Below, piece after piece: positions 1 through 64,000 of a DNA stretch of 64,000 nt. The notes beneath the pieces are model-generated. The model was not told the origin of the DNA, did no database searches, and worked only from the letters and a program-made list of their open reading frames with translations. The stretch lies in NCBI RefSeq assembly GCF_001678665.1, contig NZ_LZRP01000007.1, positions 1-64,000 of the forward strand. The letters run 5' to 3'. The first letter of the stretch is position 1. Every line of letters begins with the position of its first letter. Source of the DNA: Erythrobacter sp. QSSC1-22B. GTDB taxonomy: Bacteria > Pseudomonadota > Alphaproteobacteria > Sphingomonadales > Sphingomonadaceae. Made by a program: the position numbers and the translations under genes.

Positions 1-186
1 ACCGAAGGCACCGGCCCTCTCGCCGTCTCGACTATCCTCGATACCCTCGGTCCTGTTCCGGTGATCTTCATCACCGGCACGCCGGACGCTTGCAGCCCCT
101 GCCCACCTGGAGCACCTATCCTCACCAAACCTTTCGACCGTGCCGCCATAGCACGGGCGTTTCACGACCTTATACCCGGCGCCTGA
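1..186 (+). CDS. Response regulator receiver domain, C-terminal part (cut by window start)
   Basis: The frame is open from the first base and stops at TGA 184-186, giving 61 residues. They contain a hydrophobic beta strand (VPVIFITGTP) followed by ILTKPFD. This is the beta4 and the conserved lysine-proline of a CheY-like receiver domain, and the protein ends right after the last helix. It would take phosphate from a histidine kinase. The phospho-acceptor Asp lies outside the window, so it could be a single-domain regulator or the receiver of a longer protein. It faces the minus-strand signalling genes that follow. Confidence 0.6.
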   Translation, partial: TEGTGPLAVSTILDTLGPVPVIFITGTPDACSPCPPGAPILTKPFDRAAIARAFHDLIPGA

Positions 187-462
187 GCGACGCGGCGGCC
201 CGAACTTCCGCACGGGGTTCTGGCACCCCAGAACGGCGGCTCTCTACCCCGCCGTTACCAAAAGCCTTCATTCCGCTCCCCACCCAGTTCATGACCTTCC
301 CGGTGGCCGTCCACGATCCCCAGACCGGTCGGGCAGCTACGGGGGGGTGTTGCAGGAAGCCGAATTTCCCGTGCCGACTCAATGTCGGTCACAGCCTGAA
401 ACTTTCTGCTGCCCGAAACCAGCCGTTAACTATGCTCCACCTTTCAGTGGTTTTTTGGCCGA
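187..462. other. Intergenic gap between convergent signalling genes
   Basis: No convincing gene is visible here. A short hairpin (CCAC/GTGG, 437-450) followed by six T residues could be a weak terminator for the plus-strand receiver gene, but its stem is only four base pairs and it lies 250 bp downstream. Confidence 0.35.
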
Positions 463-975
463 CTACGGACCAACATCTTCCTCAGCGCCCTCGGGCCGTC
501 TCATGTTGGTTTGCCGGACCATCAGATCGATCAAACGCGATATCGATTTATCCGTCTGATCTCGGTTGAACAAATTTTGCAAGAGAGGCTTGATGTGTCG
601 ATCAATATGAATGGATGGCCCCAAGTATGCCATCGTCCACTCAGAAAACCTTCGGGCGGAGGTGAGCCCCTCTGAGAGAACTTTGCAGTCTCTATGCCTC
701 GAGTCTAACTCAATACTCTTCATGAGGATGCGTATTGAAGTCTCTGGGCCCTCAATAATTTGAGCGAAACGTCCAGCTGTGCACAGAAGAGCGCCAGTGA
801 CATCCAGTTCCTTATTCCGCAGATGCGAGGAAGAAAGAATCTTATCCAATTCTACGCGATTTGCCGGCGGTGTTAAATTGCTCTGGCTCACATACAGGCA
901 GAAATAAATTGTATTCGATTCCGGCACATTAGGCGGCGGGTCTTCGTGAGGCTGGAGATTTCGCTTATCCGGCAT
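463..975 (-). CDS. BLUF-domain blue-light sensor protein
   Basis: A 170-residue protein with one BLUF domain (roughly residues 23-120), the FAD-binding blue-light sensor fold. Visible hallmarks are the N-terminal strand with a Tyr (IYFCLYVSQ), the RNKELDVTGAL segment with the flavin-contacting Asn, the Gln of GRFAQIIEG, and the Trp-Met of RFSEWTMA. Together these make the photocycle Tyr/Asn/Gln/Trp set. The C-terminal 50 residues have no recognisable output domain, so it probably acts by protein contact. It lies 61 bp downstream of the GGDEF-EAL gene on the same strand, which suggests that light may control cyclic-di-GMP turnover (inference). Base composition is lower in GC than the core genes. 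Confidence 0.85.
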   Translation of the reverse strand: MPDKRNLQPHEDPPPNVPESNTIYFCLYVSQSNLTPPANRVELDKILSSSHLRNKELDVTGALLCTAGRFAQIIEGPETSIRILMKSIELDSRHRDCKVLSEGLTSARRFSEWTMAYLGPSIHIDRHIKPLLQNLFNRDQTDKSISRLIDLMVRQTNMRRPEGAEEDVGP

Positions 976-1036
976 AGATGAATCCTAAAGGCGGAAGCGT
1001 TCCTTTTTCAATTTCTGGAAGCTGCCTTTTCGACGA

Positions 1037-3277
1037 TTACGCGACTTTCAATCCTGAGACTACGCTATTGCGCCTATTTCGGAACCGCATCGCCTTAATA
1101 CGACACGAGGTCTCGGCCGGACTAAAGAGGTAGCCTTGACCCAGGTTACAGCCGAAGTTCAAAAGGAGGTTCCGTTGCTCCTCGGTCTCAACGCCTTCAG
1201 CTATAACTATCACGCCGAGATTATTTGCCATGTTGATAAGCGCTTGAACTATGAGCCTAGTTTGGTTTTCAAAGACAAACGATTTGATGAAACTTTGGTC
1301 AATCTTGACCTTGTCGATTGGAAAATCCCTGAGATGAGACAGGGATGAAAATCCAGTCCCAAAATCATCAAGTGCTATGCGAACACCAACCGTGCTGAGG
1401 TCCGCCAAAACAGTTTGAACTTTGGCGGTGTCGTTCACCATCAACATGGTCTCAGTGATCTCAAGCGTAATTTTATCAGGGCTGATCCCAGCTCTATTTA
1501 GGGTCGCTAAAAATCGGCCTGAAAAGTCCCGACTCAAAAGATCGGCCTCGGTCGCGTTGATGCTTATGAACTGCATCTCTGGCTGCGCCTGCTCGATTTC
1601 CGCCAAGTCGCTGCAGACGCAGCTCAACATGCGCTCGCCGATCTCCCGGGATATGATAGGATCCAAGATCGCGGGCAGGACCTGAGTTGCGGTAATCTGA
1701 GCGCCAGTAGTGGTGCTAAGCCTCATAAGTGCTTCGAGACCCACTAAACGGTTCGTCTCCAAATTGATGATTGGCTGATAGCCAGCAAATAGACGGTCGC
1801 CGTCTAGAGCCTCTCGCACAGTCGCGATTGCTGTTTGCCGATGCTGGTTCGCCTTCTCCATTGCCGGGAGGTAGAGATGCACCCGTCCCGGCTCTCGCTT
1901 TTTTCCGTAATAGAGCGCCAAATCGGCTCTTCGGATGATTTCTCTAGCATTCGTGCGCCCATCGATCTCGGCCAACCCGCAAGTTGCGCTTACACCCATC
2001 GAGCGCCCCGCAATCTCGAAACTGCGCTCGATGATTACGAGTAAATCGTCACCGACCTTTCTTGCGTCGTCTGAAGAAAAATCTGGCGCGGTTATAATAG
2101 CGAATTCGTCGCCACCCCATCTTGCTACGATGGTCTCATTCGGAAGTGCTACAAAAATGCGAGAACTGATCTCCTGTAGAATGACATCTCCCACCAGATG
2201 TCCAAAGGTGTCGTTGATGTCCTTGAAGCCATCCAAATCAAGCATAAGCAGAAATGCAGTCGAACCTGATTCCTTGATGCCTCGGACTGTCTCCTGCAGA
2301 AAGCGGTCGAAAGCGGTACGGTTGTAAAGATCGGTCAAGCCATCGCGATCGACAGCGCGCTCTAGAGCGAGGCGAGCATGGTTCGCTTCGGTGATATCCT
2401 GAATGATGCCAACCAAACGCGCGGCGTTTTGGCCATCGCCCTCCAGATACTCGCCCATCGCTTTCACATGCTTCAAGGTGCCGTCCGCCGCGTTTAGACC
2501 TGCTTCAAATACGAATGAGCCACCGACGGTCGTTATCTTTGTGACCGCCTCAGCAACCTTATCTTGTTCCTCCTGAGCGTAATAGGAGAAGGTCTCCTCA
2601 ATGGAATTGGGAAGATTTTCCGGCGAACCAAAAATTACAAACGCCTCGTTTGACCAAGTCAAGCGCCTCGTTTCAAGGTTTAGTTCCCAAGAACCGATTT
2701 TTGCAACCTCTTCCGCCTGCCTAAATATCCGTTCTGAACGAATAAGGCGGTTGTCTTTCTCGTTAGTATTTACATTTCCCGATGACGCTCGCAATATTTG
2801 CGAACGAGTGATTATTAGATCCCCTACTGTCGCAGCGAAGGCTTTGAGCTTTGGAATGTGCTGCTGGCTAAATTGGTTCGCACGCGGGTCCGCAATGCAC
2901 AACGTACCAATTAGTTCTCCGTCAGCGCTTCTGATGGGCGTGCCAAGATAAGAACGAACCGCCATAGATCCGCGGACTTGCGGTAAAGCGCAGAACTGCT
3001 CATCATTCAACGCATTGGAAAGCAACAAGCTTTTTCCAGTTTCAATAATGTGAGCTGAAAAGGACATTTCGCGCGGGGTTTCAAAAACATCTGCGCCAAC
3101 AGATGATAGGAACCACTGCCTGCGCTCATCGACAAGCGTGATGAGCGCGATCGAGCAATCGAAGAAGTCGGCGCAATGCTTGGTAATCCGGTCGAATGAA
3201 GGATGGCGGGGCGTGTCAAGAATGCCAAGCTTATGTAAAGAGTCTAGGCGTTTCGTTTCGTTCTGAATGACTGACAA
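1037..3277 (-). CDS. GAF-PAS-GGDEF-EAL cyclic-di-GMP signalling protein
   Basis: About 746 residues. In order there is a GAF domain (about 15-165, beginning with a GILDTP-type segment), a PAS domain (about 185-300), a GGDEF domain (about 310-470, with intact RWGGDEF) and an EAL domain (about 490-735, with GLEALMRL and DDFGTGFSSL). Both catalytic signatures look intact, so it could make and degrade c-di-GMP, as many hybrid proteins do. I place the start at TTG 3277 because a strong GGAGGAAGG lies just upstream; an in-frame GTG at 3295 would put that site inside the gene. It has no membrane segments and is probably cytosolic. It is likely co-transcribed with the BLUF gene downstream. Confidence 0.88.
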   Translation of the reverse strand: MSVIQNETKRLDSLHKLGILDTPRHPSFDRITKHCADFFDCSIALITLVDERRQWFLSSVGADVFETPREMSFSAHIIETGKSLLLSNALNDEQFCALPQVRGSMAVRSYLGTPIRSADGELIGTLCIADPRANQFSQQHIPKLKAFAATVGDLIITRSQILRASSGNVNTNEKDNRLIRSERIFRQAEEVAKIGSWELNLETRRLTWSNEAFVIFGSPENLPNSIEETFSYYAQEEQDKVAEAVTKITTVGGSFVFEAGLNAADGTLKHVKAMGEYLEGDGQNAARLVGIIQDITEANHARLALERAVDRDGLTDLYNRTAFDRFLQETVRGIKESGSTAFLLMLDLDGFKDINDTFGHLVGDVILQEISSRIFVALPNETIVARWGGDEFAIITAPDFSSDDARKVGDDLLVIIERSFEIAGRSMGVSATCGLAEIDGRTNAREIIRRADLALYYGKKREPGRVHLYLPAMEKANQHRQTAIATVREALDGDRLFAGYQPIINLETNRLVGLEALMRLSTTTGAQITATQVLPAILDPIISREIGERMLSCVCSDLAEIEQAQPEMQFISINATEADLLSRDFSGRFLATLNRAGISPDKITLEITETMLMVNDTAKVQTVLADLSTVGVRIALDDFGTGFSSLSHLRDFPIDKVKIDQSFIKSFVFENQTRLIVQALINMANNLGVIVIAEGVETEEQRNLLLNFGCNLGQGYLFSPAETSCRIKAMRFRNRRNSVVSGLKVA

Positions 3278-3362
3278 CGGGAAGCCTTCCTCCACGCACC
3301 GGCCCTAAGGGCGATGAACCGGGCCCGGCATTGGGTCAAGTCGCTGTTATGTTTGACCCAAA

Positions 3363-4258
3363 TCAGTGAACTTTCTCTGAACATAGAGATCGCCCGATGA
3401 CCCGTTCTAGCCCGTCAATGTGGCTTGCGAAGTCGCGCGGCCGCGGTTCCACAATCGAACCAACAAACGCTTTTGGGGAAGCTCGGCGGTCCGGTGATTG
3501 ACCGATATTCATGAGCATGAACGCGTGCGGGCTCTCGGGCACCACTAGCAGGTGAGCGTTGCCGTTGGCGGCGTGCCACCGTGCGGCCATCCTTTGATTG
3601 TCTTCCAGAAGGATGTCTTTGGTGCCCACCACCAGGAGCGCTGGCGGCAACCCTTCGAGGTTGCCGTAAACCGGCGAGATCGAGGCATCCCGGCGATACG
3701 GTTCATAACCTCGTCATGAGCCCGCAGGCGGATCAATGCCCAGGCAGCCAGGTGTGCGCCGGACGAAGATCCCTTGATGATGATCTTGGCGGCTCCGAAG
3801 TCGCGTTGCGCACACGCGGTGAGCCATGACATCGCGGCTGCGCACTCCAGGATCGAGGCCTCGATGGGACCGGCCAACGCCAGCGTGTAGTCCACGCTGA
3901 CCACGGCGACGTTCAATCGCAGCGCTAGATTGGCGTTCTGGCCGTCGGCCATCCGCGCATTGCCGATCGTCCAGCCGCCGCCATGCAGGTCCAGGACCAC
4001 GCCCCTGACAGGATTGTTCGGCCGGAAAATCCGCAGTTTGACGCTTTGCCCACAGGCTTCGATGACGCGCAGCTCTGTTCGGAGACCATGCTTTCGCTTC
4101 TTGAGCAGGGGACAGATTTCGACCAATCGAAGGAGCGCATTCAGCGCGACCCGTCCGACCGGCGTCTGCATCCGCAACCTCGGCAATCGCGCAAGTCTGC
4201 GGTTCAGGCGCCGCGCCTCGGCGAGGTCGGCAGGATTGAAATCCGGTGTCACGACCAT
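3363..4258 (-). pseudogene. Alpha/beta hydrolase (HSL/acetylesterase family), broken by internal deletion and frameshift
   Basis: The N-terminal part (4258 down to about 3690) carries the oxyanion motif HGGGW and the nucleophile elbow GSSSGAH. The C-terminal part continues in another frame from about 3705 to 3363 with SPVYGNLEGLPPALLVVGTKD, the acid Asp, and the catalytic His of ESPHAF. Between the two, roughly 40-50 residues normally present in this family are missing and the frame shifts near 3690-3710. The full catalytic triad is encoded but not in one frame, so the gene is probably inactive. The intact ancestor would have been an esterase or lipase of about 310-350 residues. Confidence 0.8.
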
Positions 4259-4273
4259 GTCCTCGCTGACCGG

Positions 4274-4684
4274 TTAGGCAGCTGGATCGGTGAGCAGCTC
4301 TGTCACCAACCTCGTCACCTCTCCGGGCCGATATGGCTTGCGGACGACGTGCGTGATGGCCGGGTTGATCGACTGGCATTGCGGTTCAGTGGCGAAGCCT
4401 GCAGTGATGATGATCGGAACGCCCGGTGCCCCGTCCCGCATCCAGGCCGCAAGCCCGAGCCCATCCATGGTGCCCGGCATTCTGACATCCGTGACGACCG
4501 CGCGGATCGTCGCGCCATTGCTCATGATCGCGACCGCAGCATCTGCTCCATCCGCTTCGATGACCGCAATCCCGGCATCCTCCAACTCATCGACAAGCAT
4601 CATGCGGATGATAACTTCGTCTTCGACCACAAGCACCGCCGGCGCGTCGGCAACTCCGTTCTGCGTCACGATCGCATCGTTCAT
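4274..4684 (-). CDS. Single-domain response regulator (CheY-like)
   Basis: A 136-residue receiver domain with the acidic pair in VVEDE, the phospho-acceptor Asp in VVTDVRMP, a Thr in IITAG and the Lys in VRKPY. It has no output domain. The ATG overlaps the TGA of the upstream hybrid kinase (4681-4684), so the two are translationally coupled. It most likely receives phosphate from that kinase and passes it on or acts as a phosphate sink (inference). It is the last intact gene of the four-gene sensory operon, and the broken hydrolase follows 15 bp later. Confidence 0.88.
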   Translation of the reverse strand: MNDAIVTQNGVADAPAVLVVEDEVIIRMMLVDELEDAGIAVIEADGADAAVAIMSNGATIRAVVTDVRMPGTMDGLGLAAWMRDGAPGVPIIITAGFATEPQCQSINPAITHVVRKPYRPGEVTRLVTELLTDPAA

Positions 4685-5700
4685 ACCAGCCTCAGGGTAA
4701 CGGTTGTGCCATCTCCGGGCTTGGACGACGTCAGGACTTCAGCCTTGGCCTCGGTAGCAAGTGAACGCACCAGACGCGTTCCCAGGCCCTTGGTCACCGT
4801 TTCTTCCTCGAAACCCGCACCATCGTCGATGATCTTCACCTCGGGGTGCGCGTCCTGCGTCCGTAACTCGACGGTGAGTTTTCCACGCTGTGCTTGTGGC
4901 CAGGCATGTTTCAGCGCGTTGAGGATCAGTTCGTAGCAGAGCAATCCCAGTGGCATCGCACGGCCGACTTCAAGCTCAAGCGGTCCATCGAAGTCACGAT
5001 CAAGGCTGATATGGTAACCGCCGATGGTGTTGGTCAGGCCCTCGGCGATCTCTGACAACGAAGCGCTGAAATCGACCCGATCGAGCGCATCGGCATCGTA
5101 GATGTGCTCCTGCACCAAGGCGAGCGCTTCCATGCGTCCCGCCATCTCCTGCAAATGCCCGCGCGTTGTGTCATCGACCTGCCGGGAGCGGAGCTGGAGC
5201 AGGCTCATGATCATTTGCAGATTGTTCTTCACCCGGTGGTGAAGTTCCCGCGCGATCATGTCCTTGTGCGCGGCGAGCGCGGTCAGTTGCGCCTCTCGTT
5301 CACTCAACGCGTTGCGTGACGTTGCGATCTCGACCGCCATTCGAAGCGATGCGCGAAGCCGGGGCATTTGCCGCGGCGACTTGACCACATAGTCGTCGAG
5401 GCCGGCCTTGATCAACGCGACGGCGATTGTCTCATCTCCGGTGCCGGTAAACATCACGACGGGGCAGGCAGGGTAAAGTTTCTTGGTCGCGACGAAGATA
5501 TCACGCCCGTCTGCCCAGCGCAGGTCCAGGTCGGTCACCACCAAATCGGCAGGGCGGGCCTCGAGCGCGGCTTCGAATGTCGCAAGATCGTTGACCTCGA
5601 TTGCGATCACGCCGGGCCAGAGCGCGGTCAGTTCGCGCAACACCAGCTGGCGATCGTCGGAATTGTCGTCGATGACCAAGATGCGCATCGGGCGTGGCAT
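4681..5700 (-). CDS. Receiver-HisKA_2 histidine kinase hybrid
   Basis: About 339 residues: an N-terminal receiver domain (VIDDNSD, phospho-Asp in VVTDLDLRW) is followed by a HisKA_2-type dimerisation domain with ELHHRVKNNLQ around the phospho-His, then a HATPase_c domain with an N box (ELILNALKHAW) and DDGAGF. I prefer ATG 5700, just after the stop of the upstream regulator, to the ATG at 5739, which would overlap that gene by 34 bp. Kinases of this type often follow phytochrome-like or GAF sensor kinases in sphingomonads. It couples the upstream sensor and regulator to the downstream single-domain regulator. Confidence 0.87.
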   Translation of the reverse strand: MPRPMRILVIDDNSDDRQLVLRELTALWPGVIAIEVNDLATFEAALEARPADLVVTDLDLRWADGRDIFVATKKLYPACPVVMFTGTGDETIAVALIKAGLDDYVVKSPRQMPRLRASLRMAVEIATSRNALSEREAQLTALAAHKDMIARELHHRVKNNLQMIMSLLQLRSRQVDDTTRGHLQEMAGRMEALALVQEHIYDADALDRVDFSASLSEIAEGLTNTIGGYHISLDRDFDGPLELEVGRAMPLGLLCYELILNALKHAWPQAQRGKLTVELRTQDAHPEVKIIDDGAGFEEETVTKGLGTRLVRSLATEAKAEVLTSSKPGDGTTVTLRLV

Positions 5701-5705
5701 GTCGG

Positions 5706-6146
5706 TCAAAGCGCAACCCCATGATTGAGCTTGATCCAATAGGCCTTGAGCGCGCGCGCCATGTCGATCAGCCCGTCGCGCCCGATCGGCTTGACGAGAA
5801 ACGAGTTGGCGCCGCGCTCGTACGACCGGCGAATATCCGCCTCCTGATCGGACGAGGTGAGCACCACGACCGGCGTGTGCCGGGTCGGTTCGTGCTGACG
5901 AATGAAACTCAACACCTCGAGGCCGGAGCGGCGGGGCAGCTTTAGGTCGAGCAGGATCAACTCGGGGAGCGGCAGACCGCTCCGGTCGGCGTAAGCTCCG
6001 GTTCGGCCGATATAATCGACGGCGGCATCGCCGTCGGTGACGATCACAAGCGGGTTCCGAATATCGGCCTTCTCAAATGCATACTGAATCAGCTCGGCAT
6101 CATCGGGGTTATCCTCGACGAGCAAAATGATCGAAAGCTCGTTCAA
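5706..6146 (-). CDS. Rcp1-like single-domain response regulator
   Basis: A 146-residue receiver domain with LVEDNPDD at the N-terminus, phospho-Asp in LILLDLKLPRR, VVLTSS and FLVKPI. The NPDDAEL start and the LKLPR segment are characteristic of Rcp1-type regulators that partner phytochrome-like histidine kinases. The ATG overlaps the stop of the upstream GAF kinase (6143-6146), so this is its likely cognate regulator. It has no DNA-binding domain. Confidence 0.88.
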   Translation of the reverse strand: MNELSIILLVEDNPDDAELIQYAFEKADIRNPLVIVTDGDAAVDYIGRTGAYADRSGLPLPELILLDLKLPRRSGLEVLSFIRQHEPTRHTPVVVLTSSDQEADIRRSYERGANSFLVKPIGRDGLIDMARALKAYWIKLNHGVAL

Positions 6147-7471
6147 CTCTTAGGCCTTACAGTATCGTCGCTCGCCGTGGCAAGCTGCGCGGCCTCGGCG
6201 AACTCGATCCAGAAGCGGCTGCCTTTCTCAGGATCGGATTCGACTCCGGCCCGCCCGCCCATGAGCGCCATTCCCTCCCGGACGATCGCCAGGCCGATGC
6301 CGGTGCCGGGAAACGTCTCGTCACCGTGCAGCCGTTCGAACACGTTGAATATGCGCTCTTGGTGCTCGGGCGCGATGCCGATACCGTTGTCCTCGACCCA
6401 GATCCGGACGCGGCCGGCCGTGTGCTCGGCGCGCACCGTGACCTGCACGGGCACATCGTCGCGCTGAAACTTGGCCGCGTTGCTGATCAGGTTGGTAAGA
6501 ACCTGCCCAAGCACGATGGGCTCCGCCATCACCGACGGCATCGGGGCCACCACGTCGATGGCAATGATTGACTCAAGGCCCGCCTGCACCTCTTCGACCG
6601 CTCGCTGGACGATCGGCGTTGGATCGACAAGCCAGGCCGCGGGTTCCTGCCGGCGCAGACGACTATAGCCAAGCAAGGCGTCGATCAGCCCCTCCATTCG
6701 CATTGAAGCCGCGACGATGCGCTTGGCAAAGCCCCCGCCGGCGTCGCCCAGTGCTGGGGCATAGTCGTTGAGCAGAATGCGGGCAAATCCCTCCATCGCG
6801 CGAAGCGGGGCGCGAAGATCGTGGCTGACGGTGTAGGCGAACGCGTCGAGCTGTTCGTTCGACGCGGCGAGCGCGGCGGTCCGCTCGGCCACCTTGATCT
6901 CCAGTTCATGGCGCTCGCCGGCTTCCTTGTCGCGCACTTCCTGGATCAGTCGAAAGCGATCCACCGTCGCCGCCAGCAGATTGGCGTAACCGGTCAGAAA
7001 TGCCGTATCGCTCTCGGTGAACTCGCGCGGCTCGCGACTGTCGACCTGCAGCAAGCCATACGGAGGCTTGTCCTTACCGCCGATGATGATGACGTTGACG
7101 ACCGCCTTGGCGCCATTCTCGACCAGGAATGACGGATACCGAAAGCGGGTTTCGGTTTCGATGTTGGAGGAGGTCATCGGCTTGCCGGTTTTCAGCGCAA
7201 AGCCTTCGGACGTGTCGTCTGCCAGTTTGATGGTCGCCACACCGACAACGCCCGGCTTCCAGCCGACCCCGGCGCGGACCAGCAGGGTTTCGCCATCGGG
7301 TTGCAGCTCCACCACCTTGGCGAGATCGGTGCCGAGGCCCTCGCCCACCAGGCGGCAGCTTTCGGTCAGGATTTCATCGAGATCGTCGGATCGCAAGGCA
7401 AGCTCACCGAACTGCGCGAAGACGATGTGCTGGCGCAACACTTCAGTTTCGCTCTTGCCGGCTTCAGTCAT
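6143..7471 (-). CDS. GAF-domain sensor histidine kinase
   Basis: A 442-residue soluble kinase: a GAF domain (about 20-170), a short coiled linker, a HisKA domain with AYTVSHDLRAPLRAMEGF around the phospho-His, and a HATPase_c domain with NLISNAAKF, EDNGIGI and GTGIGLAIV. The linker and HisKA type match phytochrome-family kinases, but I see no obvious bilin-binding Cys or PHY domain, so the signal is unknown. GGAAAG lies 8 bp before ATG 7471. It heads a four-gene operon (kinase, regulator, hybrid kinase, regulator) with 4-bp overlaps or abutting ends. A decayed copy of its GAF start is present near 8705. Confidence 0.87.
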   Translation of the reverse strand: MTEAGKSETEVLRQHIVFAQFGELALRSDDLDEILTESCRLVGEGLGTDLAKVVELQPDGETLLVRAGVGWKPGVVGVATIKLADDTSEGFALKTGKPMTSSNIETETRFRYPSFLVENGAKAVVNVIIIGGKDKPPYGLLQVDSREPREFTESDTAFLTGYANLLAATVDRFRLIQEVRDKEAGERHELEIKVAERTAALAASNEQLDAFAYTVSHDLRAPLRAMEGFARILLNDYAPALGDAGGGFAKRIVAASMRMEGLIDALLGYSRLRRQEPAAWLVDPTPIVQRAVEEVQAGLESIIAIDVVAPMPSVMAEPIVLGQVLTNLISNAAKFQRDDVPVQVTVRAEHTAGRVRIWVEDNGIGIAPEHQERIFNVFERLHGDETFPGTGIGLAIVREGMALMGGRAGVESDPEKGSRFWIEFAEAAQLATASDDTVRPKS

Positions 7472-7701
7472 GACATACTTTCCACGCTGGTCATACGCAT
7501 GATTGTCGGGATGGGTTCCTGCGATAGCTGAAGATAATCGAACTTGGCGCGCTGGACAAAGCTAGCACGCAGCGGGGTGCAACGATATCAAACCCGACAA
7601 GTTGTGGCCTAAAATATTCCCTCGACCCGAATTAATTCTTCCCCCAAGCCGGTTTGCCGCGCCATTTTGGCTCCGAATAGAAAAGCCCGGCGCACGGCTT
7701 A

Positions 7702-8660
7702 GAGCCTGATCCGAAATTAAGTTGAGCGGTGTCAGCGGGTTAGCTTGACGCCAGCCCAGGTCGCTGATTCTGAGGTTTTGCAACGAACCAAGGAAATCAA
7801 CGATGTGGACCGACACCACTCGGGCGCAGTATGCTCGTGCGCAGCTGACTTTGCCAAGCGATTTGACCGATGCCGAATGGACGGTGCTGGAGCCGTTCTT
7901 CCCGCCGCCTTCGCATGTGGGGCGTCCTCGCAAATGGCCACAGCGGCGGATTGTCGAAGCGATCCTGTATCTGCTGCGCGGCGGCTTGCCGTGGCGAATG
8001 CTGCCGCCGTGCTTTCCGCCGGTCTCGACGGTGCGGCGCTGGTTTTATCTCTGGCGTGATCAGGGGCTGTGGCTCTCGCTCAATCACGCCCTGCTTTTGA
8101 TCGGACGGGAAGCGGTGGGTCGCGAGGCCTCCCCGAGTGCCGGGGTTATCGATAGCCAAAGCGTCAAAACCACCGAGAGCGGCGGGCCGCAGGGTTACGA
8201 TGCGGGCAAGAAGATTAAGGGCCGCAAGCGCCACATCGTGACCGACACCGATGGCAATCTGGTTCATGCCGTGATCCACACCGCCGACATCCAGGATCGC
8301 GACGGCGCACCGCTCGTGCTCGCCGAGATCATCCGGCGCTTCCCGTGGCTGCGGCATGTCTTCGCCGATGGCGGATACGCCGGTGACAAGCTGCGGCAGG
8401 CGCTGCGCAAGATCGGCAAGAGCAGGTGGACCATCGAAATCATCAAGCGGTCCGACACCGCCAAGGGCTTCGAGGTGCTACCGCGGCGCTGGGTGGTAGA
8501 GCGAACCTTCGCATGGCTCGGTCGCAACCGACGCCTCGCCAAGGACTTCGAGCAGACCATCGCCTCGGCAACCGCATGGCTGTTCATCGCCTCGATCCAA
8601 CTCTTCGCACGACGCATCGCAAGATTATGAAATCACGCCGGATAATTATGAATCAGACTC
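7702..8660 (+). mobile_element. Complete IS5-family insertion sequence (959 bp)
   Basis: The ends are imperfect inverted repeats: GAGCCTGATCCGAAATT at 7702 and, reading inward from the right end, GAGTCTGATTCATAATT at 8660. The element is flanked on both sides by TTA (7699-7701 and 8661-8663), the TNA-type target duplication of IS1031/IS427-like members of the IS5 family. It contains one intact transposase gene in a single frame. The intact ends, gene and duplication imply a recent insertion that may still be mobile. Confidence 0.9.
7803..8630 (+). CDS. IS5-family transposase
   Basis: A 275-residue DDE transposase. The N-terminal part (about 20-95) has the LTDAEWTVLEPFFP and RRIVEAILYLLRGGLPWRML segments of the IS5 DUF4096 domain. 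The catalytic Asp residues are in GVIDSQSVK and FADGGYAG, and the Glu is in the VVERTFAWLGRNRRLAKDFE stretch. AAGGAAA precedes ATG 7803. Unlike IS427-type elements it needs no programmed frameshift. It sits inside the TTA-flanked element. Confidence 0.93.
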   Translation: MWTDTTRAQYARAQLTLPSDLTDAEWTVLEPFFPPPSHVGRPRKWPQRRIVEAILYLLRGGLPWRMLPPCFPPVSTVRRWFYLWRDQGLWLSLNHALLLIGREAVGREASPSAGVIDSQSVKTTESGGPQGYDAGKKIKGRKRHIVTDTDGNLVHAVIHTADIQDRDGAPLVLAEIIRRFPWLRHVFADGGYAGDKLRQALRKIGKSRWTIEIIKRSDTAKGFEVLPRRWVVERTFAWLGRNRRLAKDFEQTIASATAWLFIASIQLFARRIARL

Positions 8661-8704
8661 TTATTTTCCAATGAGAACAATGAGTTTTAAGCCGCAGAAT
8701 AGTA

Positions 8705-8872
8705 ATTAGACGCCAGCGCGTCCTTTCTGAATTCGGTGATTTCGCCCTGCGATGCGGCGACCTTCAGGAGGTTTTGGGCAAGGCCTGCCGCCTCGTCGGC
8801 GAGGCGCTCGACACCGAGCTCTCCGAGTTGGTCGTCCGTTATGGGCACCGAACTCAAGCTCGTGTTTCCTGA
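8705..8872 (+). pseudogene. Remnant of a GAF sensor kinase N-terminus
   Basis: From about 8708 to 8838 the plus strand reads RRQRVLSEFGDFALR, then a QEVLGKACRLVGEAL segment. This matches the first GAF helices of the intact kinase at 6143-7471 (FGELALR and TESCRLVGEGL). There is no start codon in frame, and TGA follows at 8870-8872. It begins only 42 bp after the IS5 element. From 8873 to 9052 I see nothing I can assign. Confidence 0.65.
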
Positions 8873-9052
8873 TCCGACACAAGAGCCCCTTCCAGCCGTA
8901 AGCGGCCTGACCTCTCTCCACCAGACCGTGCCGTTCAGCGATACGCGGTTTCCGCTCATGGAGCTTCTAAGCCGCCCGACCGGTATTGGGACCCGCATTT
9001 CGGCGTCGGAACGGCCGGGTTTAGGGCGCAATCCAGACGTTCCTGGGCGCGC

Positions 9053-9307
9053 CTAATCATCACCCTCGACCAGCCCACCGCGCGGCTCCCGTCTCCCGTC
9101 AACGAGCCGGCGCAAACTGGCCGTCAGCACTAGCGTCGAGCTACCCAGTTTAATGATCTCCACCTCCCCTTTGGCAATGAGCACATAGAGTGTGCTGCGC
9201 CCAATCCCGAGATAGCGGCAGGCGTCCGGTACGCGCATCGTAATCGGCTCGACGGTAGGCCGTCGATCCTGTCCACGGAGATGCTCGGTGCGGTTTGGAG
9301 AGGGCAT
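9053..9307 (-). CDS. AlpA/excisionase-like helix-turn-helix protein
   Basis: About 84 residues from ATG 9307, which has AAAGGA at a suitable distance. The core reads MRVPDACRYLGIGRSTLYVLIAKGEVEIIKLGS spread over residues 23-55, a winged-helix HTH_17 fold as in AlpA-type regulators and phage or plasmid excisionases. Such proteins usually bind DNA to control integrase genes or excision. No integrase is nearby, so it may be a leftover of an integrated element. The C-terminal tail is rich in Arg and Gly. Confidence 0.7.
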   Translation of the reverse strand: MPSPNRTEHLRGQDRRPTVEPITMRVPDACRYLGIGRSTLYVLIAKGEVEIIKLGSSTLVLTASLRRLVDGRREPRGGLVEGDD

Positions 9308-9871
9308 CGGACCGGTCCTTTCATCTGTCGGGTGATGACGGACCGGCCTGGGCTGGGGAGGGGACCATGACCGGCCCGCCATCGACGCGAGTATCGGTCA
9401 TAGCTGGCCCCCATCGCCACATGACGTTCGTACGCCAGGTCCGCCGATTTCACGACGTGATCGCGACGATCGAAATCCTTCGCGGGTTTCGGATCTTTAG
9501 AGGTACCTGCGAACCCGAAGGGACGGCCGTTTCAACAATTCCAAAAGCGCTCTCGGATCGAAATTGTCCGAAAGACGTCGCTTCAACGATTGGAAACAAG
9601 AGCAAATTTAGGATGACCGACGGCTGAGCGTTTTGAGCGCCGTCGCCAATTGCTCAACAAATCCAACCACATGCAGCCCGACAGACGGCGCTGCTTTTAT
9701 CTCGCCATCCACTTTCTCATCCAAATCAGACACTTACGGACGTTTCATACTAATTCACATCAGCCGCAACAAGCATGCAGATCGGGTGCAGCAAGAGCGC
9801 AGCACCGTTGTTCGAGGATCGCGGCCTCCGCGAGTCGGTGATGACGCTCCGCATGCAGAACCTCGGCATCG
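9308..9871. other. Gene-poor stretch between HTH gene and the split SRAP gene
   Basis: Several short open frames run across both strands here, but none has a recognisable domain or a good start. A hairpin-like repeat (GACGGC and GCCGTC, about 9620-9643) is visible. The right half is lower in GC than the flanks. I read it as decayed or foreign sequence with no assignable function. Confidence 0.4.
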
Positions 9872-10166
9872 CTACCAGCGCTGATCCGTGCGTTCGATTG
9901 CAAGTTCGCCGGTCCATGGATTGCACAGGCGGCGCGCTTCGGGCGGCGTACCATCGGTCCAATTCGACCAGTCATCCTGCGCCAGCAGAACCGGCATGCG
10001 CGAATGACATTCTGCAGCAGCACCTGCACTCTCGGTCATGACTGTAGCGCGACGATCTGGATGAGAAGCCGCATTGCCTCACCTGATTTGCTCCCGTCGA
10101 TAGGGCTGTTGCCTCATCTAGAATGCTCCCGAGAACGGTTGGGAGTGAGTGATGAGGAAAGTGAGT

Positions 10167-11693
10167 ATGGCGACGCGTAGGGAGTTGGTGGAGGCGGTCG
10201 GGGAACGGTACCGATCGGCTGATCGAGGGAGCAAGGGACGTGTTCTCGACGAGTTCGTGGCGGTGACGGGATTTCACCGCAAGCATGCGATGCGGTTATT
10301 GCGGGCGAGCCGCCCGGCAAAGGCACAAGGGCCACGCGTCGAGCGTCGTATTTACGACGAGGCGGTAAGGATCGCGCTGGTGACGCTATGGGAGGCGTCG
10401 GACCGGTTGTGCGGCAAGCGGCTGCGCCCGCTCATTCCGATCCTGCTGGAGGCGATGAAACGCCATGGGCATCTGGACCTGGCACCGGATATAAGCACCA
10501 AGCTGACCACGATGAGTGCGGCAACGATCGACCGGGCGCTTCGTGATGTGAAGGCAGCCGGTCGTGTGCCGAAGCGGCGGGGCGTTGCCGGGACAGCGCT
10601 CCGGCGGAGTGTGCCGATCAGGACGTTCGACGATTGGGGCGATCCGGCACCGGGCCATATCGAGGCGGACCTCGTCTCGCACAGTGGCCCGGTAGCGAAG
10701 GGCAGCTTTGCGTGGACATTCACGCTGACCGACATTGCGACCGGATGGACCGAGTGCGCCCCCCTCCTGGTGCGCGAACAGACGTTGCTGGTCGCGGTGC
10801 TCGACGAGCTGCGCAAGTCGATGCCCTTCGAGCTGCTGGGATTCGACACAGACAACGACAGCGTCTTCATCAACGAGACGGTGCGTGATTACTGCGCGTC
10901 CAGCGGCATCGCCTTCACCCGTTGCCGGCCTTACCGCAAGAACGATCAGGCGTGGGTTGAGCAGAAGAACGGATCGGTGGTGCGCCGGCTGGTCGGCTAT
11001 CGTCGCTTCGAAGGACTGGACGCCGCCGTTGCCTTGGCCGATCTGTACGCGGCGGCGCGCCTGTTCGTGAACTTCTTCCAGCCCTCGTTCAAGCTCGCCG
11101 AGAAGCACCGGGACGGCGCCCGGGTGCACAAACGCTATCATGCGCCTGCAACGCCGTACCAGCGGCTGTTCGACGATCCGCGAACCCACGATGCTACCCG
11201 GGCGCATTTGCGCCAGGTCTTTGCCGGGCTCGATCCGGTCCGGCTGTTGCGCGATATCAGGGCTGCGCAGCAGCGGCTGGTTGCCCTCGCTGACGCGCCG
11301 AGCCCGTCGCTGGTGAGTGAGCAACCGGCCCCGCCGCCACTGGAGACGTTTCTGTCCAGCCTGCGAACGGTGTGGCAGAGCGGCGATGCTCGACCGACAG
11401 CCTCCGACAAGCCACGACAGAAGCGCGGGCGTCGTCGTCCCGATCCTTTGATTGAGGTGACCGGGCAGTTGAAGCGCTGGTTCGAGGAGGAGCCGTGGCG
11501 TACTGGCAGGGACCTGCTCGAAAAGCTGCAGGTCGAGAGGCCCGGCGATTATCCCGACGGTCTGTTGCGCACGGTTCAACGCCGCCTGAAGATCTGGCGA
11601 TCCGAGCAGGCCTGTGCGCTCGTGTTCACCCGTTCGTCCATTGCGTCCGCGTCCCCCGCCGGAATAGCCTCGCAGACGAGGGCCGAAGGTTGA
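10167..11693 (+). CDS. Transposase with integrase catalytic core
   Basis: About 508 residues from ATG 10167, preceded by GAGGAAAG; an in-frame ATG also exists at 10149. An N-terminal helix-turn-helix region (about 1-45, with GFHRKHAMRLL) precedes an rve-type catalytic core. Candidate catalytic acids are the Asp in HIEADLVSHSG, the Asp in FDTDNDS and the Glu in QAWVEQKNGSV. The C-terminal third is basic and variable. It is the only gene of the element and shares its orientation. It interrupts the SRAP gene, which runs on the opposite strand. Confidence 0.88.
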   Translation: MATRRELVEAVGERYRSADRGSKGRVLDEFVAVTGFHRKHAMRLLRASRPAKAQGPRVERRIYDEAVRIALVTLWEASDRLCGKRLRPLIPILLEAMKRHGHLDLAPDISTKLTTMSAATIDRALRDVKAAGRVPKRRGVAGTALRRSVPIRTFDDWGDPAPGHIEADLVSHSGPVAKGSFAWTFTLTDIATGWTECAPLLVREQTLLVAVLDELRKSMPFELLGFDTDNDSVFINETVRDYCASSGIAFTRCRPYRKNDQAWVEQKNGSVVRRLVGYRRFEGLDAAVALADLYAAARLFVNFFQPSFKLAEKHRDGARVHKRYHAPATPYQRLFDDPRTHDATRAHLRQVFAGLDPVRLLRDIRAAQQRLVALADAPSPSLVSEQPAPPPLETFLSSLRTVWQSGDARPTASDKPRQKRGRRRPDPLIEVTGQLKRWFEEEPWRTGRDLLEKLQVERPGDYPDGLLRTVQRRLKIWRSEQACALVFTRSSIASASPAGIASQTRAEG

Positions 11694-11747
11694 TGGGGGT
11701 ACTGCACCGCTCCGCCTGCGGCTCCGCTGCGCAGCACCCCCATCAAC
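11689..11747 (+). terminator. Long hairpin after the transposase stop
   Basis: GTTGATGGGGGT at 11689 pairs with ACCCCCATCAAC ending at 11747. The stem extends inward through CTGC/GCAG with one mismatch, around a loop of about 25 bases. It overlaps the transposase stop codon and lacks a T tract. It could limit read-through or be a structural part of the element's right end. Confidence 0.45.
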
Positions 11748-12370
11748 CGGAGAATGGACCCAATCGACCGATCGACGTAGGGAGCACTTGGGTGAGGCAA
11801 CGCCATCACCGTTCGGGAACATCTTCTCGTGAGGCAACACGCGCTCGCATCCTGATTGTCGCGCTGCACATGACCATGGTGTAGACCAGACCCCATTCGT
11901 CGCTGTTGCGCCATAGCCCGCCAACTGCAAACAACTCGGCATCGGGGCGGTAGAGCCAGGTGCGCGTCTTGCTGCCCGGCTTGCCTTCGGCTTCTGCCCA
12001 AGCCATCAGCGGAATGAGGCAACGACGTTCCTCGAAGCTGTAGCGCCACATGTACCCGTCGAGCTTGTCGGCGCGCGCATTGTTAACAGGCTTCGGCTTC
12101 AACGGTTCGCCCGTGCGCTTGCTTTTGAGTGTTAACGGGAAGCCCCATGTCATCTGCTGGAGCTTGCCATCCGCGAAGACTGCGCCGGGATATCCCGGAA
12201 ACACCTCGTCGCCAAAGTTGGCGTTGCCGAGATGATCGATCGCGCCGAACCAGCGTGCGACCTCATCCTGGGCCTTGGTCATGCGGTAGAGATTACACAT
12301 CAAAGAGAGCTGCCCGGAGCGCTCTCGGGTGTCAATCGACAGCGTGCCAGTGGAAAACTGTTGGCATTAA

Positions 12371-12385
12371 GTTCCTGTTATGTTC
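12371..12385 (+). promoter_or_regulatory. LexA box (SOS operator)
   Basis: GTTCCTGTTATGTTC is a perfect GTTC-N7-GTTC direct repeat, the alphaproteobacterial LexA recognition form. It lies between the divergent SRAP gene (start 12300) and the small gene starting at 12391, only 5 bp before the latter. It would place both under SOS control. The match is exact, and the genomic context (SRAP) fits. Confidence 0.8.
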
Positions 12386-12390
12386 TAACG

Positions 12391-12646
12391 ATGAAGATGA
12401 TGATTCGACCCGATGACGACGAACTGACGCGAGCGATCGAGATCGCGTTGCTGACGGCAAAGACGTACGCCATTCGCGACGTATTTACTGCAACCCGAGC
12501 GCTTAACCGGCGGGTTGCGGTCGACACGCTGACAGCACGCATCGTGGCAGCGCTTCGGCCCTATGAGATCCTGCGCGAGGCAAAGGGATGCGGATCTGGC
12601 CGAGAAAACGTTGCCGCTGTTCCCCGACTTCGAAGCAAGAAATTAG
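12391..12646 (+). pseudogene. Small SOS-linked gene, frameshifted
   Basis: From ATG 12391 the frame reads an acidic start (MIRPDDDELTRAIEIALLTA), then VAALRPYEILREAKG near 12585. The expected ending DADLAEKTLPLFPDFEARN and a TAG at 12644 lie in the next frame, so one extra base near 12585-12590 has shifted it. Read straight, the frame instead runs on without clear homology to 12750. Small proteins with this acidic start and an LPLFPDFE ending sit next to SRAP genes in related bacteria as far as I recall; no function is known to me. Confidence 0.55.
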
Positions 12647-12730
12647 CGTCGCGACAGGATTCTGGGACGGTCCTGTGCAAGAAGAGGCCTCACAAAGTAG
12701 TCCCAAAACCGCCCTGCAACATCTTGAATA

Positions 12731-13669
12731 TTACTGTTTGTCCAGCCTAGCCAACGCCTCGGCTTCGAGCTTTTCGAGACGCTCGGAACATACTCCGTGA
12801 ACCACGCGGCCAAGCTCCTCAACCTGCTCACCGAGCCATTCGAGCTCTTCCTTCGTGATGCGGTAATGCTTCGAATAGCGCGCCTTCACATAAGCGTCTT
12901 TGAGCTTCTCGAAGCGGGCGCGGTCGCGCTTCGTCTCGTTTGGCCAGACGTAAGTGAGTCGCGGATCGATGCGCTCGGCTTGGGTGCGCAGGAAGCCGAG
13001 ATTGTGTACGTGCGGCGTGTAAAATGTGCAGACGAGCAGTACACAGTGATAAAGGCGTTCGGTTGCCTGATGCAGCATGAAGGCCGCATCCTTGTTCCAC
13101 TCGCGGGCTAAGTCATCGCCAAAGTTGACGTGGGCGCGCATCGCGCTTGGATACCACTCATTAAAATACTCCTGCGCCATGGCGAGCGCTTGTGTCGGAG
13201 TCTTCGGCTTGGGCGTATGCAACTCGGTATCGTCGGACTGGTAGACCGCGATTCCTTCCTGCTTCACATCCATGAAGAAGTAGCGGCCATGTGCCAGCCC
13301 GTCGTTCACCTCCTGGAGGGTGTGGACGATGAAATTGACCGGGGTCTTTAGCGTACCGGTTACGCCATACTCACGCATTAGCCGCTCATCGAGCTTGGCC
13401 CAGTACTTCACTCTGTCGGTCAGCCGCTTGTGGTTCACGATGATCAGCAGATCAAAATCCGACTGGTAGCCCTTGGCGGTATGCGGCTCGTCGACCCAGG
13501 TGCCGCGCGCATAGCTGCCGTAGAGAATAATCTTGAGGATGCGCCCGGCTTTCTTCCACTCGTGCTTGGCAAGCGCGAAGGCGTCGTCGAATTCCTCGAA
13601 CATCAGCTGCACCACGCGTTCCATCTCGCGCTGCTTTTGTGGAGGTAGGTGATCGAAATCGGTTCTCAT
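12731..13669 (-). CDS. Nucleotidyltransferase-HEPN fusion protein
   Basis: About 312 residues from ATG 13669; the open frame extends upstream to 13807 but that part looks non-coding. The first half is a minimal nucleotidyltransferase with GSYARG, then SDFDLLII, the GS...DxD metal-binding signature. The second half (about residues 175-300) is a helical HEPN-like domain containing ARYSKHYRIT and lacking a canonical Rx4-6H RNase motif. Separate MNT/HEPN pairs form toxin-antitoxin modules; here both are fused in one chain. The substrate is unknown, and nucleotidylation of a protein or tRNA is possible. It stands alone in the accessory region. Confidence 0.8.
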   Translation of the reverse strand: MRTDFDHLPPQKQREMERVVQLMFEEFDDAFALAKHEWKKAGRILKIILYGSYARGTWVDEPHTAKGYQSDFDLLIIVNHKRLTDRVKYWAKLDERLMREYGVTGTLKTPVNFIVHTLQEVNDGLAHGRYFFMDVKQEGIAVYQSDDTELHTPKPKTPTQALAMAQEYFNEWYPSAMRAHVNFGDDLAREWNKDAAFMLHQATERLYHCVLLVCTFYTPHVHNLGFLRTQAERIDPRLTYVWPNETKRDRARFEKLKDAYVKARYSKHYRITKEELEWLGEQVEELGRVVHGVCSERLEKLEAEALARLDKQ

Positions 13670-14052
13670 CACCAAGCATCTAGCGAGTTGCTCGAATTGT
13701 TGCACCTGTCGATCACTCTTGATCCTCATTGCCGGTTCGCAACGCATCGTTGATCCAGACTCGCGGGTTCGCGTCAATACCAAGAACTGGGGAGGGGCGC
13801 ATTTCACGTCGCGTGTGAGAGCATTGCACGCTAGTCAGCAACGATGATCGACAGTGTCTCGAGCTGGAGTTAGCCCTGTCTCGACTGCGCTGAGGAAGGC
13901 CCAAAAGTGCGCTCAAATTTGCGCTCGAAGTTCAGTTTTTTGGCAAAAAGGTGAACCGAACACCCCTTATATGAACGAAAGTGTGGGGAAGAGTGTGGGG
14001 GAGGGATTCAGCTAATTCTGAGAACAGAATTGATTTCAAAAGATTAATTTAT
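13670..14052. other. AT-richer intergenic stretch with GTGTGGGG repeats
   Basis: No gene is visible. Around 13981-14002 the sequence has two close copies of AGTGTGGGG. The same nonamer recurs at about 20694, beyond the B12 cluster. Base composition is lower in GC than the flanking core. Confidence 0.4.
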
Positions 14053-14078
14053 TAGTTCGAATCAAGCCCTGCCACCAC
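14053..14078 (+). repeat. tRNA 3'-end-like fragment, candidate attachment site
   Basis: The bases AGTTCGAATC, then AAGCCCTGCCACCA, resemble a T-loop followed by an acceptor strand and CCA. The upstream part of a tRNA is absent and the T stem does not pair well. Such fragments are left when an element integrates into a tRNA 3' end. No intact tRNA with the same end is in this window. Confidence 0.35.
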
Positions 14079-14315
14079 TTGCCCTTCCCGAAGCATACAC
14101 TGAAATCCCGAGAAGCAGCCTCGGCTCCGGAGGTGCTTGCGAAGGCAGACGCCTTCCGGATCGAGGGGGCCGAGGTGGTCTGTCCCGGCGTTGCGAGCAA
14201 CCCAATGTCCGCCATGACGCTGCTCAAAGGGGCGCGCGATATGAGTGAGGACGCGCCTTCAAGAGTGCGCAGCGCGGGACAGAGCGCATGGACAACCTTC
14301 GGCGGACTGATCTGA
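14079..14315 (+). other. Unrecognised open frame, possibly a gene remnant
   Basis: An open frame of 78 codons with high GC includes ADAFRIEGAEVVCPGVASN and ends at TGA 14313. It has no start signal that I trust and no domain I recognise. The opposite strand is also open across it. It directly precedes the dipeptidase remnant in another frame, so both may belong to one decayed segment. Confidence 0.3.
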
Positions 14316-14530
14316 TGCAGGGTCTTGAAGACATCGCTGCGCTGCCGGTGGTGACGCCACGTCTGCATGAGGTCGGCTACAGTCGCGAAGGCCTTGAAAA
14401 GGTGACCAGCGGCAATTTCCTGAAGCTCATGCGCGCGGCGCAAGCGGCGCTCGAACGCCAGGCCTGCCGATCCGACGCCGCATCGGCCATCCCAGACCGG
14501 CTCAGATCGGCAGTTCGTTGCTCGACTTGA
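14288..14530 (+). pseudogene. C-terminal remnant of an M19 membrane dipeptidase
   Basis: The frame reads GLEDIAALPVVTPRLHEVGY, then SREGLEKVTSGNFLKLMRAA. This matches the last 45 residues of renal/membrane dipeptidases (peptidase M19; GLEDxxxLPxLTxxLxxRGY ... GNFLRV). The catalytic zinc-binding part is absent. The frame then runs into the convergent Lrp gene and stops at 14528-14530. It is interpreted as what is left after deletion at the edge of the accessory region. Confidence 0.6.
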
Positions 14531-14963
14531 TCTGCGACAGCGCGACGGTCGAGTTGATCTCCTGCACCCCGGGCAGCTTGCTCAGGCAGTCGAAGAAAAA
14601 CCGTTCATAGGCGTCGATGTCCTCGGCCACGATGCGCAGCATGAAGTCGGTCGTGCCCATAAGAACATAGGCATCCAGAACCTCTGGAAAGGCCCCGATC
14701 GCGGCGCTGAATTCATCGAGATTCGCGCGACCATGCGCGTTGAGCTTCACCTGCGCGAAGATGTGCGCGTTCAGCCCGACCGCGCGCCGGTCAACGAGCG
14801 CCACATGGCCAAGGATTATCCCGTCGCGTTCCATCCGCGCAATCCGTCGCCAGCAAGGCGAGGGCGACAGGCCGACTTTCTCGGCGATCTCCGCCGTCGT
14901 CTGTTTGGCATCGCGCTGAAGCTCGCGGAGAATTTTCTTCTCGTAATCGTCCAGGGCGGTCAA
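14502..14963 (-). CDS. Lrp/AsnC-family transcriptional regulator
   Basis: About 153 residues. The start is TTG 14963, with GGAG about 6 bp upstream; longer in-frame starts would add implausible sequence. Residues 3-60 form the AsnC-type HTH (DDYEKKILRELQRDAK, IAEKVGLSPSPCWRRIARME). The C-terminal part is the RAM ligand-binding domain (AYVLMGTTDFMLRIVAEDIDAYERFF). It is transcribed divergently from the amino-acid dehydrogenase gene, with 124 bp between starts, and probably controls it in response to an amino acid such as leucine (inference). Confidence 0.9.
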   Translation of the reverse strand: MTALDDYEKKILRELQRDAKQTTAEIAEKVGLSPSPCWRRIARMERDGIILGHVALVDRRAVGLNAHIFAQVKLNAHGRANLDEFSAAIGAFPEVLDAYVLMGTTDFMLRIVAEDIDAYERFFFDCLSKLPGVQEINSTVALSQIKSSNELPI

Positions 14964-14985
14964 ATTATTCTCCAAGCTGGATAAT

Positions 14986-15011
14986 GGAGGAAAATATAAC
15001 CGAAAACCTCC
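14986..15011. promoter_or_regulatory. Inverted repeat in the lrp-dehydrogenase intergenic region
   Basis: GGAGG (14986-14990) and CCTCC (15007-15011) enclose an A-rich centre in the space between the divergent Lrp-type gene and the dehydrogenase. This is a plausible operator or overlapping promoter for the regulator. The match to a known Lrp site is not strong. Confidence 0.35.
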
Positions 15012-15087
15012 GGTATTCCAGTGAAATGAGACAGGACTTTCCTGCCCCCAGGCTCGATAATGCCCGCAAGCAATCAGGAGGGTTTCG

Positions 15088-16137
15088 ATGAACAATCACA
15101 CGCAGGACAAGCTGGATACCGAGTATTTCGTGCTTCGGGACGAAGCGGCAGGGCTCGATGGCATGATCGCCCTGCACTCGACCGCGCTCGGTCCGGCTGC
15201 GGGCGGTTGCCGTTTCTGGCACTATCCCTCGCACGAAGCGCTAACGGTCGATGCCGCGCGGCTGGCGCGCGGTATGACCTACAAGAACGCACTCGCCGAG
15301 CTCCCGCTGGGTGGAGGCAAGGCGGTGCTGCGCGTTCCCGAAGGACCGTACGACCGGGCAAAGCTGTTCCGCGCGTTCGGCCGCGAGGTGGAGAAGCTGC
15401 GCGGGCGCTACCTGACCGCCGAGGATGTCGGCACCTGTGTTGCGGATATGGAGGCCATCTCGTCCGAAACCGCCCATGTGGCCGGTCTTGCGCAAGTGCC
15501 CGGACGGCCCGGCGGCGACCCCTCGCCATGGACGGCGCGGGGGGTGTTCGGAGCGATGGAATATCTGGCACAGACGCATCTGGACCGCGCGATCGGGGAT
15601 TGCACCGTGGCGATCCAGGGCGTCGGCAATGTCGGCGGCGCGCTGGCGAGGCTGCTGCACGCCAGCGGCGCGAAGCTGGTGCTGGCCGATACCAATTCCG
15701 AACGCCTGGCCAAGCTCGCCATCGAAACCGGCGCCGATGTGGCCGGTGTCAACGAGGTCTGCGGCGTCAAGGCAGACATCCTCGCGCCTTGCGCGCTGGG
15801 TGGCGTCTTCAATGCGACCACCATCGCCAAGGTAAAGGCCAGGATCGTGTGCGGCGCTGCCAACAATCAATTGGCCACCGAGGAGGATGGTGTCCGGCTG
15901 GCCGAACGCGGCGTGCTCTATGCTCCCGACTGCGTGGTCAACGCGGGTGGCATCATCAATGTTGCGGCCGAGCATCTCGGCTGGGATGCCGCGGAAGTGG
16001 TCCGCCGGGTCGATGGCACGGCGGAGCGTCTGGCGCGGGTGCTGGCCCGTTCCGATCAGCTTGGCGTGGCACCGAACCTGGCCGCCGACTCGCTGGCGCG
16101 CGAGCGGGTCAGACGTGGCGCAGCGCTGGCGGCCTGA
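15088..16137 (+). CDS. Glu/Leu/Phe/Val dehydrogenase (leucine-dehydrogenase type), copy 1
   Basis: A 349-residue NAD-dependent amino-acid dehydrogenase that reversibly deaminates branched-chain or aromatic amino acids to the 2-oxo acid. The substrate domain has AAGGCRFWHY, and YKNALAELPLGGGKAV with the catalytic Lys residues. The Rossmann domain begins at VAIQGVGNVGGALARLL, and a NAGGIINVAAEHLGW segment follows near the end. AGGAGGG sits 6 bp before ATG 15088. It is divergent from the Lrp-type regulator. A paralogue lies at 37175-38239. Confidence 0.92.
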   Translation: MNNHTQDKLDTEYFVLRDEAAGLDGMIALHSTALGPAAGGCRFWHYPSHEALTVDAARLARGMTYKNALAELPLGGGKAVLRVPEGPYDRAKLFRAFGREVEKLRGRYLTAEDVGTCVADMEAISSETAHVAGLAQVPGRPGGDPSPWTARGVFGAMEYLAQTHLDRAIGDCTVAIQGVGNVGGALARLLHASGAKLVLADTNSERLAKLAIETGADVAGVNEVCGVKADILAPCALGGVFNATTIAKVKARIVCGAANNQLATEEDGVRLAERGVLYAPDCVVNAGGIINVAAEHLGWDAAEVVRRVDGTAERLARVLARSDQLGVAPNLAADSLARERVRRGAALAA

Positions 16138-16153
16138 CCGTCTTGAGCCTGCC

Positions 16154-16393
16154 ATGCCCCAATCTGGCTCAATACGTCGGCTTGAGATCTGCGGGGATCA
16201 GGGCCTGGATATGCCGCTGCGCGTGCTCGGGCTCGTTTCCCAGCTCGGGCTGTGTCCCGATCGCATCGTGATCGAGCGTGGCCCGGAGGGACAGTCGATC
16301 GATGTGCTGCTGGAAATTACGGAATCGCGGGGCGCGCTGCTGGTCGAAAAGCTGAGCTCGATGGTGCTGGTTCGCGGCGTGACGCTGTCATAG
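16154..16393 (+). CDS. Small ACT-like protein (IlvM-like)
   Basis: A 79-residue protein starting at ATG 16154, 16 bp after the dehydrogenase stop. The pattern MPLRVLGLVSQLG, then IDVLLEITESRGALLVEKL and VRGVTLS, is a compact beta-alpha-beta ACT-type fold, as in the small regulatory subunit of acetolactate synthase (IlvM). It may bind an amino acid and act with the dehydrogenase or another enzyme of branched-chain metabolism (inference). Confidence 0.6.
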   Translation: MPQSGSIRRLEICGDQGLDMPLRVLGLVSQLGLCPDRIVIERGPEGQSIDVLLEITESRGALLVEKLSSMVLVRGVTLS

Positions 16394-16604
16394 TTCGAGG
16401 ATGGAGGCGTCCGGTGCGCAAGCCCTGTCCGTCAATTGCCTCTCCCAGCGCCTGCACCGATTCCCTACAAATCTTGGAGATCCCAGCGCTTCCCCCAGGC
16501 CGGATTGCGAAAAACCGGCGTGGCGCCCAGCAAGATCCGACCGTGTCTGTTGCAACTCTGCACGCCGTTTGATAGCGGCGTCCCACCGGGTCGACTTGCG
16601 GCCC

Positions 16605-16800
16605 GGTAAAGCGCGCCGGTAACGGGAATGCAGTGCGCTCGGCCATGCCGGGCAAATCTGCAGCTGACCCTGCAACTGTAAGCGGTGAGCACGATGTGCA
16701 CGCGGATCGGAGACGGTCTGCAGCCACTGGATGGCCGGGCGAATGCCGGGCCGCTGGGAAGGCGCCCATCGTGTGACGACCCGCGAGCCAGGAGACCGAC
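16605..16800 (+). ncRNA. Cobalamin riboswitch
   Basis: The conserved blocks appear in order: CCGGTAACGGGAATGCAGTG (near 16615), GACCCTGCAACTGTAAGCGG (16667-16687), the B12 box GCCACTGG (16723-16730), GCTGGGAAGGC (16753-16763) and GAGCCAGGAGACC (16785-16797). This is the adenosylcobalamin-binding aptamer. The following 190 nt up to the GTG start of the receptor gene are GC-rich and can form hairpins, so they probably hold the expression platform. Coenzyme B12 should repress the downstream uptake genes. Confidence 0.95.
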
Positions 16801-16992
16801 CGATGCGTGTCGCTCTTGCCGGGTCCATGGGACTGACCGGGCGCGAAACCGAATTCGTCTGAGCGACGAACGTGCGGCTGGGGCCGCATCGGACACAACC
16901 GGCGGCCGCTCACGCGTCCGGGCGCCGGTGATGGCCGACCGTTCGCGCGGACGCCCCGGTCATGTCGCTCGACGCCGGGAAAGTCTTGTCTC

Positions 16993-18927
16993 GTGAATAA
17001 CCACATCCTCATACCTGCCGCGCTGTGCGCGGCCTGCATCGCTGCGCCCGCAATTGCGCAAACCAGCCTCGCCGATCGGTCGTCCGTCGACGCCAATGTA
17101 ATCGTCATCACCGGCACCCGATCGGGCGATGCGATCCGCGTCGACCAGCATGGCGCGGCGATCACCACGCTCGACGCCGAAGCCCTCGAGCAGCGCCAGA
17201 CCCGCAGCGTCTCCGACGCTCTGCGCGACGTCCCGGGGGTCGCGGTCAGCCGGATCGCGGGCCAGACGCAGGTCCGGCTGCGAGGCAGCGAGGCCAACCA
17301 CGTTCTCGTGCTCATCGACGGCATTGAGGCCTCCGATCCCTATTCGGGCGAGTTCGATTTCGGCACTTTGCCCGCCGATGCGGCGGCTCGGGTCGAGATC
17401 GTGCGCGGGCAGCAAAGCGCGATCTACGGTTCCGACGCGATCGGCGGTGTGATCCAGTATATCACGCTGACGGGCCGCGAGGCGCCGGGCTTCCGTGCCC
17501 GTTTCGAAGCCGGGTCCTTCGGCACCCTGAATGGTGCGGTGCGTGCCGCGGGTGTAGGGGGGAATCTGGACTATGCTCTGTCCGGCACGCTCAATACCAC
17601 CGCTGGGCCCTCCAACGCCCGCGCTGGCGGGCGCGACCTCAGAAGCGACACCGGCGCGGTGTCGCTCAAGAGCAGCTGGATACTGCGCCCCGAACTGCGC
17701 ATTACGGCCGTGGGCCGCTATGCGCTCTCGAATGCCGATTTCAACGACACCGACAACGACCCCACCAGCCCCAGCTTCGGGCTGATCGTCGACACACCAG
17801 GTGCCCGGGTCCGCAGCGAGGGCTTGTATGGATTGCTGCGCGGCGAACTCGATCTGTTCGACAATCGCTGGAGCCATGCGGTCACGGCCCAGATCGCGGA
17901 CACCGTGCGCGACGGGTTCAACGCCAGCGGCCGGAGCTATGGCAATGCCGGAACGCGGCAGAAGGGCTCCTATGAAACTACGCTGCGACTGGGCGAAGGC
18001 GATGTGCGCCATTTGCTGACTGCAGCTTTCGACGCCGAGCGTGAGCGCTATCGCAACACCGATCCCTCGGGATACGCCTTCACCGGTTCGCGCAGCAACG
18101 ACAATATCGGCCTTGTCGGCCAATACGAACTCCTGCTCGGCAACCGCGCCTCCCTGGGTGCCTCGATCCGCCATGACGACAACCAGCGCTTCGCTGGCTC
18201 CACCACCTATCGTGTCCAAGCGAGCTATCGCCTCGGAAACGATACGCGGTTGCGCGGCGCTGCCGGCTCGGGAGTAAAGAACCCGGGCTTCTACGAGCTG
18301 TTCGGATATGTCGACGGTCGCTACATCGGCAACGAGAACCTGCGCCCCGAACGCTCGCAAGGCTGGGAAGTCGGCGTCGAACAGTCGTTGAACGATGGCG
18401 CGGTCAATTTCGGCGCAACCTATTTCCAGAGCCGGCTCGAAGACGAGATCTTCACTGCCTACCCAGCACCCTCGTTCATCGCCACCCCCGCCAACAGCGA
18501 GGAGGCTTCGCGCCAGCGCGGGGTCGAGACCTATCTCAACGCTCGCCTCGGGCAGGCTTGGCGGATCGATGCCGCCTACACCTATCTCCATGCCCGCGAA
18601 GCCGGGCTGGAGGAAGTGCGGCGCCCACCGCACATCGCCAGCATTGCGGTCAGCTGGCGCGCTCCGGGCGACCGGCTCAGCCTGACCGGGGTCGCCCGCT
18701 ACAACGGCGAGACCGACGACCTCGCCTTTACGGATCCTTCCTACGTGCCGGTGCGCGAACGGCTCGACGATTATGTGCTCGTCAATCTGAATGCAGACTT
18801 CCGCCTCACCGAGGAAATCTCGCTCTTCGGCCGCGTCGAAAACCTCTTCGACGAGCGCTACGAGGATGTGTTCAGCTTCACCAATCCGGGCGTTTCGGCC
18901 TTCGTCGGCCTGCGCGCGCGAATTTGA
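16993..18927 (+). CDS. btuB: TonB-dependent cobalamin receptor
   Basis: A 644-residue outer-membrane receptor starting at GTG 16993. The signal peptide ends near AAPAIAQ (residue 23). A plug domain (about 35-150) contains VIVITGTR, the TonB-box-like segment, and VLVLIDGIEASDP. The beta-barrel follows and ends in ...FVGLRARI with a terminal hydrophobic/aromatic pattern. The size and the upstream cobalamin riboswitch identify it as BtuB-like. It imports vitamin B12 across the outer membrane using TonB energy. It is the first gene of a three-gene set. Confidence 0.92.
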   Translation: MNNHILIPAALCAACIAAPAIAQTSLADRSSVDANVIVITGTRSGDAIRVDQHGAAITTLDAEALEQRQTRSVSDALRDVPGVAVSRIAGQTQVRLRGSEANHVLVLIDGIEASDPYSGEFDFGTLPADAAARVEIVRGQQSAIYGSDAIGGVIQYITLTGREAPGFRARFEAGSFGTLNGAVRAAGVGGNLDYALSGTLNTTAGPSNARAGGRDLRSDTGAVSLKSSWILRPELRITAVGRYALSNADFNDTDNDPTSPSFGLIVDTPGARVRSEGLYGLLRGELDLFDNRWSHAVTAQIADTVRDGFNASGRSYGNAGTRQKGSYETTLRLGEGDVRHLLTAAFDAERERYRNTDPSGYAFTGSRSNDNIGLVGQYELLLGNRASLGASIRHDDNQRFAGSTTYRVQASYRLGNDTRLRGAAGSGVKNPGFYELFGYVDGRYIGNENLRPERSQGWEVGVEQSLNDGAVNFGATYFQSRLEDEIFTAYPAPSFIATPANSEEASRQRGVETYLNARLGQAWRIDAAYTYLHAREAGLEEVRRPPHIASIAVSWRAPGDRLSLTGVARYNGETDDLAFTDPSYVPVRERLDDYVLVNLNADFRLTEEISLFGRVENLFDERYEDVFSFTNPGVSAFVGLRARI

Positions 18928-18944
18928 TCCAGGAGATGGAAACC

Positions 18945-19493
18945 ATGAACGAGAACACCAAATTCGCCGCGGTCGGCTGGCCGCTCACATTGGCCGCAGC
19001 AGCGATCCTTGGCAGCCTGGCCCTGGCCTGCATGATGCCATTCGTCGCGCTTGCTACGCTTGCCGCGGTCACCATGTCGCGCGCGCAGGCAGTAATCACG
19101 GTGGCCGGCATCTGGGCGGTCAACCAGCTTATGGGTTTCGGGATGTTTGGCTACCCGCTCAACGCCTATGCGCTCGGCTGGGGGGCGGCGCTGGGCGCTG
19201 CGAGCATGGCAGCTCTGGTCGTCGCCCGCAGCTTCGCCGGGATCGCGCCGAGGGCGCTGCCGACCCCAATGCGGATTGCGGCTGCCTTCGGCCTCGCCTT
19301 CGTCTCCTATGAGGTGTTTTTGTTCGGCTTTGCGCTGGTCGCCGGTGGTACCGAGACCTTCACCGCCGCGATCGTTGGCCAGATCCTCGCCAATGACGCG
19401 CTTTGGCTAGTCGGACTCGGTCTGCTCTATACCGTCCTCCAACGCACCGCGCCAAACCTCTTCGGTCCGGCGCTCGCGCTGAGGCCGCGCTGA
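18945..19493 (+). CDS. Membrane protein of the B12-regulated operon, unknown function
   Basis: A 182-residue hydrophobic protein with five to six predicted membrane segments (about residues 10-40, 50-70, 75-100, 115-140, 145-170). ATG 18945 has AGGAG 9 bp upstream. I recognise no family motif. Its position behind the riboswitch, between the receptor and the binding protein and overlapping the latter by 1 bp, points to a role in cobalamin transport, perhaps as an inner-membrane importer related in size to ECF S-components (inference). No ATPase gene accompanies it. Confidence 0.75.
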   Translation: MNENTKFAAVGWPLTLAAAAILGSLALACMMPFVALATLAAVTMSRAQAVITVAGIWAVNQLMGFGMFGYPLNAYALGWGAALGAASMAALVVARSFAGIAPRALPTPMRIAAAFGLAFVSYEVFLFGFALVAGGTETFTAAIVGQILANDALWLVGLGLLYTVLQRTAPNLFGPALALRPR

Positions 19494-20422
19494 TGGCGAC
19501 GCCTCCCAGAGTCGTCTCGCTGCTCCCCAGCGCCACCGAAATCGCGGTGGCGGTGGGACTGGGCGAGCAATTGCTGGGTCGTTCGCACGAATGCGACTTC
19601 CCGCCCTTCGTCGCAGCACTTCCGGTGCTGACCTCGACCAAGCTGGAAAAGGGGCTGACTTCGCTGGAGATCGATCGCCGGGTTCAGGAAATCGTGCGCC
19701 TGGGGCTGTCCGTCTACGCCGTCGATGCCAATCGGCTGCGCGCGCTGAAGCCCGATGTCATCCTCACCCAGTCGCAATGCGCGGTCTGCGCGGTCACCCC
19801 CGCCGATCTCGAAGAGTCGCTGGCGGGATGGGTGGGTACCGCACCCACTTTGGTGTCGCTGGCTCCCGATGACCTGAGCGATGTCTGGGGGGATTTCGCC
19901 CGGGTGGGCGATGCCGTCGGGGCCCGCGCCGAAGCCGACCGCGCGGTCGCAGGCTTGCGCGAGCGGATGGACGGGCTCGCGAACCGGACCGCGCGGCGCG
20001 GGACACGACCGACTGTGTCCGCGATCGAGTGGGTTGACCCTCTGATGGCGGCCGGCAACTGGGTTCCCGATCTCATCGAGCTTGCCGGCGGCGAACCCCT
20101 GTTTGCGACGGCGGGGCAGCATTCGCCCTGGCTCGCATGGGATGCACTGCTGGCCGCCGATCCCGATGTCATTGTCATGATGCCCTGCGGCTACCAGATC
20201 CCCCAAACGCTGGCCGACCTTGCACCGCTGGTCGATCGGCCGGGCTGGGCCGATCTCTCTGCGGTGCGCGCTGGCCGGGTGTTCGTCGCCGACGGGCACC
20301 ATTTCTTCAACCGGCCCGGGCCGAGGCTTGTCGAATCCGCCGAAATCATCGCCGCATGCCTCGATGGTCTGCCACCGTCCGCCGATGAGCACCGATGGCT
20401 GGCGCTGCCGACGCGTGGTTAG
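19493..20422 (+). CDS. btuF: BtuF-like cobalamin-binding protein
   Basis: A 309-residue protein of the periplasmic-binding helical-backbone fold. It begins PPRVVSLLPSATEIAVAVGLGEQLLGRSHECDFP and later has CAVCAVTPADLEESL and EWVDPLMAAGNWVPDLIELAGG, typical of the BtuF-like cobalamin-binding family. ATG 19493 overlaps the stop of the membrane protein gene (TGATG). No signal peptide is visible at this start, so it may be cytosolic, as in several family members that lie beside B12 genes. It is in the riboswitch-controlled operon. Confidence 0.85.
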   Translation: MATPPRVVSLLPSATEIAVAVGLGEQLLGRSHECDFPPFVAALPVLTSTKLEKGLTSLEIDRRVQEIVRLGLSVYAVDANRLRALKPDVILTQSQCAVCAVTPADLEESLAGWVGTAPTLVSLAPDDLSDVWGDFARVGDAVGARAEADRAVAGLRERMDGLANRTARRGTRPTVSAIEWVDPLMAAGNWVPDLIELAGGEPLFATAGQHSPWLAWDALLAADPDVIVMMPCGYQIPQTLADLAPLVDRPGWADLSAVRAGRVFVADGHHFFNRPGPRLVESAEIIAACLDGLPPSADEHRWLALPTRG

Positions 20423-20858
20423 CCACAAACCGGAATGGTAGCTATCGGCCCAATAGCGGCTGGCAGGCATGGGCTGGGTCGATAGCAGGTCTCGGGATGA
20501 TGAAGGGTGTCTCGTCGGGCCCTGCATTCGGGTCGTCTGGCGAAGTCGGCCACCGGCGATGAGGCCCGCATCGTGACACCGGTCAACCGGCCATCGACAA
20601 TCTCGAACCGCACGATCGCGTCCTCCCCTGTCCCGCGCCGTTGTCGGAGATTTGTGTGGGGTCCGGGCCTGGATCGGCAACAAATTTGGGAGAGAGTGTG
20701 GGGAAACGATGGGCTGGAGAAAAAAGGAGGGCATTACAATTCAGTAGCTTGGTAGTCCGATACAGGCCTTCCGCCACTGGCTCCCCTCGTCGATCCCAAG
20801 CAGCGCCCGGCAGACGCGGCCTTGCCGTCGCGGTTACGTGGGATTACGCGTGCCGGCC
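20423..20858. other. Gene remnant and unassigned sequence after the B12 operon
   Basis: On the minus strand at about 20535-20625, AIVRFEIVDGRLTGVTMRAS then PVADFA resembles the C-terminal end of serine hydrolases (beta-lactamase-like), with no body of the gene present. From 20640 to 20760 the plus strand has copies of GTGTGGGG (about 20654 and 20696) like those near 13990. Nothing else is assignable. Confidence 0.4.
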
Positions 20859-22001
20859 ATGACAGCAGATATCGTTCCGTCCGGTCGTCCCGTCATCTCC
20901 GCCACCGGATTGTTCACGCCCCAGGAAAGCATCAGCAACGACGAACTGGTCCAGAGTTTCAACCTCTATGTCGAGCGCTTCAATGGCGAGAACGCGGCGG
21001 CGATCGCCTCGGGCGAGCTCGAAGCCTTGCAACCCAGTTCGGTCGAATTCATCGAGAAGGCGAGCGGGATCAAGTCCCGCCACGTGATGACCAAGGCAGC
21101 GTTGCTGGATCCTGCGATCATGGCGCCAAGGCTCGACGAGCGCGCCGACGACGAACTGTCCATCCTCGCGGAGATCGGTGTGAAGGCGGCGCGCGATGCG
21201 CTGCAGCGCGCAGACCGCGAGCCGGGCGATGTCGATGCGGTGCTGTGTGCGGCATCCAACATGCAGCGGCCCTATCCGGCGATGGCAATCGAGATCCAGC
21301 AGGCGCTGGGGATCGACGGCTTCGCCTTCGATATGAACGTCGCTTGTTCCTCGGCGACCTTCGGGATCCAGACTGCTGCCGACTACATCCGCGCTGGCAA
21401 CGCGCGAAGCGTCCTGGTGGTCAGCCCCGAAATCACCAGCGGCCATCTCAACTGGCGTGATCGCGACAGTCACTTCATTTTCGGCGATGTGGCGACCGCG
21501 GTGCTGGTGGAGGATGCGGCGATGGCGCCGGCGGTTCATTGGGATATTCTCGGAACCCGCCTCAAGACGGTGTTTTCCAACAATATCCGCAACAATTTCG
21601 GCTATCTCAACCGCGCGCATCCCGAGACTGTGGATGCGCCCGACAAGCTCTTTGTCCAGGAAGGCCGCAAGGTGTTCAAGGAAGTCGTCCCGATGGTCGC
21701 GCAGATGATCGTCGAGGAGGCCGAGAGGCTCGAGATCGATCCGCAGGGTTTGCGGCGGCTGTGGTTGCACCAGGCGAATGCGGGGATGAACCGCCTGATT
21801 GCCCAGCGGGTGCTGGGTCATGAAGCCAGCGAGGACGAGAGCCCGACCGTGCTCGACACCTATGGCAACACTTCGAGCGCGGGGTCGATCATCGCCTTCC
21901 ATCTGAACAGCGAGGATCTGCAAGCGGGCGACACCGGGCTGATCTGCAGCTTCGGCGCAGGCTATTCCGCCGGCACGGTTTTTCTCCGCAAAGCAGGGTA
22001 G
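20859..22001 (+). CDS. Beta-ketoacyl-ACP synthase III family protein
   Basis: A 380-residue thiolase-fold enzyme. The catalytic Cys is in NVACSSATFG, the His in RRLWLHQAN and the Asn in YGNTSSAGS, the FabH-type triad. It is longer than typical FabH (about 320 residues) because of an insert in the N-terminal part (YVERFNGENAAAI...). It condenses an acyl-CoA with malonyl-ACP, starting fatty acid or special lipid synthesis. The start is ATG 20859, although GTG 20838 is also in frame. It precedes the phosphatidylethanolamine genes psd and pssA by 42 bp. Confidence 0.88.
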   Translation: MTADIVPSGRPVISATGLFTPQESISNDELVQSFNLYVERFNGENAAAIASGELEALQPSSVEFIEKASGIKSRHVMTKAALLDPAIMAPRLDERADDELSILAEIGVKAARDALQRADREPGDVDAVLCAASNMQRPYPAMAIEIQQALGIDGFAFDMNVACSSATFGIQTAADYIRAGNARSVLVVSPEITSGHLNWRDRDSHFIFGDVATAVLVEDAAMAPAVHWDILGTRLKTVFSNNIRNNFGYLNRAHPETVDAPDKLFVQEGRKVFKEVVPMVAQMIVEEAERLEIDPQGLRRLWLHQANAGMNRLIAQRVLGHEASEDESPTVLDTYGNTSSAGSIIAFHLNSEDLQAGDTGLICSFGAGYSAGTVFLRKAG

Positions 22002-22043
22002 GGCGCCCGCGCGCTTGCGGCTGGGCAGCGCGTACCCTAGACG

Positions 22044-22802
22044 ATGCCGATGGCAGGCGAACTCCTCGACAATCAGGGCCGCGGCGATGTCGCCTGGTCC
22101 TTCCCCCGCATTCATCCCGAAGGTCGCAAATACGGCCTGATCGCAGTCGCTGTCAGCCTGGTTTTCCTGCTCCTGTTCGATTGGGAGATCATCGGCTGGC
22201 CATTGTTGGCGCTGTCTGCCGGTGTCTTCGCCTTTTTCCGCGATCCGGAGCGGGTGGTCCCGCACGAGGATGCGCTGATCGTGTCCCCTGCAGATGGCCT
22301 GGTCTCGTTGATCGTGCAGGTCGAACCGCCCGAAGAACTCAAGATCGACGACGGCAGCGGCCTCGAAGGCCTGCCCGATGGGTTGGTGACGCGGATCTCA
22401 ATCTTCATGAGCGTCTTCGACGTCCACATCAATCGTGCGCCGATAGCCGGCGTGATCCGGCGGCTGGTCTATCTGCCGGGCAAGTTCATGAATGCCGATC
22501 TCGACAAGGCGAGCGAGGAAAACGAGCGCCAGCACATCCTGATCGAGCGCGCCGACGGGACGCGGATCGGCTTTACCCAGATCGCAGGCCTGGTGGCACG
22601 ACGGATCGTACCCTTCGTCAAGCCGGGCGACACTGTCGGGGCCGGGCAACGCGTCGGCCTGATACGCTTCGGTAGCAGGGTCGATATCTATCTGCCCGCG
22701 GGCACCGATTCCAGTGTTCTGCTCGGCCAGCGGTGCGTTGCCGGCGAGACCGTGCTCGGCGAAATCGGAACCCGGAAACTGATCGAGGGGGTAAGCCAGT
22801 GA
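22044..22802 (+). CDS. psd: Phosphatidylserine decarboxylase proenzyme
   Basis: A 252-residue protein that converts phosphatidylserine to phosphatidylethanolamine at the inner membrane. One or two N-terminal membrane segments (about 31-66) precede the catalytic region with [18 protein letters not shown] and RFGSR; Ser211 in this last motif is the expected self-cleavage site that yields the pyruvoyl group. This is the short (type II-like) form. The stop overlaps the GTG of pssA, so the last two steps of PE synthesis are translationally coupled. Confidence 0.95.
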
Positions 22803-23677
22803 GCATCGATCCGCGAGTAAATCCACGAGCCGATTCACGAGCCGATCCCCGCGCCGATCCAAGGGGCGATCGTCCGCGCCTGGGGCCCAAGGCGACCGAA
22901 GACGAAGCTTTCGAAACCACGCAGGCGCGCCCGCGCGGTCTCACGCTGAGGGCGCTGATGCCCAATGCGATCACTGCCGCTGCGCTGTGCGCAGGGCTCA
23001 CCGGCATCCGCTTCGCAATTTCGGGACAGTGGAGCCTGGCGGTCTTCGCGATCATTCTCGCCGGTCTGCTCGATGGGCTCGACGGGCGGATCGCACGGAT
23101 GCTCAATGCGCAGTCGCGGTTTGGCGCCGAACTCGACAGCCTGGCGGATTCGCTCTCCTTCGGCACCGCGCCGGCGATCATCATCTATCTGTGGTCGCTT
23201 CAGGATATGTCGCGGCTCGGCTGGTTTGCGGCGCTGGCCTTTGCCATCTGCTGCGCGCTGCGGCTCGCACGCTTCAACGCACAGATCGATACCGACGAAC
23301 AGCCGCACAAATCTGCCGGCTTCCTCACCGGCATTCCCGCGCCCGTGGCCGCCGGTCTGGCGTTCCTGCCGTTCTACTTCTGGATGGCGACGGGTCAGGA
23401 GTTCTTCCGCGATCCGCTGCTGGTCGGACCATGGTTGGCGATCATCGCCGTGCTGATGATTTCGAACCTTGCGACCATGAGCTGGACGTCGTTGCGACCG
23501 CGCCGGACCATCCGGCTCGAACTGCTCGCGGTTGTCGGGCTGCTGTTTGCCGCTCTGTTGCTGGAGCCATGGTGGACGCTGGTGGTGATCTGTCTCGGCT
23601 ATCTCGCCGCACTGCCCTACGGCTGGATGCGATACGCGAAAATCAGGCGGCAGCGCGCAGCGCGACCTTCGACATAA
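22799..23677 (+). CDS. pssA: CDP-diacylglycerol-serine O-phosphatidyltransferase
   Basis: A 292-residue integral membrane enzyme that makes phosphatidylserine. GTG 22799 overlaps the psd stop. An unusual basic/acidic N-terminal leader contains four tetrapeptides of the type PRAD (22823-22870). The CDP-alcohol phosphotransferase motif follows: DGLDGRIAR then [10 protein letters not shown], with the three metal-binding Asp residues. About seven membrane segments are predicted. The 3' end overlaps the convergent small gene by 35 bp. Confidence 0.95.
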
Positions 23678-23879
23678 GCGTGCGCGATCCCAGCGGCGAA
23701 CGATCGGCGATACGGCGACGCCCAGTGGTGGGCGCTTGCGCGCAACTGCGATCGCCATCGGCCAGTTGCCGTTTCAGCGCTCCGAAAGCCGACCACCAGC
23801 GCAATCCGCTATCGGCCAGCACCGCCACGCTGGCAAGTGCCAGCAGGACCAGGAGCGCAGTCAGAACAAGAGCAAACAT
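23643..23879 (-). CDS. Small single-pass membrane protein, unknown function
   Basis: A 78-residue frame from ATG 23879 with AAGGAAAG about 9 bp upstream. Residues 2-23 form one hydrophobic segment (FALVLTALLVLLALASVAVLA); the rest is basic and soluble. It is convergent with, and overlaps, pssA by 35 bp. The good ribosome site and clear membrane segment support a real gene, but no family is recognised. Confidence 0.55.
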   Translation of the reverse strand: MFALVLTALLVLLALASVAVLADSGLRWWSAFGALKRQLADGDRSCAQAPTTGRRRIADRSPLGSRTLMSKVALRAAA

Positions 23880-24236
23880 CGGGCGTCTTTCCTTATCTTG
23901 GTGCCGTCCGCAGTCCGGTGGACAGGATGTGGATAGCCTGTGGAAAACTTCAATCGCCCGATAATCGTTCCGACGACACACCCGGTGTTCTCTATTTGTT
24001 CTTGCCAGTCAAGCAGAATCGCGCCTGCAGGACTCTGGAGAGCGACGAATTGACGGTGGATTCAGCCAGCAGCCTGCGGTAAGGGCTCGGCGTCTGCCAT
24101 GGATTCGGCCATTTCCGGCTCGGCTCCCAGCAGACAAATCCACATGGCAGGCGCTTCATACCGGTGCCCGATAGCGGGAATTCTCCGCATCTCGGGTTCC
24201 AGCCTTCCAGAGGTCAAACCGGAAAGGAATTTACTT
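23880..24236 (+). promoter_or_regulatory. Upstream and leader region of rpsB
   Basis: No gene is visible. This 357-bp stretch must contain the rpsB promoter and a leader of uncertain length, and the leader of rpsB is regulated by its product S2 in many proteobacteria. I cannot delimit a conserved leader structure by eye. Confidence 0.4.
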
Positions 24237-24986
24237 ATGGCGGCTCCTACCGTCACGATGCAGCAATTGATCGAGGCTGGCGCCCATTTCGGCCACCAGA
24301 CCCACCGCTGGAACCCGCGCATGAAGCCGTATATCTTCGGCGCGCGCAACGGCATCCACATCATCGACCTGTCGCAGACCGTGCCGCTGTTCGCGCGCGC
24401 GCTCGATTTCGTTGCGCAGTCCGCGCGTTCGGGTGGCAAGGTTCTGTTCGTCGGCACCAAGCGCCAGGCGCAGGACGCGATTGCGGAAACCGCGCGCGCC
24501 TCGGGCCAGCATTTCGTCAACCACCGCTGGCTGGGCGGGATGCTCACCAACTGGAAGACGATCTCGGGGTCGATCAAGCGTCTCAAGACGCTCGAGGAGC
24601 AGCTCTCGGGCGACACCTCGGGTCTGACCAAGAAGGAAGTCCTCCAGCTGACGCGCGAGCGCGACAAGCTCGAGCTCTCGCTTGGCGGCATCCGCGACAT
24701 GGGCGGCATTCCCGACGTGATGTTCGTGATCGACGCCAACAAGGAAGAACTCGCGATCAAGGAAGCGAACGTCCTCGGCATTCCGGTGATTGCGGTGCTC
24801 GACACCAACACCGATCCCACCGGCATCGCCTTCCCGATTCCGGGCAATGACGACGCCAGCCGCGCGGTTCGCCTCTATTGCGACGCGATCGGCGAAGCGG
24901 CCCGTGCGGGCAAGGGCGAAGGCGTGATCGACAGCGGTAAGGATTTCGGCGCGATGGAAAATCCGCCGGAAGAAGCCGCGGCCTGA
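24237..24986 (+). CDS. rpsB: 30S ribosomal protein S2
   Basis: A 249-residue S2 protein, of the usual length. It begins [20 protein letters not shown], with [22 protein letters not shown] next, and has the typical [14 protein letters not shown] and [14 protein letters not shown] segments. The start at ATG 24237 is supported by GGAAAGGAA upstream and by the conserved N-terminus. It binds the back of the 30S subunit near the exit of the anti-Shine-Dalgarno region. It is followed 103 bp later by tsf, the standard pairing. Confidence 0.97.
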
Positions 24987-25089
24987 TCAGCCTGCGCGGG
25001 TGCGTCATGCGCCCGTCAAAACTCCAGTCTAGGCGCCGGACCGATTAATCTCGGCCCGGCGCCGCACATCTTTCAAGAAGGATCCCACC

Positions 25090-26016
25090 ATGGCGAATTT
25101 CACCACCGCCGACATCAAGGCGCTGCGCGAGCGCACCGGCGCGGGCATGATGGATGCCAAGAAGGCGCTCGTCGAATGCGACGGTGACCTCGAAGCAGCC
25201 GTCGATGCGCTCCGCGCCAAGGGTCTCGCCACCGCGCAGAAGAAGTCCAGCCGCACCGCGGCCGAAGGCCTCGTTGGCGTTGCCGTCGAAGGCACCACGG
25301 GCGTTGCGGTCGAGGTCAATTCCGAGACCGACTTCGTCGCCAAGAATGACCGGTTCCAGGACTTCGTCCGCAAGGTCACCGAGACCGCGCTCAAGACATC
25401 GGGCGATGATGTCGAGACATTGAAGGGCCTCGACTACCCCGACGGCGGCACCGTGAGCGACAAGCTGACCGACAATGTCGCCACCATCGGCGAGAACCAG
25501 CAGATCCGCCGCATGAAGACCGTATCGGTCTCCAAGGGCATGGTCGTGCCCTATATGCACAATGCGGTCGCACCCAACCTCGGCAAGATCGGCGTGCTCG
25601 TCGCGCTCGAAAGCGAAGCGGGTGCCGATGTGCTCGAACCGCTCGGCAAGCAGCTGGCGATGCATATCGCCGCGGCTTTCCCGCAGGCGCTCAACGCCGA
25701 GGGTCTCGACGCCGAGACCATCGAGCGCGAGCGCAAGATCGCGGCCGAGAAGGCAGCCGAGAGCGGCAAGCCCGCCGAGGTCCAGGACAAGATGGTCGAG
25801 GGTGCGATCAAGAAGTTCGCCAAGGAAAACGCGCTGCTGAGCCAGGTTTTCGTCATGGACAACAAGACCGCGATTGCCGACGTCGTCGCCAAGGCGGGCA
25901 AGGATGCCGGCCATGCGATCGAGCTGAAGGACTATGTCCGCTTCCAGCTCGGCGAGGGCATCGAGAAGGAAGCGAGCGATTTCGCCGCGGAAGTGGCGGC
26001 TGCCGTCAAGGGCTGA
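25090..26016 (+). CDS. tsf: Elongation factor Ts
   Basis: A 308-residue nucleotide exchange factor for EF-Tu. The N-terminal UBA-like domain has [18 protein letters not shown] and the core has [14 protein letters not shown], the signature that contacts EF-Tu. AAGAAGGA precedes ATG 25090. It follows rpsB on the same strand, and a strong terminator follows it. Confidence 0.97.
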
Positions 26017-26041
26017 GCGCGAAACCAACTCCTACAATTTG

Positions 26042-26074
26042 CGGCCGCCGGACTTCTGTTCGGCGGCCGTTTTT
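26042..26074 (+). terminator. Intrinsic terminator after tsf
   Basis: A perfect 9-bp stem, CGGCCGCCG (26043-26051) with CGGCGGCCG (26061-26069), has a 9-base loop and is followed directly by TTTTT. It lies 26 bp after the tsf stop and ends the rpsB-tsf unit. The rest of the 300-bp gap to pyrH shows no gene. Confidence 0.9.
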
Positions 26075-26319
26075 GTGCGCTTCTCCCGAGTCGCGCGGAG
26101 TTGGTTGATGAAACACATCGGGAGGGGGTGGGGCTGCCCGGGCGGTTAGAACGCCGAATCGCGGGTGCAAGAAACCGGAGTAGGGCCAGCGCGCGTCTTG
26201 CGTGCAGGAAATCGCGCTTTGATCCCGCTTGAGGTCGACATCCCCTTTCCCCTTTGCGCCTCCGCCACGAGGGGGCTAAGGAGCCGCAACCCTTGGATTT
26301 AACGGACAGCTCTCGCCCC

Positions 26320-27039
26320 ATGCCCATGCCTCCGATCAAACGCGTCCTGCTCAAGCTGTCGGGCGAAGTGCTGATGGGGGATCAGCAGTTCGGGATCGAC
26401 CCTGCCTTCGTGATGGAACTCGCCAAGGAAGTGAAATCCGCGCAGGCGGGCGGGCTCGAGATCTGCCTCGTCATCGGCGGCGGTAATATCTTCCGCGGGA
26501 TGGCGGGCGCGGCGCAGGGGATGGACCGCGCGCAGGCCGATTACATGGGCATGCTCGCCACGGTGATGAACGCGCTGGCGATGCAGAATGCGCTCGAGCA
26601 ATTGGGCGTGCCCACCCGGGTCCAGTCGGCGATCGAGATGGACAAGGTCTGCGAGCCGGTGATCCGCCGCCGCGCCGAGCGCCATCTCGAGAAGGGCCGC
26701 ATCGTGATCTTCGCGGCAGGCGTCGGCGCGCCCTATTTCACCACCGACAGCGGCGCCGCTCTGCGCGCTGCGGAAATGCGCTGCGACGCGCTGCTCAAGG
26801 GCACCAGCGTCGATGGCGTCTATGATTCCGACCCTAAGAAAAATCCTGACGCAAAGCGTTACGACACCGTGAGTTACGACCGCGTGCTCGCAGACAATCT
26901 CAAGGTTATGGATGCCAGCGCGGTCTCGCTGTGCCGCGACAACGATATCCCCATCGTGGTGTTCTCGATCCGCGAGCAGGGCAATCTGGCGCGGGTGCTG
27001 GCGGGCGAGGGAGTCCAGACCATTGTCGGCAAGGCGTAG
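26320..27039 (+). CDS. pyrH: Uridylate kinase (UMP kinase)
   Basis: A 239-residue bacterial UMP kinase of the amino-acid kinase fold, making UDP from UMP with ATP. It begins [18 protein letters not shown], with GGGNIFRG for nucleotide binding and [14 protein letters not shown] near the C-terminus. The start is ATG 26320; ATG 26326 is also possible. The gene order tsf-pyrH-frr is conserved in most bacteria. It has its own upstream space after the tsf terminator. Confidence 0.96.
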
Positions 27040-27144
27040 CCGCCGACGCGACAGAGCGCGCAGCGTCCGATAGACCTCAACGACCAGACTCTTCATACCG
27101 ATCGACTTTTCGAACCGACCACAAGCAGACCGAGGATTCCGACC

Positions 27145-27702
27145 ATGGCCAAATACGACAAAAGCGATATCGAGCGCCGCATGGCGGGCGCGGTGGAAAG
27201 CCTCAAGGGCGATCTCTCGGGCCTGCGGACGGGCCGCGCCAATGTCGCCCTGCTCGATCCGGTGACGGTCGATGTCTATGGCTCGATCATGCCGCTCAAC
27301 CAGGTGGCCACGGTCAACGCGCCCGAGCCGCGGATGCTCGCGGTGCAGGTTTGGGACAAGGCCAACACCACCGCGGTGGAAAAGGGTATCGCCCGCGCCA
27401 ATCTGGGTCTCAACCCGATGACCGACGGCCAGACCATCCGCCTGCCGCTCCCCGATCTTACCGAGGAGCGCCGCAAGGAACTGGCCAAGCTCGCCGGGCA
27501 GTATTCGGAGAACGCCAAGATCGCGATCCGCAACGTGCGCCGCGATGCGATGGAAGCGCTCAAGGAAGACGAGAAGAAGAAGGAAATCTCCGAGGACGAT
27601 CGCAAGCGTCTTGAGGACGAGGTCCAGAAGCTGACCGACAAGCATGTCGCCGAGGCCGACCAGGTCGCCGAGGCGAAGGAGAAGGAAATCCTCACTCAGT
27701 GA
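27145..27702 (+). CDS. frr: Ribosome recycling factor
   Basis: A 185-residue protein of standard length that splits post-termination ribosomes with EF-G. The N-terminal part has RMAGAVESLKGDLSGLRTGRA, the central part VWDKANTTAVEKGI and the C-terminal helix IRNVRRDAM, all typical of RRF. ATG 27145 is 106 bp after pyrH. The uppS frame begins at once downstream and may overlap. Confidence 0.97.
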   Translation: MAKYDKSDIERRMAGAVESLKGDLSGLRTGRANVALLDPVTVDVYGSIMPLNQVATVNAPEPRMLAVQVWDKANTTAVEKGIARANLGLNPMTDGQTIRLPLPDLTEERRKELAKLAGQYSENAKIAIRNVRRDAMEALKEDEKKKEISEDDRKRLEDEVQKLTDKHVAEADQVAEAKEKEILTQ

Positions 27703-27763
27703 GAACCGATCCCTCCTGTCCGGCCCAGAGCCTGCATCAGGGCCTGCACCATTGGCCGCACCC

Positions 27764-28471
27764 GTGACCGAGCCAGCGAGCGCGACTGCGAATGCCGACC
27801 CCGGTCGCGCGCGCCATGTCGCGATCATCATGGATGGCAATGGTCGCTGGGCCAAGCGGCGGCACCTGCCGCGCGCCATCGGTCACCAGCGTGGGGTCGA
27901 GGCGGTGCGCAAGCTGGTCCGCGAGGTCGAGCCGATGGGGCTCGACTGCCTGACGCTCTATGCGTTCAGCAGCGAGAACTGGAAGCGCCCCGAGGACGAG
28001 ATCGACCATCTGATGGGGCTGCTGCGCAAGTTCATCGTCTCCGACCTGCCCGATTTCGTCGCCAATGACGTCCGCCTGAAAATCGTCGGCGATTACAAGG
28101 CGCTGGCGCCCGATATTGTCGCCATGATCGAAGATGCGCTGGAACAGACCGCCAATGGTTCGCGGATTCTCGCGGTGGCGCTCAACTACGGTTCGCACCA
28201 GGAAATCGTCCGCGCCGCGGCGCTCGCGGCGAAGGAGGGCGAGGTGACCGAAGCGAGCATCGCCCGCCATCTCTACACCGCCGATCTCCCGCCGCTCGAC
28301 CTGCTGATACGCACCAGCGGCGAGGTGCGGCTGTCGAATTTCCTGCTGTGGCAAGCGGCCTATGCCGAGATGATCTTCACCGATGTGCTGTGGCCCGATT
28401 ACACGCCCGCGCATCTGGCCGAGGCGCTGGCGCAATATGCCGAGCGGGAGCGACGCTTTGGCGGACGCTGA
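27764..28471 (+). CDS. uppS: Undecaprenyl diphosphate synthase
   Basis: About 235 residues of a cis-prenyltransferase that makes the C55 lipid carrier for peptidoglycan. HVAIIMDGNGRWAKRR holds the catalytic Asp, with the expected TLYAFSSENWKRP and LLIRTSGEVRLSNFLLWQ further on. The exact start is unsure: GTG 27764 and TTG 27752 give family-typical lengths, while the first ATG (27644) would overlap frr by 59 bp. Ser or Arg at the RTSGE motif is as expected. It is part of the uppS-cdsA-dxr-rseP-bamA operon. Confidence 0.93.
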   Translation: MTEPASATANADPGRARHVAIIMDGNGRWAKRRHLPRAIGHQRGVEAVRKLVREVEPMGLDCLTLYAFSSENWKRPEDEIDHLMGLLRKFIVSDLPDFVANDVRLKIVGDYKALAPDIVAMIEDALEQTANGSRILAVALNYGSHQEIVRAAALAAKEGEVTEASIARHLYTADLPPLDLLIRTSGEVRLSNFLLWQAAYAEMIFTDVLWPDYTPAHLAEALAQYAERERRFGGR

Positions 28472-29252
28472 ACCGACGCCGAGCGACGAACCGCAGGACG
28501 CGCTCGAGGCCGCGCCGGGGCGCAAGCGCGACCGGGTGCGCGCGCGGATGCAGCGCTACGTCAAGGTCCCGGTGTCGATCCGGACCTCGGATCTTCCGGT
28601 CCGTGCGGCATCCGCGCTGGTGATGATCGCGTTGGCCGCTGCGGCGGTCTGGGCGGGCGGACCGTGGTTGACCGGGTTCATCGCCGCGGTTGCGCTGGCG
28701 ACATTTGCGGAATTCGTGCTGCTGGGCCACCGTGCCTTTTCCAGCTGGTCGGGGCGGGGCGTCGCGCTGGTGTTCGGCCTGGCCTATATCGGCTTTGCCG
28801 GGCTGTTCCTGACGCAGATGCCGGTGTTCCTGATGGTCGGGGTGATCGGTACGGTGATCTTCGTCGATACTTTCGCCTATTTCTTCGGCCGCACCATCGG
28901 CGGCCCCAAGATCGCGCCCGCGATCAGTCCGTCCAAGACCTGGGCCGGGCTACTCGGCGGGGTGGTCGGCGCGAGCCTGTGGCTGGCCGGCTTCGTCTGG
29001 GTCTTGGCCGGGCGCGGGTCGTTCGACATGATTGGCTATGATGCGGTCGAGCTGGCGCAGATCGTGGGCGCGGGCGCGGTGTTCGCGGTCGCGGCGCAGG
29101 CGGGCGATTTCTTCGAAAGCTGGCTCAAGCGGCGCGCGGGCAAGAAGGATTCCTCCAATCTCATTCCCGGCCACGGTGGGGTGTTCGACCGCACCGATGG
29201 GCTGATCCCGGTCGCGCTGCTCGCCGGGCTGATCCTGGCGCCAGCGGCATGA
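28458..29252 (+). CDS. cdsA: Phosphatidate cytidylyltransferase
   Basis: About 264 residues of a multi-pass membrane enzyme making CDP-diacylglycerol from phosphatidate and CTP. The C-terminal signature KRRAGKKDSSNLIPGHGGVFDRTD is complete, spread over residues 225-248. The chosen start is TTG 28458, with GGGAG 7 bp before it, overlapping the uppS end by 14 bp. It supplies pssA and pgsA elsewhere in this window. Confidence 0.93.
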   Translation: MADAEPTPSDEPQDALEAAPGRKRDRVRARMQRYVKVPVSIRTSDLPVRAASALVMIALAAAAVWAGGPWLTGFIAAVALATFAEFVLLGHRAFSSWSGRGVALVFGLAYIGFAGLFLTQMPVFLMVGVIGTVIFVDTFAYFFGRTIGGPKIAPAISPSKTWAGLLGGVVGASLWLAGFVWVLAGRGSFDMIGYDAVELAQIVGAGAVFAVAAQAGDFFESWLKRRAGKKDSSNLIPGHGGVFDRTDGLIPVALLAGLILAPAA

Positions 29253-30406
29253 CCCGCTCGCTCACAATCCTCGGCGCTACCGGATCGGTCGGAGCCTCGA
29301 CGCTCGACCTGATCCGCCGCAACCGCGCCGACTGGCGGGTGGTGGCGCTGACAGCCAATTGCAACGTCGCCGAACTGGCAAGCCTGGCGCGCGAATTTTC
29401 CGCCGAGATCGCGGTGGTGGCCGACGAAAGCTGCCTTGCCGATTTGCGCGATGCGCTGGCGGGCAGCGGGATCGAGGCTGCCGCCGGGCGCAACGCGCTT
29501 TGCGAAGTCGCCTCGCGCCCCGTCGACATGACTGTCGCGGCCATTGTCGGCTGCGCCGGTCTCGCGCCGGTTATGGCGGCGATCGAGCAGGGCGGCACGG
29601 TGGCGCTGGCCAACAAGGAAGCGCTGGTCTCCGCCGGCGAAGTCATGACCGCCGCGGTCACGCGCAGCGGCGCGACTTTGCTGCCGGTCGATTCGGAACA
29701 CAACGCGATCTTCCAGTGCCTCGCCGGAAACGATCTGGCCGAAGTATCAAAGATCACTCTCACCGCCAGCGGCGGCCCCTTGCGGACATGGACGCTGGCG
29801 CAGCTCGAAGCTGCCACCCCGGCGCAGGCGGTGGCGCATCCCAATTGGGACATGGGCGCCAAGATCAGTGTCGATTCGGCGACCATGATGAACAAGGGGC
29901 TCGAACTGATCGAGGCCCATCACCTGTTTCCCGTCGGGCTCGATAAGCTCGGCATCGTGGTGCATCCGCAAAGCGTGATCCACTCGATGGTCGAGTTCCG
30001 CGACCGTTCGACGTTGGCGCAGCTCGGGCCATCCGACATGCGGGTGCCGATCGCCTCTTGCCTCGCCTGGCCGGCGCGCATGGAATCGCCCTGCGAACCG
30101 CTCGATCTCGCCGCGATCGGTGAACTGACCTTCGAGGCGCCCGACGAGACCCGTTTCCCCGCGACCAGGCTTGCGCGCCAGGCGGCCGAAGCGGGCGGGG
30201 CGATGCCCGCCGTTCTCAACGCCGCCAACGAAGTGGCGGTCGCAGCCTTCCTCGCCGGTAAGATTGGGTTCACCCGGATCGCATTATTGGTCGAGCAGGT
30301 GCTGGAAAGCGGAAACCTGCCGCCCGCACCGCACGCGCTCGACGAAGTCCTGATGATCGATCACGCGGCCCGTGCCACTGCTACCTCTTTGCTGGAGTCT
30401 GCCTGA
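29249..30406 (+). CDS. dxr: 1-deoxy-D-xylulose 5-phosphate reductoisomerase
   Basis: A 385-residue enzyme of the non-mevalonate isoprenoid pathway; it converts DXP to MEP with NADPH and a divalent metal. The N-terminal LTILGATGSVGASTLDLI is the NADPH-binding turn, LPVDSEHNAIFQCL carries metal and substrate ligands, and SVDSATMMNKGLELIEAH is also typical. The ATG overlaps the cdsA stop (ATGA at 29249). It feeds the isoprenoid precursor used by the adjacent UppS. Confidence 0.97.
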   Translation: MTRSLTILGATGSVGASTLDLIRRNRADWRVVALTANCNVAELASLAREFSAEIAVVADESCLADLRDALAGSGIEAAAGRNALCEVASRPVDMTVAAIVGCAGLAPVMAAIEQGGTVALANKEALVSAGEVMTAAVTRSGATLLPVDSEHNAIFQCLAGNDLAEVSKITLTASGGPLRTWTLAQLEAATPAQAVAHPNWDMGAKISVDSATMMNKGLELIEAHHLFPVGLDKLGIVVHPQSVIHSMVEFRDRSTLAQLGPSDMRVPIASCLAWPARMESPCEPLDLAAIGELTFEAPDETRFPATRLARQAAEAGGAMPAVLNAANEVAVAAFLAGKIGFTRIALLVEQVLESGNLPPAPHALDEVLMIDHAARATATSLLESA

Positions 30407-30407
30407 C

Positions 30408-31535
30408 TTGGACGCTTCGATCCCCTTCTGGATGTATCTCATCGGCTTCCCGCTGCTGCTGGGCCCGCTCATAACCTTGCACGAGCTGGGTCATTATCTC
30501 GTCGGACGCTGGTTCGGGGTCGAGGCCGAGGCATTCTCGGTCGGGTTCGGCAAGGAGATCGCCGGCTGGACCGACCGCCGCGGTACTCGCTGGAAGCTCT
30601 CGGCGCTGCCGCTGGGGGGCTATGTCCAGTTCAAGGGCGATATGAACCCCGCGAGCGTTCCCGACGCCAGCGCGACGGACGAAGATATCGTGGGCGGGTT
30701 CCATCAGGCGTCGCTGTGGAAGCGCGCTTTGATCGTCTTCGCAGGTCCGGCGACCAACGTATTGATCGCTCTGGTTATCTTTGCCGGCTTCTTCGCTTTC
30801 TACGGCCAGCCGGTTGCTGCCGATCCCGAGCGCCAGCTGACCATCGAGGCTTTCCCCGAACAGTCTCCGGCGCGCGATGCCGGGCTGGAAGTGGGCGATC
30901 GGATCGTCGCCATCGAAGGCAGTGCGGTGGAAGATTTCTCCGCCGTGCAGGATGCGGTGATGCTTTATCCCGGGCGAACGCTGGCCTTCACGGTCGAGCG
31001 CGACGGCACCGAGCGCAGCTATCCGGTCACGGTCCGCGCCGAGGAGATGGAGGACCGCTTCGGCAACAGTTCCAAGATCGGCTTGGTCGGGATCCAGTCG
31101 GCCGGGTCGGACTATGTTTACGAACGCGCTGGGCCGATCGCGGCCATCGGGCTGGCGGTCGATCACTCGATCGGGGTGATGGATATGATGCTGACGGGAA
31201 TCGCGCAGATTTTCACCGGCGAACGTTCGGTTCAGGAGCTGGGCGGGCCGGTCAAGATCGCCAAATATTCCGGCGAGCAGCTGAGCATGGGGGCGATCAC
31301 CTTCGTCAACTTCGTTGCGCTGATCTCGCTTAACTTGGCATTCATCAACCTGCTGCCAATTCCGGCTCTCGACGGCGGGCACTTGGCTTTCTATGCGGCG
31401 GAAGCGATCCGCCGCAAGCCGGTCGGGCAGCGCAGTCAGGAATTGGCGTATCGCACCGGCATGGCCCTCGTGCTCATGCTGATGATATTCGTCACGATCA
31501 ACGATCTGGTGAGCCTTCCCGTTTTCGGGAATTAG
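30408..31535 (+). CDS. rseP: RIP metalloprotease RseP (site-2 protease)
   Basis: About 375 residues from TTG 30408, one base after the dxr stop, with GGAG upstream. The zinc site HELGH is at residues 25-29 in the first membrane segment. One PDZ domain (about 135-215) is clear, and the C-terminal part has NLLPIPALDGGHL with the third metal ligand. It cleaves membrane-bound anti-sigma factors or signal peptides within the membrane. Its place next to bamA is conserved in proteobacteria. Confidence 0.95.
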   Translation: MDASIPFWMYLIGFPLLLGPLITLHELGHYLVGRWFGVEAEAFSVGFGKEIAGWTDRRGTRWKLSALPLGGYVQFKGDMNPASVPDASATDEDIVGGFHQASLWKRALIVFAGPATNVLIALVIFAGFFAFYGQPVAADPERQLTIEAFPEQSPARDAGLEVGDRIVAIEGSAVEDFSAVQDAVMLYPGRTLAFTVERDGTERSYPVTVRAEEMEDRFGNSSKIGLVGIQSAGSDYVYERAGPIAAIGLAVDHSIGVMDMMLTGIAQIFTGERSVQELGGPVKIAKYSGEQLSMGAITFVNFVALISLNLAFINLLPIPALDGGHLAFYAAEAIRRKPVGQRSQELAYRTGMALVLMLMIFVTINDLVSLPVFGN

Positions 31536-31700
31536 CCGGGGTCAAAGGAAGCGTCGGCCGTCCGTTACGTCGCCTGCAGTGCTTGATTGCATGGGGCGCA
31601 TCGGGCAAAGGGCAGCGAGCCTGCCCGGATCAGCGGTGTCGCCCCTCCGGGAGATAGCGTATTGTCCGGGTCCGACGAAGTTTATGGGACGGGTATCTCC

Positions 31701-34427
31701 TTGTCGAACAATACTTATAAGATCTCCGCAGTAGAATCGAAGCGCGCCTGGCGGCTTCCCGCTATGCTGATGGCGGGGACGATCCTCGCGGGTCTGCCGG
31801 TCGCGGGCATGGCGCAGGATGCGCCTGCCGATCCGGAAGCCACGCAACCGCCGGCTCCCGCTGCAGCGCAAACTGCCGCTCCGGCCGCCACCCAGCAGGG
31901 CGAGATCGTGCAGACGATTTCGGTCGCGGGCGCCCAGCGGCTCGAGGCGCAGACGATCCTGTCCTACATCAGGCTGCGTCCGGGCGAGGAATGGAGCCAG
32001 GTGGTCGGCGACGAGGTGCTCAAGGACATCTACGCCACCGAATTGTTCGCCACCGCCGATGTCCGCTTCGAGAACGGCAATGTGCTGATTACCGTGGTCG
32101 AGAACCCGGTGATCAACCGCATCATTCTCGAAGGCAACGACCGGATCAAGAACGACAAGATCGTCCCCGAGATCAGGCTCGCGCCGCGGCAGATCTTCAC
32201 CCGTTCGAAGGTCCGCGCCGATGTCGCGCGGATCATCGAGCTCTACAAGCGTCAGGGCCGCTTTGCCGCGACGGTCGAGCCGCAGATGGTCCAGCTGGCT
32301 CAGAACCGCGTCGATGTGGTCTTCGAGATCGACGAAGGCCCCAAGTCCAAGGTCCAGCAGATCAACATCATCGGCAATGAGGCGTTCTCGGACGGCGATC
32401 TGCGCGGCGAGATGATCACCAAGCAGGCACGGCTGCTCAGTATCCTGAGTTCCAACACCAGCTACGATCCCGACCGGCTGGCGTTCGACCAGCAGAAGCT
32501 GCGCCAGTTCTACCTGACGCAGGGCTACGCCGATTTCCGCGTGGTCTCTGCAGTTGCCGAACTGACGCCCGATCAGCGCGATTTCATCATCACCTATGTC
32601 GTCGAGGAAGGCGAACGCTACAAATTCGGCGAAGTGAAGGTCGAAAGCGAGTTGCGCGACTTCGATAGCGCCTCGATGACCGGGCGCCTGCCGATGCAGC
32701 GCGGCGACTGGTACAATGCCGAGCAGGTCGAGAACACGGTCGAACAACTGACCGATCTCGCCGGCACCTTCGGCTATGCCTTCGCCGACGTCGCGCCGCA
32801 GTTCAACCGCAGCAAGGAAGACCTCACGATGGACGTGACCTTCTTGCTGCGCGAGGCCCCGCGTGTCTATGTCGAGCGGATCGACGTCAATGGCAACACG
32901 CTGACGCAGGACAAGGTCGTGCGCCGCGAATTCCGCGTGGCCGAGGGCGACGCGTTCAACTCGCTCCAGGTCAAGCGTTCGGCGGCTCGGATCAATTCGC
33001 TCGGCTTCTTCCAAGAGAATTTCGAGATCACCCAAGTCGAGGGCAGCGCCCCGGACCGGATCATCCTCGAGGCCAATGTCGAGGAGCAGGCAACCGGCGA
33101 ACTGCAGCTGTCGGCGGGCTTCTCCTCGCTCGAGAGCTTCATCCTGCAGGGGTCGATCCGCCAGCGCAATTTCCGCGGTCGCGGCCAGACGGTCGGGCTC
33201 AGCCTCAACTATTCGCGCTTCTCGCGCTCGGCGCAGGCCAGCTTCTCCGAGCCCTATCTGTTCGACCGGAATATCTCGGCGGGTGTCGATGTCTATCGCA
33301 AGGACTACAGCAATTTCGGGTTCAACCGGAATCGCAACAGCACGTTTGAACAGTCGACCACCGGTTTCTCGCTGCGCGCCGGCGTGCCGCTGAGCGAATA
33401 TTCGTCTTTGTTCGCCAGCTATACGCTCAACAACGACAATGTCTCGATCGACGAGGGCCGGTTTTTCAGCGATACCGATGGCGACGGAATCGCAACCTGC
33501 GATCCGTTCCTGGCCACCCGCTTCCTGTGTGACGCGATCGGCGAGCGGACGAGCTCGATCCTCGGCCTGACGTTCTCGATCGACTCCACCGACAGCCGCC
33601 TGCGCCCCACGCGTGGTCGCAACCTCTCGATCACCACCGAATATGCCGGGCTGGGCGGCTCGGTGAAATATCTGCGCGTGCGCGGCAAGGCCGGTCAGTA
33701 TTATCCGCTTCCTGCCGGGTTCATCCTCGCACTAACCGCGGAAGGCGGCGCAATCCGCAGCTTCGAGGACCGGGGCATTCCGGGAACCGACGATGTCCGC
33801 CTGACCGATCGCTTCTTCCTCGGCGAGCCGCAGATCCGCGGTTTCGACATCCGCGGCGTGGGCCCGCGCGTGCTTCGGCGCCCGATAATCGATCCGGACG
33901 GCGATGGTATCGGTGAAGTGGTAACCGACCGCGACAGCATTCAGGACGATGCGCTTGGCGGCACCGCTTACTATATGGGCCGCGCGGAAATTGAGATCCC
34001 GCTGGGAACCGGTGCGCGCGAATTGGGTCTGCGCCCCTCGGTCTTCCTCGATGTTGGTGGTCTGTTCAACATCACCAACCCCATCCTGCTGCAAAATCCG
34101 CTCGGGGGCGAATTTTTCAATCCGCAGCGCGATGCCAACGGCAATCCGATCTTCTTTAAGCCGGGCGCTAATGGTGAGCTTAGCACCACTGTGGCAATCC
34201 CGGAGGGCGATCCCATTCCCGAAGGCTTCCTGGCCCAGGGGAACACCATTCCGGCGTTCGAGGAAGTCTTCCTCGGCGACAGCCCAAGCCCGCGCATTTC
34301 GGTAGGCATCGGGGTCAACTGGAACTCGCCTTTCGGCCCGTTCAGGATCGATCTAGCTCATGTGCTCAAGAAACAGCCGGGCGATGACACCAAACTCTTT
34401 TCCTTCAACGTAGGAACGCAATTCTAA
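31701..34427 (+). CDS. bamA: Outer membrane protein assembly factor BamA
   Basis: About 908 residues from TTG 31701 (an in-frame ATG at 31764 would shorten the signal peptide; the longer form keeps a positive n-region, SKRAWR). The signal peptide ends near GMAQ. Five POTRA repeats follow, to about residue 430, then the 16-strand barrel ending KLFSFNVGTQF with a terminal Phe. Barrel signatures include GRGQTVGLSLNYS and RGF in IRGFDIRGVGPR. It folds and inserts outer-membrane barrels. The stop overlaps the skp-like ATG (TAATG). Confidence 0.94.
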   Translation: MSNNTYKISAVESKRAWRLPAMLMAGTILAGLPVAGMAQDAPADPEATQPPAPAAAQTAAPAATQQGEIVQTISVAGAQRLEAQTILSYIRLRPGEEWSQVVGDEVLKDIYATELFATADVRFENGNVLITVVENPVINRIILEGNDRIKNDKIVPEIRLAPRQIFTRSKVRADVARIIELYKRQGRFAATVEPQMVQLAQNRVDVVFEIDEGPKSKVQQINIIGNEAFSDGDLRGEMITKQARLLSILSSNTSYDPDRLAFDQQKLRQFYLTQGYADFRVVSAVAELTPDQRDFIITYVVEEGERYKFGEVKVESELRDFDSASMTGRLPMQRGDWYNAEQVENTVEQLTDLAGTFGYAFADVAPQFNRSKEDLTMDVTFLLREAPRVYVERIDVNGNTLTQDKVVRREFRVAEGDAFNSLQVKRSAARINSLGFFQENFEITQVEGSAPDRIILEANVEEQATGELQLSAGFSSLESFILQGSIRQRNFRGRGQTVGLSLNYSRFSRSAQASFSEPYLFDRNISAGVDVYRKDYSNFGFNRNRNSTFEQSTTGFSLRAGVPLSEYSSLFASYTLNNDNVSIDEGRFFSDTDGDGIATCDPFLATRFLCDAIGERTSSILGLTFSIDSTDSRLRPTRGRNLSITTEYAGLGGSVKYLRVRGKAGQYYPLPAGFILALTAEGGAIRSFEDRGIPGTDDVRLTDRFFLGEPQIRGFDIRGVGPRVLRRPIIDPDGDGIGEVVTDRDSIQDDALGGTAYYMGRAEIEIPLGTGARELGLRPSVFLDVGGLFNITNPILLQNPLGGEFFNPQRDANGNPIFFKPGANGELSTTVAIPEGDPIPEGFLAQGNTIPAFEEVFLGDSPSPRISVGIGVNWNSPFGPFRIDLAHVLKKQPGDDTKLFSFNVGTQF

Positions 34428-35110
34428 TGAAATTCTTTGCCAAATCGGTCGCTTCGGCGAGCCTCGCCGTCGCCGTTTTCGCCGCTGCTCCGGCCAGCGC
34501 GCAGGTCCAGGGCAACATCGGCGTGGTCAACATCCCGCTCGCCATCGCTCAAACCAACGCGCTGCGCACTGCCTTTCAGCAGGTCGGAACCACCTATCAG
34601 ACGCAGATCACCACCATCCAGCAGCGCCAGCAGCAGATCGAGACGCTGTTGACGCAGCTCGACACCAATAGAGATGGCGGGCTCGACGAGGCGGAGCAGG
34701 CTGCGGCGCAGGCCACGCCGCAGTGGCAGCAGATCCAGCAGATCGAGCAGGAAGTCGGCCAGCTCAGCAACCAGATCGATCTGGCGCGCGTCTATGCGCT
34801 CGAGCAGATCCTGCGCCAGTACAGCCCGGTTCTGCAGCAGGTCGTGACCCAGAACCAGGTGCAGATGGTGATAACACCCGACGCGGTGATCTATTCGGCA
34901 CCCGCGGCGGACATGACGACCAAGATCGTCGCCGCGCTCAACACCGCGGTGCCGAGCGTGCAGACCACGCCGCCAGCCGGCTGGCAGCCCTCGCGCCAGT
35001 CCGTCTCGGTCTATCAGCAGGTCCAGCAGATTTTCGCGATCGCGCAGCAACAGCAAGCGCAGCAGGCTCAGCAGCAGACCCCGCCGGCGCAGCAGCCGAG
35101 CGGCCGCTGA
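34427..35110 (+). CDS. OmpH/Skp-like periplasmic chaperone with an EF-hand-like loop
   Basis: A 227-residue protein with a signal peptide (cleavage near ASAQ, residue 25), then a long helical, Gln-rich coiled-coil body (about 40-170) as in Skp/OmpH. Its place just after bamA is the classic position. Unusual is DTNRDGGLDEAE at about residues 83-94, which fits a canonical 12-residue EF-hand loop. The tail is Gln/Ala/Pro-rich (QQQQAQQAQQQTPPAQQ). It probably escorts unfolded outer-membrane proteins to BamA; calcium binding is an inference. Confidence 0.85.
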   Translation: MKFFAKSVASASLAVAVFAAAPASAQVQGNIGVVNIPLAIAQTNALRTAFQQVGTTYQTQITTIQQRQQQIETLLTQLDTNRDGGLDEAEQAAAQATPQWQQIQQIEQEVGQLSNQIDLARVYALEQILRQYSPVLQQVVTQNQVQMVITPDAVIYSAPAADMTTKIVAALNTAVPSVQTTPPAGWQPSRQSVSVYQQVQQIFAIAQQQQAQQAQQQTPPAQQPSGR

Positions 35111-35141
35111 CCGCTATCGGCACGCGTAAAGAGTGACAGAA

Positions 35142-35639
35142 ATGAGCGATAGCGGCAGCGCCCCGGGCGCCGGATCCGAAGGTTCCGAGGTCAAGAGCCT
35201 CGACATCAGGGGGGTGCTGAAAGCGCTGCCGCATCGCTATCCGCTGCTGCTGGTCGATCGGGTGCGCTCGATCGAGCATGGCGAGCGGATCCATGCGGTC
35301 AAGGCGGTCTCATTCAACGAGGAGTTCTTCCAGGGCCATTTCCCCGGCGCGCCGATCATGCCCGGCGTGCTGCAGGTCGAGGCGATGGCGCAGGCCGCCG
35401 CGATCCTCGGGATCGAGACGCTCGGCCTCGCCGGTTCTGGCAAGCTGGTCTATTTCATGGGGATCGAGAACGCCAAGTTCCGCGCTCCCGTGACGCCGGG
35501 CTGCCTGCTCGAGATGGAAGTGGAATTCACCCAGAAGCGCAGCCGGGTCTACAAGTTCAAGGGCAAGGCCAGCGTCGAGGGCAAGACCACCTGCGAGGTC
35601 GATTTCACCGCGATGATCGCGGACCCGCCAGCAGCATAG
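35142..35639 (+). CDS. fabZ: 3-hydroxyacyl-[ACP] dehydratase FabZ
   Basis: About 165 residues of the hot-dog fold dehydratase of fatty acid elongation. [13 protein letters not shown], then [20 protein letters not shown] with the catalytic His and Glu, are intact. ATG 35142 is chosen over GTG 35133 because AAGAG sits 8 bp upstream. It follows the skp-like gene as usual, but the lpxD, lpxA and lpxB genes that often surround it are absent. Confidence 0.95.
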
Positions 35640-35692
35640 CTTCTGTTTATTGTTTCCGCAGGCCGGATCGCGTGCGGAATACAAAACTTCGG

Positions 35693-35721
35693 TTGCTTTC
35701 CGAAACAACCCAAACTAGACG
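35693..35721 (+). promoter_or_regulatory. Candidate promoter of rpmE
   Basis: TTGCTT (35693-35698) and TAGACG (35716-35721) are separated by 17 bp and lie about 65 bp before the rpmE start. This resembles a housekeeping sigma promoter; the -10 match is moderate. Confidence 0.4.
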
Positions 35722-35784
35722 CGCGCCTTCCCGATACACAGCGGGGCCGGTCGGAACCGGTCCTCACGCTTGGAGACACGAGCC

Positions 35785-36009
35785 ATGAAGGCCGAAACCC
35801 ATCCCGATTACCACACCATCAACGTCAAGATGACCGATGGTACCGAATTCCAGACTCGCTCCACCTGGGGCAAGGAGGGCGACACGCTCTCGCTCGACAT
35901 CGACCCCACCAGCCACCCGGCGTGGACCGGCGGTCGTCAGCAGCTGCAGGAAGGTGGCCGCGTTGCCGCCTTCAACAAGCGCTTTGGCGGGCTCAGCCTC
36001 AAGAAATAA
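35785..36009 (+). CDS. rpmE: 50S ribosomal protein L31
   Basis: A 74-residue L31. It starts [20 protein letters not shown] and carries [23 protein letters not shown] and FNKRFGGL, the standard L31 pattern. It lacks the Cys pairs of the zinc-binding form, so it is the zinc-independent type. An in-frame ATG at 35770 exists, but the conserved N-terminus begins at 35785. A hairpin terminator follows. Confidence 0.95.
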
Positions 36010-36072
36010 TCCCCGGTTCCTCCGCATCGGCGGGGGCAGGGTTCACCAGTTGCGGCCGCAAGGTCGTGAGGG

Positions 36073-36098
36073 AGGGCGGTCCGACGGGGCCGCCCTTT
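36073..36098 (+). terminator. Likely terminator after rpmE
   Basis: AGGGCGG (36073-36079) pairs with CCGCCCT (36090-36096) across a 10-base centre that can extend the stem. Only a short T run follows. It lies about 65 bp after the rpmE stop. Confidence 0.6.
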
Positions 36099-36141
36099 CC
36101 GTATCCGGGCCCTTTTCAGCTTCTGGATCCAGGGCTCGAAT

Positions 36142-36786
36142 CTAGATGTAGGGCCGTTCGCGGTACCATTTGGTGATCACGTATTTGCGGCCCTTGCGCA
36201 CCTTCATTCCGTGGTGGAGCGTGTTGGGATTGCCGCGAGGAAAACCGTCCGGATCGGGGCGGCGGTTGTTCCAGCACACCAGCTTGCCCGCCTCCGGGGC
36301 AAAGCTCTTGCCGATGGTCTTGAAGCGGGTCGCGCCGCCGGCCTCGACCTCGTTGAGATAGACCATGAAGGTCCAGGTCCGTTGTCCGGCGACCGCGCAA
36401 TATTGTTCGTAATCCTGACCGTCGGGATTGAACCAGTCGCAATGGGGTTTGAATTCCTGTCCGACATCGTAGCGCTGGCCCTGCACGGGTTCGCCATGCA
36501 CCGGATTGATCCCCGACAGCGCCAGCAGCCGCTCTTCCAGCGCCTGCACGGCGGGATTGCCGGGAGCGAGGTCGCAGGTTTCGCTGGTGCGGAAATAGCG
36601 GTCGCCATTGTCGTCGGCGATTGTGGAAGGGCGGCGATCGGTCTCGATCATCTCGATCAGCTGGCTGCACAGGTCGGGATCGATGAAGCTGCGCAGCTGG
36701 AACAGTTCGAGCCTGTCGGTCGGTACGCGTTGCGCGCCTTTGTGGGCGAGCAGCCGCGCCGCCGAGGATTCGCCTGGGGAGTTCAT
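36142..36786 (-). CDS. 2OG-Fe(II) oxygenase, prolyl 4-hydroxylase type
   Basis: About 214 residues from ATG 36786; the open frame upstream to 36930 lacks a good start. The double-stranded beta-helix core has FKPHCDWF (iron-binding His and Asp), TLHHGMKV (second His) and KYVITKWYR (the 2-oxoglutarate-binding basic residue). FMVYLNEVEAGGATRF is also typical of bacterial P4H-like proteins. It hydroxylates a proline or similar residue in an unknown protein. It is convergent with rpmE. Confidence 0.9.
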   Translation of the reverse strand: MNSPGESSAARLLAHKGAQRVPTDRLELFQLRSFIDPDLCSQLIEMIETDRRPSTIADDNGDRYFRTSETCDLAPGNPAVQALEERLLALSGINPVHGEPVQGQRYDVGQEFKPHCDWFNPDGQDYEQYCAVAGQRTWTFMVYLNEVEAGGATRFKTIGKSFAPEAGKLVCWNNRRPDPDGFPRGNPNTLHHGMKVRKGRKYVITKWYRERPYI

Positions 36787-37008
36787 CTCCCCGATCCTTA
36801 TCGATCCGGTCGCCAGGAACAAGCCGGGCGAAACCGACCGGGAAAGATAATTGCGCCAGCCGATGTCGAGACGCCTTTTTCCCTTCCCATCCAGCCCGCC
36901 ATATGCAACAGGCACGCGCCGCGCCCCCAAGCCGCTTGACGCTTGGGTTCAGCGCAGTAACAGCCCCCACTTCACGGGCCCGGTACATGGCCGGCCCGGG
37001 GGCATGTG

Positions 37009-37085
37009 GCGATCGTAGCTCAGTTGGTTAGAGCGCCGGTTTGTGGTACCGGAGGTCGCGGGTTCAAGACCCGTCGATCGCCCCA
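37009..37085 (+). tRNA. tRNA-His (GTG)
   Basis: A complete cloverleaf: acceptor GCGATCG pairs with CGATCGC, the D arm is AGCTCAGTTGGTTAGAGC, the anticodon stem-loop CCGGTTTGTGGTACCGG has anticodon GTG, the T arm is GCGGGTTCAAGACCCGT, and CCA is encoded. The G at position -1 opposite C73 is the histidine identity feature. Confidence 0.96.
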
Positions 37086-37174
37086 TTTTCCCCCCATCCG
37101 CGAGCCCCGCCGGGCCGCAATTGCACGAAGCGGGCCCGCGGGCTGCGCTCATTCTGGACGGGATCGATACCAAT

Positions 37175-38239
37175 ATGACGGCATTCTGGACCGAAGCGGA
37201 TTACGACGACCACGAACTGGTCCAGCTCGTCCGCGATCCCAAGTCCGGTCTGACCGCGATCATCGCGCTCCATTCCACCCATCTCGGACCCGGTGCCGGC
37301 GGAACGCGGTTCTGGCATTATCCCGATCCCAAGGATGCCATTCGCGACGCGCTGCGGTTGAGCCGCGGCATGAGCTACAAGAACGCCATGGCCGGGCTGC
37401 CGATGGGTGGCGGCAAGGCCGTGATCCTGGCCGACGCGGCCAAGGGCAAAAGCCCCGAAATGCTCGCAGCCTTTGCCGATGCGGTCGAAGCGCTCAATGG
37501 CCAATATGTCACCGCCGAGGATGTCGGCATCTCCGAAGCCGATATGGCGCTGGTTGCCGAGCGCACCCAATATGTCTCCGGCCTTCCCAACAGCGATGCG
37601 GCTGCGGCTGGCGGCGACCCGGGACCCTTCACCGCGATGGGCATCTATCACGGCATCAGGGCGGCGGTTCGCCACAAGCTGGGCAAGGACAGCGTCGCAG
37701 GCGTCCATGTCGCGATCCAAGGCACCGGCAGCGTCGGTGGCGGAGTCGCCCGCCTGCTCGCCAAGGATGGCGCGCGGCTGACCCTGTCGGACATCCACCG
37801 CGACCGGGTCGAAGAACTCGCGCGCGAGCTCGATGCCGAGACCTGCGCCAGCGATGCGGTTATGGGCGTGACCTGCGATGTCTTCAGTCCCAACGCGCTG
37901 GGCGCGGTGCTCGACGACGACGGTATCGCGCGGCTTGATTGTGCGGTGGTCGCGGGCGGGGCCAACAACCAGCTTGCGCGCGCACACCACGGCCAGCTGC
38001 TGGCCGAGCGCGGCATCCTCTACGCCCCCGACTACGTGATCAACGCCGGCGGCATCATCAGCGTCACCCTGGAATATCTCAGCCGCCGAGAAGGCAAGGA
38101 TTGCGACATCAACGAAGTCCGCAAGCGGCTCGCGCAGATCCCCGGACGGCTCGAGGAAATATGGACCGAAAGCGACATTAGCGGCGTCTCGCCCGACCAG
38201 GTCGCGGACCGGATGGCACAAAAGCTGATCGGACGCTGA
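37175..38239 (+). CDS. Glu/Leu/Phe/Val dehydrogenase (leucine-dehydrogenase type), copy 2
   Basis: A 354-residue NAD-dependent amino-acid dehydrogenase, starting at ATG 37175. It shares GAGGTRFWHYPD, SYKNAMAGLPMGGGKAV with the catalytic Lys pair, VAIQGTGSVGGGVARLL as the dinucleotide turn, and NAGGIISVTLEYLSR with copy 1 at 15088-16137, but the rest has diverged clearly. It probably serves branched-chain amino-acid breakdown. It starts 90 bp after tRNA-His and precedes the ccm operon. No Lrp gene is adjacent to this copy. Confidence 0.92.
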   Translation: MTAFWTEADYDDHELVQLVRDPKSGLTAIIALHSTHLGPGAGGTRFWHYPDPKDAIRDALRLSRGMSYKNAMAGLPMGGGKAVILADAAKGKSPEMLAAFADAVEALNGQYVTAEDVGISEADMALVAERTQYVSGLPNSDAAAAGGDPGPFTAMGIYHGIRAAVRHKLGKDSVAGVHVAIQGTGSVGGGVARLLAKDGARLTLSDIHRDRVEELARELDAETCASDAVMGVTCDVFSPNALGAVLDDDGIARLDCAVVAGGANNQLARAHHGQLLAERGILYAPDYVINAGGIISVTLEYLSRREGKDCDINEVRKRLAQIPGRLEEIWTESDISGVSPDQVADRMAQKLIGR

Positions 38240-38288
38240 TCCGGGCTCTTGCACCCGGCGCGGGAGCCTGTCAGAATGGTGATATCCG

Positions 38289-39008
38289 ATGCATGGCTTC
38301 GCCAATCCCAAGCGCTTCCTGTCGCTGGCCCGCTGGCTGACCCCTTTGCTGCTGGTGGGCGGACTGGTGCTCGTAACCGGCGCTCTGCTGTGGGGGTTTT
38401 TCGTCGTTCCGCCCGACCGGCTGATGGGCGAGACCGTGCGCATCCTTTTCCTCCACGTCCCCGCCGCCTGGCTTGGGATGGGCGGCTGGTCGGCGATTGC
38501 GCTTTCCAGCCTGGTCTATCTCGTCTGGCGCCATCCGCTCGCCAATCTGGCGGCGCGCGGCGCGGCGGTGCCGGGGCTGGTGTTTACTGCGCTGTGTCTG
38601 ATCACCGGATCGATCTGGGGGCGTCCGACCTGGGGAACATGGTGGGTTTGGGACGGGCGGCTGACCAGCATGCTGGTGCTGGCGTTCCTCTATCTGGCCT
38701 ATATCGCGCTGGCGCAGGCCGCCGAGCGCGAAGGCGTGAGCCCGCGGATCCCGGCGATCTTCGGATTGTTGGGCGCGGTCAACATCCCGATCATCAACCG
38801 TTCGGTGGTATGGTGGAATTCTCTTCACCAGCCGCCCAGCATTACCGCCGGGGGCAGCAGCATCGATGCCGAGTTTCTGGTCCCACTGCTTGTCTCGGTG
38901 CTTGGCTTCTCGCTACTGTTCGGCGCGATCGTGCTGATGCGGATGCGCGCCTTGCTGGCCGATGCCCAAGCCGACTCGCGGCTGCGGCGCAAGGCGATGG
39001 AGGCATGA
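38289..39008 (+). CDS. ccmC: Heme export protein CcmC
   Basis: A 239-residue, six-segment membrane protein of cytochrome c maturation system I that loads heme onto CcmE. The Trp-rich segment GRPTWGTWWVWDGRLTSM and the flanking His residues (FLHVPAAW and RSVVWWNSLHQ) form the heme site. ATG 38289 starts a run of overlapping genes. ccmA and ccmB are not in the window upstream. Confidence 0.95.
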   Translation: MHGFANPKRFLSLARWLTPLLLVGGLVLVTGALLWGFFVVPPDRLMGETVRILFLHVPAAWLGMGGWSAIALSSLVYLVWRHPLANLAARGAAVPGLVFTALCLITGSIWGRPTWGTWWVWDGRLTSMLVLAFLYLAYIALAQAAEREGVSPRIPAIFGLLGAVNIPIINRSVVWWNSLHQPPSITAGGSSIDAEFLVPLLVSVLGFSLLFGAIVLMRMRALLADAQADSRLRRKAMEA

Positions 39009-39009
39009 G

Positions 39010-39165
39010 GTGATCCGCGAAGCGCTCGACCAGTGGGATTTCGTTCTTGCCGCCTATGCGGTGGGGGTGATCGGCATCGTCGCGATGACCGGCTGGAGCT
39101 GGCTGGCGATGCGCCGCGCCGAACGCCGCCGCGACCTTGCCCGCGACCGGATGCGCGGCCAGTGA
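39010..39165 (+). CDS. ccmD: Heme exporter protein CcmD
   Basis: A 51-residue protein from GTG 39010, one base after the ccmC stop. It has one membrane segment (FVLAAYAVGVIGIVAMTGWSWL) followed by a basic tail (RRAERRRDLARDRMRGQ), the usual CcmD layout. It helps release holo-CcmE from CcmC. It overlaps ccmE by 4 bp. Confidence 0.85.
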   Translation: MIREALDQWDFVLAAYAVGVIGIVAMTGWSWLAMRRAERRRDLARDRMRGQ

Positions 39166-39632
39166 GCGCGCTCAAACCCAAGCACCAGCGCCTCGTGCTG
39201 GTCGTGGTCGCGCTGATCGCGCTGGTCGCGGCGGGGCTGCTCGCGGCCTATGCGCTGCGCAGCCAGGCGAGCTATTTCTACCTCCCCGAGCAGATGCGCG
39301 ACGACCCGCCGGCGATCGGCCAGGCGGTCCGGCTGGGCGGCATGGTCGAGGAAGGCTCGCTGGCGACCGACGCGGACGGTTTCACGCTGCGCTTCATGGT
39401 CGCCGGCAATGACGGCGCGCGGGTGCCGGTGCAGTTTGCCGGGATCGCGCCCGATCTGTTCGTCGAGGGCTCGGGCGTGGTCGCCGAAGGTCGGCTTGCC
39501 CCCGGCGGGATCTTCATCGCCGACAACCTGCTGGCGAAGCACGACGAGAATTACGTCCCCCGCGAACTGGAAGGCATGACCGGGCTCGAGGCCGCGGAAT
39601 TCGCCAAAGACACCACGGTCGGGCTCGAATGA
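39162..39632 (+). CDS. ccmE: Cytochrome c-type biogenesis heme chaperone CcmE
   Basis: A 156-residue protein starting at GTG 39162. One N-terminal membrane anchor (about 10-32) precedes a periplasmic OB-fold domain. LLAKHDENYVPREL holds His127, which binds heme covalently, and Tyr131. It carries heme from CcmC to CcmF. Start and stop overlap the ccmD and ccmF genes by 4 bp each. Confidence 0.95.
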   Translation: MSALKPKHQRLVLVVVALIALVAAGLLAAYALRSQASYFYLPEQMRDDPPAIGQAVRLGGMVEEGSLATDADGFTLRFMVAGNDGARVPVQFAGIAPDLFVEGSGVVAEGRLAPGGIFIADNLLAKHDENYVPRELEGMTGLEAAEFAKDTTVGLE

Positions 39633-41668
39633 TCGCCGAACTCGGTCTTGCCGCACTGTGGCTCGCCGCCGCTCTGGCGGGGCTGCAGACGATCGCCGGG
39701 TTCCTCTCCGTACGCGCGGGCACGACCACCGAGCTCGGCGGGCTGATCCGCCCGGCAGCGGTGGTTCAGGGCGTGTTCGCAGGGCTTTCCTTCTGCGCGC
39801 TGCTCTATGTCTTCGCGATCACCGACCTGTCGGTGAAGCTGGTCGCGAGCCATTCGCACGCGCTCAAGCCGATGGTGTTCAAACTGTCGGGCGCTTGGGG
39901 CAATCACGAGGGCTCGATGCTGCTGTGGGTCACGGTGATGGCGCTGGCGGGCGCTCTGATCGCGGTGGTCGAGCGACGCCTGCCCGACCGCACCATGCAG
40001 GCGGTGCTCGCGGCGCAGGGCTTCGTGGCGCTGGGGTTCTACGCCTTCCTGCTGCTCAGCTCGAACCCGTTCGAGCGGTTGCCGATCCCCGCCGCCGAGG
40101 GGATGGGGCTCAACCCGCTGCTGCAGGATATCGGGCTCGCCTTCCACCCGCCGACGCTCTATTTCGGATATGTCGGTCTCTCGATCGCCTTCAGTTTCGC
40201 GGTCGGCGCGCTGATCACGCGCGAGGTCACCCCGGCCTTCGCCCGCGCGATGCGGCCCTGGGTGCTGGGCGCCTGGGTGTTCCTCACCGTCGGGATCACT
40301 GCGGGCTCATACTGGGCCTATTACGAGCTGGGCTGGGGCGGCTGGTGGTTCTGGGACCCGGTCGAGAACGCCTCGCTGATGCCGTGGCTCGCCGCGACCG
40401 CGCTGCTTCATTCGGTCAGCGTGCTGGCCGCGCGCGACGCCTTGCGGGTGTGGACGATCATGCTCGGCGTGGTCGCCTTCTCGATGAGCATGCTCGGCAC
40501 CTTCCTCGTGCGATCGGGCATCCTCACCAGCGTCCATTCCTTCGCGGTAGACCCCGAGCGCGGAACCTTCATCCTGCTGCTGCTGGCGCTCTATATCGGC
40601 GGCGCGCTGCTGCTGTTCGCGCTGCGCGCCAGCACCATCTCCGAAGGCAAGCGCTTCGCCATCGCCAGCCGCGAGGGCGCGCTGGTGGTCAACAATGTCA
40701 TGCTCAGCGCGATCCTCGCAATCGTCCTTCTCGGCACGCTCTATCCGCTGCTCACCGAAGCCTTCGATATCCGCGTCTCGGTCGGGCCGCCCTATTTCAA
40801 CCCCGTCGGGGCGATCTTCGTCATTCCGATGCTGCTGGTGATGGCGGTCGGCCCGCTGCTGCGCTGGCGCGAAGACCGGTTCGCGCGGATCTCGCGCGAG
40901 ATGATCGTGCTGGGCGCGATCCTGGTGGTCGCGCTGGTGCTGATTGCAGTCCTGGGCGATGTCGCGCTGCTGCCGTTGCTCGGGCTGGCGGTCGCGGCAA
41001 TGCTGACCGTGGCAAGCTTCCTGCCGCTGCGCGGGCGCAAGCTCACGCGCGTCCCGATCGCGACCTGGGGCATGGTGGTGGCGCATTTCGGGATTGCGGT
41101 GGCGCTGTTCGGCATGGCCAGCGAAAGCGCCTTCACCAAGGAGCGCCTCGCCGCGCTGGCACCGGGCGACACCACCCAGGTCGGCCAATGGGCGGTTACG
41201 CTCGACGCCATCGTCCCGGTCGCGGGGCCCAACTGGACCGCAATCGAAGGCCAGCTCAGCGCAAGGATCGGCGATGGCGAGCCGATCTCGATGCGCCCGC
41301 AGTCGCGGACCTTCTGGGCGCCGCCGCAAGTCACCGCCGAAAGCGTGCTGGCCACCCGCTGGAACGGCCAGTTGTATGCGGTCATGGGCGAGTCGGCGGG
41401 TGACGGACGCTGGCAGGTGCGCCTGTGGTGGAAGCCATTCGTGACGCTGATCTGGTATGGAGGCCTGCTGGTGGCGCTGGGCGGAGTGCTGGCCATCATC
41501 GGCCGGGTCAGGGATGACCTGAAGAACCGCAGCGTGCTCCGCCGCGCCGCCGAACGCCGCGAGGACATGCGCCCCGAGGACATGCGCCCCGAGGACATGG
41601 GTTCCGAAGACATGGCTTACGAAGATATGCGTTCCGAGGACATGCGGCCCGAGGAGAGCGCGCTATGA
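39629..41668 (+). CDS. ccmF: Cytochrome c heme lyase subunit CcmF, with a repeat tail
   Basis: A 679-residue multi-pass membrane protein. The WWD domain GWGGWWFWDPVENASLMPWL and conserved His residues mark CcmF, which ligates heme to apocytochrome c with CcmH. After the last membrane segment (about residues 610-630), the C-terminus carries six consecutive pentapeptides of the type EDMRP (41561-41650) encoded by 15-bp repeats, an acidic tail I do not know from this family. Both ends overlap neighbours by 4 bp. Confidence 0.95.
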   Translation: MIAELGLAALWLAAALAGLQTIAGFLSVRAGTTTELGGLIRPAAVVQGVFAGLSFCALLYVFAITDLSVKLVASHSHALKPMVFKLSGAWGNHEGSMLLWVTVMALAGALIAVVERRLPDRTMQAVLAAQGFVALGFYAFLLLSSNPFERLPIPAAEGMGLNPLLQDIGLAFHPPTLYFGYVGLSIAFSFAVGALITREVTPAFARAMRPWVLGAWVFLTVGITAGSYWAYYELGWGGWWFWDPVENASLMPWLAATALLHSVSVLAARDALRVWTIMLGVVAFSMSMLGTFLVRSGILTSVHSFAVDPERGTFILLLLALYIGGALLLFALRASTISEGKRFAIASREGALVVNNVMLSAILAIVLLGTLYPLLTEAFDIRVSVGPPYFNPVGAIFVIPMLLVMAVGPLLRWREDRFARISREMIVLGAILVVALVLIAVLGDVALLPLLGLAVAAMLTVASFLPLRGRKLTRVPIATWGMVVAHFGIAVALFGMASESAFTKERLAALAPGDTTQVGQWAVTLDAIVPVAGPNWTAIEGQLSARIGDGEPISMRPQSRTFWAPPQVTAESVLATRWNGQLYAVMGESAGDGRWQVRLWWKPFVTLIWYGGLLVALGGVLAIIGRVRDDLKNRSVLRRAAERREDMRPEDMRPEDMGSEDMAYEDMRSEDMRPEESAL

Positions 41669-42195
41669 GCGGCTGGCGCCTGTGGGTTCCCCTGCTGATG
41701 TTTGCGGGCTTCTTCGGTGTGGCCGGTTACCAATTGTCGCAGCCCAAGAACGAATTCATCGAGAGCCGCATGGTCGGCCGCGAACTGCCCTATTTCGATC
41801 TGCGTCCGGCCACCACCGACCTGCCCGGGATCGCCAGCGCGCAGTTCGGCGACGGCCAGCCGCGTCTCTTGAACATATGGGCGAGCTGGTGCGTCCCCTG
41901 CATCGCCGAAGCGCCTTATCTCGAGCAATTGCAGGAGCAGGGCGCACCGATCGTCGGCATCGCCATCCGCGACCGGCCCGAAGATGTCGCACGCTTCCTC
42001 GAACGCCATGGCAATCCCTATGTCGCGGTCGGGGCCGACGATTTGTCCGAAGTGCAGTTCGCGATTGGATCCTCGGGCGTCCCCGAAACCTTCGTGATCG
42101 ACGGGCAGGGCCGGATTACCCACCAGCATATCGGCGACATTCGCGAAACCGATGTGCCGGTGCTGCTTGAGAAGCTGCGGGAAGCGGGCGCATGA
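41665..42195 (+). CDS. ccmG: Thiol:disulfide interchange protein CcmG/DsbE
   Basis: A 176-residue, membrane-anchored thioredoxin-fold protein. The redox motif WASWCVPC (Cys76, Cys79) and the cis-Pro segment SSGVPETFVID are present. It reduces apocytochrome thiols so that heme can attach. One N-terminal membrane segment (about 5-24) anchors it to the periplasmic face. It overlaps ccmF and ccmH by 4 bp each. Confidence 0.95.
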   Translation: MSGWRLWVPLLMFAGFFGVAGYQLSQPKNEFIESRMVGRELPYFDLRPATTDLPGIASAQFGDGQPRLLNIWASWCVPCIAEAPYLEQLQEQGAPIVGIAIRDRPEDVARFLERHGNPYVAVGADDLSEVQFAIGSSGVPETFVIDGQGRITHQHIGDIRETDVPVLLEKLREAGA

Positions 42196-42641
42196 CCGCT
42201 TTGCGCCCGTTCTCCGCCGCTGCGCTGCGACAGGCCCTGATGGCCCTGATGGCGCTGCTGATGCTGTCTCTGGGGGCGCCACTGCTCGCGCAGCAATCGC
42301 TTCCGCCTGCACCCTATGCCAATCGCCAGCTCGACGACCCGGCTCAGGAAGCCATCGCGCATGAGCTGATGGCGACGCTGCGCTGCCTCGAATGCCAGTC
42401 GCAGGCGATCAACGACAGCGATTCGCCCATGGCGGGCGACATGCGCCACCAGGTCAGGATCAGTGTCGCCTCGGGCGAGCATCCCGAGGCGATCCGAGCC
42501 TGGCTGATGGAGCGTTATGGCGATTATGTCAGTTACACGCCGCAGGTCAGCGCAACCACCTGGCCGCTTTTCGTGGTGCCGCTGTTGATCCTGCTGGTGG
42601 CCGGCGCGATCTTCTGGCGCCGCTTCGCGAGGCGCGCATGA
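42192..42641 (+). CDS. ccmH: Cytochrome c-type biogenesis protein CcmH (CcmL/CycL)
   Basis: A 149-residue protein with a signal/anchor at residues 15-35, the redox motif LRCLECQS (Cys65, Cys68) and a C-terminal membrane segment (about 121-143). It forms the heme lyase complex with CcmF and relays electrons from CcmG. It lacks the TPR part of the long E. coli CcmH, which here is a separate gene downstream. Confidence 0.94.
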   Translation: MTALRPFSAAALRQALMALMALLMLSLGAPLLAQQSLPPAPYANRQLDDPAQEAIAHELMATLRCLECQSQAINDSDSPMAGDMRHQVRISVASGEHPEAIRAWLMERYGDYVSYTPQVSATTWPLFVVPLLILLVAGAIFWRRFARRA

Positions 42642-43285
42642 CCTGGCTGCCGATCCTTGCGCTGGCGGGTCTTGGGTTCCTTGCCGCGGCCTTGCTGTTC
42701 GGTCTGGCACGCAGCGGCTGGACGCTGTTCGGCGCGACGCTGCTGTTCGGGCTGACGGGCTATGCGCTGCATGGCGCGCCCGGCCAGCCGGCGGCCCCGA
42801 GCGTCGATCCGGAGCGGGTGGTGGAAACCGGCGAACTGATGGTTGAGGCAAGACGCGAGTTCTACGATCCCGTAGGCTCGATGCCGTCGCGCTACGTCGT
42901 CAGCTCCGACGGTTTCGCCCGGCGCGGACAATACGAGGATGCAGCAAATTTCCTGCGCAACGCCGTGGCCGAGAATCCCGCGGACGACGAGGCCTGGGTC
43001 GCACTGGGCAATGTGCTGGTCGAACACGCGCAAGGCCAGCTCAGCGCCGCCGCGCTGTTCGCCTATGCCCGCGCCGAGGAACTCGACGGCGACAATCCCG
43101 CCCCCGGCTATTTCGTCGGCCTGGCGATGCTGCGGCAGGGCGAGTTCGCGCAAGGGCGACGGATGTGGGCGGATATTCTCGCCGACGCGCCAGCGGACGC
43201 TCCGTGGCGCCCGGGTCTGGTCGAACGGCTGGACCGGCTCGACACGCTGCTGTCCGGAGGCGGGATACCCCCCGCCACCCGCTAG
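42638..43285 (+). CDS. TPR protein of cytochrome c maturation (CcmI-like)
   Basis: A 215-residue protein, starting at ATG 42638 within the end of ccmH. Two N-terminal membrane segments (about 3-22 and 27-44) precede a soluble domain with about three TPR-like helical hairpins (ARRGQYEDAANFLRNAV, DEAWVALGNVLVEHA). In system I, CcmI or the C-terminal half of CcmH binds apocytochrome c and presents it to CcmFH. It is shorter than typical CcmI. It is the last gene of the ccm operon. Confidence 0.8.
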   Translation: MTWLPILALAGLGFLAAALLFGLARSGWTLFGATLLFGLTGYALHGAPGQPAAPSVDPERVVETGELMVEARREFYDPVGSMPSRYVVSSDGFARRGQYEDAANFLRNAVAENPADDEAWVALGNVLVEHAQGQLSAAALFAYARAEELDGDNPAPGYFVGLAMLRQGEFAQGRRMWADILADAPADAPWRPGLVERLDRLDTLLSGGGIPPATR

Positions 43286-43405
43286 GCCGGATGGGGCCGC
43301 TGTGTTGCCCGCCCGAAACCTTCCTGCTAAGCGCCCCCACCTTGCGGAGCGGCACTGCTGCCGCGCGCGAAGGGGCAACCACATGAGAGCAGGGACGCCG
43401 CACCT

Positions 43406-45355
43406 ATGAGCGAAAGCCAGGTGCCCCAGAAGCACCCGTCCGCCGAGGGCACCGGCGGAACACCGGGCACAAGCGGTGTCGGCAAGAAGGCGACCAAGGG
43501 CGCGCTTGCCGTCGGCGCGATCGGTATCGTCTTCGGCGATATCGGCACCAGCCCGCTCTATGCCTTCCGCGAAACCTTCGCGGGATCGCATCCGCTGGCG
43601 CTCGACAGCATGCATATCCTCGGCGTGGTCAGCCTGATCTTCTGGTCGATGACGTTGGTCGTCTCGCTGCAATACGTCACCATCCTGATGCGCGCCGACA
43701 ACAAGGGGCAGGGCGGCAGCCTTGCGCTGGTGGCGTTGATCTCGCGGCATATCAGCGGCTCGCGTTACGGCTGGCTTGCGGTGCTGCTGGGGGTATTCGC
43801 GACCTCGCTGTTCTATGGCGATTCGATGATTACTCCTGCGATCTCGGTGCTTTCGGCGGTGGAGGGGCTGACCGTGGTGAATCCCGACATGGAGGAACTG
43901 GTCATCCCTATCGCGCTGGTGCTGCTGATCGGGCTGTTCGTGATCCAGAAGCGCGGGACCGCCAAGGTGGGCGCGCTGTTTGCGCCGGTGATGATCGTCT
44001 ATTTCGTCGTCATCGCGGGGCTCGGGATCAACCAGATCCTCCAGCATCCCGAAGTGCTGTGGGCGCTCAATCCCTATTACGCAGTCAATTTCTTTGTCAT
44101 CGACGGCTGGCTGGCATTTCTCGCGCTGGGTTCGGTCGTGCTGGCGGTGACGGGGTCGGAAGCGCTCTATTCCGATATGGGCCATTTCGGTCGCGGGCCG
44201 ATGCGGCTGTCTTGGTTCGGCTTCGTCATGCCCTGCCTGCTGCTCAATTATTTCGGCCAGGGTGCCATGGTGATGAGCCTGCCGCCCGAGATGGCGCAGG
44301 AAGCGATCCAGAATCCGTTCTTCTTCCTCGCGAGCGAGGATTTCCGATTGCCGCTGGTTCTGCTGGCGACGGTTGCGACCTTCATCGCCAGCCAGGCGGT
44401 CATCTCGGGCGCGTTCTCGATCACCCATCAGGCAATCCAGCTGGGTTTCATCCCGCGCCTCTCGATCCGCCACACCAGCGAGACCGAGGCCGGACAGATT
44501 TACATTCCGGTGGTCAATTGGGCGCTGATGGTCGCGGTGATCATCCTGGTGCTGACCTTCCAGAATTCCTCCAACCTCGCCGCCGCCTACGGGATCGCGG
44601 TGACCGGCGCGGTAACGATCGACACGCTGCTGATGGCGGTGCTTTTCGTCGGGGTGTGGAAATGGAAATGGTGGTACGCCGCGCCGGTGGTGCTGGTGTT
44701 CCTGATCGTCGATGGCGCCTATTTCGCCGCCAACCTCACCAAGGTCGCCGATGGTGGCTGGTTCCCGCTGGTGGTCGGTCTGTTCGCCTTCACCCTGCTC
44801 ACCACCTGGGCACGGGGGCGCAAGCTGATGCGCGATCGCATGACCGAGGTTGCGCTGCCGATCGAGATCTTCGCCAAATCGGCCAAGAACAGCACCACCC
44901 GCGTGCCGGGCACCGCGATCTTCATGGCCAGCCAGACCGCCGGCGTACCCTCGGCGCTGCTGCACAACATCAAGCACAACAAGGTGCTTCACGAACGGGT
45001 GGTGATTCTGACGATCGATATCGCCGACGAACCCTATGTCGACGAGAACGCCCGATGCGAAATGCACGATCTGGGCGACGGCTTCTATCGCGCGGTGCTG
45101 CACTACGGCTTTATGGAGGAAACCGACGTGCCGAAGGGGCTCAAAAGCATGTCGCGCTGCGGCGGGGAATTCGACATGATGAACACCAGCTTCTTCCTCA
45201 GCCGCCAGACGCTGATCGCCAGCGACAAGCCGGGGATGCCGATCTGGCGCGAGAAGATCTTCGCCTGGATGCTGCGCAATTCGGCGACCGCGATGGAGTT
45301 CTTCCGGCTGCCGACCAACCGCGTGGTCGAGCTGGGAAGCCAGGTGGAAATCTAA
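43406..45355 (+). CDS. kup: Low-affinity potassium transporter Kup
   Basis: A 649-residue KUP/HAK/KT family K+ uptake protein with 12 membrane segments and a C-terminal cytosolic domain of about 170 residues. [22 protein letters not shown] and [14 protein letters not shown] are family signatures. It has a longer, soluble N-terminus (about 30 residues, Gly/Thr-rich). It couples K+ to H+ entry. It is monocistronic, between the ccm operon and the convergent yciB gene. Confidence 0.96.
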
Positions 45356-45376
45356 CGGCGCTGGAGTGGGGCCGGG

Positions 45377-46039
45377 TTATTCCCCGGTGGGGGGCTGGTC
45401 CTTGAGCACTTCGTCGGCGTCTTCCAGCGCGAGCCCGTGCTTGAGCAGCATCGGGATCTGGGTGAAGGTGAACACGAAGGTCAGCGGCATGAAGACCCAG
45501 ATCTTCGCCCACAGCCAGCTTTCGAAACTCAGCTGCGCGCGCAGCACCTCGTTGAGCACCGCGAGCGCGAGGAAGAACATCCCCCAATTGCGCGACAGCT
45601 TGAGCCAGCCCTCCTGGGTGACCCCTTCGAAGGCGGCCTCGAGCAGGGTCTGCAGCAGCGCGCGCCCGCGGGCGTAGCCGACCAGCAGCACCACCCCGAA
45701 GAAGATGTAGATCGCGGTCGGCTTTACCTGGATGAAATCGGGATCGCGCAGCCAGATGGTGAGCGCGCCGAAGCCGACGATCAGCGCGGTCGAGAGCATC
45801 AGCATCGGCGAAATCTTGCCGAACTTCCATTTCGAGAACGCCAGCGCGACGACTGCGGCCACCATGAACGCCACGGTGCCGTAGATCACCGCGGCGATCT
45901 CGCCCAGCGGACCGGGTTCGTCGGGCGCGGCGAACTTGTAGGCGCCGAGAAACACCAGCAACGGCCCGTAATCGACGAGGATGTTGAGCCAGCCGGTCTT
46001 GGGCTTGGGTTCATTCGTGGCGGTTGTGGGCTCGCTCAT
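45377..46039 (-). CDS. yciB: Inner membrane-spanning protein YciB (septation protein A family)
   Basis: About 220 residues with five to six membrane segments. NILVDYGPLLVFLGAYK at the start and ARGRALLQTLLEAAF then LSRNWGMFFLALAVLNEVLR are typical of the YciB/IspZ family, which influences cell-envelope synthesis and septation. ATG 46039 overlaps the ftsY stop. The family is about 180-200 residues; the extra length is an N-terminal leader and a region between segments. It is the last gene of the dapF-mtaB-ftsY-yciB run. Confidence 0.92.
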   Translation of the reverse strand: MSEPTTATNEPKPKTGWLNILVDYGPLLVFLGAYKFAAPDEPGPLGEIAAVIYGTVAFMVAAVVALAFSKWKFGKISPMLMLSTALIVGFGALTIWLRDPDFIQVKPTAIYIFFGVVLLVGYARGRALLQTLLEAAFEGVTQEGWLKLSRNWGMFFLALAVLNEVLRAQLSFESWLWAKIWVFMPLTFVFTFTQIPMLLKHGLALEDADEVLKDQPPTGE

Positions 46040-46962
46040 CACGCGACCCCCGCGATCACGCGCGCGACCAGATCGGGGTCGAAGGGGCGCAAGTCGTCGA
46101 TTTTCTCGCCGACGCCGATGGCATGGATCGGGAGCCCGTATTGCTCGGCCGCCGCGACCAGCACGCCGCCGCGCGCGGTGCCATCGAGCTTGGTCATCAC
46201 CAGCCCGGTGACCCCCGCCATTTCGCGAAACACGTCGATCTGGTTCAAGGCATTCTGTCCATTCGTGGCATCGAGCACCAGCAGCACATTGTGCGGCGCA
46301 TCGGGGTTGAGACGGCCGAGAACCTTCCGGATCTTGGTCAGTTCGTCCATCAGCTCGCGTTTGTTCTGCAGCCGCCCGGCGGTGTCGACGATCAGCACAT
46401 CGGTGCCGCGATCGGTCGCTGCCTTGACTGCATCGAACACGATGCTCGCCGGATCGCCGCCCTCGTGTCCGCGTACCAGCGGCACGCCCACCCGGTCTGC
46501 CCAGGTGGCGAGCTGGCCGATGGCGGCGGCGCGGAAGGTGTCGCCCGCGGCCAGCATCACCGAATAATCGTCTTCCTGGAACAGATGCGCCAGCTTGGCG
46601 ATGGTGGTGGTCTTGCCGCTGCCGTTGACCCCGATCACTAGCACCACCTGCGGGCGCGGGAAGGCAGTAATCTCGAGCGGGATCGCCACCGGGCGCAGGA
46701 TCGCCGCGATCTCCCCGGCGACCGCTTCCTTGAGCTGTTCGGGCGAGATCTCCAGCCCGAAGCGCTTCTCCCGCAGCTTCTCGCGGATTCGCGCCGCGGC
46801 CGAGGGTCCGAGATCCGACATGATCAGCGCATCCTCGACCTGGTCGAGCGTCGCATCGTCGAGCCGCGCGGTGCCGACCGCCTCGGTGAGGTTTTCAGCC
46901 AGCCGCTGCTGGGTCTTGCGGAAACCGCCGAACAGCCGCTCGCTCCAGCTCGTCTCGCTCAT
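46039..46962 (-). CDS. ftsY: Signal recognition particle receptor FtsY
   Basis: A 307-residue SRP-type GTPase that docks ribosome-SRP complexes at the membrane. The N domain (about 1-90) leads to the G domain with GVNGSGKTTTIAKLA (G1), DTFRAAA, DTAGRLQNK (G3) and TKLDGTARGG (G4). It lacks a long acidic A domain, as in many alphaproteobacteria. ATG 46962 overlaps the stop of the MtaB-like gene by 4 bp. Confidence 0.96.
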   Translation of the reverse strand: MSETSWSERLFGGFRKTQQRLAENLTEAVGTARLDDATLDQVEDALIMSDLGPSAAARIREKLREKRFGLEISPEQLKEAVAGEIAAILRPVAIPLEITAFPRPQVVLVIGVNGSGKTTTIAKLAHLFQEDDYSVMLAAGDTFRAAAIGQLATWADRVGVPLVRGHEGGDPASIVFDAVKAATDRGTDVLIVDTAGRLQNKRELMDELTKIRKVLGRLNPDAPHNVLLVLDATNGQNALNQIDVFREMAGVTGLVMTKLDGTARGGVLVAAAEQYGLPIHAIGVGEKIDDLRPFDPDLVARVIAGVA

Positions 46963-48131
46963 GTCAGCAGGCCGTCCTTGATAGTCTTGGGGGTGATAGC
47001 GACAATCGAGCCTGCGGGCGTCCCGGGGGGCAGCGCCACGCGGGCGAAGCCGGGCGTGTAGCCGGTCCCGTCGCGTTCCGCGAGGACGGCGGCGGGCTTT
47101 TCGACCAGCGTTGCCAGCCACTCGCTGCGCGCCTTCGCCACCGCCTCGCGCAGTTCGGCGGCGCGCTGCTTGATCAGCAGACGGGCAAGCTGCGGCATCC
47201 GCGCGGCGGGGGTGCCGGGGCGGGGCGAGTAAGGGAAGACATGGCCGTGGACGATGTCGAGCTCGCGGATAATCGAAAGACTGGCGGCGTGGTGCTCGGC
47301 GCTTTCGGTCGGAAAGCCGGCGATGAGATCGGCGCCGATTGCGAGATCGTGGCGGCGCTCGCGCAGCCGCTCCACCAAAGCCACGGCATCGCCGCGCAAG
47401 TGCCGACGCTTCATCCGTTTGAGGATGAGATCGTGGCCGTGCTGCAGCGACAGATGGAGATGCGGCATCAACCGGGGCTCGTGCGCGAAAAGCTCGAACA
47501 GCAGCGGGTCGATCTCGATCCCGTCGAGCGAGGACATCCGCAGGCGTTGCAATTGCGGGAAGCGGTCGAGGATCGCTTGAACCAGCGTGCCCAGAGCCGG
47601 GCGCTCGGGCAGATCCTGCCCCCAGCTGGTGACATCGACCCCGGTCAGCACCACTTCGGCGGCGCCCTGGTCGCAATGGCGTTCGACCTCGGCGCAGACC
47701 TGATCGACGCTCAGCGAGCGGCTGGGTCCGCGCCCCTGCGGGATCACGCAGAAGGTACAGGCGTGGTCGCAGCCGTTCTGGACCGCGATGAAGGCGCGGG
47801 TGTGGAGGCTCGCCACCGGAGCGGGGCGCGCAGGCACGTTCCAGGCGCGCGGATCGAGCTTGGCGGTGTTGGCGATCAAGCCATCGACCTCGGGCATGGC
47901 GGCGAGCTGTTCGCGTTCGATCTCGGCGGCGCAACCCGTCACCAGCAGTCGCGCATCGGGATACGCCCGGCGCGCCTTGCGGATCGCCTGCCGGGTCTGA
48001 CGCACCGCCTCCATCGTGACCGCGCAGCTGTTGACCACCACCAGATCGCTGTCCGCGCCCAGCATGGCGCGGATATCCTCGCTTTCGGACAGGTTGAGCC
48101 GGCAGCCGAGCGAGATCACCTCGGCGCTCAC
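46959..48131 (-). CDS. mtaB: tRNA (t6A37) methylthiotransferase, MtaB type
   Basis: A 390-residue radical-SAM enzyme. The N-terminal UPF0004 domain has three Cys (SLGCRLN, VVNSCAVT, LLVTGCAAE). The radical-SAM motif is CDHACTFC. GPSRSLSVDQVCAEVE and SSLDGIEIDP also fit MtaB, which adds methylthio to t6A37 of certain tRNAs. It starts at GTG 48131, overlapping the dapF stop. The C-terminal TRAM-like part is short. Confidence 0.93.
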   Translation of the reverse strand: MSAEVISLGCRLNLSESEDIRAMLGADSDLVVVNSCAVTMEAVRQTRQAIRKARRAYPDARLLVTGCAAEIEREQLAAMPEVDGLIANTAKLDPRAWNVPARPAPVASLHTRAFIAVQNGCDHACTFCVIPQGRGPSRSLSVDQVCAEVERHCDQGAAEVVLTGVDVTSWGQDLPERPALGTLVQAILDRFPQLQRLRMSSLDGIEIDPLLFELFAHEPRLMPHLHLSLQHGHDLILKRMKRRHLRGDAVALVERLRERRHDLAIGADLIAGFPTESAEHHAASLSIIRELDIVHGHVFPYSPRPGTPAARMPQLARLLIKQRAAELREAVAKARSEWLATLVEKPAAVLAERDGTGYTPGFARVALPPGTPAGSIVAITPKTIKDGLLT

Positions 48132-48964
48132 GCGTAGTCTTCCCATTCGAAGGAGCCGCGATAGGCTTCGCTCGCGGGGCCGGTCATCACGATGCTGGCA
48201 CCCGCCGCCGGGTTGGTGTCCGCCCATTCGATCGTCAGCGGACCGCCGGGGAGCACGACGGTGACCCGGTTGTCCACCAGTCCGCGCCGCATCGCGACGA
48301 CCGCGGTGGCGCAGGCGCCGGTGCCGCAGGCGCGGGTCAGCCCGGCGCCGCGTTCCCACACCCGCAGGCGGATTCGGCTGCGGCTCTCGATGGCGGCGCA
48401 ATTGACGTTGACGCGCTCGGGGAACAGCGGATCGTTCTCGATCGCCGGGCCGACCTGCTCGAGAGCGATTGCATCGCAATCCTCGACGAAGCAGACGACA
48501 TGCGGGTTGCCGACATTGACCGCGCCGGGATTGTCCATCACCTCCCAGCCGACCGGCATTGAGGCCGTATCCATCGGATAGGCGAGCGGGATCGCATCCC
48601 ACTCGAAGCGCGGCCTGCCCATATCGACCCGTGCGCCTGCGTCATCGGGTTCGACGCTGATGATTCCGCCTGCGGTTTCGACCCGCGCCGCGCTGCCATG
48701 GAGCAGCGCCACCGCACGCGCCGCATTGCCGCAAGCGCCGACTTCGCCACCATCGCTGTTGAAGATCCGCATCCGGAAATCGGCGTCGGCGCTGGGTTCG
48801 AGCAGCACCAGCTGGTCGCAACCGATGCCTTCGCAGCGGTCCGCCAGCGCCGCAGCGATGCGCGCGGTTATTGGCGGCAGGGCATTGAGGCGCGCATCGA
48901 GCACGACGAAATCATTGCCGAGGCCGTGCATCTTGATGAAGGGAACGCGCATGTCTGCGCGCAT
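48128..48964 (-). CDS. dapF: Diaminopimelate epimerase
   Basis: A 278-residue PLP-independent epimerase that converts LL- to meso-diaminopimelate for lysine and peptidoglycan. FIKMHGLGNDFVVLDAR opens the fold, and the two catalytic Cys are in GACGNAAR (Cys78) and RACGTGACA (Cys213). ATG 48952 is an alternative start nearer the conserved region. It heads the minus-strand operon with mtaB, ftsY and yciB. Confidence 0.96.
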   Translation of the reverse strand: MRADMRVPFIKMHGLGNDFVVLDARLNALPPITARIAAALADRCEGIGCDQLVLLEPSADADFRMRIFNSDGGEVGACGNAARAVALLHGSAARVETAGGIISVEPDDAGARVDMGRPRFEWDAIPLAYPMDTASMPVGWEVMDNPGAVNVGNPHVVCFVEDCDAIALEQVGPAIENDPLFPERVNVNCAAIESRSRIRLRVWERGAGLTRACGTGACATAVVAMRRGLVDNRVTVVLPGGPLTIEWADTNPAAGASIVMTGPASEAYRGSFEWEDYA

Positions 48965-49002
48965 CTATGCCGCCGGGCGGCGAATTTCCACCCCGTGGCG
49001 CG

Positions 49003-50670
49003 TCAGATCGCGCGATTGCCGATGATCGCCTGGGGCGGTTGGTCGGCGGTTTCGGCTTCGACCGCGGACAGCAGGCCGCTGTTGTGGAGCCGGGTCAACA
49101 CTTCGTCGGCGGGTTCCGGGCGACCGTAGTGGTAACCCTGGCCCTTGAGCTGACCCATCTTGCGCAACATTTCGAGCACCGCCTCGTTCTCGATTCCCTC
49201 TGCGGTGATCGGCATCTTGAGCCCGTTGCCCATCGAAATGATGGCATCGACCAGCTGGGGCCCCGCTGCGCCGCCGCCGTTGAGTTCGCGGATGAAGCTG
49301 CGATCGATCTTGAGCCGGTCGAAGGGCAGCGAGCGCAATTGCGACAGGCTGGCATAGCCCGTGCCGAAATCGTCGAGGCTGACCCGCACGCCCTGATTGC
49401 GCAGGCTCGTGATCATGCTGCGCACCAGTCCGACATTGTCGTGCAAGGCGCTTTCGGTAATCTCGATCTCCAGCCGCGAGGGCGGGAAATTGTGCTGCAG
49501 CAGCAACTTGAGCAGCTTTTGCGCAAACCACGGATCGCGCATCTGCACCGGCGAGATATTGACCGACATGGTGAGTTTGGGGTTCCAGCGCTTGGCGTCT
49601 TCGAATGCCTGCCTCATCAGGTTCTCGGACATTTCCGCGACCACGCCGATTTCCTCCGCGATGGGAATGAAGATATCCGGGCCAACCACACCCAGCTCGG
49701 GCGAAAGCCAGCGCGCGAGCATTTCGAAACCGACCAGTTCGCCGGTCTCGAGATCGATCTGCTGTTCGTAGAAGGGGACGAATTCTCCCTTCGCGATTCC
49801 CTTGCGGATGCCGCTTTCCAGCTCGTTGCGGAAGCGCAATTCCTGCTCCATCGCCGGTTCGAACCAGAAGAAGCGGTTCTTGCCCTGCTTCTTGGCCTGA
49901 TACATCGCGATATCGGCCTTGTGGATCAGCCGGGTGGAGACATCCGCGTCCACCGGATTGACGAGATTGATGCTGCTGGCGATTCCCACCGACATGGTGA
50001 TCTCGATGACGGCATCGTCCACAGTGATCGGCTGGGCCACGCGCTCGATCAGCAGCGAGGCGAGATGTTCGACCTTGCCGGGCATGACGGGGTCGTAGAC
50101 CACCGCAGCGGCGAATTCGTCGCCGCCCAGCCGCGCGAGCAGGGCATCGGCGGGCAGGATATCGCCCATCCGTTCCGAAGTTTCGGTGAGTACGGCATCC
50201 CCGGTGTTGTGGCCGTTGACATCGTTGACCTGCTTGAAATTGTCGAGATCGACGAGGATGATCGCCAGTGCCCTGCCTTCGCTTTCGGCTGCCATGAGCA
50301 GCTCGGCCATGGCCGGAGCGATGCTGCGGCGGTTGTAGCAGCCGGTCAGAGGGTCGATCTGCGCGAGGCGCCGGGCTTCCTCTTCCGAGCGGCGGCGGTC
50401 GCCCAGTTCCGCGTTCATCGACTTGTAGCGGTTCCAGCCGAGCAGGATCAGCGCGATGTTGAGCAGCAGCGCGCTGCTCAGCATCGCGTCGGGCTGTTCG
50501 GCCAAGCCGCGCCAGGCGCTCACCAATTGCGGTACGACCGTCCCACCGGTGCCAACGAACAGGATGATCGCAGCGGCAGCGATGCCGAGGGCGACGACAT
50601 CGCGTTCCCGGCGGCCGGCCTGGGAGAATTTGTCGGTCACCGCTTGGCGGAATGACGTTGGTTCAGACAA
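49003..50670 (-). CDS. Membrane-anchored GGDEF-EAL protein
   Basis: A 555-residue protein with two N-terminal membrane segments (about 25-48 and 60-82), then a GGDEF domain (about 100-265, intact LARLGGDEF) and an EAL domain (about 285-535). The EAL signature reads GFEMLARW, so the motif is EML rather than EAL; SLDDFGTGYASL and KIDRSFI are intact. It may synthesise c-di-GMP while the EAL part may be weakly active or binding-only (inference). It is the second GGDEF-EAL protein in the window. Confidence 0.9.
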   Translation of the reverse strand: MSEPTSFRQAVTDKFSQAGRRERDVVALGIAAAAIILFVGTGGTVVPQLVSAWRGLAEQPDAMLSSALLLNIALILLGWNRYKSMNAELGDRRRSEEEARRLAQIDPLTGCYNRRSIAPAMAELLMAAESEGRALAIILVDLDNFKQVNDVNGHNTGDAVLTETSERMGDILPADALLARLGGDEFAAAVVYDPVMPGKVEHLASLLIERVAQPITVDDAVIEITMSVGIASSINLVNPVDADVSTRLIHKADIAMYQAKKQGKNRFFWFEPAMEQELRFRNELESGIRKGIAKGEFVPFYEQQIDLETGELVGFEMLARWLSPELGVVGPDIFIPIAEEIGVVAEMSENLMRQAFEDAKRWNPKLTMSVNISPVQMRDPWFAQKLLKLLLQHNFPPSRLEIEITESALHDNVGLVRSMITSLRNQGVRVSLDDFGTGYASLSQLRSLPFDRLKIDRSFIRELNGGGAAGPQLVDAIISMGNGLKMPITAEGIENEAVLEMLRKMGQLKGQGYHYGRPEPADEVLTRLHNSGLLSAVEAETADQPPQAIIGNRAI

Positions 50671-50887
50671 GTTTCGCCCCCTTCGTGCTGAGCGACCGCG
50701 GAACCTATGCCCGAAGAGGTTGAAGAACCGGTTAAGCGCCGCGTGTTTCGCGGGAGAAGCGCGCGGGAAAGGTTTGGATTGGCGGTGGCGGACCGCGCTG
50801 GGATTGCCTATCGCAACCGGGCTTCAAAGATCACCCGACCCCGATCCGATACCGACCCGATACCGACGAAAAAAGGACCCCGCCACC

Positions 50888-51298
50888 ATGCTCCGTTACT
50901 GGCTGTTGAAATCCGAACCGTTCAAATATGGCTGGGACGATCTCGTCGCCGAGGGCGAGGGCACATGGGACGGAGTGCGAAATCATCAGGCGAAGAACAA
51001 TCTCGCGGCGATGGCGGTGGGCGACCAGGCGTTCTTCTATCACTCCCGAGAAGGGCTCGAGATCGTCGGGATTTGCGAGATCAGCGTGGCGGGCATCACC
51101 GATCCGACCGACCCCGAAGGAAAATGGGCCGCGGTCAAGGTCGAGCCCAAGACCAAGCTGCCGCATCCGGTGACGCTCAAGCAGATCAAGGCCGAGCCCA
51201 AGCTCGCCGAGTGCCAGCTGGTGCGCTATTCGCGGCTGTCGGTCGCCGAGATTACGCCGGCCGAATGGTCAGTGATCCTAAGCATGGCCGGAATCTGA
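50888..51298 (+). CDS. EVE-domain protein
   Basis: A 136-residue single-domain protein. The start LRYWLLKSEPFKYGWDDL and WDGVRNHQAKNNLAAM then GDQAFFYHSREG, GIVGICEI are typical of the EVE (PUA-like) family, which binds modified bases in RNA or DNA. A thymocyte-nuclear-protein-1-like function is suggested by homology, but the bacterial role is open. ATG 50888 is preceded by a GAAAAAAGGA-like stretch. The 3' end overlaps the convergent TPP-enzyme gene by 21 bp. Confidence 0.92.
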   Translation: MLRYWLLKSEPFKYGWDDLVAEGEGTWDGVRNHQAKNNLAAMAVGDQAFFYHSREGLEIVGICEISVAGITDPTDPEGKWAAVKVEPKTKLPHPVTLKQIKAEPKLAECQLVRYSRLSVAEITPAEWSVILSMAGI

Positions 51299-52981
51299 CG
51301 TTGCTGCTGCGCGCGCGCGCAGCCCGCTGACGCTGGCGCCGCTGGCGGCCAGCTGTTCGATATCGATGCGGCAGTGGATCAGGCGCAGCCCGCTGCGGCC
51401 TTTCGCCGCCACCAGCGCATCTTTGAACTGCTGCGTGGTCTCGGCGCGCTCGGACCAGCCGCCAAAGGCCTCAGCCAGCGCGGCGAAGTCCGGATTGACG
51501 AGCTCTGTGGCAGAGACCCGCGCGGGGAACTCGCGCTCCTGATGCATCCGGATGGTGCCATAGGCGCCGTTGTCGACCACGATCACGATCATGTCGCAGC
51601 CATGCTGGACAGCGGTCGCCAGCTCCTGACCGTTCATCAGGAAATCGCCATCGCCCGCCAGCGCGACCACCGTGCGCTCGGGGTAGCGCCGCGCCGCGGC
51701 GACCGCAGCGGGGACGCCATAGCCCATCGCCCCGGCGGTGGGGGCGAGCTGGGTCGGGAAGCCTTCGTAGCGCCAGTAGCGGTGCCACCAGCCGGAAAAA
51801 TTGCCCGCGCCGTTGCAGATGATCGTGTCCGCGGGGAGCGTGTCGCGCATGAACTGCACGCAGGCCCCCATGTCCAGCGCGTGATCGGTCGGGTGGGCGG
51901 TGGCCCATTCCAGCCATTCGGCATGCGCTTGCGCCCCGGCATCGAAATCGATCGCGGCGTCGTCGTCCCACAGCATCGCCGATTCGGCGAATTCGGCCAT
52001 GTCGGCACAGATCGCGAGATCGGTCTGATAGACCCGCGACAGTTCCTCGGGGTCGGGATGGATATGAACCAACGTGCGGTCGGGACCCGCCAGCGCGGGC
52101 ACGGTGTAGCTATCGGTGGTGGCCTCGCCGAGCCGCGCGCCGACCGCGATGACGAGGTCCGCCTCGCGCACGCGCTCGACCAGTTTTGGGTTGGGGCCGT
52201 AGCCGAGGTTGCCGGCATAGACCGGGCTCGACGGGCTGATCGAATCCTGACGGCGGAAAGCGGTCGCGACGGGCAGGCCGAGCCGTTCGGCGAAGAGCTG
52301 GAAATGCGCGCGCGCCTTGGCGTTCCAGCCCGCGCCACCGATGATGGCGATCGGCGCGGCGGCATCGGCGATCAGCGCCATCAGCGCCTGCATCGCGTCG
52401 GGGCAGGGCGCCTGCGCCGGGCGGGCGACGAAGGGGCGCGGCATGCCGTCGACCGGGCACCCGAGCATGTCCTCGGGCAGCGCGAGCACCACCGGCCCCG
52501 GGCGACCCGAGATCGCGGTGGCATAGGCGCGCGCGACATATTCGGGAATCCGCGCAGCATCGTCGATCCGCGCCGCCCATTTGCAGATCGGGCCGAAGAA
52601 AGCGGCGAAATCCATCTCCTGAAAGCCCTCGCGATCGCGCATCGAGGAAGCGACATCGCCGACGAACAGGATCATCGGCTGCGAATCCTGCATCGCGACA
52701 TGGACCCCGATGCTGGCATTGGTGGCGCCCGGGCCGCGAGTGACGAAGCAGATGCCCGGGCGGCCGGTCATGGTTCCGTCGGCGCAGGCCATGAAGGCGG
52801 CGCCGCCCTCCTGCCGGCAGGTCACCACATCGACGCGGGTCTCGCCATGCAGCTCATCGAGGACCGGGAGGAAGCTCTCGCCCGGGACGGTGAAGATGCG
52901 GTCGCAGCCCTGTTCGACAAGGCAATCGACCAGCAGGCGGGCGGCACCCGGCGTTGCGCCGGCGGGGGAAGTCTGAGTCAT
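51278..52981 (-). CDS. Thiamine diphosphate-dependent enzyme (acetolactate synthase-like)
   Basis: A 567-residue protein with the three TPP-enzyme domains: the N-terminal PYR domain has VTCRQEGGAAFMA with the catalytic Glu; the central domain is about 200-330; and the C-terminal PP domain has GDGDFLMNGQEL and VDNGAYGTI for TPP-Mg binding. It resembles acetolactate synthase large subunits and related decarboxylases, but no small subunit is adjacent, and the substrate cannot be told. The 3' end overlaps the convergent EVE gene. Confidence 0.88.
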   Translation of the reverse strand: MTQTSPAGATPGAARLLVDCLVEQGCDRIFTVPGESFLPVLDELHGETRVDVVTCRQEGGAAFMACADGTMTGRPGICFVTRGPGATNASIGVHVAMQDSQPMILFVGDVASSMRDREGFQEMDFAAFFGPICKWAARIDDAARIPEYVARAYATAISGRPGPVVLALPEDMLGCPVDGMPRPFVARPAQAPCPDAMQALMALIADAAAPIAIIGGAGWNAKARAHFQLFAERLGLPVATAFRRQDSISPSSPVYAGNLGYGPNPKLVERVREADLVIAVGARLGEATTDSYTVPALAGPDRTLVHIHPDPEELSRVYQTDLAICADMAEFAESAMLWDDDAAIDFDAGAQAHAEWLEWATAHPTDHALDMGACVQFMRDTLPADTIICNGAGNFSGWWHRYWRYEGFPTQLAPTAGAMGYGVPAAVAAARRYPERTVVALAGDGDFLMNGQELATAVQHGCDMIVIVVDNGAYGTIRMHQEREFPARVSATELVNPDFAALAEAFGGWSERAETTQQFKDALVAAKGRSGLRLIHCRIDIEQLAASGASVSGLRARAAATSDSGHA

Positions 52982-53127
52982 CGGGCCGGGTTAACCGGAC
53001 GGGCGGGCGCAGGCAATCGGCAGCAAACCCCCAATCCCAACCGCAGGACCGCTCGATCCTGTGCCAGAACGGAACGATTTGCATTTTTGGGGGAGCGAAA
53101 TGGTTACCAAAAGGTTAACACCCCATC

Positions 53128-53319
53128 ATGAGAAGATCGCTAGTCCTCACCGATGAAACCGCTCGCCACCCATTCCGCGCGAGCCTGCCGCCGCATGTGC
53201 GCAAGGTCGAGGAGGCCGAATCGCTGCCTCAGTCCTGGCGGCTGACGGCGAGCGATGTCCGCGGGGTAGCGACGACCTATTTCGCGACCTTCGCCGCGAC
53301 GCTCGCCTTTCTGGTTTAG
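53128..53319 (+). CDS. Small hypothetical protein
   Basis: A 63-residue frame with a basic N-terminal half and a hydrophobic C-terminus (ATTYFATFAATLAFLV) that could be a membrane anchor. It is preceded by AAAAGG at a long spacing. It is convergent with the MFS gene, whose stop overlaps it by 4 bp, and divergent from the TPP-enzyme gene. I recognise no family. Confidence 0.5.
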   Translation: MRRSLVLTDETARHPFRASLPPHVRKVEEAESLPQSWRLTASDVRGVATTYFATFAATLAFLV

Positions 53320-54629
53320 GCTGCGGCCTCCGCCGCGCATTCGATCCGATAGAGCCGGCGACCGAGCCAGGCCGAGACAAGGCACATCGCCGCGCTGAGC
53401 AGCACTTGTTCGATCACCGCAACGCCCATTGCGGTTAGCGCCATGACCAGTATCGCCCCTCCTACCATCGCCAGCGAATTGACGATATTGTTTGCAGCGA
53501 TGGTTCGCGACGCCTGTTCGGGCGCTACGCGGGTGGTGAGAAAAGCGTAGAGCGGCACCACGAACATGCCCCCTGCGATCGCGATGCCAAACAGGCTGAG
53601 CAACAACAATGCCGCCATCGGCTGGACAAGAAATTCGCCGATCGTCAGTAGGCCGGTCGAGACATCACCGTTCCAATTGTGCGCGACCAGATAGAAGCCG
53701 ATCACGAAGAGCCCCATTACGATCACCGAGACCGGAGCGTGCTTGGCAGAGACAACGTTCCTGAGCAGTGTGTTGATTCCCACCGAGCCAATCGCCACCC
53801 CGACGGAAAATATCACCATGAAGAGGCTGGCGACTTCCTTGCTTGCCATGAACACGTTCTTGGTAAGCGGAATGAACTGGATGAACAGTACCGCGCCGAT
53901 GGTCCAGAAGAAGCTTATCGCAAGGATCGCGTACCACACCTGCCGGTCGTGCATCGCGGCGGAAATCAGCCTGATCGAACTGCGCAGGAAGTTCCAGTCG
54001 ATTGGCTCTATCGCCCCGATGGGCGGGGCGTCGGGGATTTGCCGACTGACCAGATAGCCGATCACTGCGGTCACCATGATGCCCGCTGCGGCATATTCGA
54101 CGGGGATGATTCCGGCCAGGATCGTGCCGGCGAGAATGGCGATATAGGTGCCGGCCTCGACTAGGCCGGTACCCGCTAGGACCTCTCTCTTGCGCAGATG
54201 CTGCGGCAGGATCGCATATTTGATCGGACCGAGAAAGGTCGACTGGAGACCCGCAAGGAACAGGGCGAACAGCATCAGCGGGATCGCGAAAGTCTCGACC
54301 ACGATGCCCCGCCAGGCGAGAATCAGCCCGATTGTACCAAGCATCATAATTCCGAATTCGCACATCTTGACGATGCGGATGATCCGGGCCTTGTCGCGCA
54401 TATCGGCGAGTTGCCCCGCCAAGGCAGAGAAGACAATGAAGGGTATAATGAACAGCGCGGAGGCGATGCTGGAAAACATCGTCTCGTCTTCTTCGGAATT
54501 GTACACGCTGTAGACCACGAACAGCACCATCGCGGTCTTGTAGAGATTGTCGTTGAAGGCGTTGAGCAATTGCGTGCAGAATAGCGGCAGGAAGCGCCTT
54601 CTGGAGAGCAATCTTGTCGTCGTGGTCAT
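53316..54629 (-). CDS. MFS transporter, lysophospholipid transporter LplT-like
   Basis: A 437-residue permease with 11-12 membrane segments. It starts RRFLPLFCTQLLNAFNDNLYKTAMVLF, the signature region of the LplT/MFS_1 group that moves lysophospholipids across the inner membrane; in many bacteria LplT is linked or fused to an acyltransferase. LQSTFLGPIKYAILPQHL is also typical. The acyltransferase is not next to it here. It is divergent from pgsA. Confidence 0.9.
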   Translation of the reverse strand: MTTTTRLLSRRRFLPLFCTQLLNAFNDNLYKTAMVLFVVYSVYNSEEDETMFSSIASALFIIPFIVFSALAGQLADMRDKARIIRIVKMCEFGIMMLGTIGLILAWRGIVVETFAIPLMLFALFLAGLQSTFLGPIKYAILPQHLRKREVLAGTGLVEAGTYIAILAGTILAGIIPVEYAAAGIMVTAVIGYLVSRQIPDAPPIGAIEPIDWNFLRSSIRLISAAMHDRQVWYAILAISFFWTIGAVLFIQFIPLTKNVFMASKEVASLFMVIFSVGVAIGSVGINTLLRNVVSAKHAPVSVIVMGLFVIGFYLVAHNWNGDVSTGLLTIGEFLVQPMAALLLLSLFGIAIAGGMFVVPLYAFLTTRVAPEQASRTIAANNIVNSLAMVGGAILVMALTAMGVAVIEQVLLSAAMCLVSAWLGRRLYRIECAAEAAA

Positions 54630-54744
54630 ATCCGCGAGCGTGTCCTTGGGAAGACAGTTTGCCCGCCCCTAGAGCACACCGGACAAGCGACAAAGGAGAA
54701 AGCAGCGCTTTTGCCTGCCGCAATCCCACGCTAGAGGGAGGGCG

Positions 54745-55338
54745 ATGCTTTCGCTGCCCAACCTCCTGACGCTTTCGCGCATCGTCGCGGTTCCGCTGCT
54801 GGCCTTCCTGTTGTGGTGGCCCGGCTGGCAGCTTGGCTATGCGCTCGCCTTCGCGCTCTACTGCCTGATGGGAATCACCGATTATTTCGACGGCTATCTC
54901 GCGCGTTCGAGCGGTGCGGTGAGCCGGCTGGGAATCTTCCTCGATCCGATCGCGGACAAGATCATGATCGCTGCGGTGATCCTCGTGCTGACCGCGCAAG
55001 GGTGGCTGCGCGGGCCGCTGGTGGGCGATTTCCACGTTATCGCCGGGCTGATCATTCTGGTGCGCGAGATCGCGGTTTCGGGCCTGCGCGAATTTCTCGG
55101 AGGGTTGCAGGTCTCGATGCCGGTCAGCCGGTTGGCCAAGTGGAAAACCACCTTCCAGATGGTATCGCTGGGCGCGCTGATCCTGGCGGGCGCGATGCCC
55201 GGCTGGAATTTCGTTGCTGCAGATACGCTGTTCAACGTGCCGCACACGGTCGGTATATGGACACTGTGGGCCGCCGCGATCCTGACGCTGATTACCGGTT
55301 GGGACTATCTAAGGGTCGGCCTCAGGCACATGGACTGA
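54745..55338 (+). CDS. pgsA: CDP-diacylglycerol-glycerol-3-phosphate 3-phosphatidyltransferase
   Basis: A 197-residue membrane enzyme of phosphatidylglycerol synthesis. The CDP-alcohol phosphotransferase motif DYFDGYLARSSGAVSRLGIF, then LDPIADK, keeps all metal ligands. The start SLPNLLTLSRIVAVPLLAFL is typical of PgsA. It is divergent from the lipid-transporter gene and convergent with oxyR. It uses CDP-diacylglycerol from CdsA. Confidence 0.95.
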   Translation: MLSLPNLLTLSRIVAVPLLAFLLWWPGWQLGYALAFALYCLMGITDYFDGYLARSSGAVSRLGIFLDPIADKIMIAAVILVLTAQGWLRGPLVGDFHVIAGLIILVREIAVSGLREFLGGLQVSMPVSRLAKWKTTFQMVSLGALILAGAMPGWNFVAADTLFNVPHTVGIWTLWAAAILTLITGWDYLRVGLRHMD

Positions 55339-55352
55339 CCGGTCGGGCGGGG

Positions 55353-56249
55353 TTACCCGGCGCGCAATTCCTCGGCCAGCAGTTCGAAATCGCTGCGGCG
55401 CGGCGAGTTTTTTCGCCAGATCAGCGAAATCTCGCGCTTGGCGTTGATCTCCTCGAGCGGCCGGGCGACGACCCTGGTTCCTTCCAGAATACCGGCATCG
55501 ATGGCCATCTGGGGTAGCATCGTGACGCCCAGGCCGTTGTCGACCATCTGCACCAGCGTGTGCAGGCTGGTAGCGATCATACTCGCGGAAGCGCGCAAAC
55601 CCGGGCGGTCGCAGGCCGCCAGCGCGTGATCGCGCAGGCAATGGCCATCCTCGAGCAGCAGCAGCCGGCCTTCCTCGAGCATGCTCGTCGGGATCTGGGC
55701 AGGCGGATCGCGCGGATCGTCGTGCGGTAGCGCCACATAGAGCAGATCATCGGCGATATGGGCCTGTTCGACTTCGCCGGTGGCGAAGGGCAGCGCCAGC
55801 AGGACGCAGTCGGCGCGGCCATGCTGGAGCGATTCGACCGCGTCGGCGCTGGTTTCCTCGCGCAGCATCAATTTCAGATCGGGGCGCTCGCGCCGCAGCC
55901 GCGGCAGGATGCGCGGCAGCATGAAGGGCGCGATCGTCGGGATCACGCTCATCCGCAACTGGCCAGCGAGCGGCTTGCCAGCAGCCTTGACGAGATCGGA
56001 CAATTCCTCCGCCTCGCGCAGGATGCGATGCGCCTTCTCGGTCACTTCCTGACCCAGCGAGGTAAAGCGGACGACACGGCGGCTGCGCTCGACCAGAGTC
56101 ACACCGAGCAGCGATTCCAGTTCGCGGATCCCTGCGCTAAGCGTGGATTGCGAGACGAAGCTCGCTTCGGCGGCACGCCCGAAATGCCCATGCTCGTACA
56201 GCGCAACCAGATATTGCAGCTGTTTGATGGTGGGCAGGTAGGTGCTCAT
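55353..56249 (-). CDS. oxyR: Hydrogen peroxide-inducible regulator OxyR
   Basis: A 298-residue LysR-family activator. The N-terminal HTH (about 5-65) reads LPTIKQLQYLVALYEHGHFG. In the effector domain, DGHCLRDHALAAC has Cys204 and Cys213, nine residues apart, matching the peroxide-sensing Cys199/Cys208 pair and its context in E. coli OxyR. It activates peroxide-defence genes when oxidised. Its start overlaps the rnd stop by 4 bp, so the two are co-expressed. Confidence 0.93.
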   Translation of the reverse strand: MSTYLPTIKQLQYLVALYEHGHFGRAAEASFVSQSTLSAGIRELESLLGVTLVERSRRVVRFTSLGQEVTEKAHRILREAEELSDLVKAAGKPLAGQLRMSVIPTIAPFMLPRILPRLRRERPDLKLMLREETSADAVESLQHGRADCVLLALPFATGEVEQAHIADDLLYVALPHDDPRDPPAQIPTSMLEEGRLLLLEDGHCLRDHALAACDRPGLRASASMIATSLHTLVQMVDNGLGVTMLPQMAIDAGILEGTRVVARPLEEINAKREISLIWRKNSPRRSDFELLAEELRAG

Positions 56250-57547
56250 CCGGCCGCCTGCTTCGCGTCGCGATCGTCCTGGCCGTCGTCGTCCTCGTCG
56301 ATGAAGTCGTCGTCTTCGCGCAGATCATCGTCGTCGGACAGATCGTTCTCGTCGGTCAGGGCATTGGCCTCGTCCTGCGCAGATTTGTCCATATGAGTCA
56401 TGTGCAGCTTGCCGCGCTTGACCGCGAAGGCGGTGCGCCCCTCGACCAGCTCGAGCGCGTCCTTGCCGAAGACTTCGTAGCGCCAGCCCTGGAGGATCGG
56501 CAGGTCGCGGACGCCCGCCGCCAGCGCTTCCATTTCCTCGGTGCGGGTGAGCAGGCGCGAGGCGACATCGATCTCGCGGGCGCGAATCTTGAGCAGCAGC
56601 TTGAGCAGGTCGGCGACCAGCGCGCCTTCCTTGCCCAGCGGCGCGCCGCGCTTCATCTTGAGCGGCAGCTCCTCCTTGGGCAGCGGCTCAGCCTGTTCGA
56701 GGACCTTCATCATCCGCTTGCCGATGTCGTTGTCGCGCCAGGCGTTGGAGAGCCCGCGCACCTTGGCGAGATCGGCCTGGGTCTTGGGGGGGTGCCCGGC
56801 GATGTCGGACAGCGTCTCGTCGCGCACGATCCGGCCGCGCGGGATGTTCTTGTGTTGCGCCTCGCTCTCGCGCCAGGCGGCCAACGCCTTCAACCGACCC
56901 AGCACCGCGGGATTGCGACCCTGCTGGCGGATGCGCTTCCAAGACTCGCCCGGCTCGTTGACGTAATTGGCGGGGTCCGAGAGCTTGTCCATCTCGGCAT
57001 CGAGCCAGACGCCGCGCCCGGTCTTGATCAGCTTCTTGAGCATCCGCGGGAAGATGGTGGAAAGATGGGTGACATCGCCGATCGCGTATTCGATCTGGCG
57101 GTCGGACAGCGGGCGGCGGCTCCAGTCGGTGAAGCGCGCGCCTTTGTCGACGGTAAAGCCGAGCCAGCTTTCGACCAGATTGGCATAGCCGATCTGCTCG
57201 GACTGGCTGATCGCCATGCTCGCGATCTGGGTGTCGAAGATGGGGTGCGGGGTCTTCCCGGTAAAATTGTGGACGATCTCGACATCCTGCCCACCCGCGT
57301 GGAAGACCTTGAGCACGTCCTCATTGTCGCACATCAAATCCCACAGCGGCTTGAGATCGATCCCGTCGGCCAGCGGATCGATCGCCGCGGCTTCCTCCTC
57401 ATTGGCGATCTGCACCAGGCACAGCTCGGGCCAATAGGTGTTCTCGCGCATGAATTCGGTGTCGACGGTGACGAAATCGCTTTTCGCCAGACGCTCGCAC
57501 AGTTCGGCGAGCGCGTCGGTGGTGGTAATCAGATCGTGGATTTTCAT
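56246..57547 (-). CDS. rnd: Ribonuclease D with an acidic C-terminal tail
   Basis: A 433-residue 3'-5' exoribonuclease for tRNA maturation. The DEDD-type exonuclease domain has VTVDTEFMRE, VFHAGGQDVEIVHN and QIEYAIGDVTHL. An HRDC-like domain follows at about 215-290, then the second conserved region. The last 40 residues are very acidic (runs of Asp/Glu such as DLSDDDDLREDDD), making it longer than the 375-residue E. coli enzyme. It is co-transcribed with oxyR. Confidence 0.93.
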   Translation of the reverse strand: MKIHDLITTTDALAELCERLAKSDFVTVDTEFMRENTYWPELCLVQIANEEEAAAIDPLADGIDLKPLWDLMCDNEDVLKVFHAGGQDVEIVHNFTGKTPHPIFDTQIASMAISQSEQIGYANLVESWLGFTVDKGARFTDWSRRPLSDRQIEYAIGDVTHLSTIFPRMLKKLIKTGRGVWLDAEMDKLSDPANYVNEPGESWKRIRQQGRNPAVLGRLKALAAWRESEAQHKNIPRGRIVRDETLSDIAGHPPKTQADLAKVRGLSNAWRDNDIGKRMMKVLEQAEPLPKEELPLKMKRGAPLGKEGALVADLLKLLLKIRAREIDVASRLLTRTEEMEALAAGVRDLPILQGWRYEVFGKDALELVEGRTAFAVKRGKLHMTHMDKSAQDEANALTDENDLSDDDDLREDDDFIDEDDDGQDDRDAKQAAG

Positions 57548-57598
57548 CGTTCATTTCTTCTCTGTGGGCGGAGTACCGCCCCCGGCCGACCGCTCGCC

Positions 57599-57627
57599 TT
57601 GACAAAGCTGGGGTCATGCCCTGTTAG
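57599..57627 (+). promoter_or_regulatory. Promoter of aspS
   Basis: TTGACA (57599-57604) and TGTTAG (57622-57627) are 17 bp apart, about 85 bp before the aspS start. The -35 is a consensus match; the -10 is moderate. Confidence 0.6.
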
Positions 57628-57713
57628 CGCGCGCGTTTCCTGCTAAGGAGCGCGCCACGCCCAATCGATGGACGCCCCTAGCGCCTTACAGCCCAAATGT
57701 GAAAGACTTCCAG

Positions 57714-59531
57714 ATGCACGCCTATCGTACCCACACCTGCGCCGCGCTCACCAAGGAGCAGGTCGGCGACACCGTGCGCCTGTCGGGCTGGGTGCACAAG
57801 AAGCGCGATCACGGCGGGGTGCTGTTCGTCGATCTGCGGGATCACTACGGGATGACCCAGATCGTCGCCGACGAAGACAGCGAGGCGCTGGCGCTGCTCG
57901 ACGGGCTCAAGCTGGAATCGGTCGTGACCATCGACGGCACGGTTAAGGCGCGCACCGAGGGAACGGTTAATGCCAACCTGCCGACCGGGGCGATCGAGGT
58001 CTATGCGCGTTCGGCGACGGTGCAGAGCCGCGCCGCCGAACTGCCGCTGCCGGTCGCGGGCGAGCAGGAGTATCCCGAGGATATCCGCCTCAAATACCGC
58101 TTCATCGATCTGCGCCGCGAGCGCGTTCACGCCAACATCATGCTGCGCAACCGGGTCATCACCAGCCTGCGCGGGCGGATGATCGACCAGGGCTTCTCCG
58201 AGTTCCAGACACCGATCCTGGGTGCTTCCAGCCCCGAGGGCGCGCGCGACTATCTGGTCCCCAGCCGCCTGCATCCCGGACGCTTCTACGCGCTCCCGCA
58301 GGCGCCGCAGATGTTCAAGCAGCTGCTGATGGTCTCGGGCTTCGACCGCTACTTCCAGATCGCGCCCTGCTTCCGCGACGAGGATTTGCGCGCCGATCGC
58401 GCGCCCGAATTCTACCAGCTCGATTTCGAGATGAGCTTCGTTACCCAGGAAGATGTCTTCCAGACGATCGAGCCGGTGCTGGCAGGCGTGTTCGAGGAGT
58501 TCTCGGGCGGCAAAAGCGTGACCCCGGCAGGCGAGTTCCCGCGCATTCCCTATGCCGAGGCGCTGCTCAAATACGGTTCGGACAAGCCCGATCTGCGCAA
58601 CCCGCTGACCATTTCCGACGTCACGAATCATTTCCACACCTCGGGCTTCGGGTTGTTCGAGAAGATCGTCGGCGGCGGCGGACGGGTGCGGGTGATCCCT
58701 GCGCCCGACACCCATGAGAAGAGCCGCAAGTTCTTCGACGAGATGAACGACTGGGCGCGCCGCGAAGGCTTTGCCGGCCTGGGCTATGTCACCCGCAAGG
58801 GCGGCGAGTTCGGCGGTCCGATCGCCAAGAACCACGGCCCCGAGAACATGCAGAAGCTCTATGACGAGCTCGGCCTTGGCGAGAACGACGGGCTGTTCTT
58901 CTCCGCCGGCAAGGAAAAGGACGCCGCCAAGCTGGCCGGCGCCGCTCGCACCCGCGTCGCCGAAGAGCTCGGGCTGATCGAGCAGTATTGCTTCAAATTC
59001 TGCTGGATCGTCGATTTCCCGATGTTCGAATATGACGAGGAATTGAAGCGCGTCGATTTCAGCCACAACCCGTTCTCGATGCCGCAGGGCGAGATGGAGG
59101 CGCTGGAGAGCAAAGACCCGCTCGATATCCTCGCTTGGCAATACGACATCGTCTGCAATGGCTACGAATTGAGCTCGGGCGCGATTCGGAACCACAAGCC
59201 CGAGATCATGTATAAGGCGTTCGAAATCGCCGGTTACTCGCAGGCCGAGGTCGATGCCAACTTCTCTGGCATGATCGAGGCATTCAAGCTGGGCGCCCCG
59301 CCGCATGGCGGATCGGCGCCGGGGATCGACCGGATCGTGATGCTGCTCGCCGACGAACCCAATATCCGCGAGGTGATCGCCTTCCCGATGAACCAGCGCG
59401 CGCAGGACCTGATGATGGGGGCCCCCTCGGTGGTCAGCGCGAAACAGCTGCGCGAGCTCAGCATCCGCACCATCGAGCCGCCGCAGGCCGACGAAGCCAA
59501 GAAGGTCCGCACCGACAATATCGGCGCGTGA
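57714..59531 (+). CDS. aspS: Aspartyl-tRNA synthetase
   Basis: A 605-residue class IIb synthetase starting at ATG 57714; GTG 57699 in frame would add five residues. The OB-fold anticodon domain (about 15-105, [20 protein letters not shown]) precedes the class II core: motif 1 near [13 protein letters not shown], motif 2 [15 protein letters not shown] and motif 3 [13 protein letters not shown]. The bacterial-type insert (GAD domain) is present between about 280 and 420. Whether it also acts on tRNA-Asn cannot be told by eye. Confidence 0.97.
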
Positions 59532-59700
59532 ACCGCCGGGGGAAGGTCACGAGCGACAGCCACGCTGGTAACACAGCACGATCTCGAGGCGGCCGCTACG
59601 GCAGCCGGGTTCGGATGGGCCAAGCCAGCCTCTTGCGCTCCCCCGCCGCGTTCATTAGGGCGACAGACAATTCGGTAACCCCAACCCAAGAGGGAATATT

Positions 59701-59937
59701 ATGAGCGATACTGCCGACCGCGTGCAGAAGATTGTTGTCGAGCATCTCGGTGTCGAGGCCGACAAGGTCACCCAGGAAGCCAGCTTCATCGACGATCTGG
59801 GTGCAGACAGTCTCGACATCGTCGAGCTGGTCATGGCGTTCGAAGAAGAGTTCGGTGTGGAAATCCCCGACGACGCGGCCGAGAAGATCGCCACCGTCGG
59901 CGACGCCACCAAGTATATCGAAGAGCACAAGGGCTGA
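59701..59937 (+). CDS. acpP: Acyl carrier protein
   Basis: A 78-residue [25 protein letters not shown] carries the Ser that receives the 4'-phosphopantetheine arm, in the context GADSLD. The protein is acidic, as expected. It is followed by fabF, the usual partner order, with a hairpin between them. The 169 bp between aspS and acpP must hold its promoter; I see no gene there. Confidence 0.97.
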
Positions 59938-59983
59938 TCGGGCCCATCTGCTCAACCCGCCGCGACTGAGCGAGCGGGACCGG

Positions 59984-60024
59984 ACAGGCCCGACCCGGTA
60001 GCGGGCCGGGCCTGTTGCATTTTT
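59984..60024 (+). terminator. Hairpin with T-tract between acpP and fabF
   Basis: ACAGGCCCG (59984-59992) pairs with CGGGCCTGT (60007-60015), and an inner CCCG/CGGG stem is possible. TTGCATTTTT follows. It resembles an intrinsic terminator or attenuator that would lower fabF relative to the highly expressed acpP. It ends 11 bp before the fabF ATG. Confidence 0.65.
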
Positions 60025-60035
60025 CGGAGACACAC

Positions 60036-61295
60036 ATGCGTCGAGTGGTCGTAACAGGGCTTGGTCTGGTCACTCCCTTGGGGAGCGATGTCGAGACGGT
60101 CTGGAAGAACATTCTGGCGGGTGAGAGCGGCGCTGGCCCGATTACCCATTTCGATGCATCGGGCTACAAGTGCCAGATCGCCTGCGAGGTGAAGCCAAAA
60201 GACCACGCCTGGGGCTTCGATCCCGACCGCCGCGTCGATCCCAAGATCCAGCGCCAGGTCGATCCCTTCATCATTTTCGGCATCGACGCCGCAGGCCAGG
60301 CGCTCGAAGACGCCGGTCTCACCGACATGTCGGAAGAAGAGAAACTGCGCACCGGCTGTTCGATCGGCTCGGGGATCGGCGGTCTGCCGGGCATCGAGAA
60401 GGAATCGATCAATCTGCACGAGCGCGGGCCCGGCCGGGTCAGCCCGCATTTCGTCCACGGTCGGCTGATCAATCTGATCACCGGGCAGGTGCAGATCAAA
60501 TACGGCTTCATGGGCCCCAACCATTCGGTCGTCACCGCCTGCTCCACCGGCGCACATTCGATCGGCGATGCGGCGCGGATGATCCGCGACGACGATGCCG
60601 ATGTGATGCTGGCGGGCGGGGCGGAAGGCACGATCAACCCGCTTGGTATCGCCGGTTTTGCACAGGCGCGCGCTCTCAACATGAGCATGAACGACCGCCC
60701 CACCGAAGCCAGCCGCCCCTATGACCGCGACCGCGACGGTTTCGTCATGGGCGAGGGCGCTGGCGTGGTCGTGCTCGAGGAATACGAGCGCGCCAAGGCG
60801 CGCGGCGCCAAGATCTATGGCGAAGTGACCGGCTATGGCCTCTCGGGCGATGCCTATCACGTCACCGCGCCGCACCCGGAAGGCAAGGGCGCCGAGCTGG
60901 CGATGCGGATGGCGCTGAAGAAGGCCGGGCTCGACACCAGCGATATCGACTACATTAACGCGCATGGCACCTCGACGATGGCCGACACCATCGAACTGGC
61001 CGCCGCGATGCGCGTCTTCGGCAAGGATCTTGGCGGCGCCTCGATGTCGAGCACCAAATCGGCGATTGGGCACCTGCTCGGCGGCGCGGGTGCGGTCGAG
61101 GCGATCTTCTGCCTGTTGGCGATTCGCGACCAGATCGTCCCCCCCACGCTCAACCTCCACAATCCGGATGAGGGCACCGAGGGTGTCGATCTGGTGCCGC
61201 TGGTGGCGAAGCAGCGCGAAGTCCGCGCGGTGCTCAACAACAGCTTCGGTTTCGGTGGCACCAATGCCAGCCTGATCATGCAAAAGGTCGACTGA
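60036..61295 (+). CDS. fabF: 3-oxoacyl-ACP synthase II
   Basis: A 419-residue KAS II from ATG 60036, with CGGAGA upstream. The catalytic Cys is in VTACSTGAHSIG, and the two His are in NAHGTSTM and KSAIGHLLGGAGAVE. It starts RRVVVTGLGLVTPLG, as usual. It elongates acyl-ACP with malonyl-ACP, with a role in temperature control of unsaturated fatty acids in E. coli. It lies behind acpP and the hairpin, and is followed closely by mltG. Confidence 0.96.
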   Translation: MRRVVVTGLGLVTPLGSDVETVWKNILAGESGAGPITHFDASGYKCQIACEVKPKDHAWGFDPDRRVDPKIQRQVDPFIIFGIDAAGQALEDAGLTDMSEEEKLRTGCSIGSGIGGLPGIEKESINLHERGPGRVSPHFVHGRLINLITGQVQIKYGFMGPNHSVVTACSTGAHSIGDAARMIRDDDADVMLAGGAEGTINPLGIAGFAQARALNMSMNDRPTEASRPYDRDRDGFVMGEGAGVVVLEEYERAKARGAKIYGEVTGYGLSGDAYHVTAPHPEGKGAELAMRMALKKAGLDTSDIDYINAHGTSTMADTIELAAAMRVFGKDLGGASMSSTKSAIGHLLGGAGAVEAIFCLLAIRDQIVPPTLNLHNPDEGTEGVDLVPLVAKQREVRAVLNNSFGFGGTNASLIMQKVD

Positions 61296-61296
61296 C

Positions 61297-62268
61297 ATGA
61301 AACGCATCGGCTGCATCGCCGCGGCCGGGCTCGCTCTCCTGGTCGCGCTCGCCGCGATCTGGTTTGCGAGCGGCTGGTATTCCAGCGCCGAGCTCGAAGA
61401 GGACTCGGCTTTCATCGTTCCCTCGGGCGCGACGCTGACCTCGGTGGCGTACAAGCTGGAGGAAGACGGCGTCATCGCCGCGGCCGATTCCTTCCTGCTG
61501 CGCGCAAAGATCCTGGGCTCCTCCGATCCCGTGCAGGCGGGCGAGTTCCTGCTTCCCGCCGGTGCCAGCCAGGCTAAGTTGCTCGACACGCTTCAGCACT
61601 CGCAGCCGATCCGGCGGATGATCACGATCCCCGAAGGCACGCCCTCGATCATCGTCCATGAAAGGCTGATGGCGGAACCGCTGCTGCAGGGTGAAATCCC
61701 GGTCCCGGTCGAAGGCTCGGTGCTGCCCGACAGCTATGATTTCGAACGCGGCGAGGAACGGGCGGCGGTACTGGCGCGGATGCAGGCGGCGATGCAGAAT
61801 TATCTCGCCGAAGCCTGGCCGCGCCGCAAACCCGATATCGCGGTGGACAATATCCGCGACGCGGTGATCCTCGCCTCGATCGTCGAGAAGGAAACTGGGG
61901 TCGCCCGCGAGCGGCGCATGGTCGCGGGGCTCTATTCCAACCGGATCAAGGACGGGATGATGCTCCAGGCCGATCCGACGATCATCTATCCGATCACGCG
62001 CGGCAAGCCGCTCGGTCGGCGCATCCGCCAGTCGGAGATTGCGGATGTGAACGACTACAACACCTATTCGATGACCGGTCTGCCCAAGGGCCCGATCACC
62101 AATCCGGGGCGCGAGGCGATTGCCGCGGTGCTCGACCCCGAGGCCACCGATGCCCGCTACATGGTAGCGGACGGGACCGGTGGACATGCCTTTGGCGAGA
62201 CGCTGGCCGAGCACAATCGCAACGTCCAGAAATGGTTCGCACTGCGGCGCGAACGCGGCGAGATGTAG
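61297..62268 (+). CDS. mltG: Endolytic murein transglycosylase MltG
   Basis: A 323-residue YceG-family protein with one N-terminal membrane anchor (about 5-25) and a LysM-like subdomain (GATLTSVAYKLEEDGVI). The catalytic Glu is in ILASIVEKETGVARER, with GMMLQADPTIIYPI downstream. It cuts nascent glycan strands and terminates peptidoglycan elongation. It starts one base after the fabF stop, in the standard acpP-fabF-mltG order. Confidence 0.95.
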   Translation: MKRIGCIAAAGLALLVALAAIWFASGWYSSAELEEDSAFIVPSGATLTSVAYKLEEDGVIAAADSFLLRAKILGSSDPVQAGEFLLPAGASQAKLLDTLQHSQPIRRMITIPEGTPSIIVHERLMAEPLLQGEIPVPVEGSVLPDSYDFERGEERAAVLARMQAAMQNYLAEAWPRRKPDIAVDNIRDAVILASIVEKETGVARERRMVAGLYSNRIKDGMMLQADPTIIYPITRGKPLGRRIRQSEIADVNDYNTYSMTGLPKGPITNPGREAIAAVLDPEATDARYMVADGTGGHAFGETLAEHNRNVQKWFALRRERGEM

Positions 62269-62276
62269 CGTCGGCG

Positions 62277-62786
62277 GTGTCGGACGGGGCGCTTATCCTG
62301 ACGGCCGAACTGCCGCCCGAGCTGCATCGCTGGGCCACCGATCTGCGGACCGCGCATTTCCCGCCCGAGCGCAATCATCTCGAGGCGCACGTCACGCTGT
62401 TCCACGCGATCCCGCCGCAATGCGAGGAAGAATTGCGTCGCCTGCTGGCGCGCGAAGTGGGCAGCATCGCACCGATCCGTGCGCGTCTCGAAGGTCTGAT
62501 GCCGCTGGGCAGCGGCACCGCGCTCCGGCTGGCGAGCCCCGGCATCCTCGATCTGCGCGACGCCATCGCCGAGCATCTCCACGGTCTGCTTACGGCGCAG
62601 GACCAGCACCGGCCGCGGTTGCATGTCACGATCCAGAACAAGGTTGCACCCAAGGAAGCCAAGGCGTTGCGGGCCTTGCTCGCCGGAACGTTCGAGCCGC
62701 GCGATTTCGAGTTTCCGGGGCTGGCGCTGCATCGTTATCTTGGCGGCCCGTGGGAGTTCGTGCGGCGCTTCGCCTTTCGCGGTTGA
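62277..62786 (+). CDS. 2'-5' RNA ligase family protein (2H phosphoesterase)
   Basis: About 169 residues from GTG 62277, eight bases after mltG. Two HxT-type motifs mark the 2H superfamily: EAHVTLFHAIP at about residue 39 and RLHVTIQNKV at about residue 120. ThpR-like members act on 2',5' or cyclic phosphodiester RNA ends; the substrate here is unknown. Translation is probably coupled to mltG. Confidence 0.82.
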   Translation: MSDGALILTAELPPELHRWATDLRTAHFPPERNHLEAHVTLFHAIPPQCEEELRRLLAREVGSIAPIRARLEGLMPLGSGTALRLASPGILDLRDAIAEHLHGLLTAQDQHRPRLHVTIQNKVAPKEAKALRALLAGTFEPRDFEFPGLALHRYLGGPWEFVRRFAFRG

Positions 62787-62878
62787 CCGCATTGCGACCC
62801 GGCCCTAAATGCGCCGCCTGTTCCCGCGCAAACGGGAAGCTGTCGTGAGCCATTCTGGCCGCCGTGCAGTGCCCTTGG

Positions 62879-62955
62879 GGCGGAGTAGCTCAGCTGGTTA
62901 GAGCAGCGGAATCATAATCCGCGTGTCGGGGGTTCGAGTCCCTCCTCCGCTACCA
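62879..62955 (+). tRNA. tRNA-Met (CAT), elongator type
   Basis: A complete cloverleaf: acceptor GGCGGAG pairs with CTCCGCT (one G-T), the D arm is AGCTCAGCTGGTTAGAGC, the anticodon stem-loop GCGGAATCATAATCCGC has anticodon CAT, the T arm is GGGGGTTCGAGTCCCTC, and ACCA ends it. The 5' pairing and the D loop fit an elongator Met tRNA; a CAT-reading Ile tRNA is the alternative. Its 3' 36 bp recur at 63368-63403. Confidence 0.93.
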
Positions 62956-62956
62956 C
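62921..62956 (+). repeat. tRNA-Met 3' end, left copy of a 36-bp direct repeat
   Basis: The bases from GCGTGTCGGGGG to CTCCGCTACCAC are identical to 63368-63403. The repeat covers the variable loop, T arm and acceptor strand of the tRNA plus one base. This is the usual form of an attachment site in a tRNA gene. Confidence 0.9.
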
Positions 62957-62976
62957 TTTTCCACCGATAAGACGGA

Positions 62977-63330
62977 CTAGGGCGCCAGTAGGCGTTGCAG
63001 CTTCGGGCGATGGCGCAGAAATATCCTGTATGCGCGCTCCAGGAACCACAGGACTGCGGGGATGCGCGCCAAGAGGCCGATCGGCCTAAGGATGGGAATA
63101 ACGCGCCACATCGCAGCAAAGGCTGCAGCTCCCGACAGGACCTTGCCGTCCTCCTGGGCATGAAACCGGGCAAGAAGCTCACCGCGATCAATTGGGCAAT
63201 CGATTGGGGCATCATGGGCAATATCAACAAATTCGATAGCGTTTCGCTGATCGAGACGTCGCATGACCGCGATCTCTTTGCGGCATAGAGGGCATGCGCC
63301 ATCGAACCAGACTGTGACTGCCGTGTGCAT
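62977..63330 (-). CDS. DUF393 thiol-disulfide oxidoreductase-like protein (DCC family)
   Basis: A 117-residue protein with DGACPLCRKEIAVM near the N-terminus, the DxxCxxC signature of the DUF393/DCC family, which has a thioredoxin-like fold. The rest (PIGLLARIPAVLWFLERAYRIFLRHRPKLQRLL) is typical of the family. A redox role is likely but unproven. It is the only gene between the two 36-bp tRNA-Met repeats. Confidence 0.88.
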   Translation of the reverse strand: MHTAVTVWFDGACPLCRKEIAVMRRLDQRNAIEFVDIAHDAPIDCPIDRGELLARFHAQEDGKVLSGAAAFAAMWRVIPILRPIGLLARIPAVLWFLERAYRIFLRHRPKLQRLLAP

Positions 63331-63367
63331 CTGTGGAATATGGTAAGATGTAGCCTGATTTAAAGTT

Positions 63368-63403
63368 GCGTGTCGGGGGTTCGAGTCCCTCCTCCGCTAC
63401 CAC
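63368..63403 (+). repeat. tRNA-Met 3' end, right copy of the 36-bp direct repeat
   Basis: This is an exact duplicate of 62921-62956, 447 bp downstream and in the same orientation. There is no 5' half of a tRNA in front of it, so it is not a second tRNA gene. It is likely an attachment site left by integration. Confidence 0.9.
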
Positions 63404-63485
63404 CTTTCGCCAAATCGCCAGCCTCCCCCACAGTGGGCAAGATCGGGGTTTGACCTGTGGGCGTCAGGCCCTATTGCCGCGCGCC

Positions 63486-64000
63486 ATGGGCCGAACCGCT
63501 CCGCTTTTGTCGCCGCCGTCTCTCGCAGAGCTGCTTGCCGCCGGGCCGGTGGCGCTGTTTCTTGATTTCGACGGGACGCTGGTGGCGATTGCGCCGCGTC
63601 CCGATGCGATCCATGTGCCCGAGGGCCTTGGTCGCAGGATCGAGCGTCTCGCCGATCGTCTGGCAGGGCGGCTCGCGCTCGTCAGCGGGCGCGCGCTCGA
63701 CGATCTGGGATCGCATCTCGGTGCAGTCTGTGTGGCGCGCGCAGGCTCGCACGGAGCGGACCGGCGCTGGTCCGATGACTCCGTGCTGGGCGGCGCACCG
63801 CGCGGCCTCGAGGGTGGGACCATCGCTGAGGTCGAGACCTACGCCCGGTCTCACGGCTTGAACTTCGAAACCAAGACGCATGGCTGCGCGCTGCATTATC
63901 GCACACGGCCCGAAGCCGGCCAGTATGCCGAGTCTTTCATGCGCGCCGTCGCCAGCCGCGAGGGGCTGGCGGTCAAGGCCGGCAAATGCGTCGTCGAGCT
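63486..64000 (+). CDS. otsB: Trehalose-6-phosphate phosphatase (cut by window end)
   Basis: The first 171 codons from ATG 63486 run off the window. LFLDFDGTLVAIAPRPDAI holds the HAD nucleophile motif DxDGT, and LALVSGRALDDLGS and ARAGSHGADRR are typical of OtsB. It removes phosphate from trehalose 6-phosphate to give the protectant trehalose. The partner otsA would be expected downstream, outside the window. Confidence 0.9.
   Translation, partial: MGRTAPLLSPPSLAELLAAGPVALFLDFDGTLVAIAPRPDAIHVPEGLGRRIERLADRLAGRLALVSGRALDDLGSHLGAVCVARAGSHGADRRWSDDSVLGGAPRGLEGGTIAEVETYARSHGLNFETKTHGCALHYRTRPEAGQYAESFMRAVASREGLAVKAGKCVVE

Follow-up and report, generated by a model that had tools for sequence, protein, structure and literature searches.

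Proteins of the SRAP family bind abasic sites in single-stranded DNA via a cross-link at Cys2. His160 and Glu105 of the YedK active site matter for cross-linking (PMC9436759), and SRAP is known to be carried by mobile DNA in the case of temperate phages, namely SPBc2 and prophages (PMC3765255). The 'srap' of strand-biased circularizing elements was set aside as a namesake, in that its description gives the name as SE-associated recombination auxiliary protein (PMC10214605). The gene studied here lies in a 64,000-nucleotide stretch of DNA from Erythrobacter sp. QSSC1-22B (the window; contig NZ_LZRP01000007.1) and shares with the SRAP/HMCES-YedK family (PF02586) the Cys2 residue, the NARAD, AEAEG and HSRMP stretches, and a Pfam match in both of its parts. 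It is distant from the solved members, with three PDB matches at E-values up to 0.001, the best being 2f20 at 9.7e-08 and none being named YedK. It differs further in its setting, apparently a mobile islet, and in its disruption by an insertion sequence (IS). As with the phage genes, SRAP would here be cargo of mobile DNA, and the SRAP protein of one relative (L008) matched PHROG family phrog_1599 in a PHROGs scan of five proteins.

CIMEs are decay products of ICEs and IMEs. The islet resembles cis-mobilizable elements and tRNA-borne genomic islands in its tRNA-3'-end-like border, its excisionase-type gene, a recent transfer between genera and the absence of a visible integrase of its own; it differs from them in showing no second att copy in the window and in having a nucleotidyltransferase-HEPN gene at the border. 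The MNT-HEPN toxin-antitoxin pair consists of two separate genes, whereas the islet protein has both domains in one gene; in fusions of this kind the RNase residues of the HEPN domain are typically missing (PMC3710099). The IS in turn shares with ISNCY elements and the IS1202 family a long transposase with an rve core and inverted ends. In the description of the IS1202 family (PMC10132070), transposases are 394-507 aa long, target duplications measure 3-5 or 16-28 bp or are absent, and a Q stands seven places after the catalytic E; the IS in the window has a 514-aa transposase, a 6-bp duplication and, by eye, a V after the presumed catalytic E. The signature residue (V for Q) and the 6-bp duplication placed it outside the IS1202 family.

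Insertion of an IS into an SRAP gene

The IS was tested for a transposase, terminal inverted repeats and a target duplication, and all three were found (Table 1). The inverted ends were imperfect; among 20,000 places drawn at random none gave a 40-nt inverted match better than 23/40, and equal 6-mers at the same spacing as the duplication occurred at 11 of 20,000 random places, so that both the inverted ends and a duplication at that spacing were unlikely by chance. CATGAC is common in the window (39 observed versus 34.73 expected), and its repetition counts as evidence only because the two copies abut the ends of the IS. The best match of the IS among plasmid records was on an Acidiphilium plasmid and was annotated as ISNCY family; two relatives of the IS carry this annotation. 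NCBIfam models for IS21 and IS481 matched the transposase below their cut-offs only. A second element in the window, of IS5 type (7692-8663, transposase 7803-8630), was 85% identical to one in Croceicoccus plasmids.

Table 1. Coordinates of the split SRAP gene, the IS and the surrounding islet in the window
Feature	Position	Strand	Evidence
HTH_17 excisionase-type gene	9053..9382	(-)	Pfam HTH_17 34.5 bits; NCBIfam 'excise' 31.5 bits, over cut-off
Conserved non-coding element between SRAP and HTH gene	9633..9741	(-)	blastn to other loci; 22-copy alignment
SRAP 3' part, codons 145-198 and stop, with HSRMP motif	9872..10036	(-)	Pfam PF02586 26.8 bits; frame continues 5' part
Target-site duplication copy 1, CATGAC	10037..10042	.	
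Insertion sequence, 1,826 bp, ISNCY-like	10043..11868	.	inverted ends 31/40; 81% relative annotated ISNCY family
Left inverted end of IS	10043..10082	(+)	
Transposase, 514 aa, rve domain	10149..11693	(+)	Pfam PF00665 33.5 bits
Right inverted end of IS	11829..11868	(-)	
SRAP 5' part, codons 1-144, with Cys2	11869..12300	(-)	Pfam PF02586 52 bits; joined reading 84.8-89.4% identical to L007-L011
Target-site duplication copy 2, CATGAC, counted within SRAP 5' part	11869..11874	.	
Small ORF divergent from SRAP, conserved in islet	12391..12747	(+)	53-71% identity, 63-86 residues, L007-L011 and L050
Nucleotidyltransferase-HEPN fusion gene	12734..13807	(-)	Pfam Polbeta 27.2, HEPN 25.3, NTP_transf_2 23.9 bits, each over cut-off
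tRNA-3'-end-like border of islet	14054..14077	(+)	similarity to L102, L108 ends at 14079, 14078; tRNA likeness by eye

The SRAP gene starts at 12300 on the minus strand and is cut after codon 144, with its last 54 codons and stop on the far side of the IS. Its 5' part exceeded the PF02586 cut-off of 27.1 bits, and the 3' part alone fell just short of it. The initial annotation had described an SRAP gene split by a complete element, and its placement of the gene parts, the IS and the CATGAC copies held. Its claim that one 198-codon frame with Cys2 and HSRMP is restored on excision was likewise borne out, as removal of the IS and one CATGAC left a single frame of 198 codons plus stop, free of internal stops and frameshifts, with the Cys2 start and the NARAD, AEAEG and HSRMP stretches. 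The active-site set of Cys2, Glu and His was present in this translation, the Glu being the residue that, by eye and by the family pattern, would fill that place; the HSRMP stretch aligned with HRMP of PDB 2f20. When the joined reading was compared by tblastn with close relatives, all 198 of 198 residues matched across exactly 594 bases and with no gap in each of the five intact ones (L007-L011: three Qipengyuania, one Croceicoccus and one Pelagerythrobacter). A sixth close relative (L050) has an SRAP gene with its own frameshift near codon 73. The joined flanks were colinear with all six loci, in alignments of one to four pieces, and no intact gene that mismatched across the junction was found among L007-L011 and L050.

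Taking these observations with those below, we consider it very probable that an accessory SRAP gene was hit, probably recently, by an ISNCY-like IS while being carried on a small islet that moves horizontally and is bordered by a tRNA-3'-end-like stretch, that the disrupted copy no longer works, and that two other copies maintain SRAP function. The CATGAC duplication would have been made at this insertion. The split protein would keep Cys2 and lack its C-terminal quarter, where the HSRMP histidine motif lies, so that this copy is most likely dead. By itself the split gene is ordinary, being one more IS in one accessory gene.

Age of the insertion

The insertion had been called proven recent by the initial annotation; we found it probably recent, supported by several measures rather than proved. 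The IS is present as a single copy in this genome, and its transposase was found in one of the 60 genus genomes, namely this one and none of the other 59. Between the joined SRAP and L008, dN was 0.064 and dS 0.674. To five outgroup sequences (L012, L013, L017, L022 and L024) the dN of the joined SRAP (0.207-0.230) was like that of the intact L008 gene (0.207-0.224). These values suggested that the gene was under purifying selection until lately, or nearly so. To L007 and L009-L011 there was a slight excess (0.083-0.093, versus 0.069-0.075 for intact L008), and amino-acid change in the joined SRAP thus appears at most slightly raised.

The alternative that the insertion is old, or that decay of the gene had set in by the time the IS arrived, draws on this excess and on the decay of SRAP copies elsewhere in these bacteria, where the strain's own copy on contig C5 is a fragment and those of L050 and L057 are frameshifted. 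It is improbable given 198 codons that contain neither stop nor frameshift, a dN to L008 that is small beside dS, outgroup distances equal to those of an intact gene, and a 6-bp duplication that is still exact.

Remaining SRAP copies

The initial annotation had also expected the pathway to be lost unless another copy existed. The proviso was the right one, and the expectation fell with it: a whole-genome Pfam search revealed two more open SRAP frames, one of 196 aa on contig C10 and one of 209 aa on C6, which exceed the Pfam cut-off at 87.1 and 84.6 bits respectively, together with the broken fragment on C5. The C6 gene was 66% identical to the split gene and follows ubiA, a gene that adjoins SRAP in 21 of the 51 relatives fetched. 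The C10 gene (L060:2992-6962) was about 30-33% identical to the split gene; it points away from a frame that matches nothing in Pfam and is presumably imuA, and next comes an imuB-like gene with an IMS domain. A relaxase gene lies on its other side, and this locus is perhaps on a plasmid. Of the label 'SOS-associated' in the initial annotation, the part that stood was the family name; none of the Pfam-scanned neighbours of the split gene was an SOS gene, though the C10 copy adjoins the imuB-like gene.

Since two open frames over the cut-off remain, one of them beside ubiA as in many relatives, the reading that the strain lost its SRAP pathway through this insertion is highly implausible, even with the gene split and its 3' part severed from the start. 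On the sequence comparisons, SRAP function should be kept through the C6 and C10 copies, which at these identities may not do the same job as the split one. The insertion is then a natural loss with two further copies left, which matters a little, and it cautions against inferring loss of the pathway from one broken SRAP gene.

The split gene belongs, by its sequence, to a rarer, accessory SRAP type. Although an SRAP match was found in 53 of 60 genus genomes, the 85-89% type occurred in four of them, this one and G041, G020 and G023. A branch (100/97) in a 49-row tree separated the C6 gene from the window gene together with the six islet SRAP genes; the tree held 45 of the 51 fetched relatives whole and L050 as its longer piece only, with L047, L052, L054, L055 and L057 left out.

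In the C5 copy (L062:5220-5690), the N-terminus is gone and a base was lost shortly after the conserved ATGACC, a few positions from the place that matches the IS target in the window. Further broken copies were seen in relatives, split in L055 (4321-7555) and frameshifted in L050 (6216) and L057 (6167-6183). In L055, a doubtful case of insertion, the intervening stretch holds a long unrelated frame.

The islet and its proposed mobility

The islet, rather than the split gene, is the interesting part of this region and deserves a separate look. In the window it comprises, in order, the tRNA-3'-end-like border, the nucleotidyltransferase-HEPN gene, the small ORF, SRAP, a conserved element of about 50 nt and the excisionase-type HTH gene. 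The nucleotidyltransferase-HEPN gene and the small ORF stood beside SRAP in all six islet relatives (L007-L011 and L050), the HTH match in five of the six (L009 gave none), and no such nucleotidyltransferase-HEPN gene was present in the compared flanks of the other 45 of the 51 fetched relatives. The small ORF had no family in Pfam, PADLOC, NCBIfam or PHROGs. SMODS matched the nucleotidyltransferase-HEPN protein at 25.4 bits, below cut-off. A defence role for the islet was considered and dropped, PADLOC giving only weak matches to this protein (24.2 and 17 bits) and none to the three other proteins scanned.

The conserved element contains CGCCGTC-type repeats. Where it lies beside the HTH gene, most copies have them in inverted orientation, imperfectly so in L007 and L009; in L106 and L139-L145 the repeats are direct. 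Its alignment comprised 22 copies, with L136, L137 and L146 (the same record as L007) left out. A plasmid search with the element gave one record, at 74.7%, and an Rfam search of 7500-15000 gave one match, elsewhere than at the element and at 20.6 bits against a gathering score of 60.

Compared with L102 or L108, the window was similar, the IS apart, from about 9113-9116 to 14078-14079. By eye, the minus strand at the right-hand border looks like a tRNA 3' end with CCA in reverse complement, and the same stretch occurs in L102, L104, L107 and L108. ARAGORN reported no whole tRNA at the islet border in the window; L007 and L009 carry a whole tRNA-Lys gene at the same islet end. A second, att-like copy of the border was absent from the window at up to three mismatches, the border itself aside, and three places elsewhere in the genome resembled it at three mismatches.

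One form of the islet has been transferred horizontally between two genera. L104:6892-13605 (Pelagerythrobacter aerophilus) and L107:8677-15390 (Q. citrea H150) share 6,714 bp with four mismatches (99.94% identity), against 82% identity between their rpsB-tsf-like control regions, named by eye. The shared block begins within a few bases of the tRNA-like border and extends beyond the HTH gene, taking in genes for a chromate transporter and a DUF1259 protein. L107 has another integrase gene whose end lies some ten bases short of the tRNA-like stretch, and in L104 the right end of the block runs into what by eye looks like IS DNA. Three integrase queries (from L096, L101 and L105) found no integrase inside the SRAP islets of L102, L104, L107, L108, L146, L007 and L009, and there was none among the window ORFs scanned with Pfam.

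The islet's nucleotidyltransferase-HEPN protein had matches in 108 of the 397 genomes searched in the family, many of which held several. We compared 46 such loci, a non-random set in which 43 were picked among the matches listed for score and genus spread and L107, L108 and L146 were added for carrying the SRAP type. An HTH gene lay downstream on the same strand in 15 of the 46, with none in the stretch compared in the other 31, and 13 of the 15 had the conserved element between the two genes, in one orientation in all 13. In eight others the element was on the other side of the gene. The DNA between the two end genes spanned about 0.7 to 6 kb and was mostly not alignable among the loci compared. 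An integrase was directly upstream in four of the 46, three of which had supplied the queries, and L130 had a 28% integrase match 0.9 kb upstream.

These patterns suggest that the loci form a family of integrative islets whose cargo is exchangeable; those that lack an integrase may be moved by others. Our tentative proposal is that sphingomonads harbour small islets, integrative or cis-mobilizable, of a family not yet described, with a border nucleotidyltransferase-HEPN gene, exchangeable cargo, the element of about 50 nt and an excisionase-type HTH gene, in which SRAP is one cargo. Its role for the islet is a matter of speculation; it perhaps protects islet single-stranded DNA in transfer. 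We found no description of such a family in open-licence papers. A competing view, to which we give similarly guarded credence, holds that the islet is not mobile in itself, that the shared block rode on a larger element or plasmid, and that the tRNA-like border is a coincidence. It would account for the missing integrase in the window and in L102, L104, L107 and L108, and for the IS-looking DNA that the block meets in L104. It sits less well with similarity that, in the window and these four loci, stops at the tRNA-like border or no more than about 13 bases from it, with the tRNA-Lys genes of L007 and L009, and with the upstream integrases. If the islet is indeed mobile, as we infer, it would tie gene transfer in sphingomonads to two proteins, one of the abasic-site kind and one of the nucleotidyltransferase-HEPN kind.

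The islet pattern was seen in the window (9053-14078) and in L096, L099-L102, L104, L105, L107, L108, L136-L138 and L146. The TonB-receptor region that adjoins the islet in the window (16604-20352) corresponds to L103:10442-14172, where it is flanked by the nucleotidyltransferase-HEPN gene on one side and the 50-nt element on the other.
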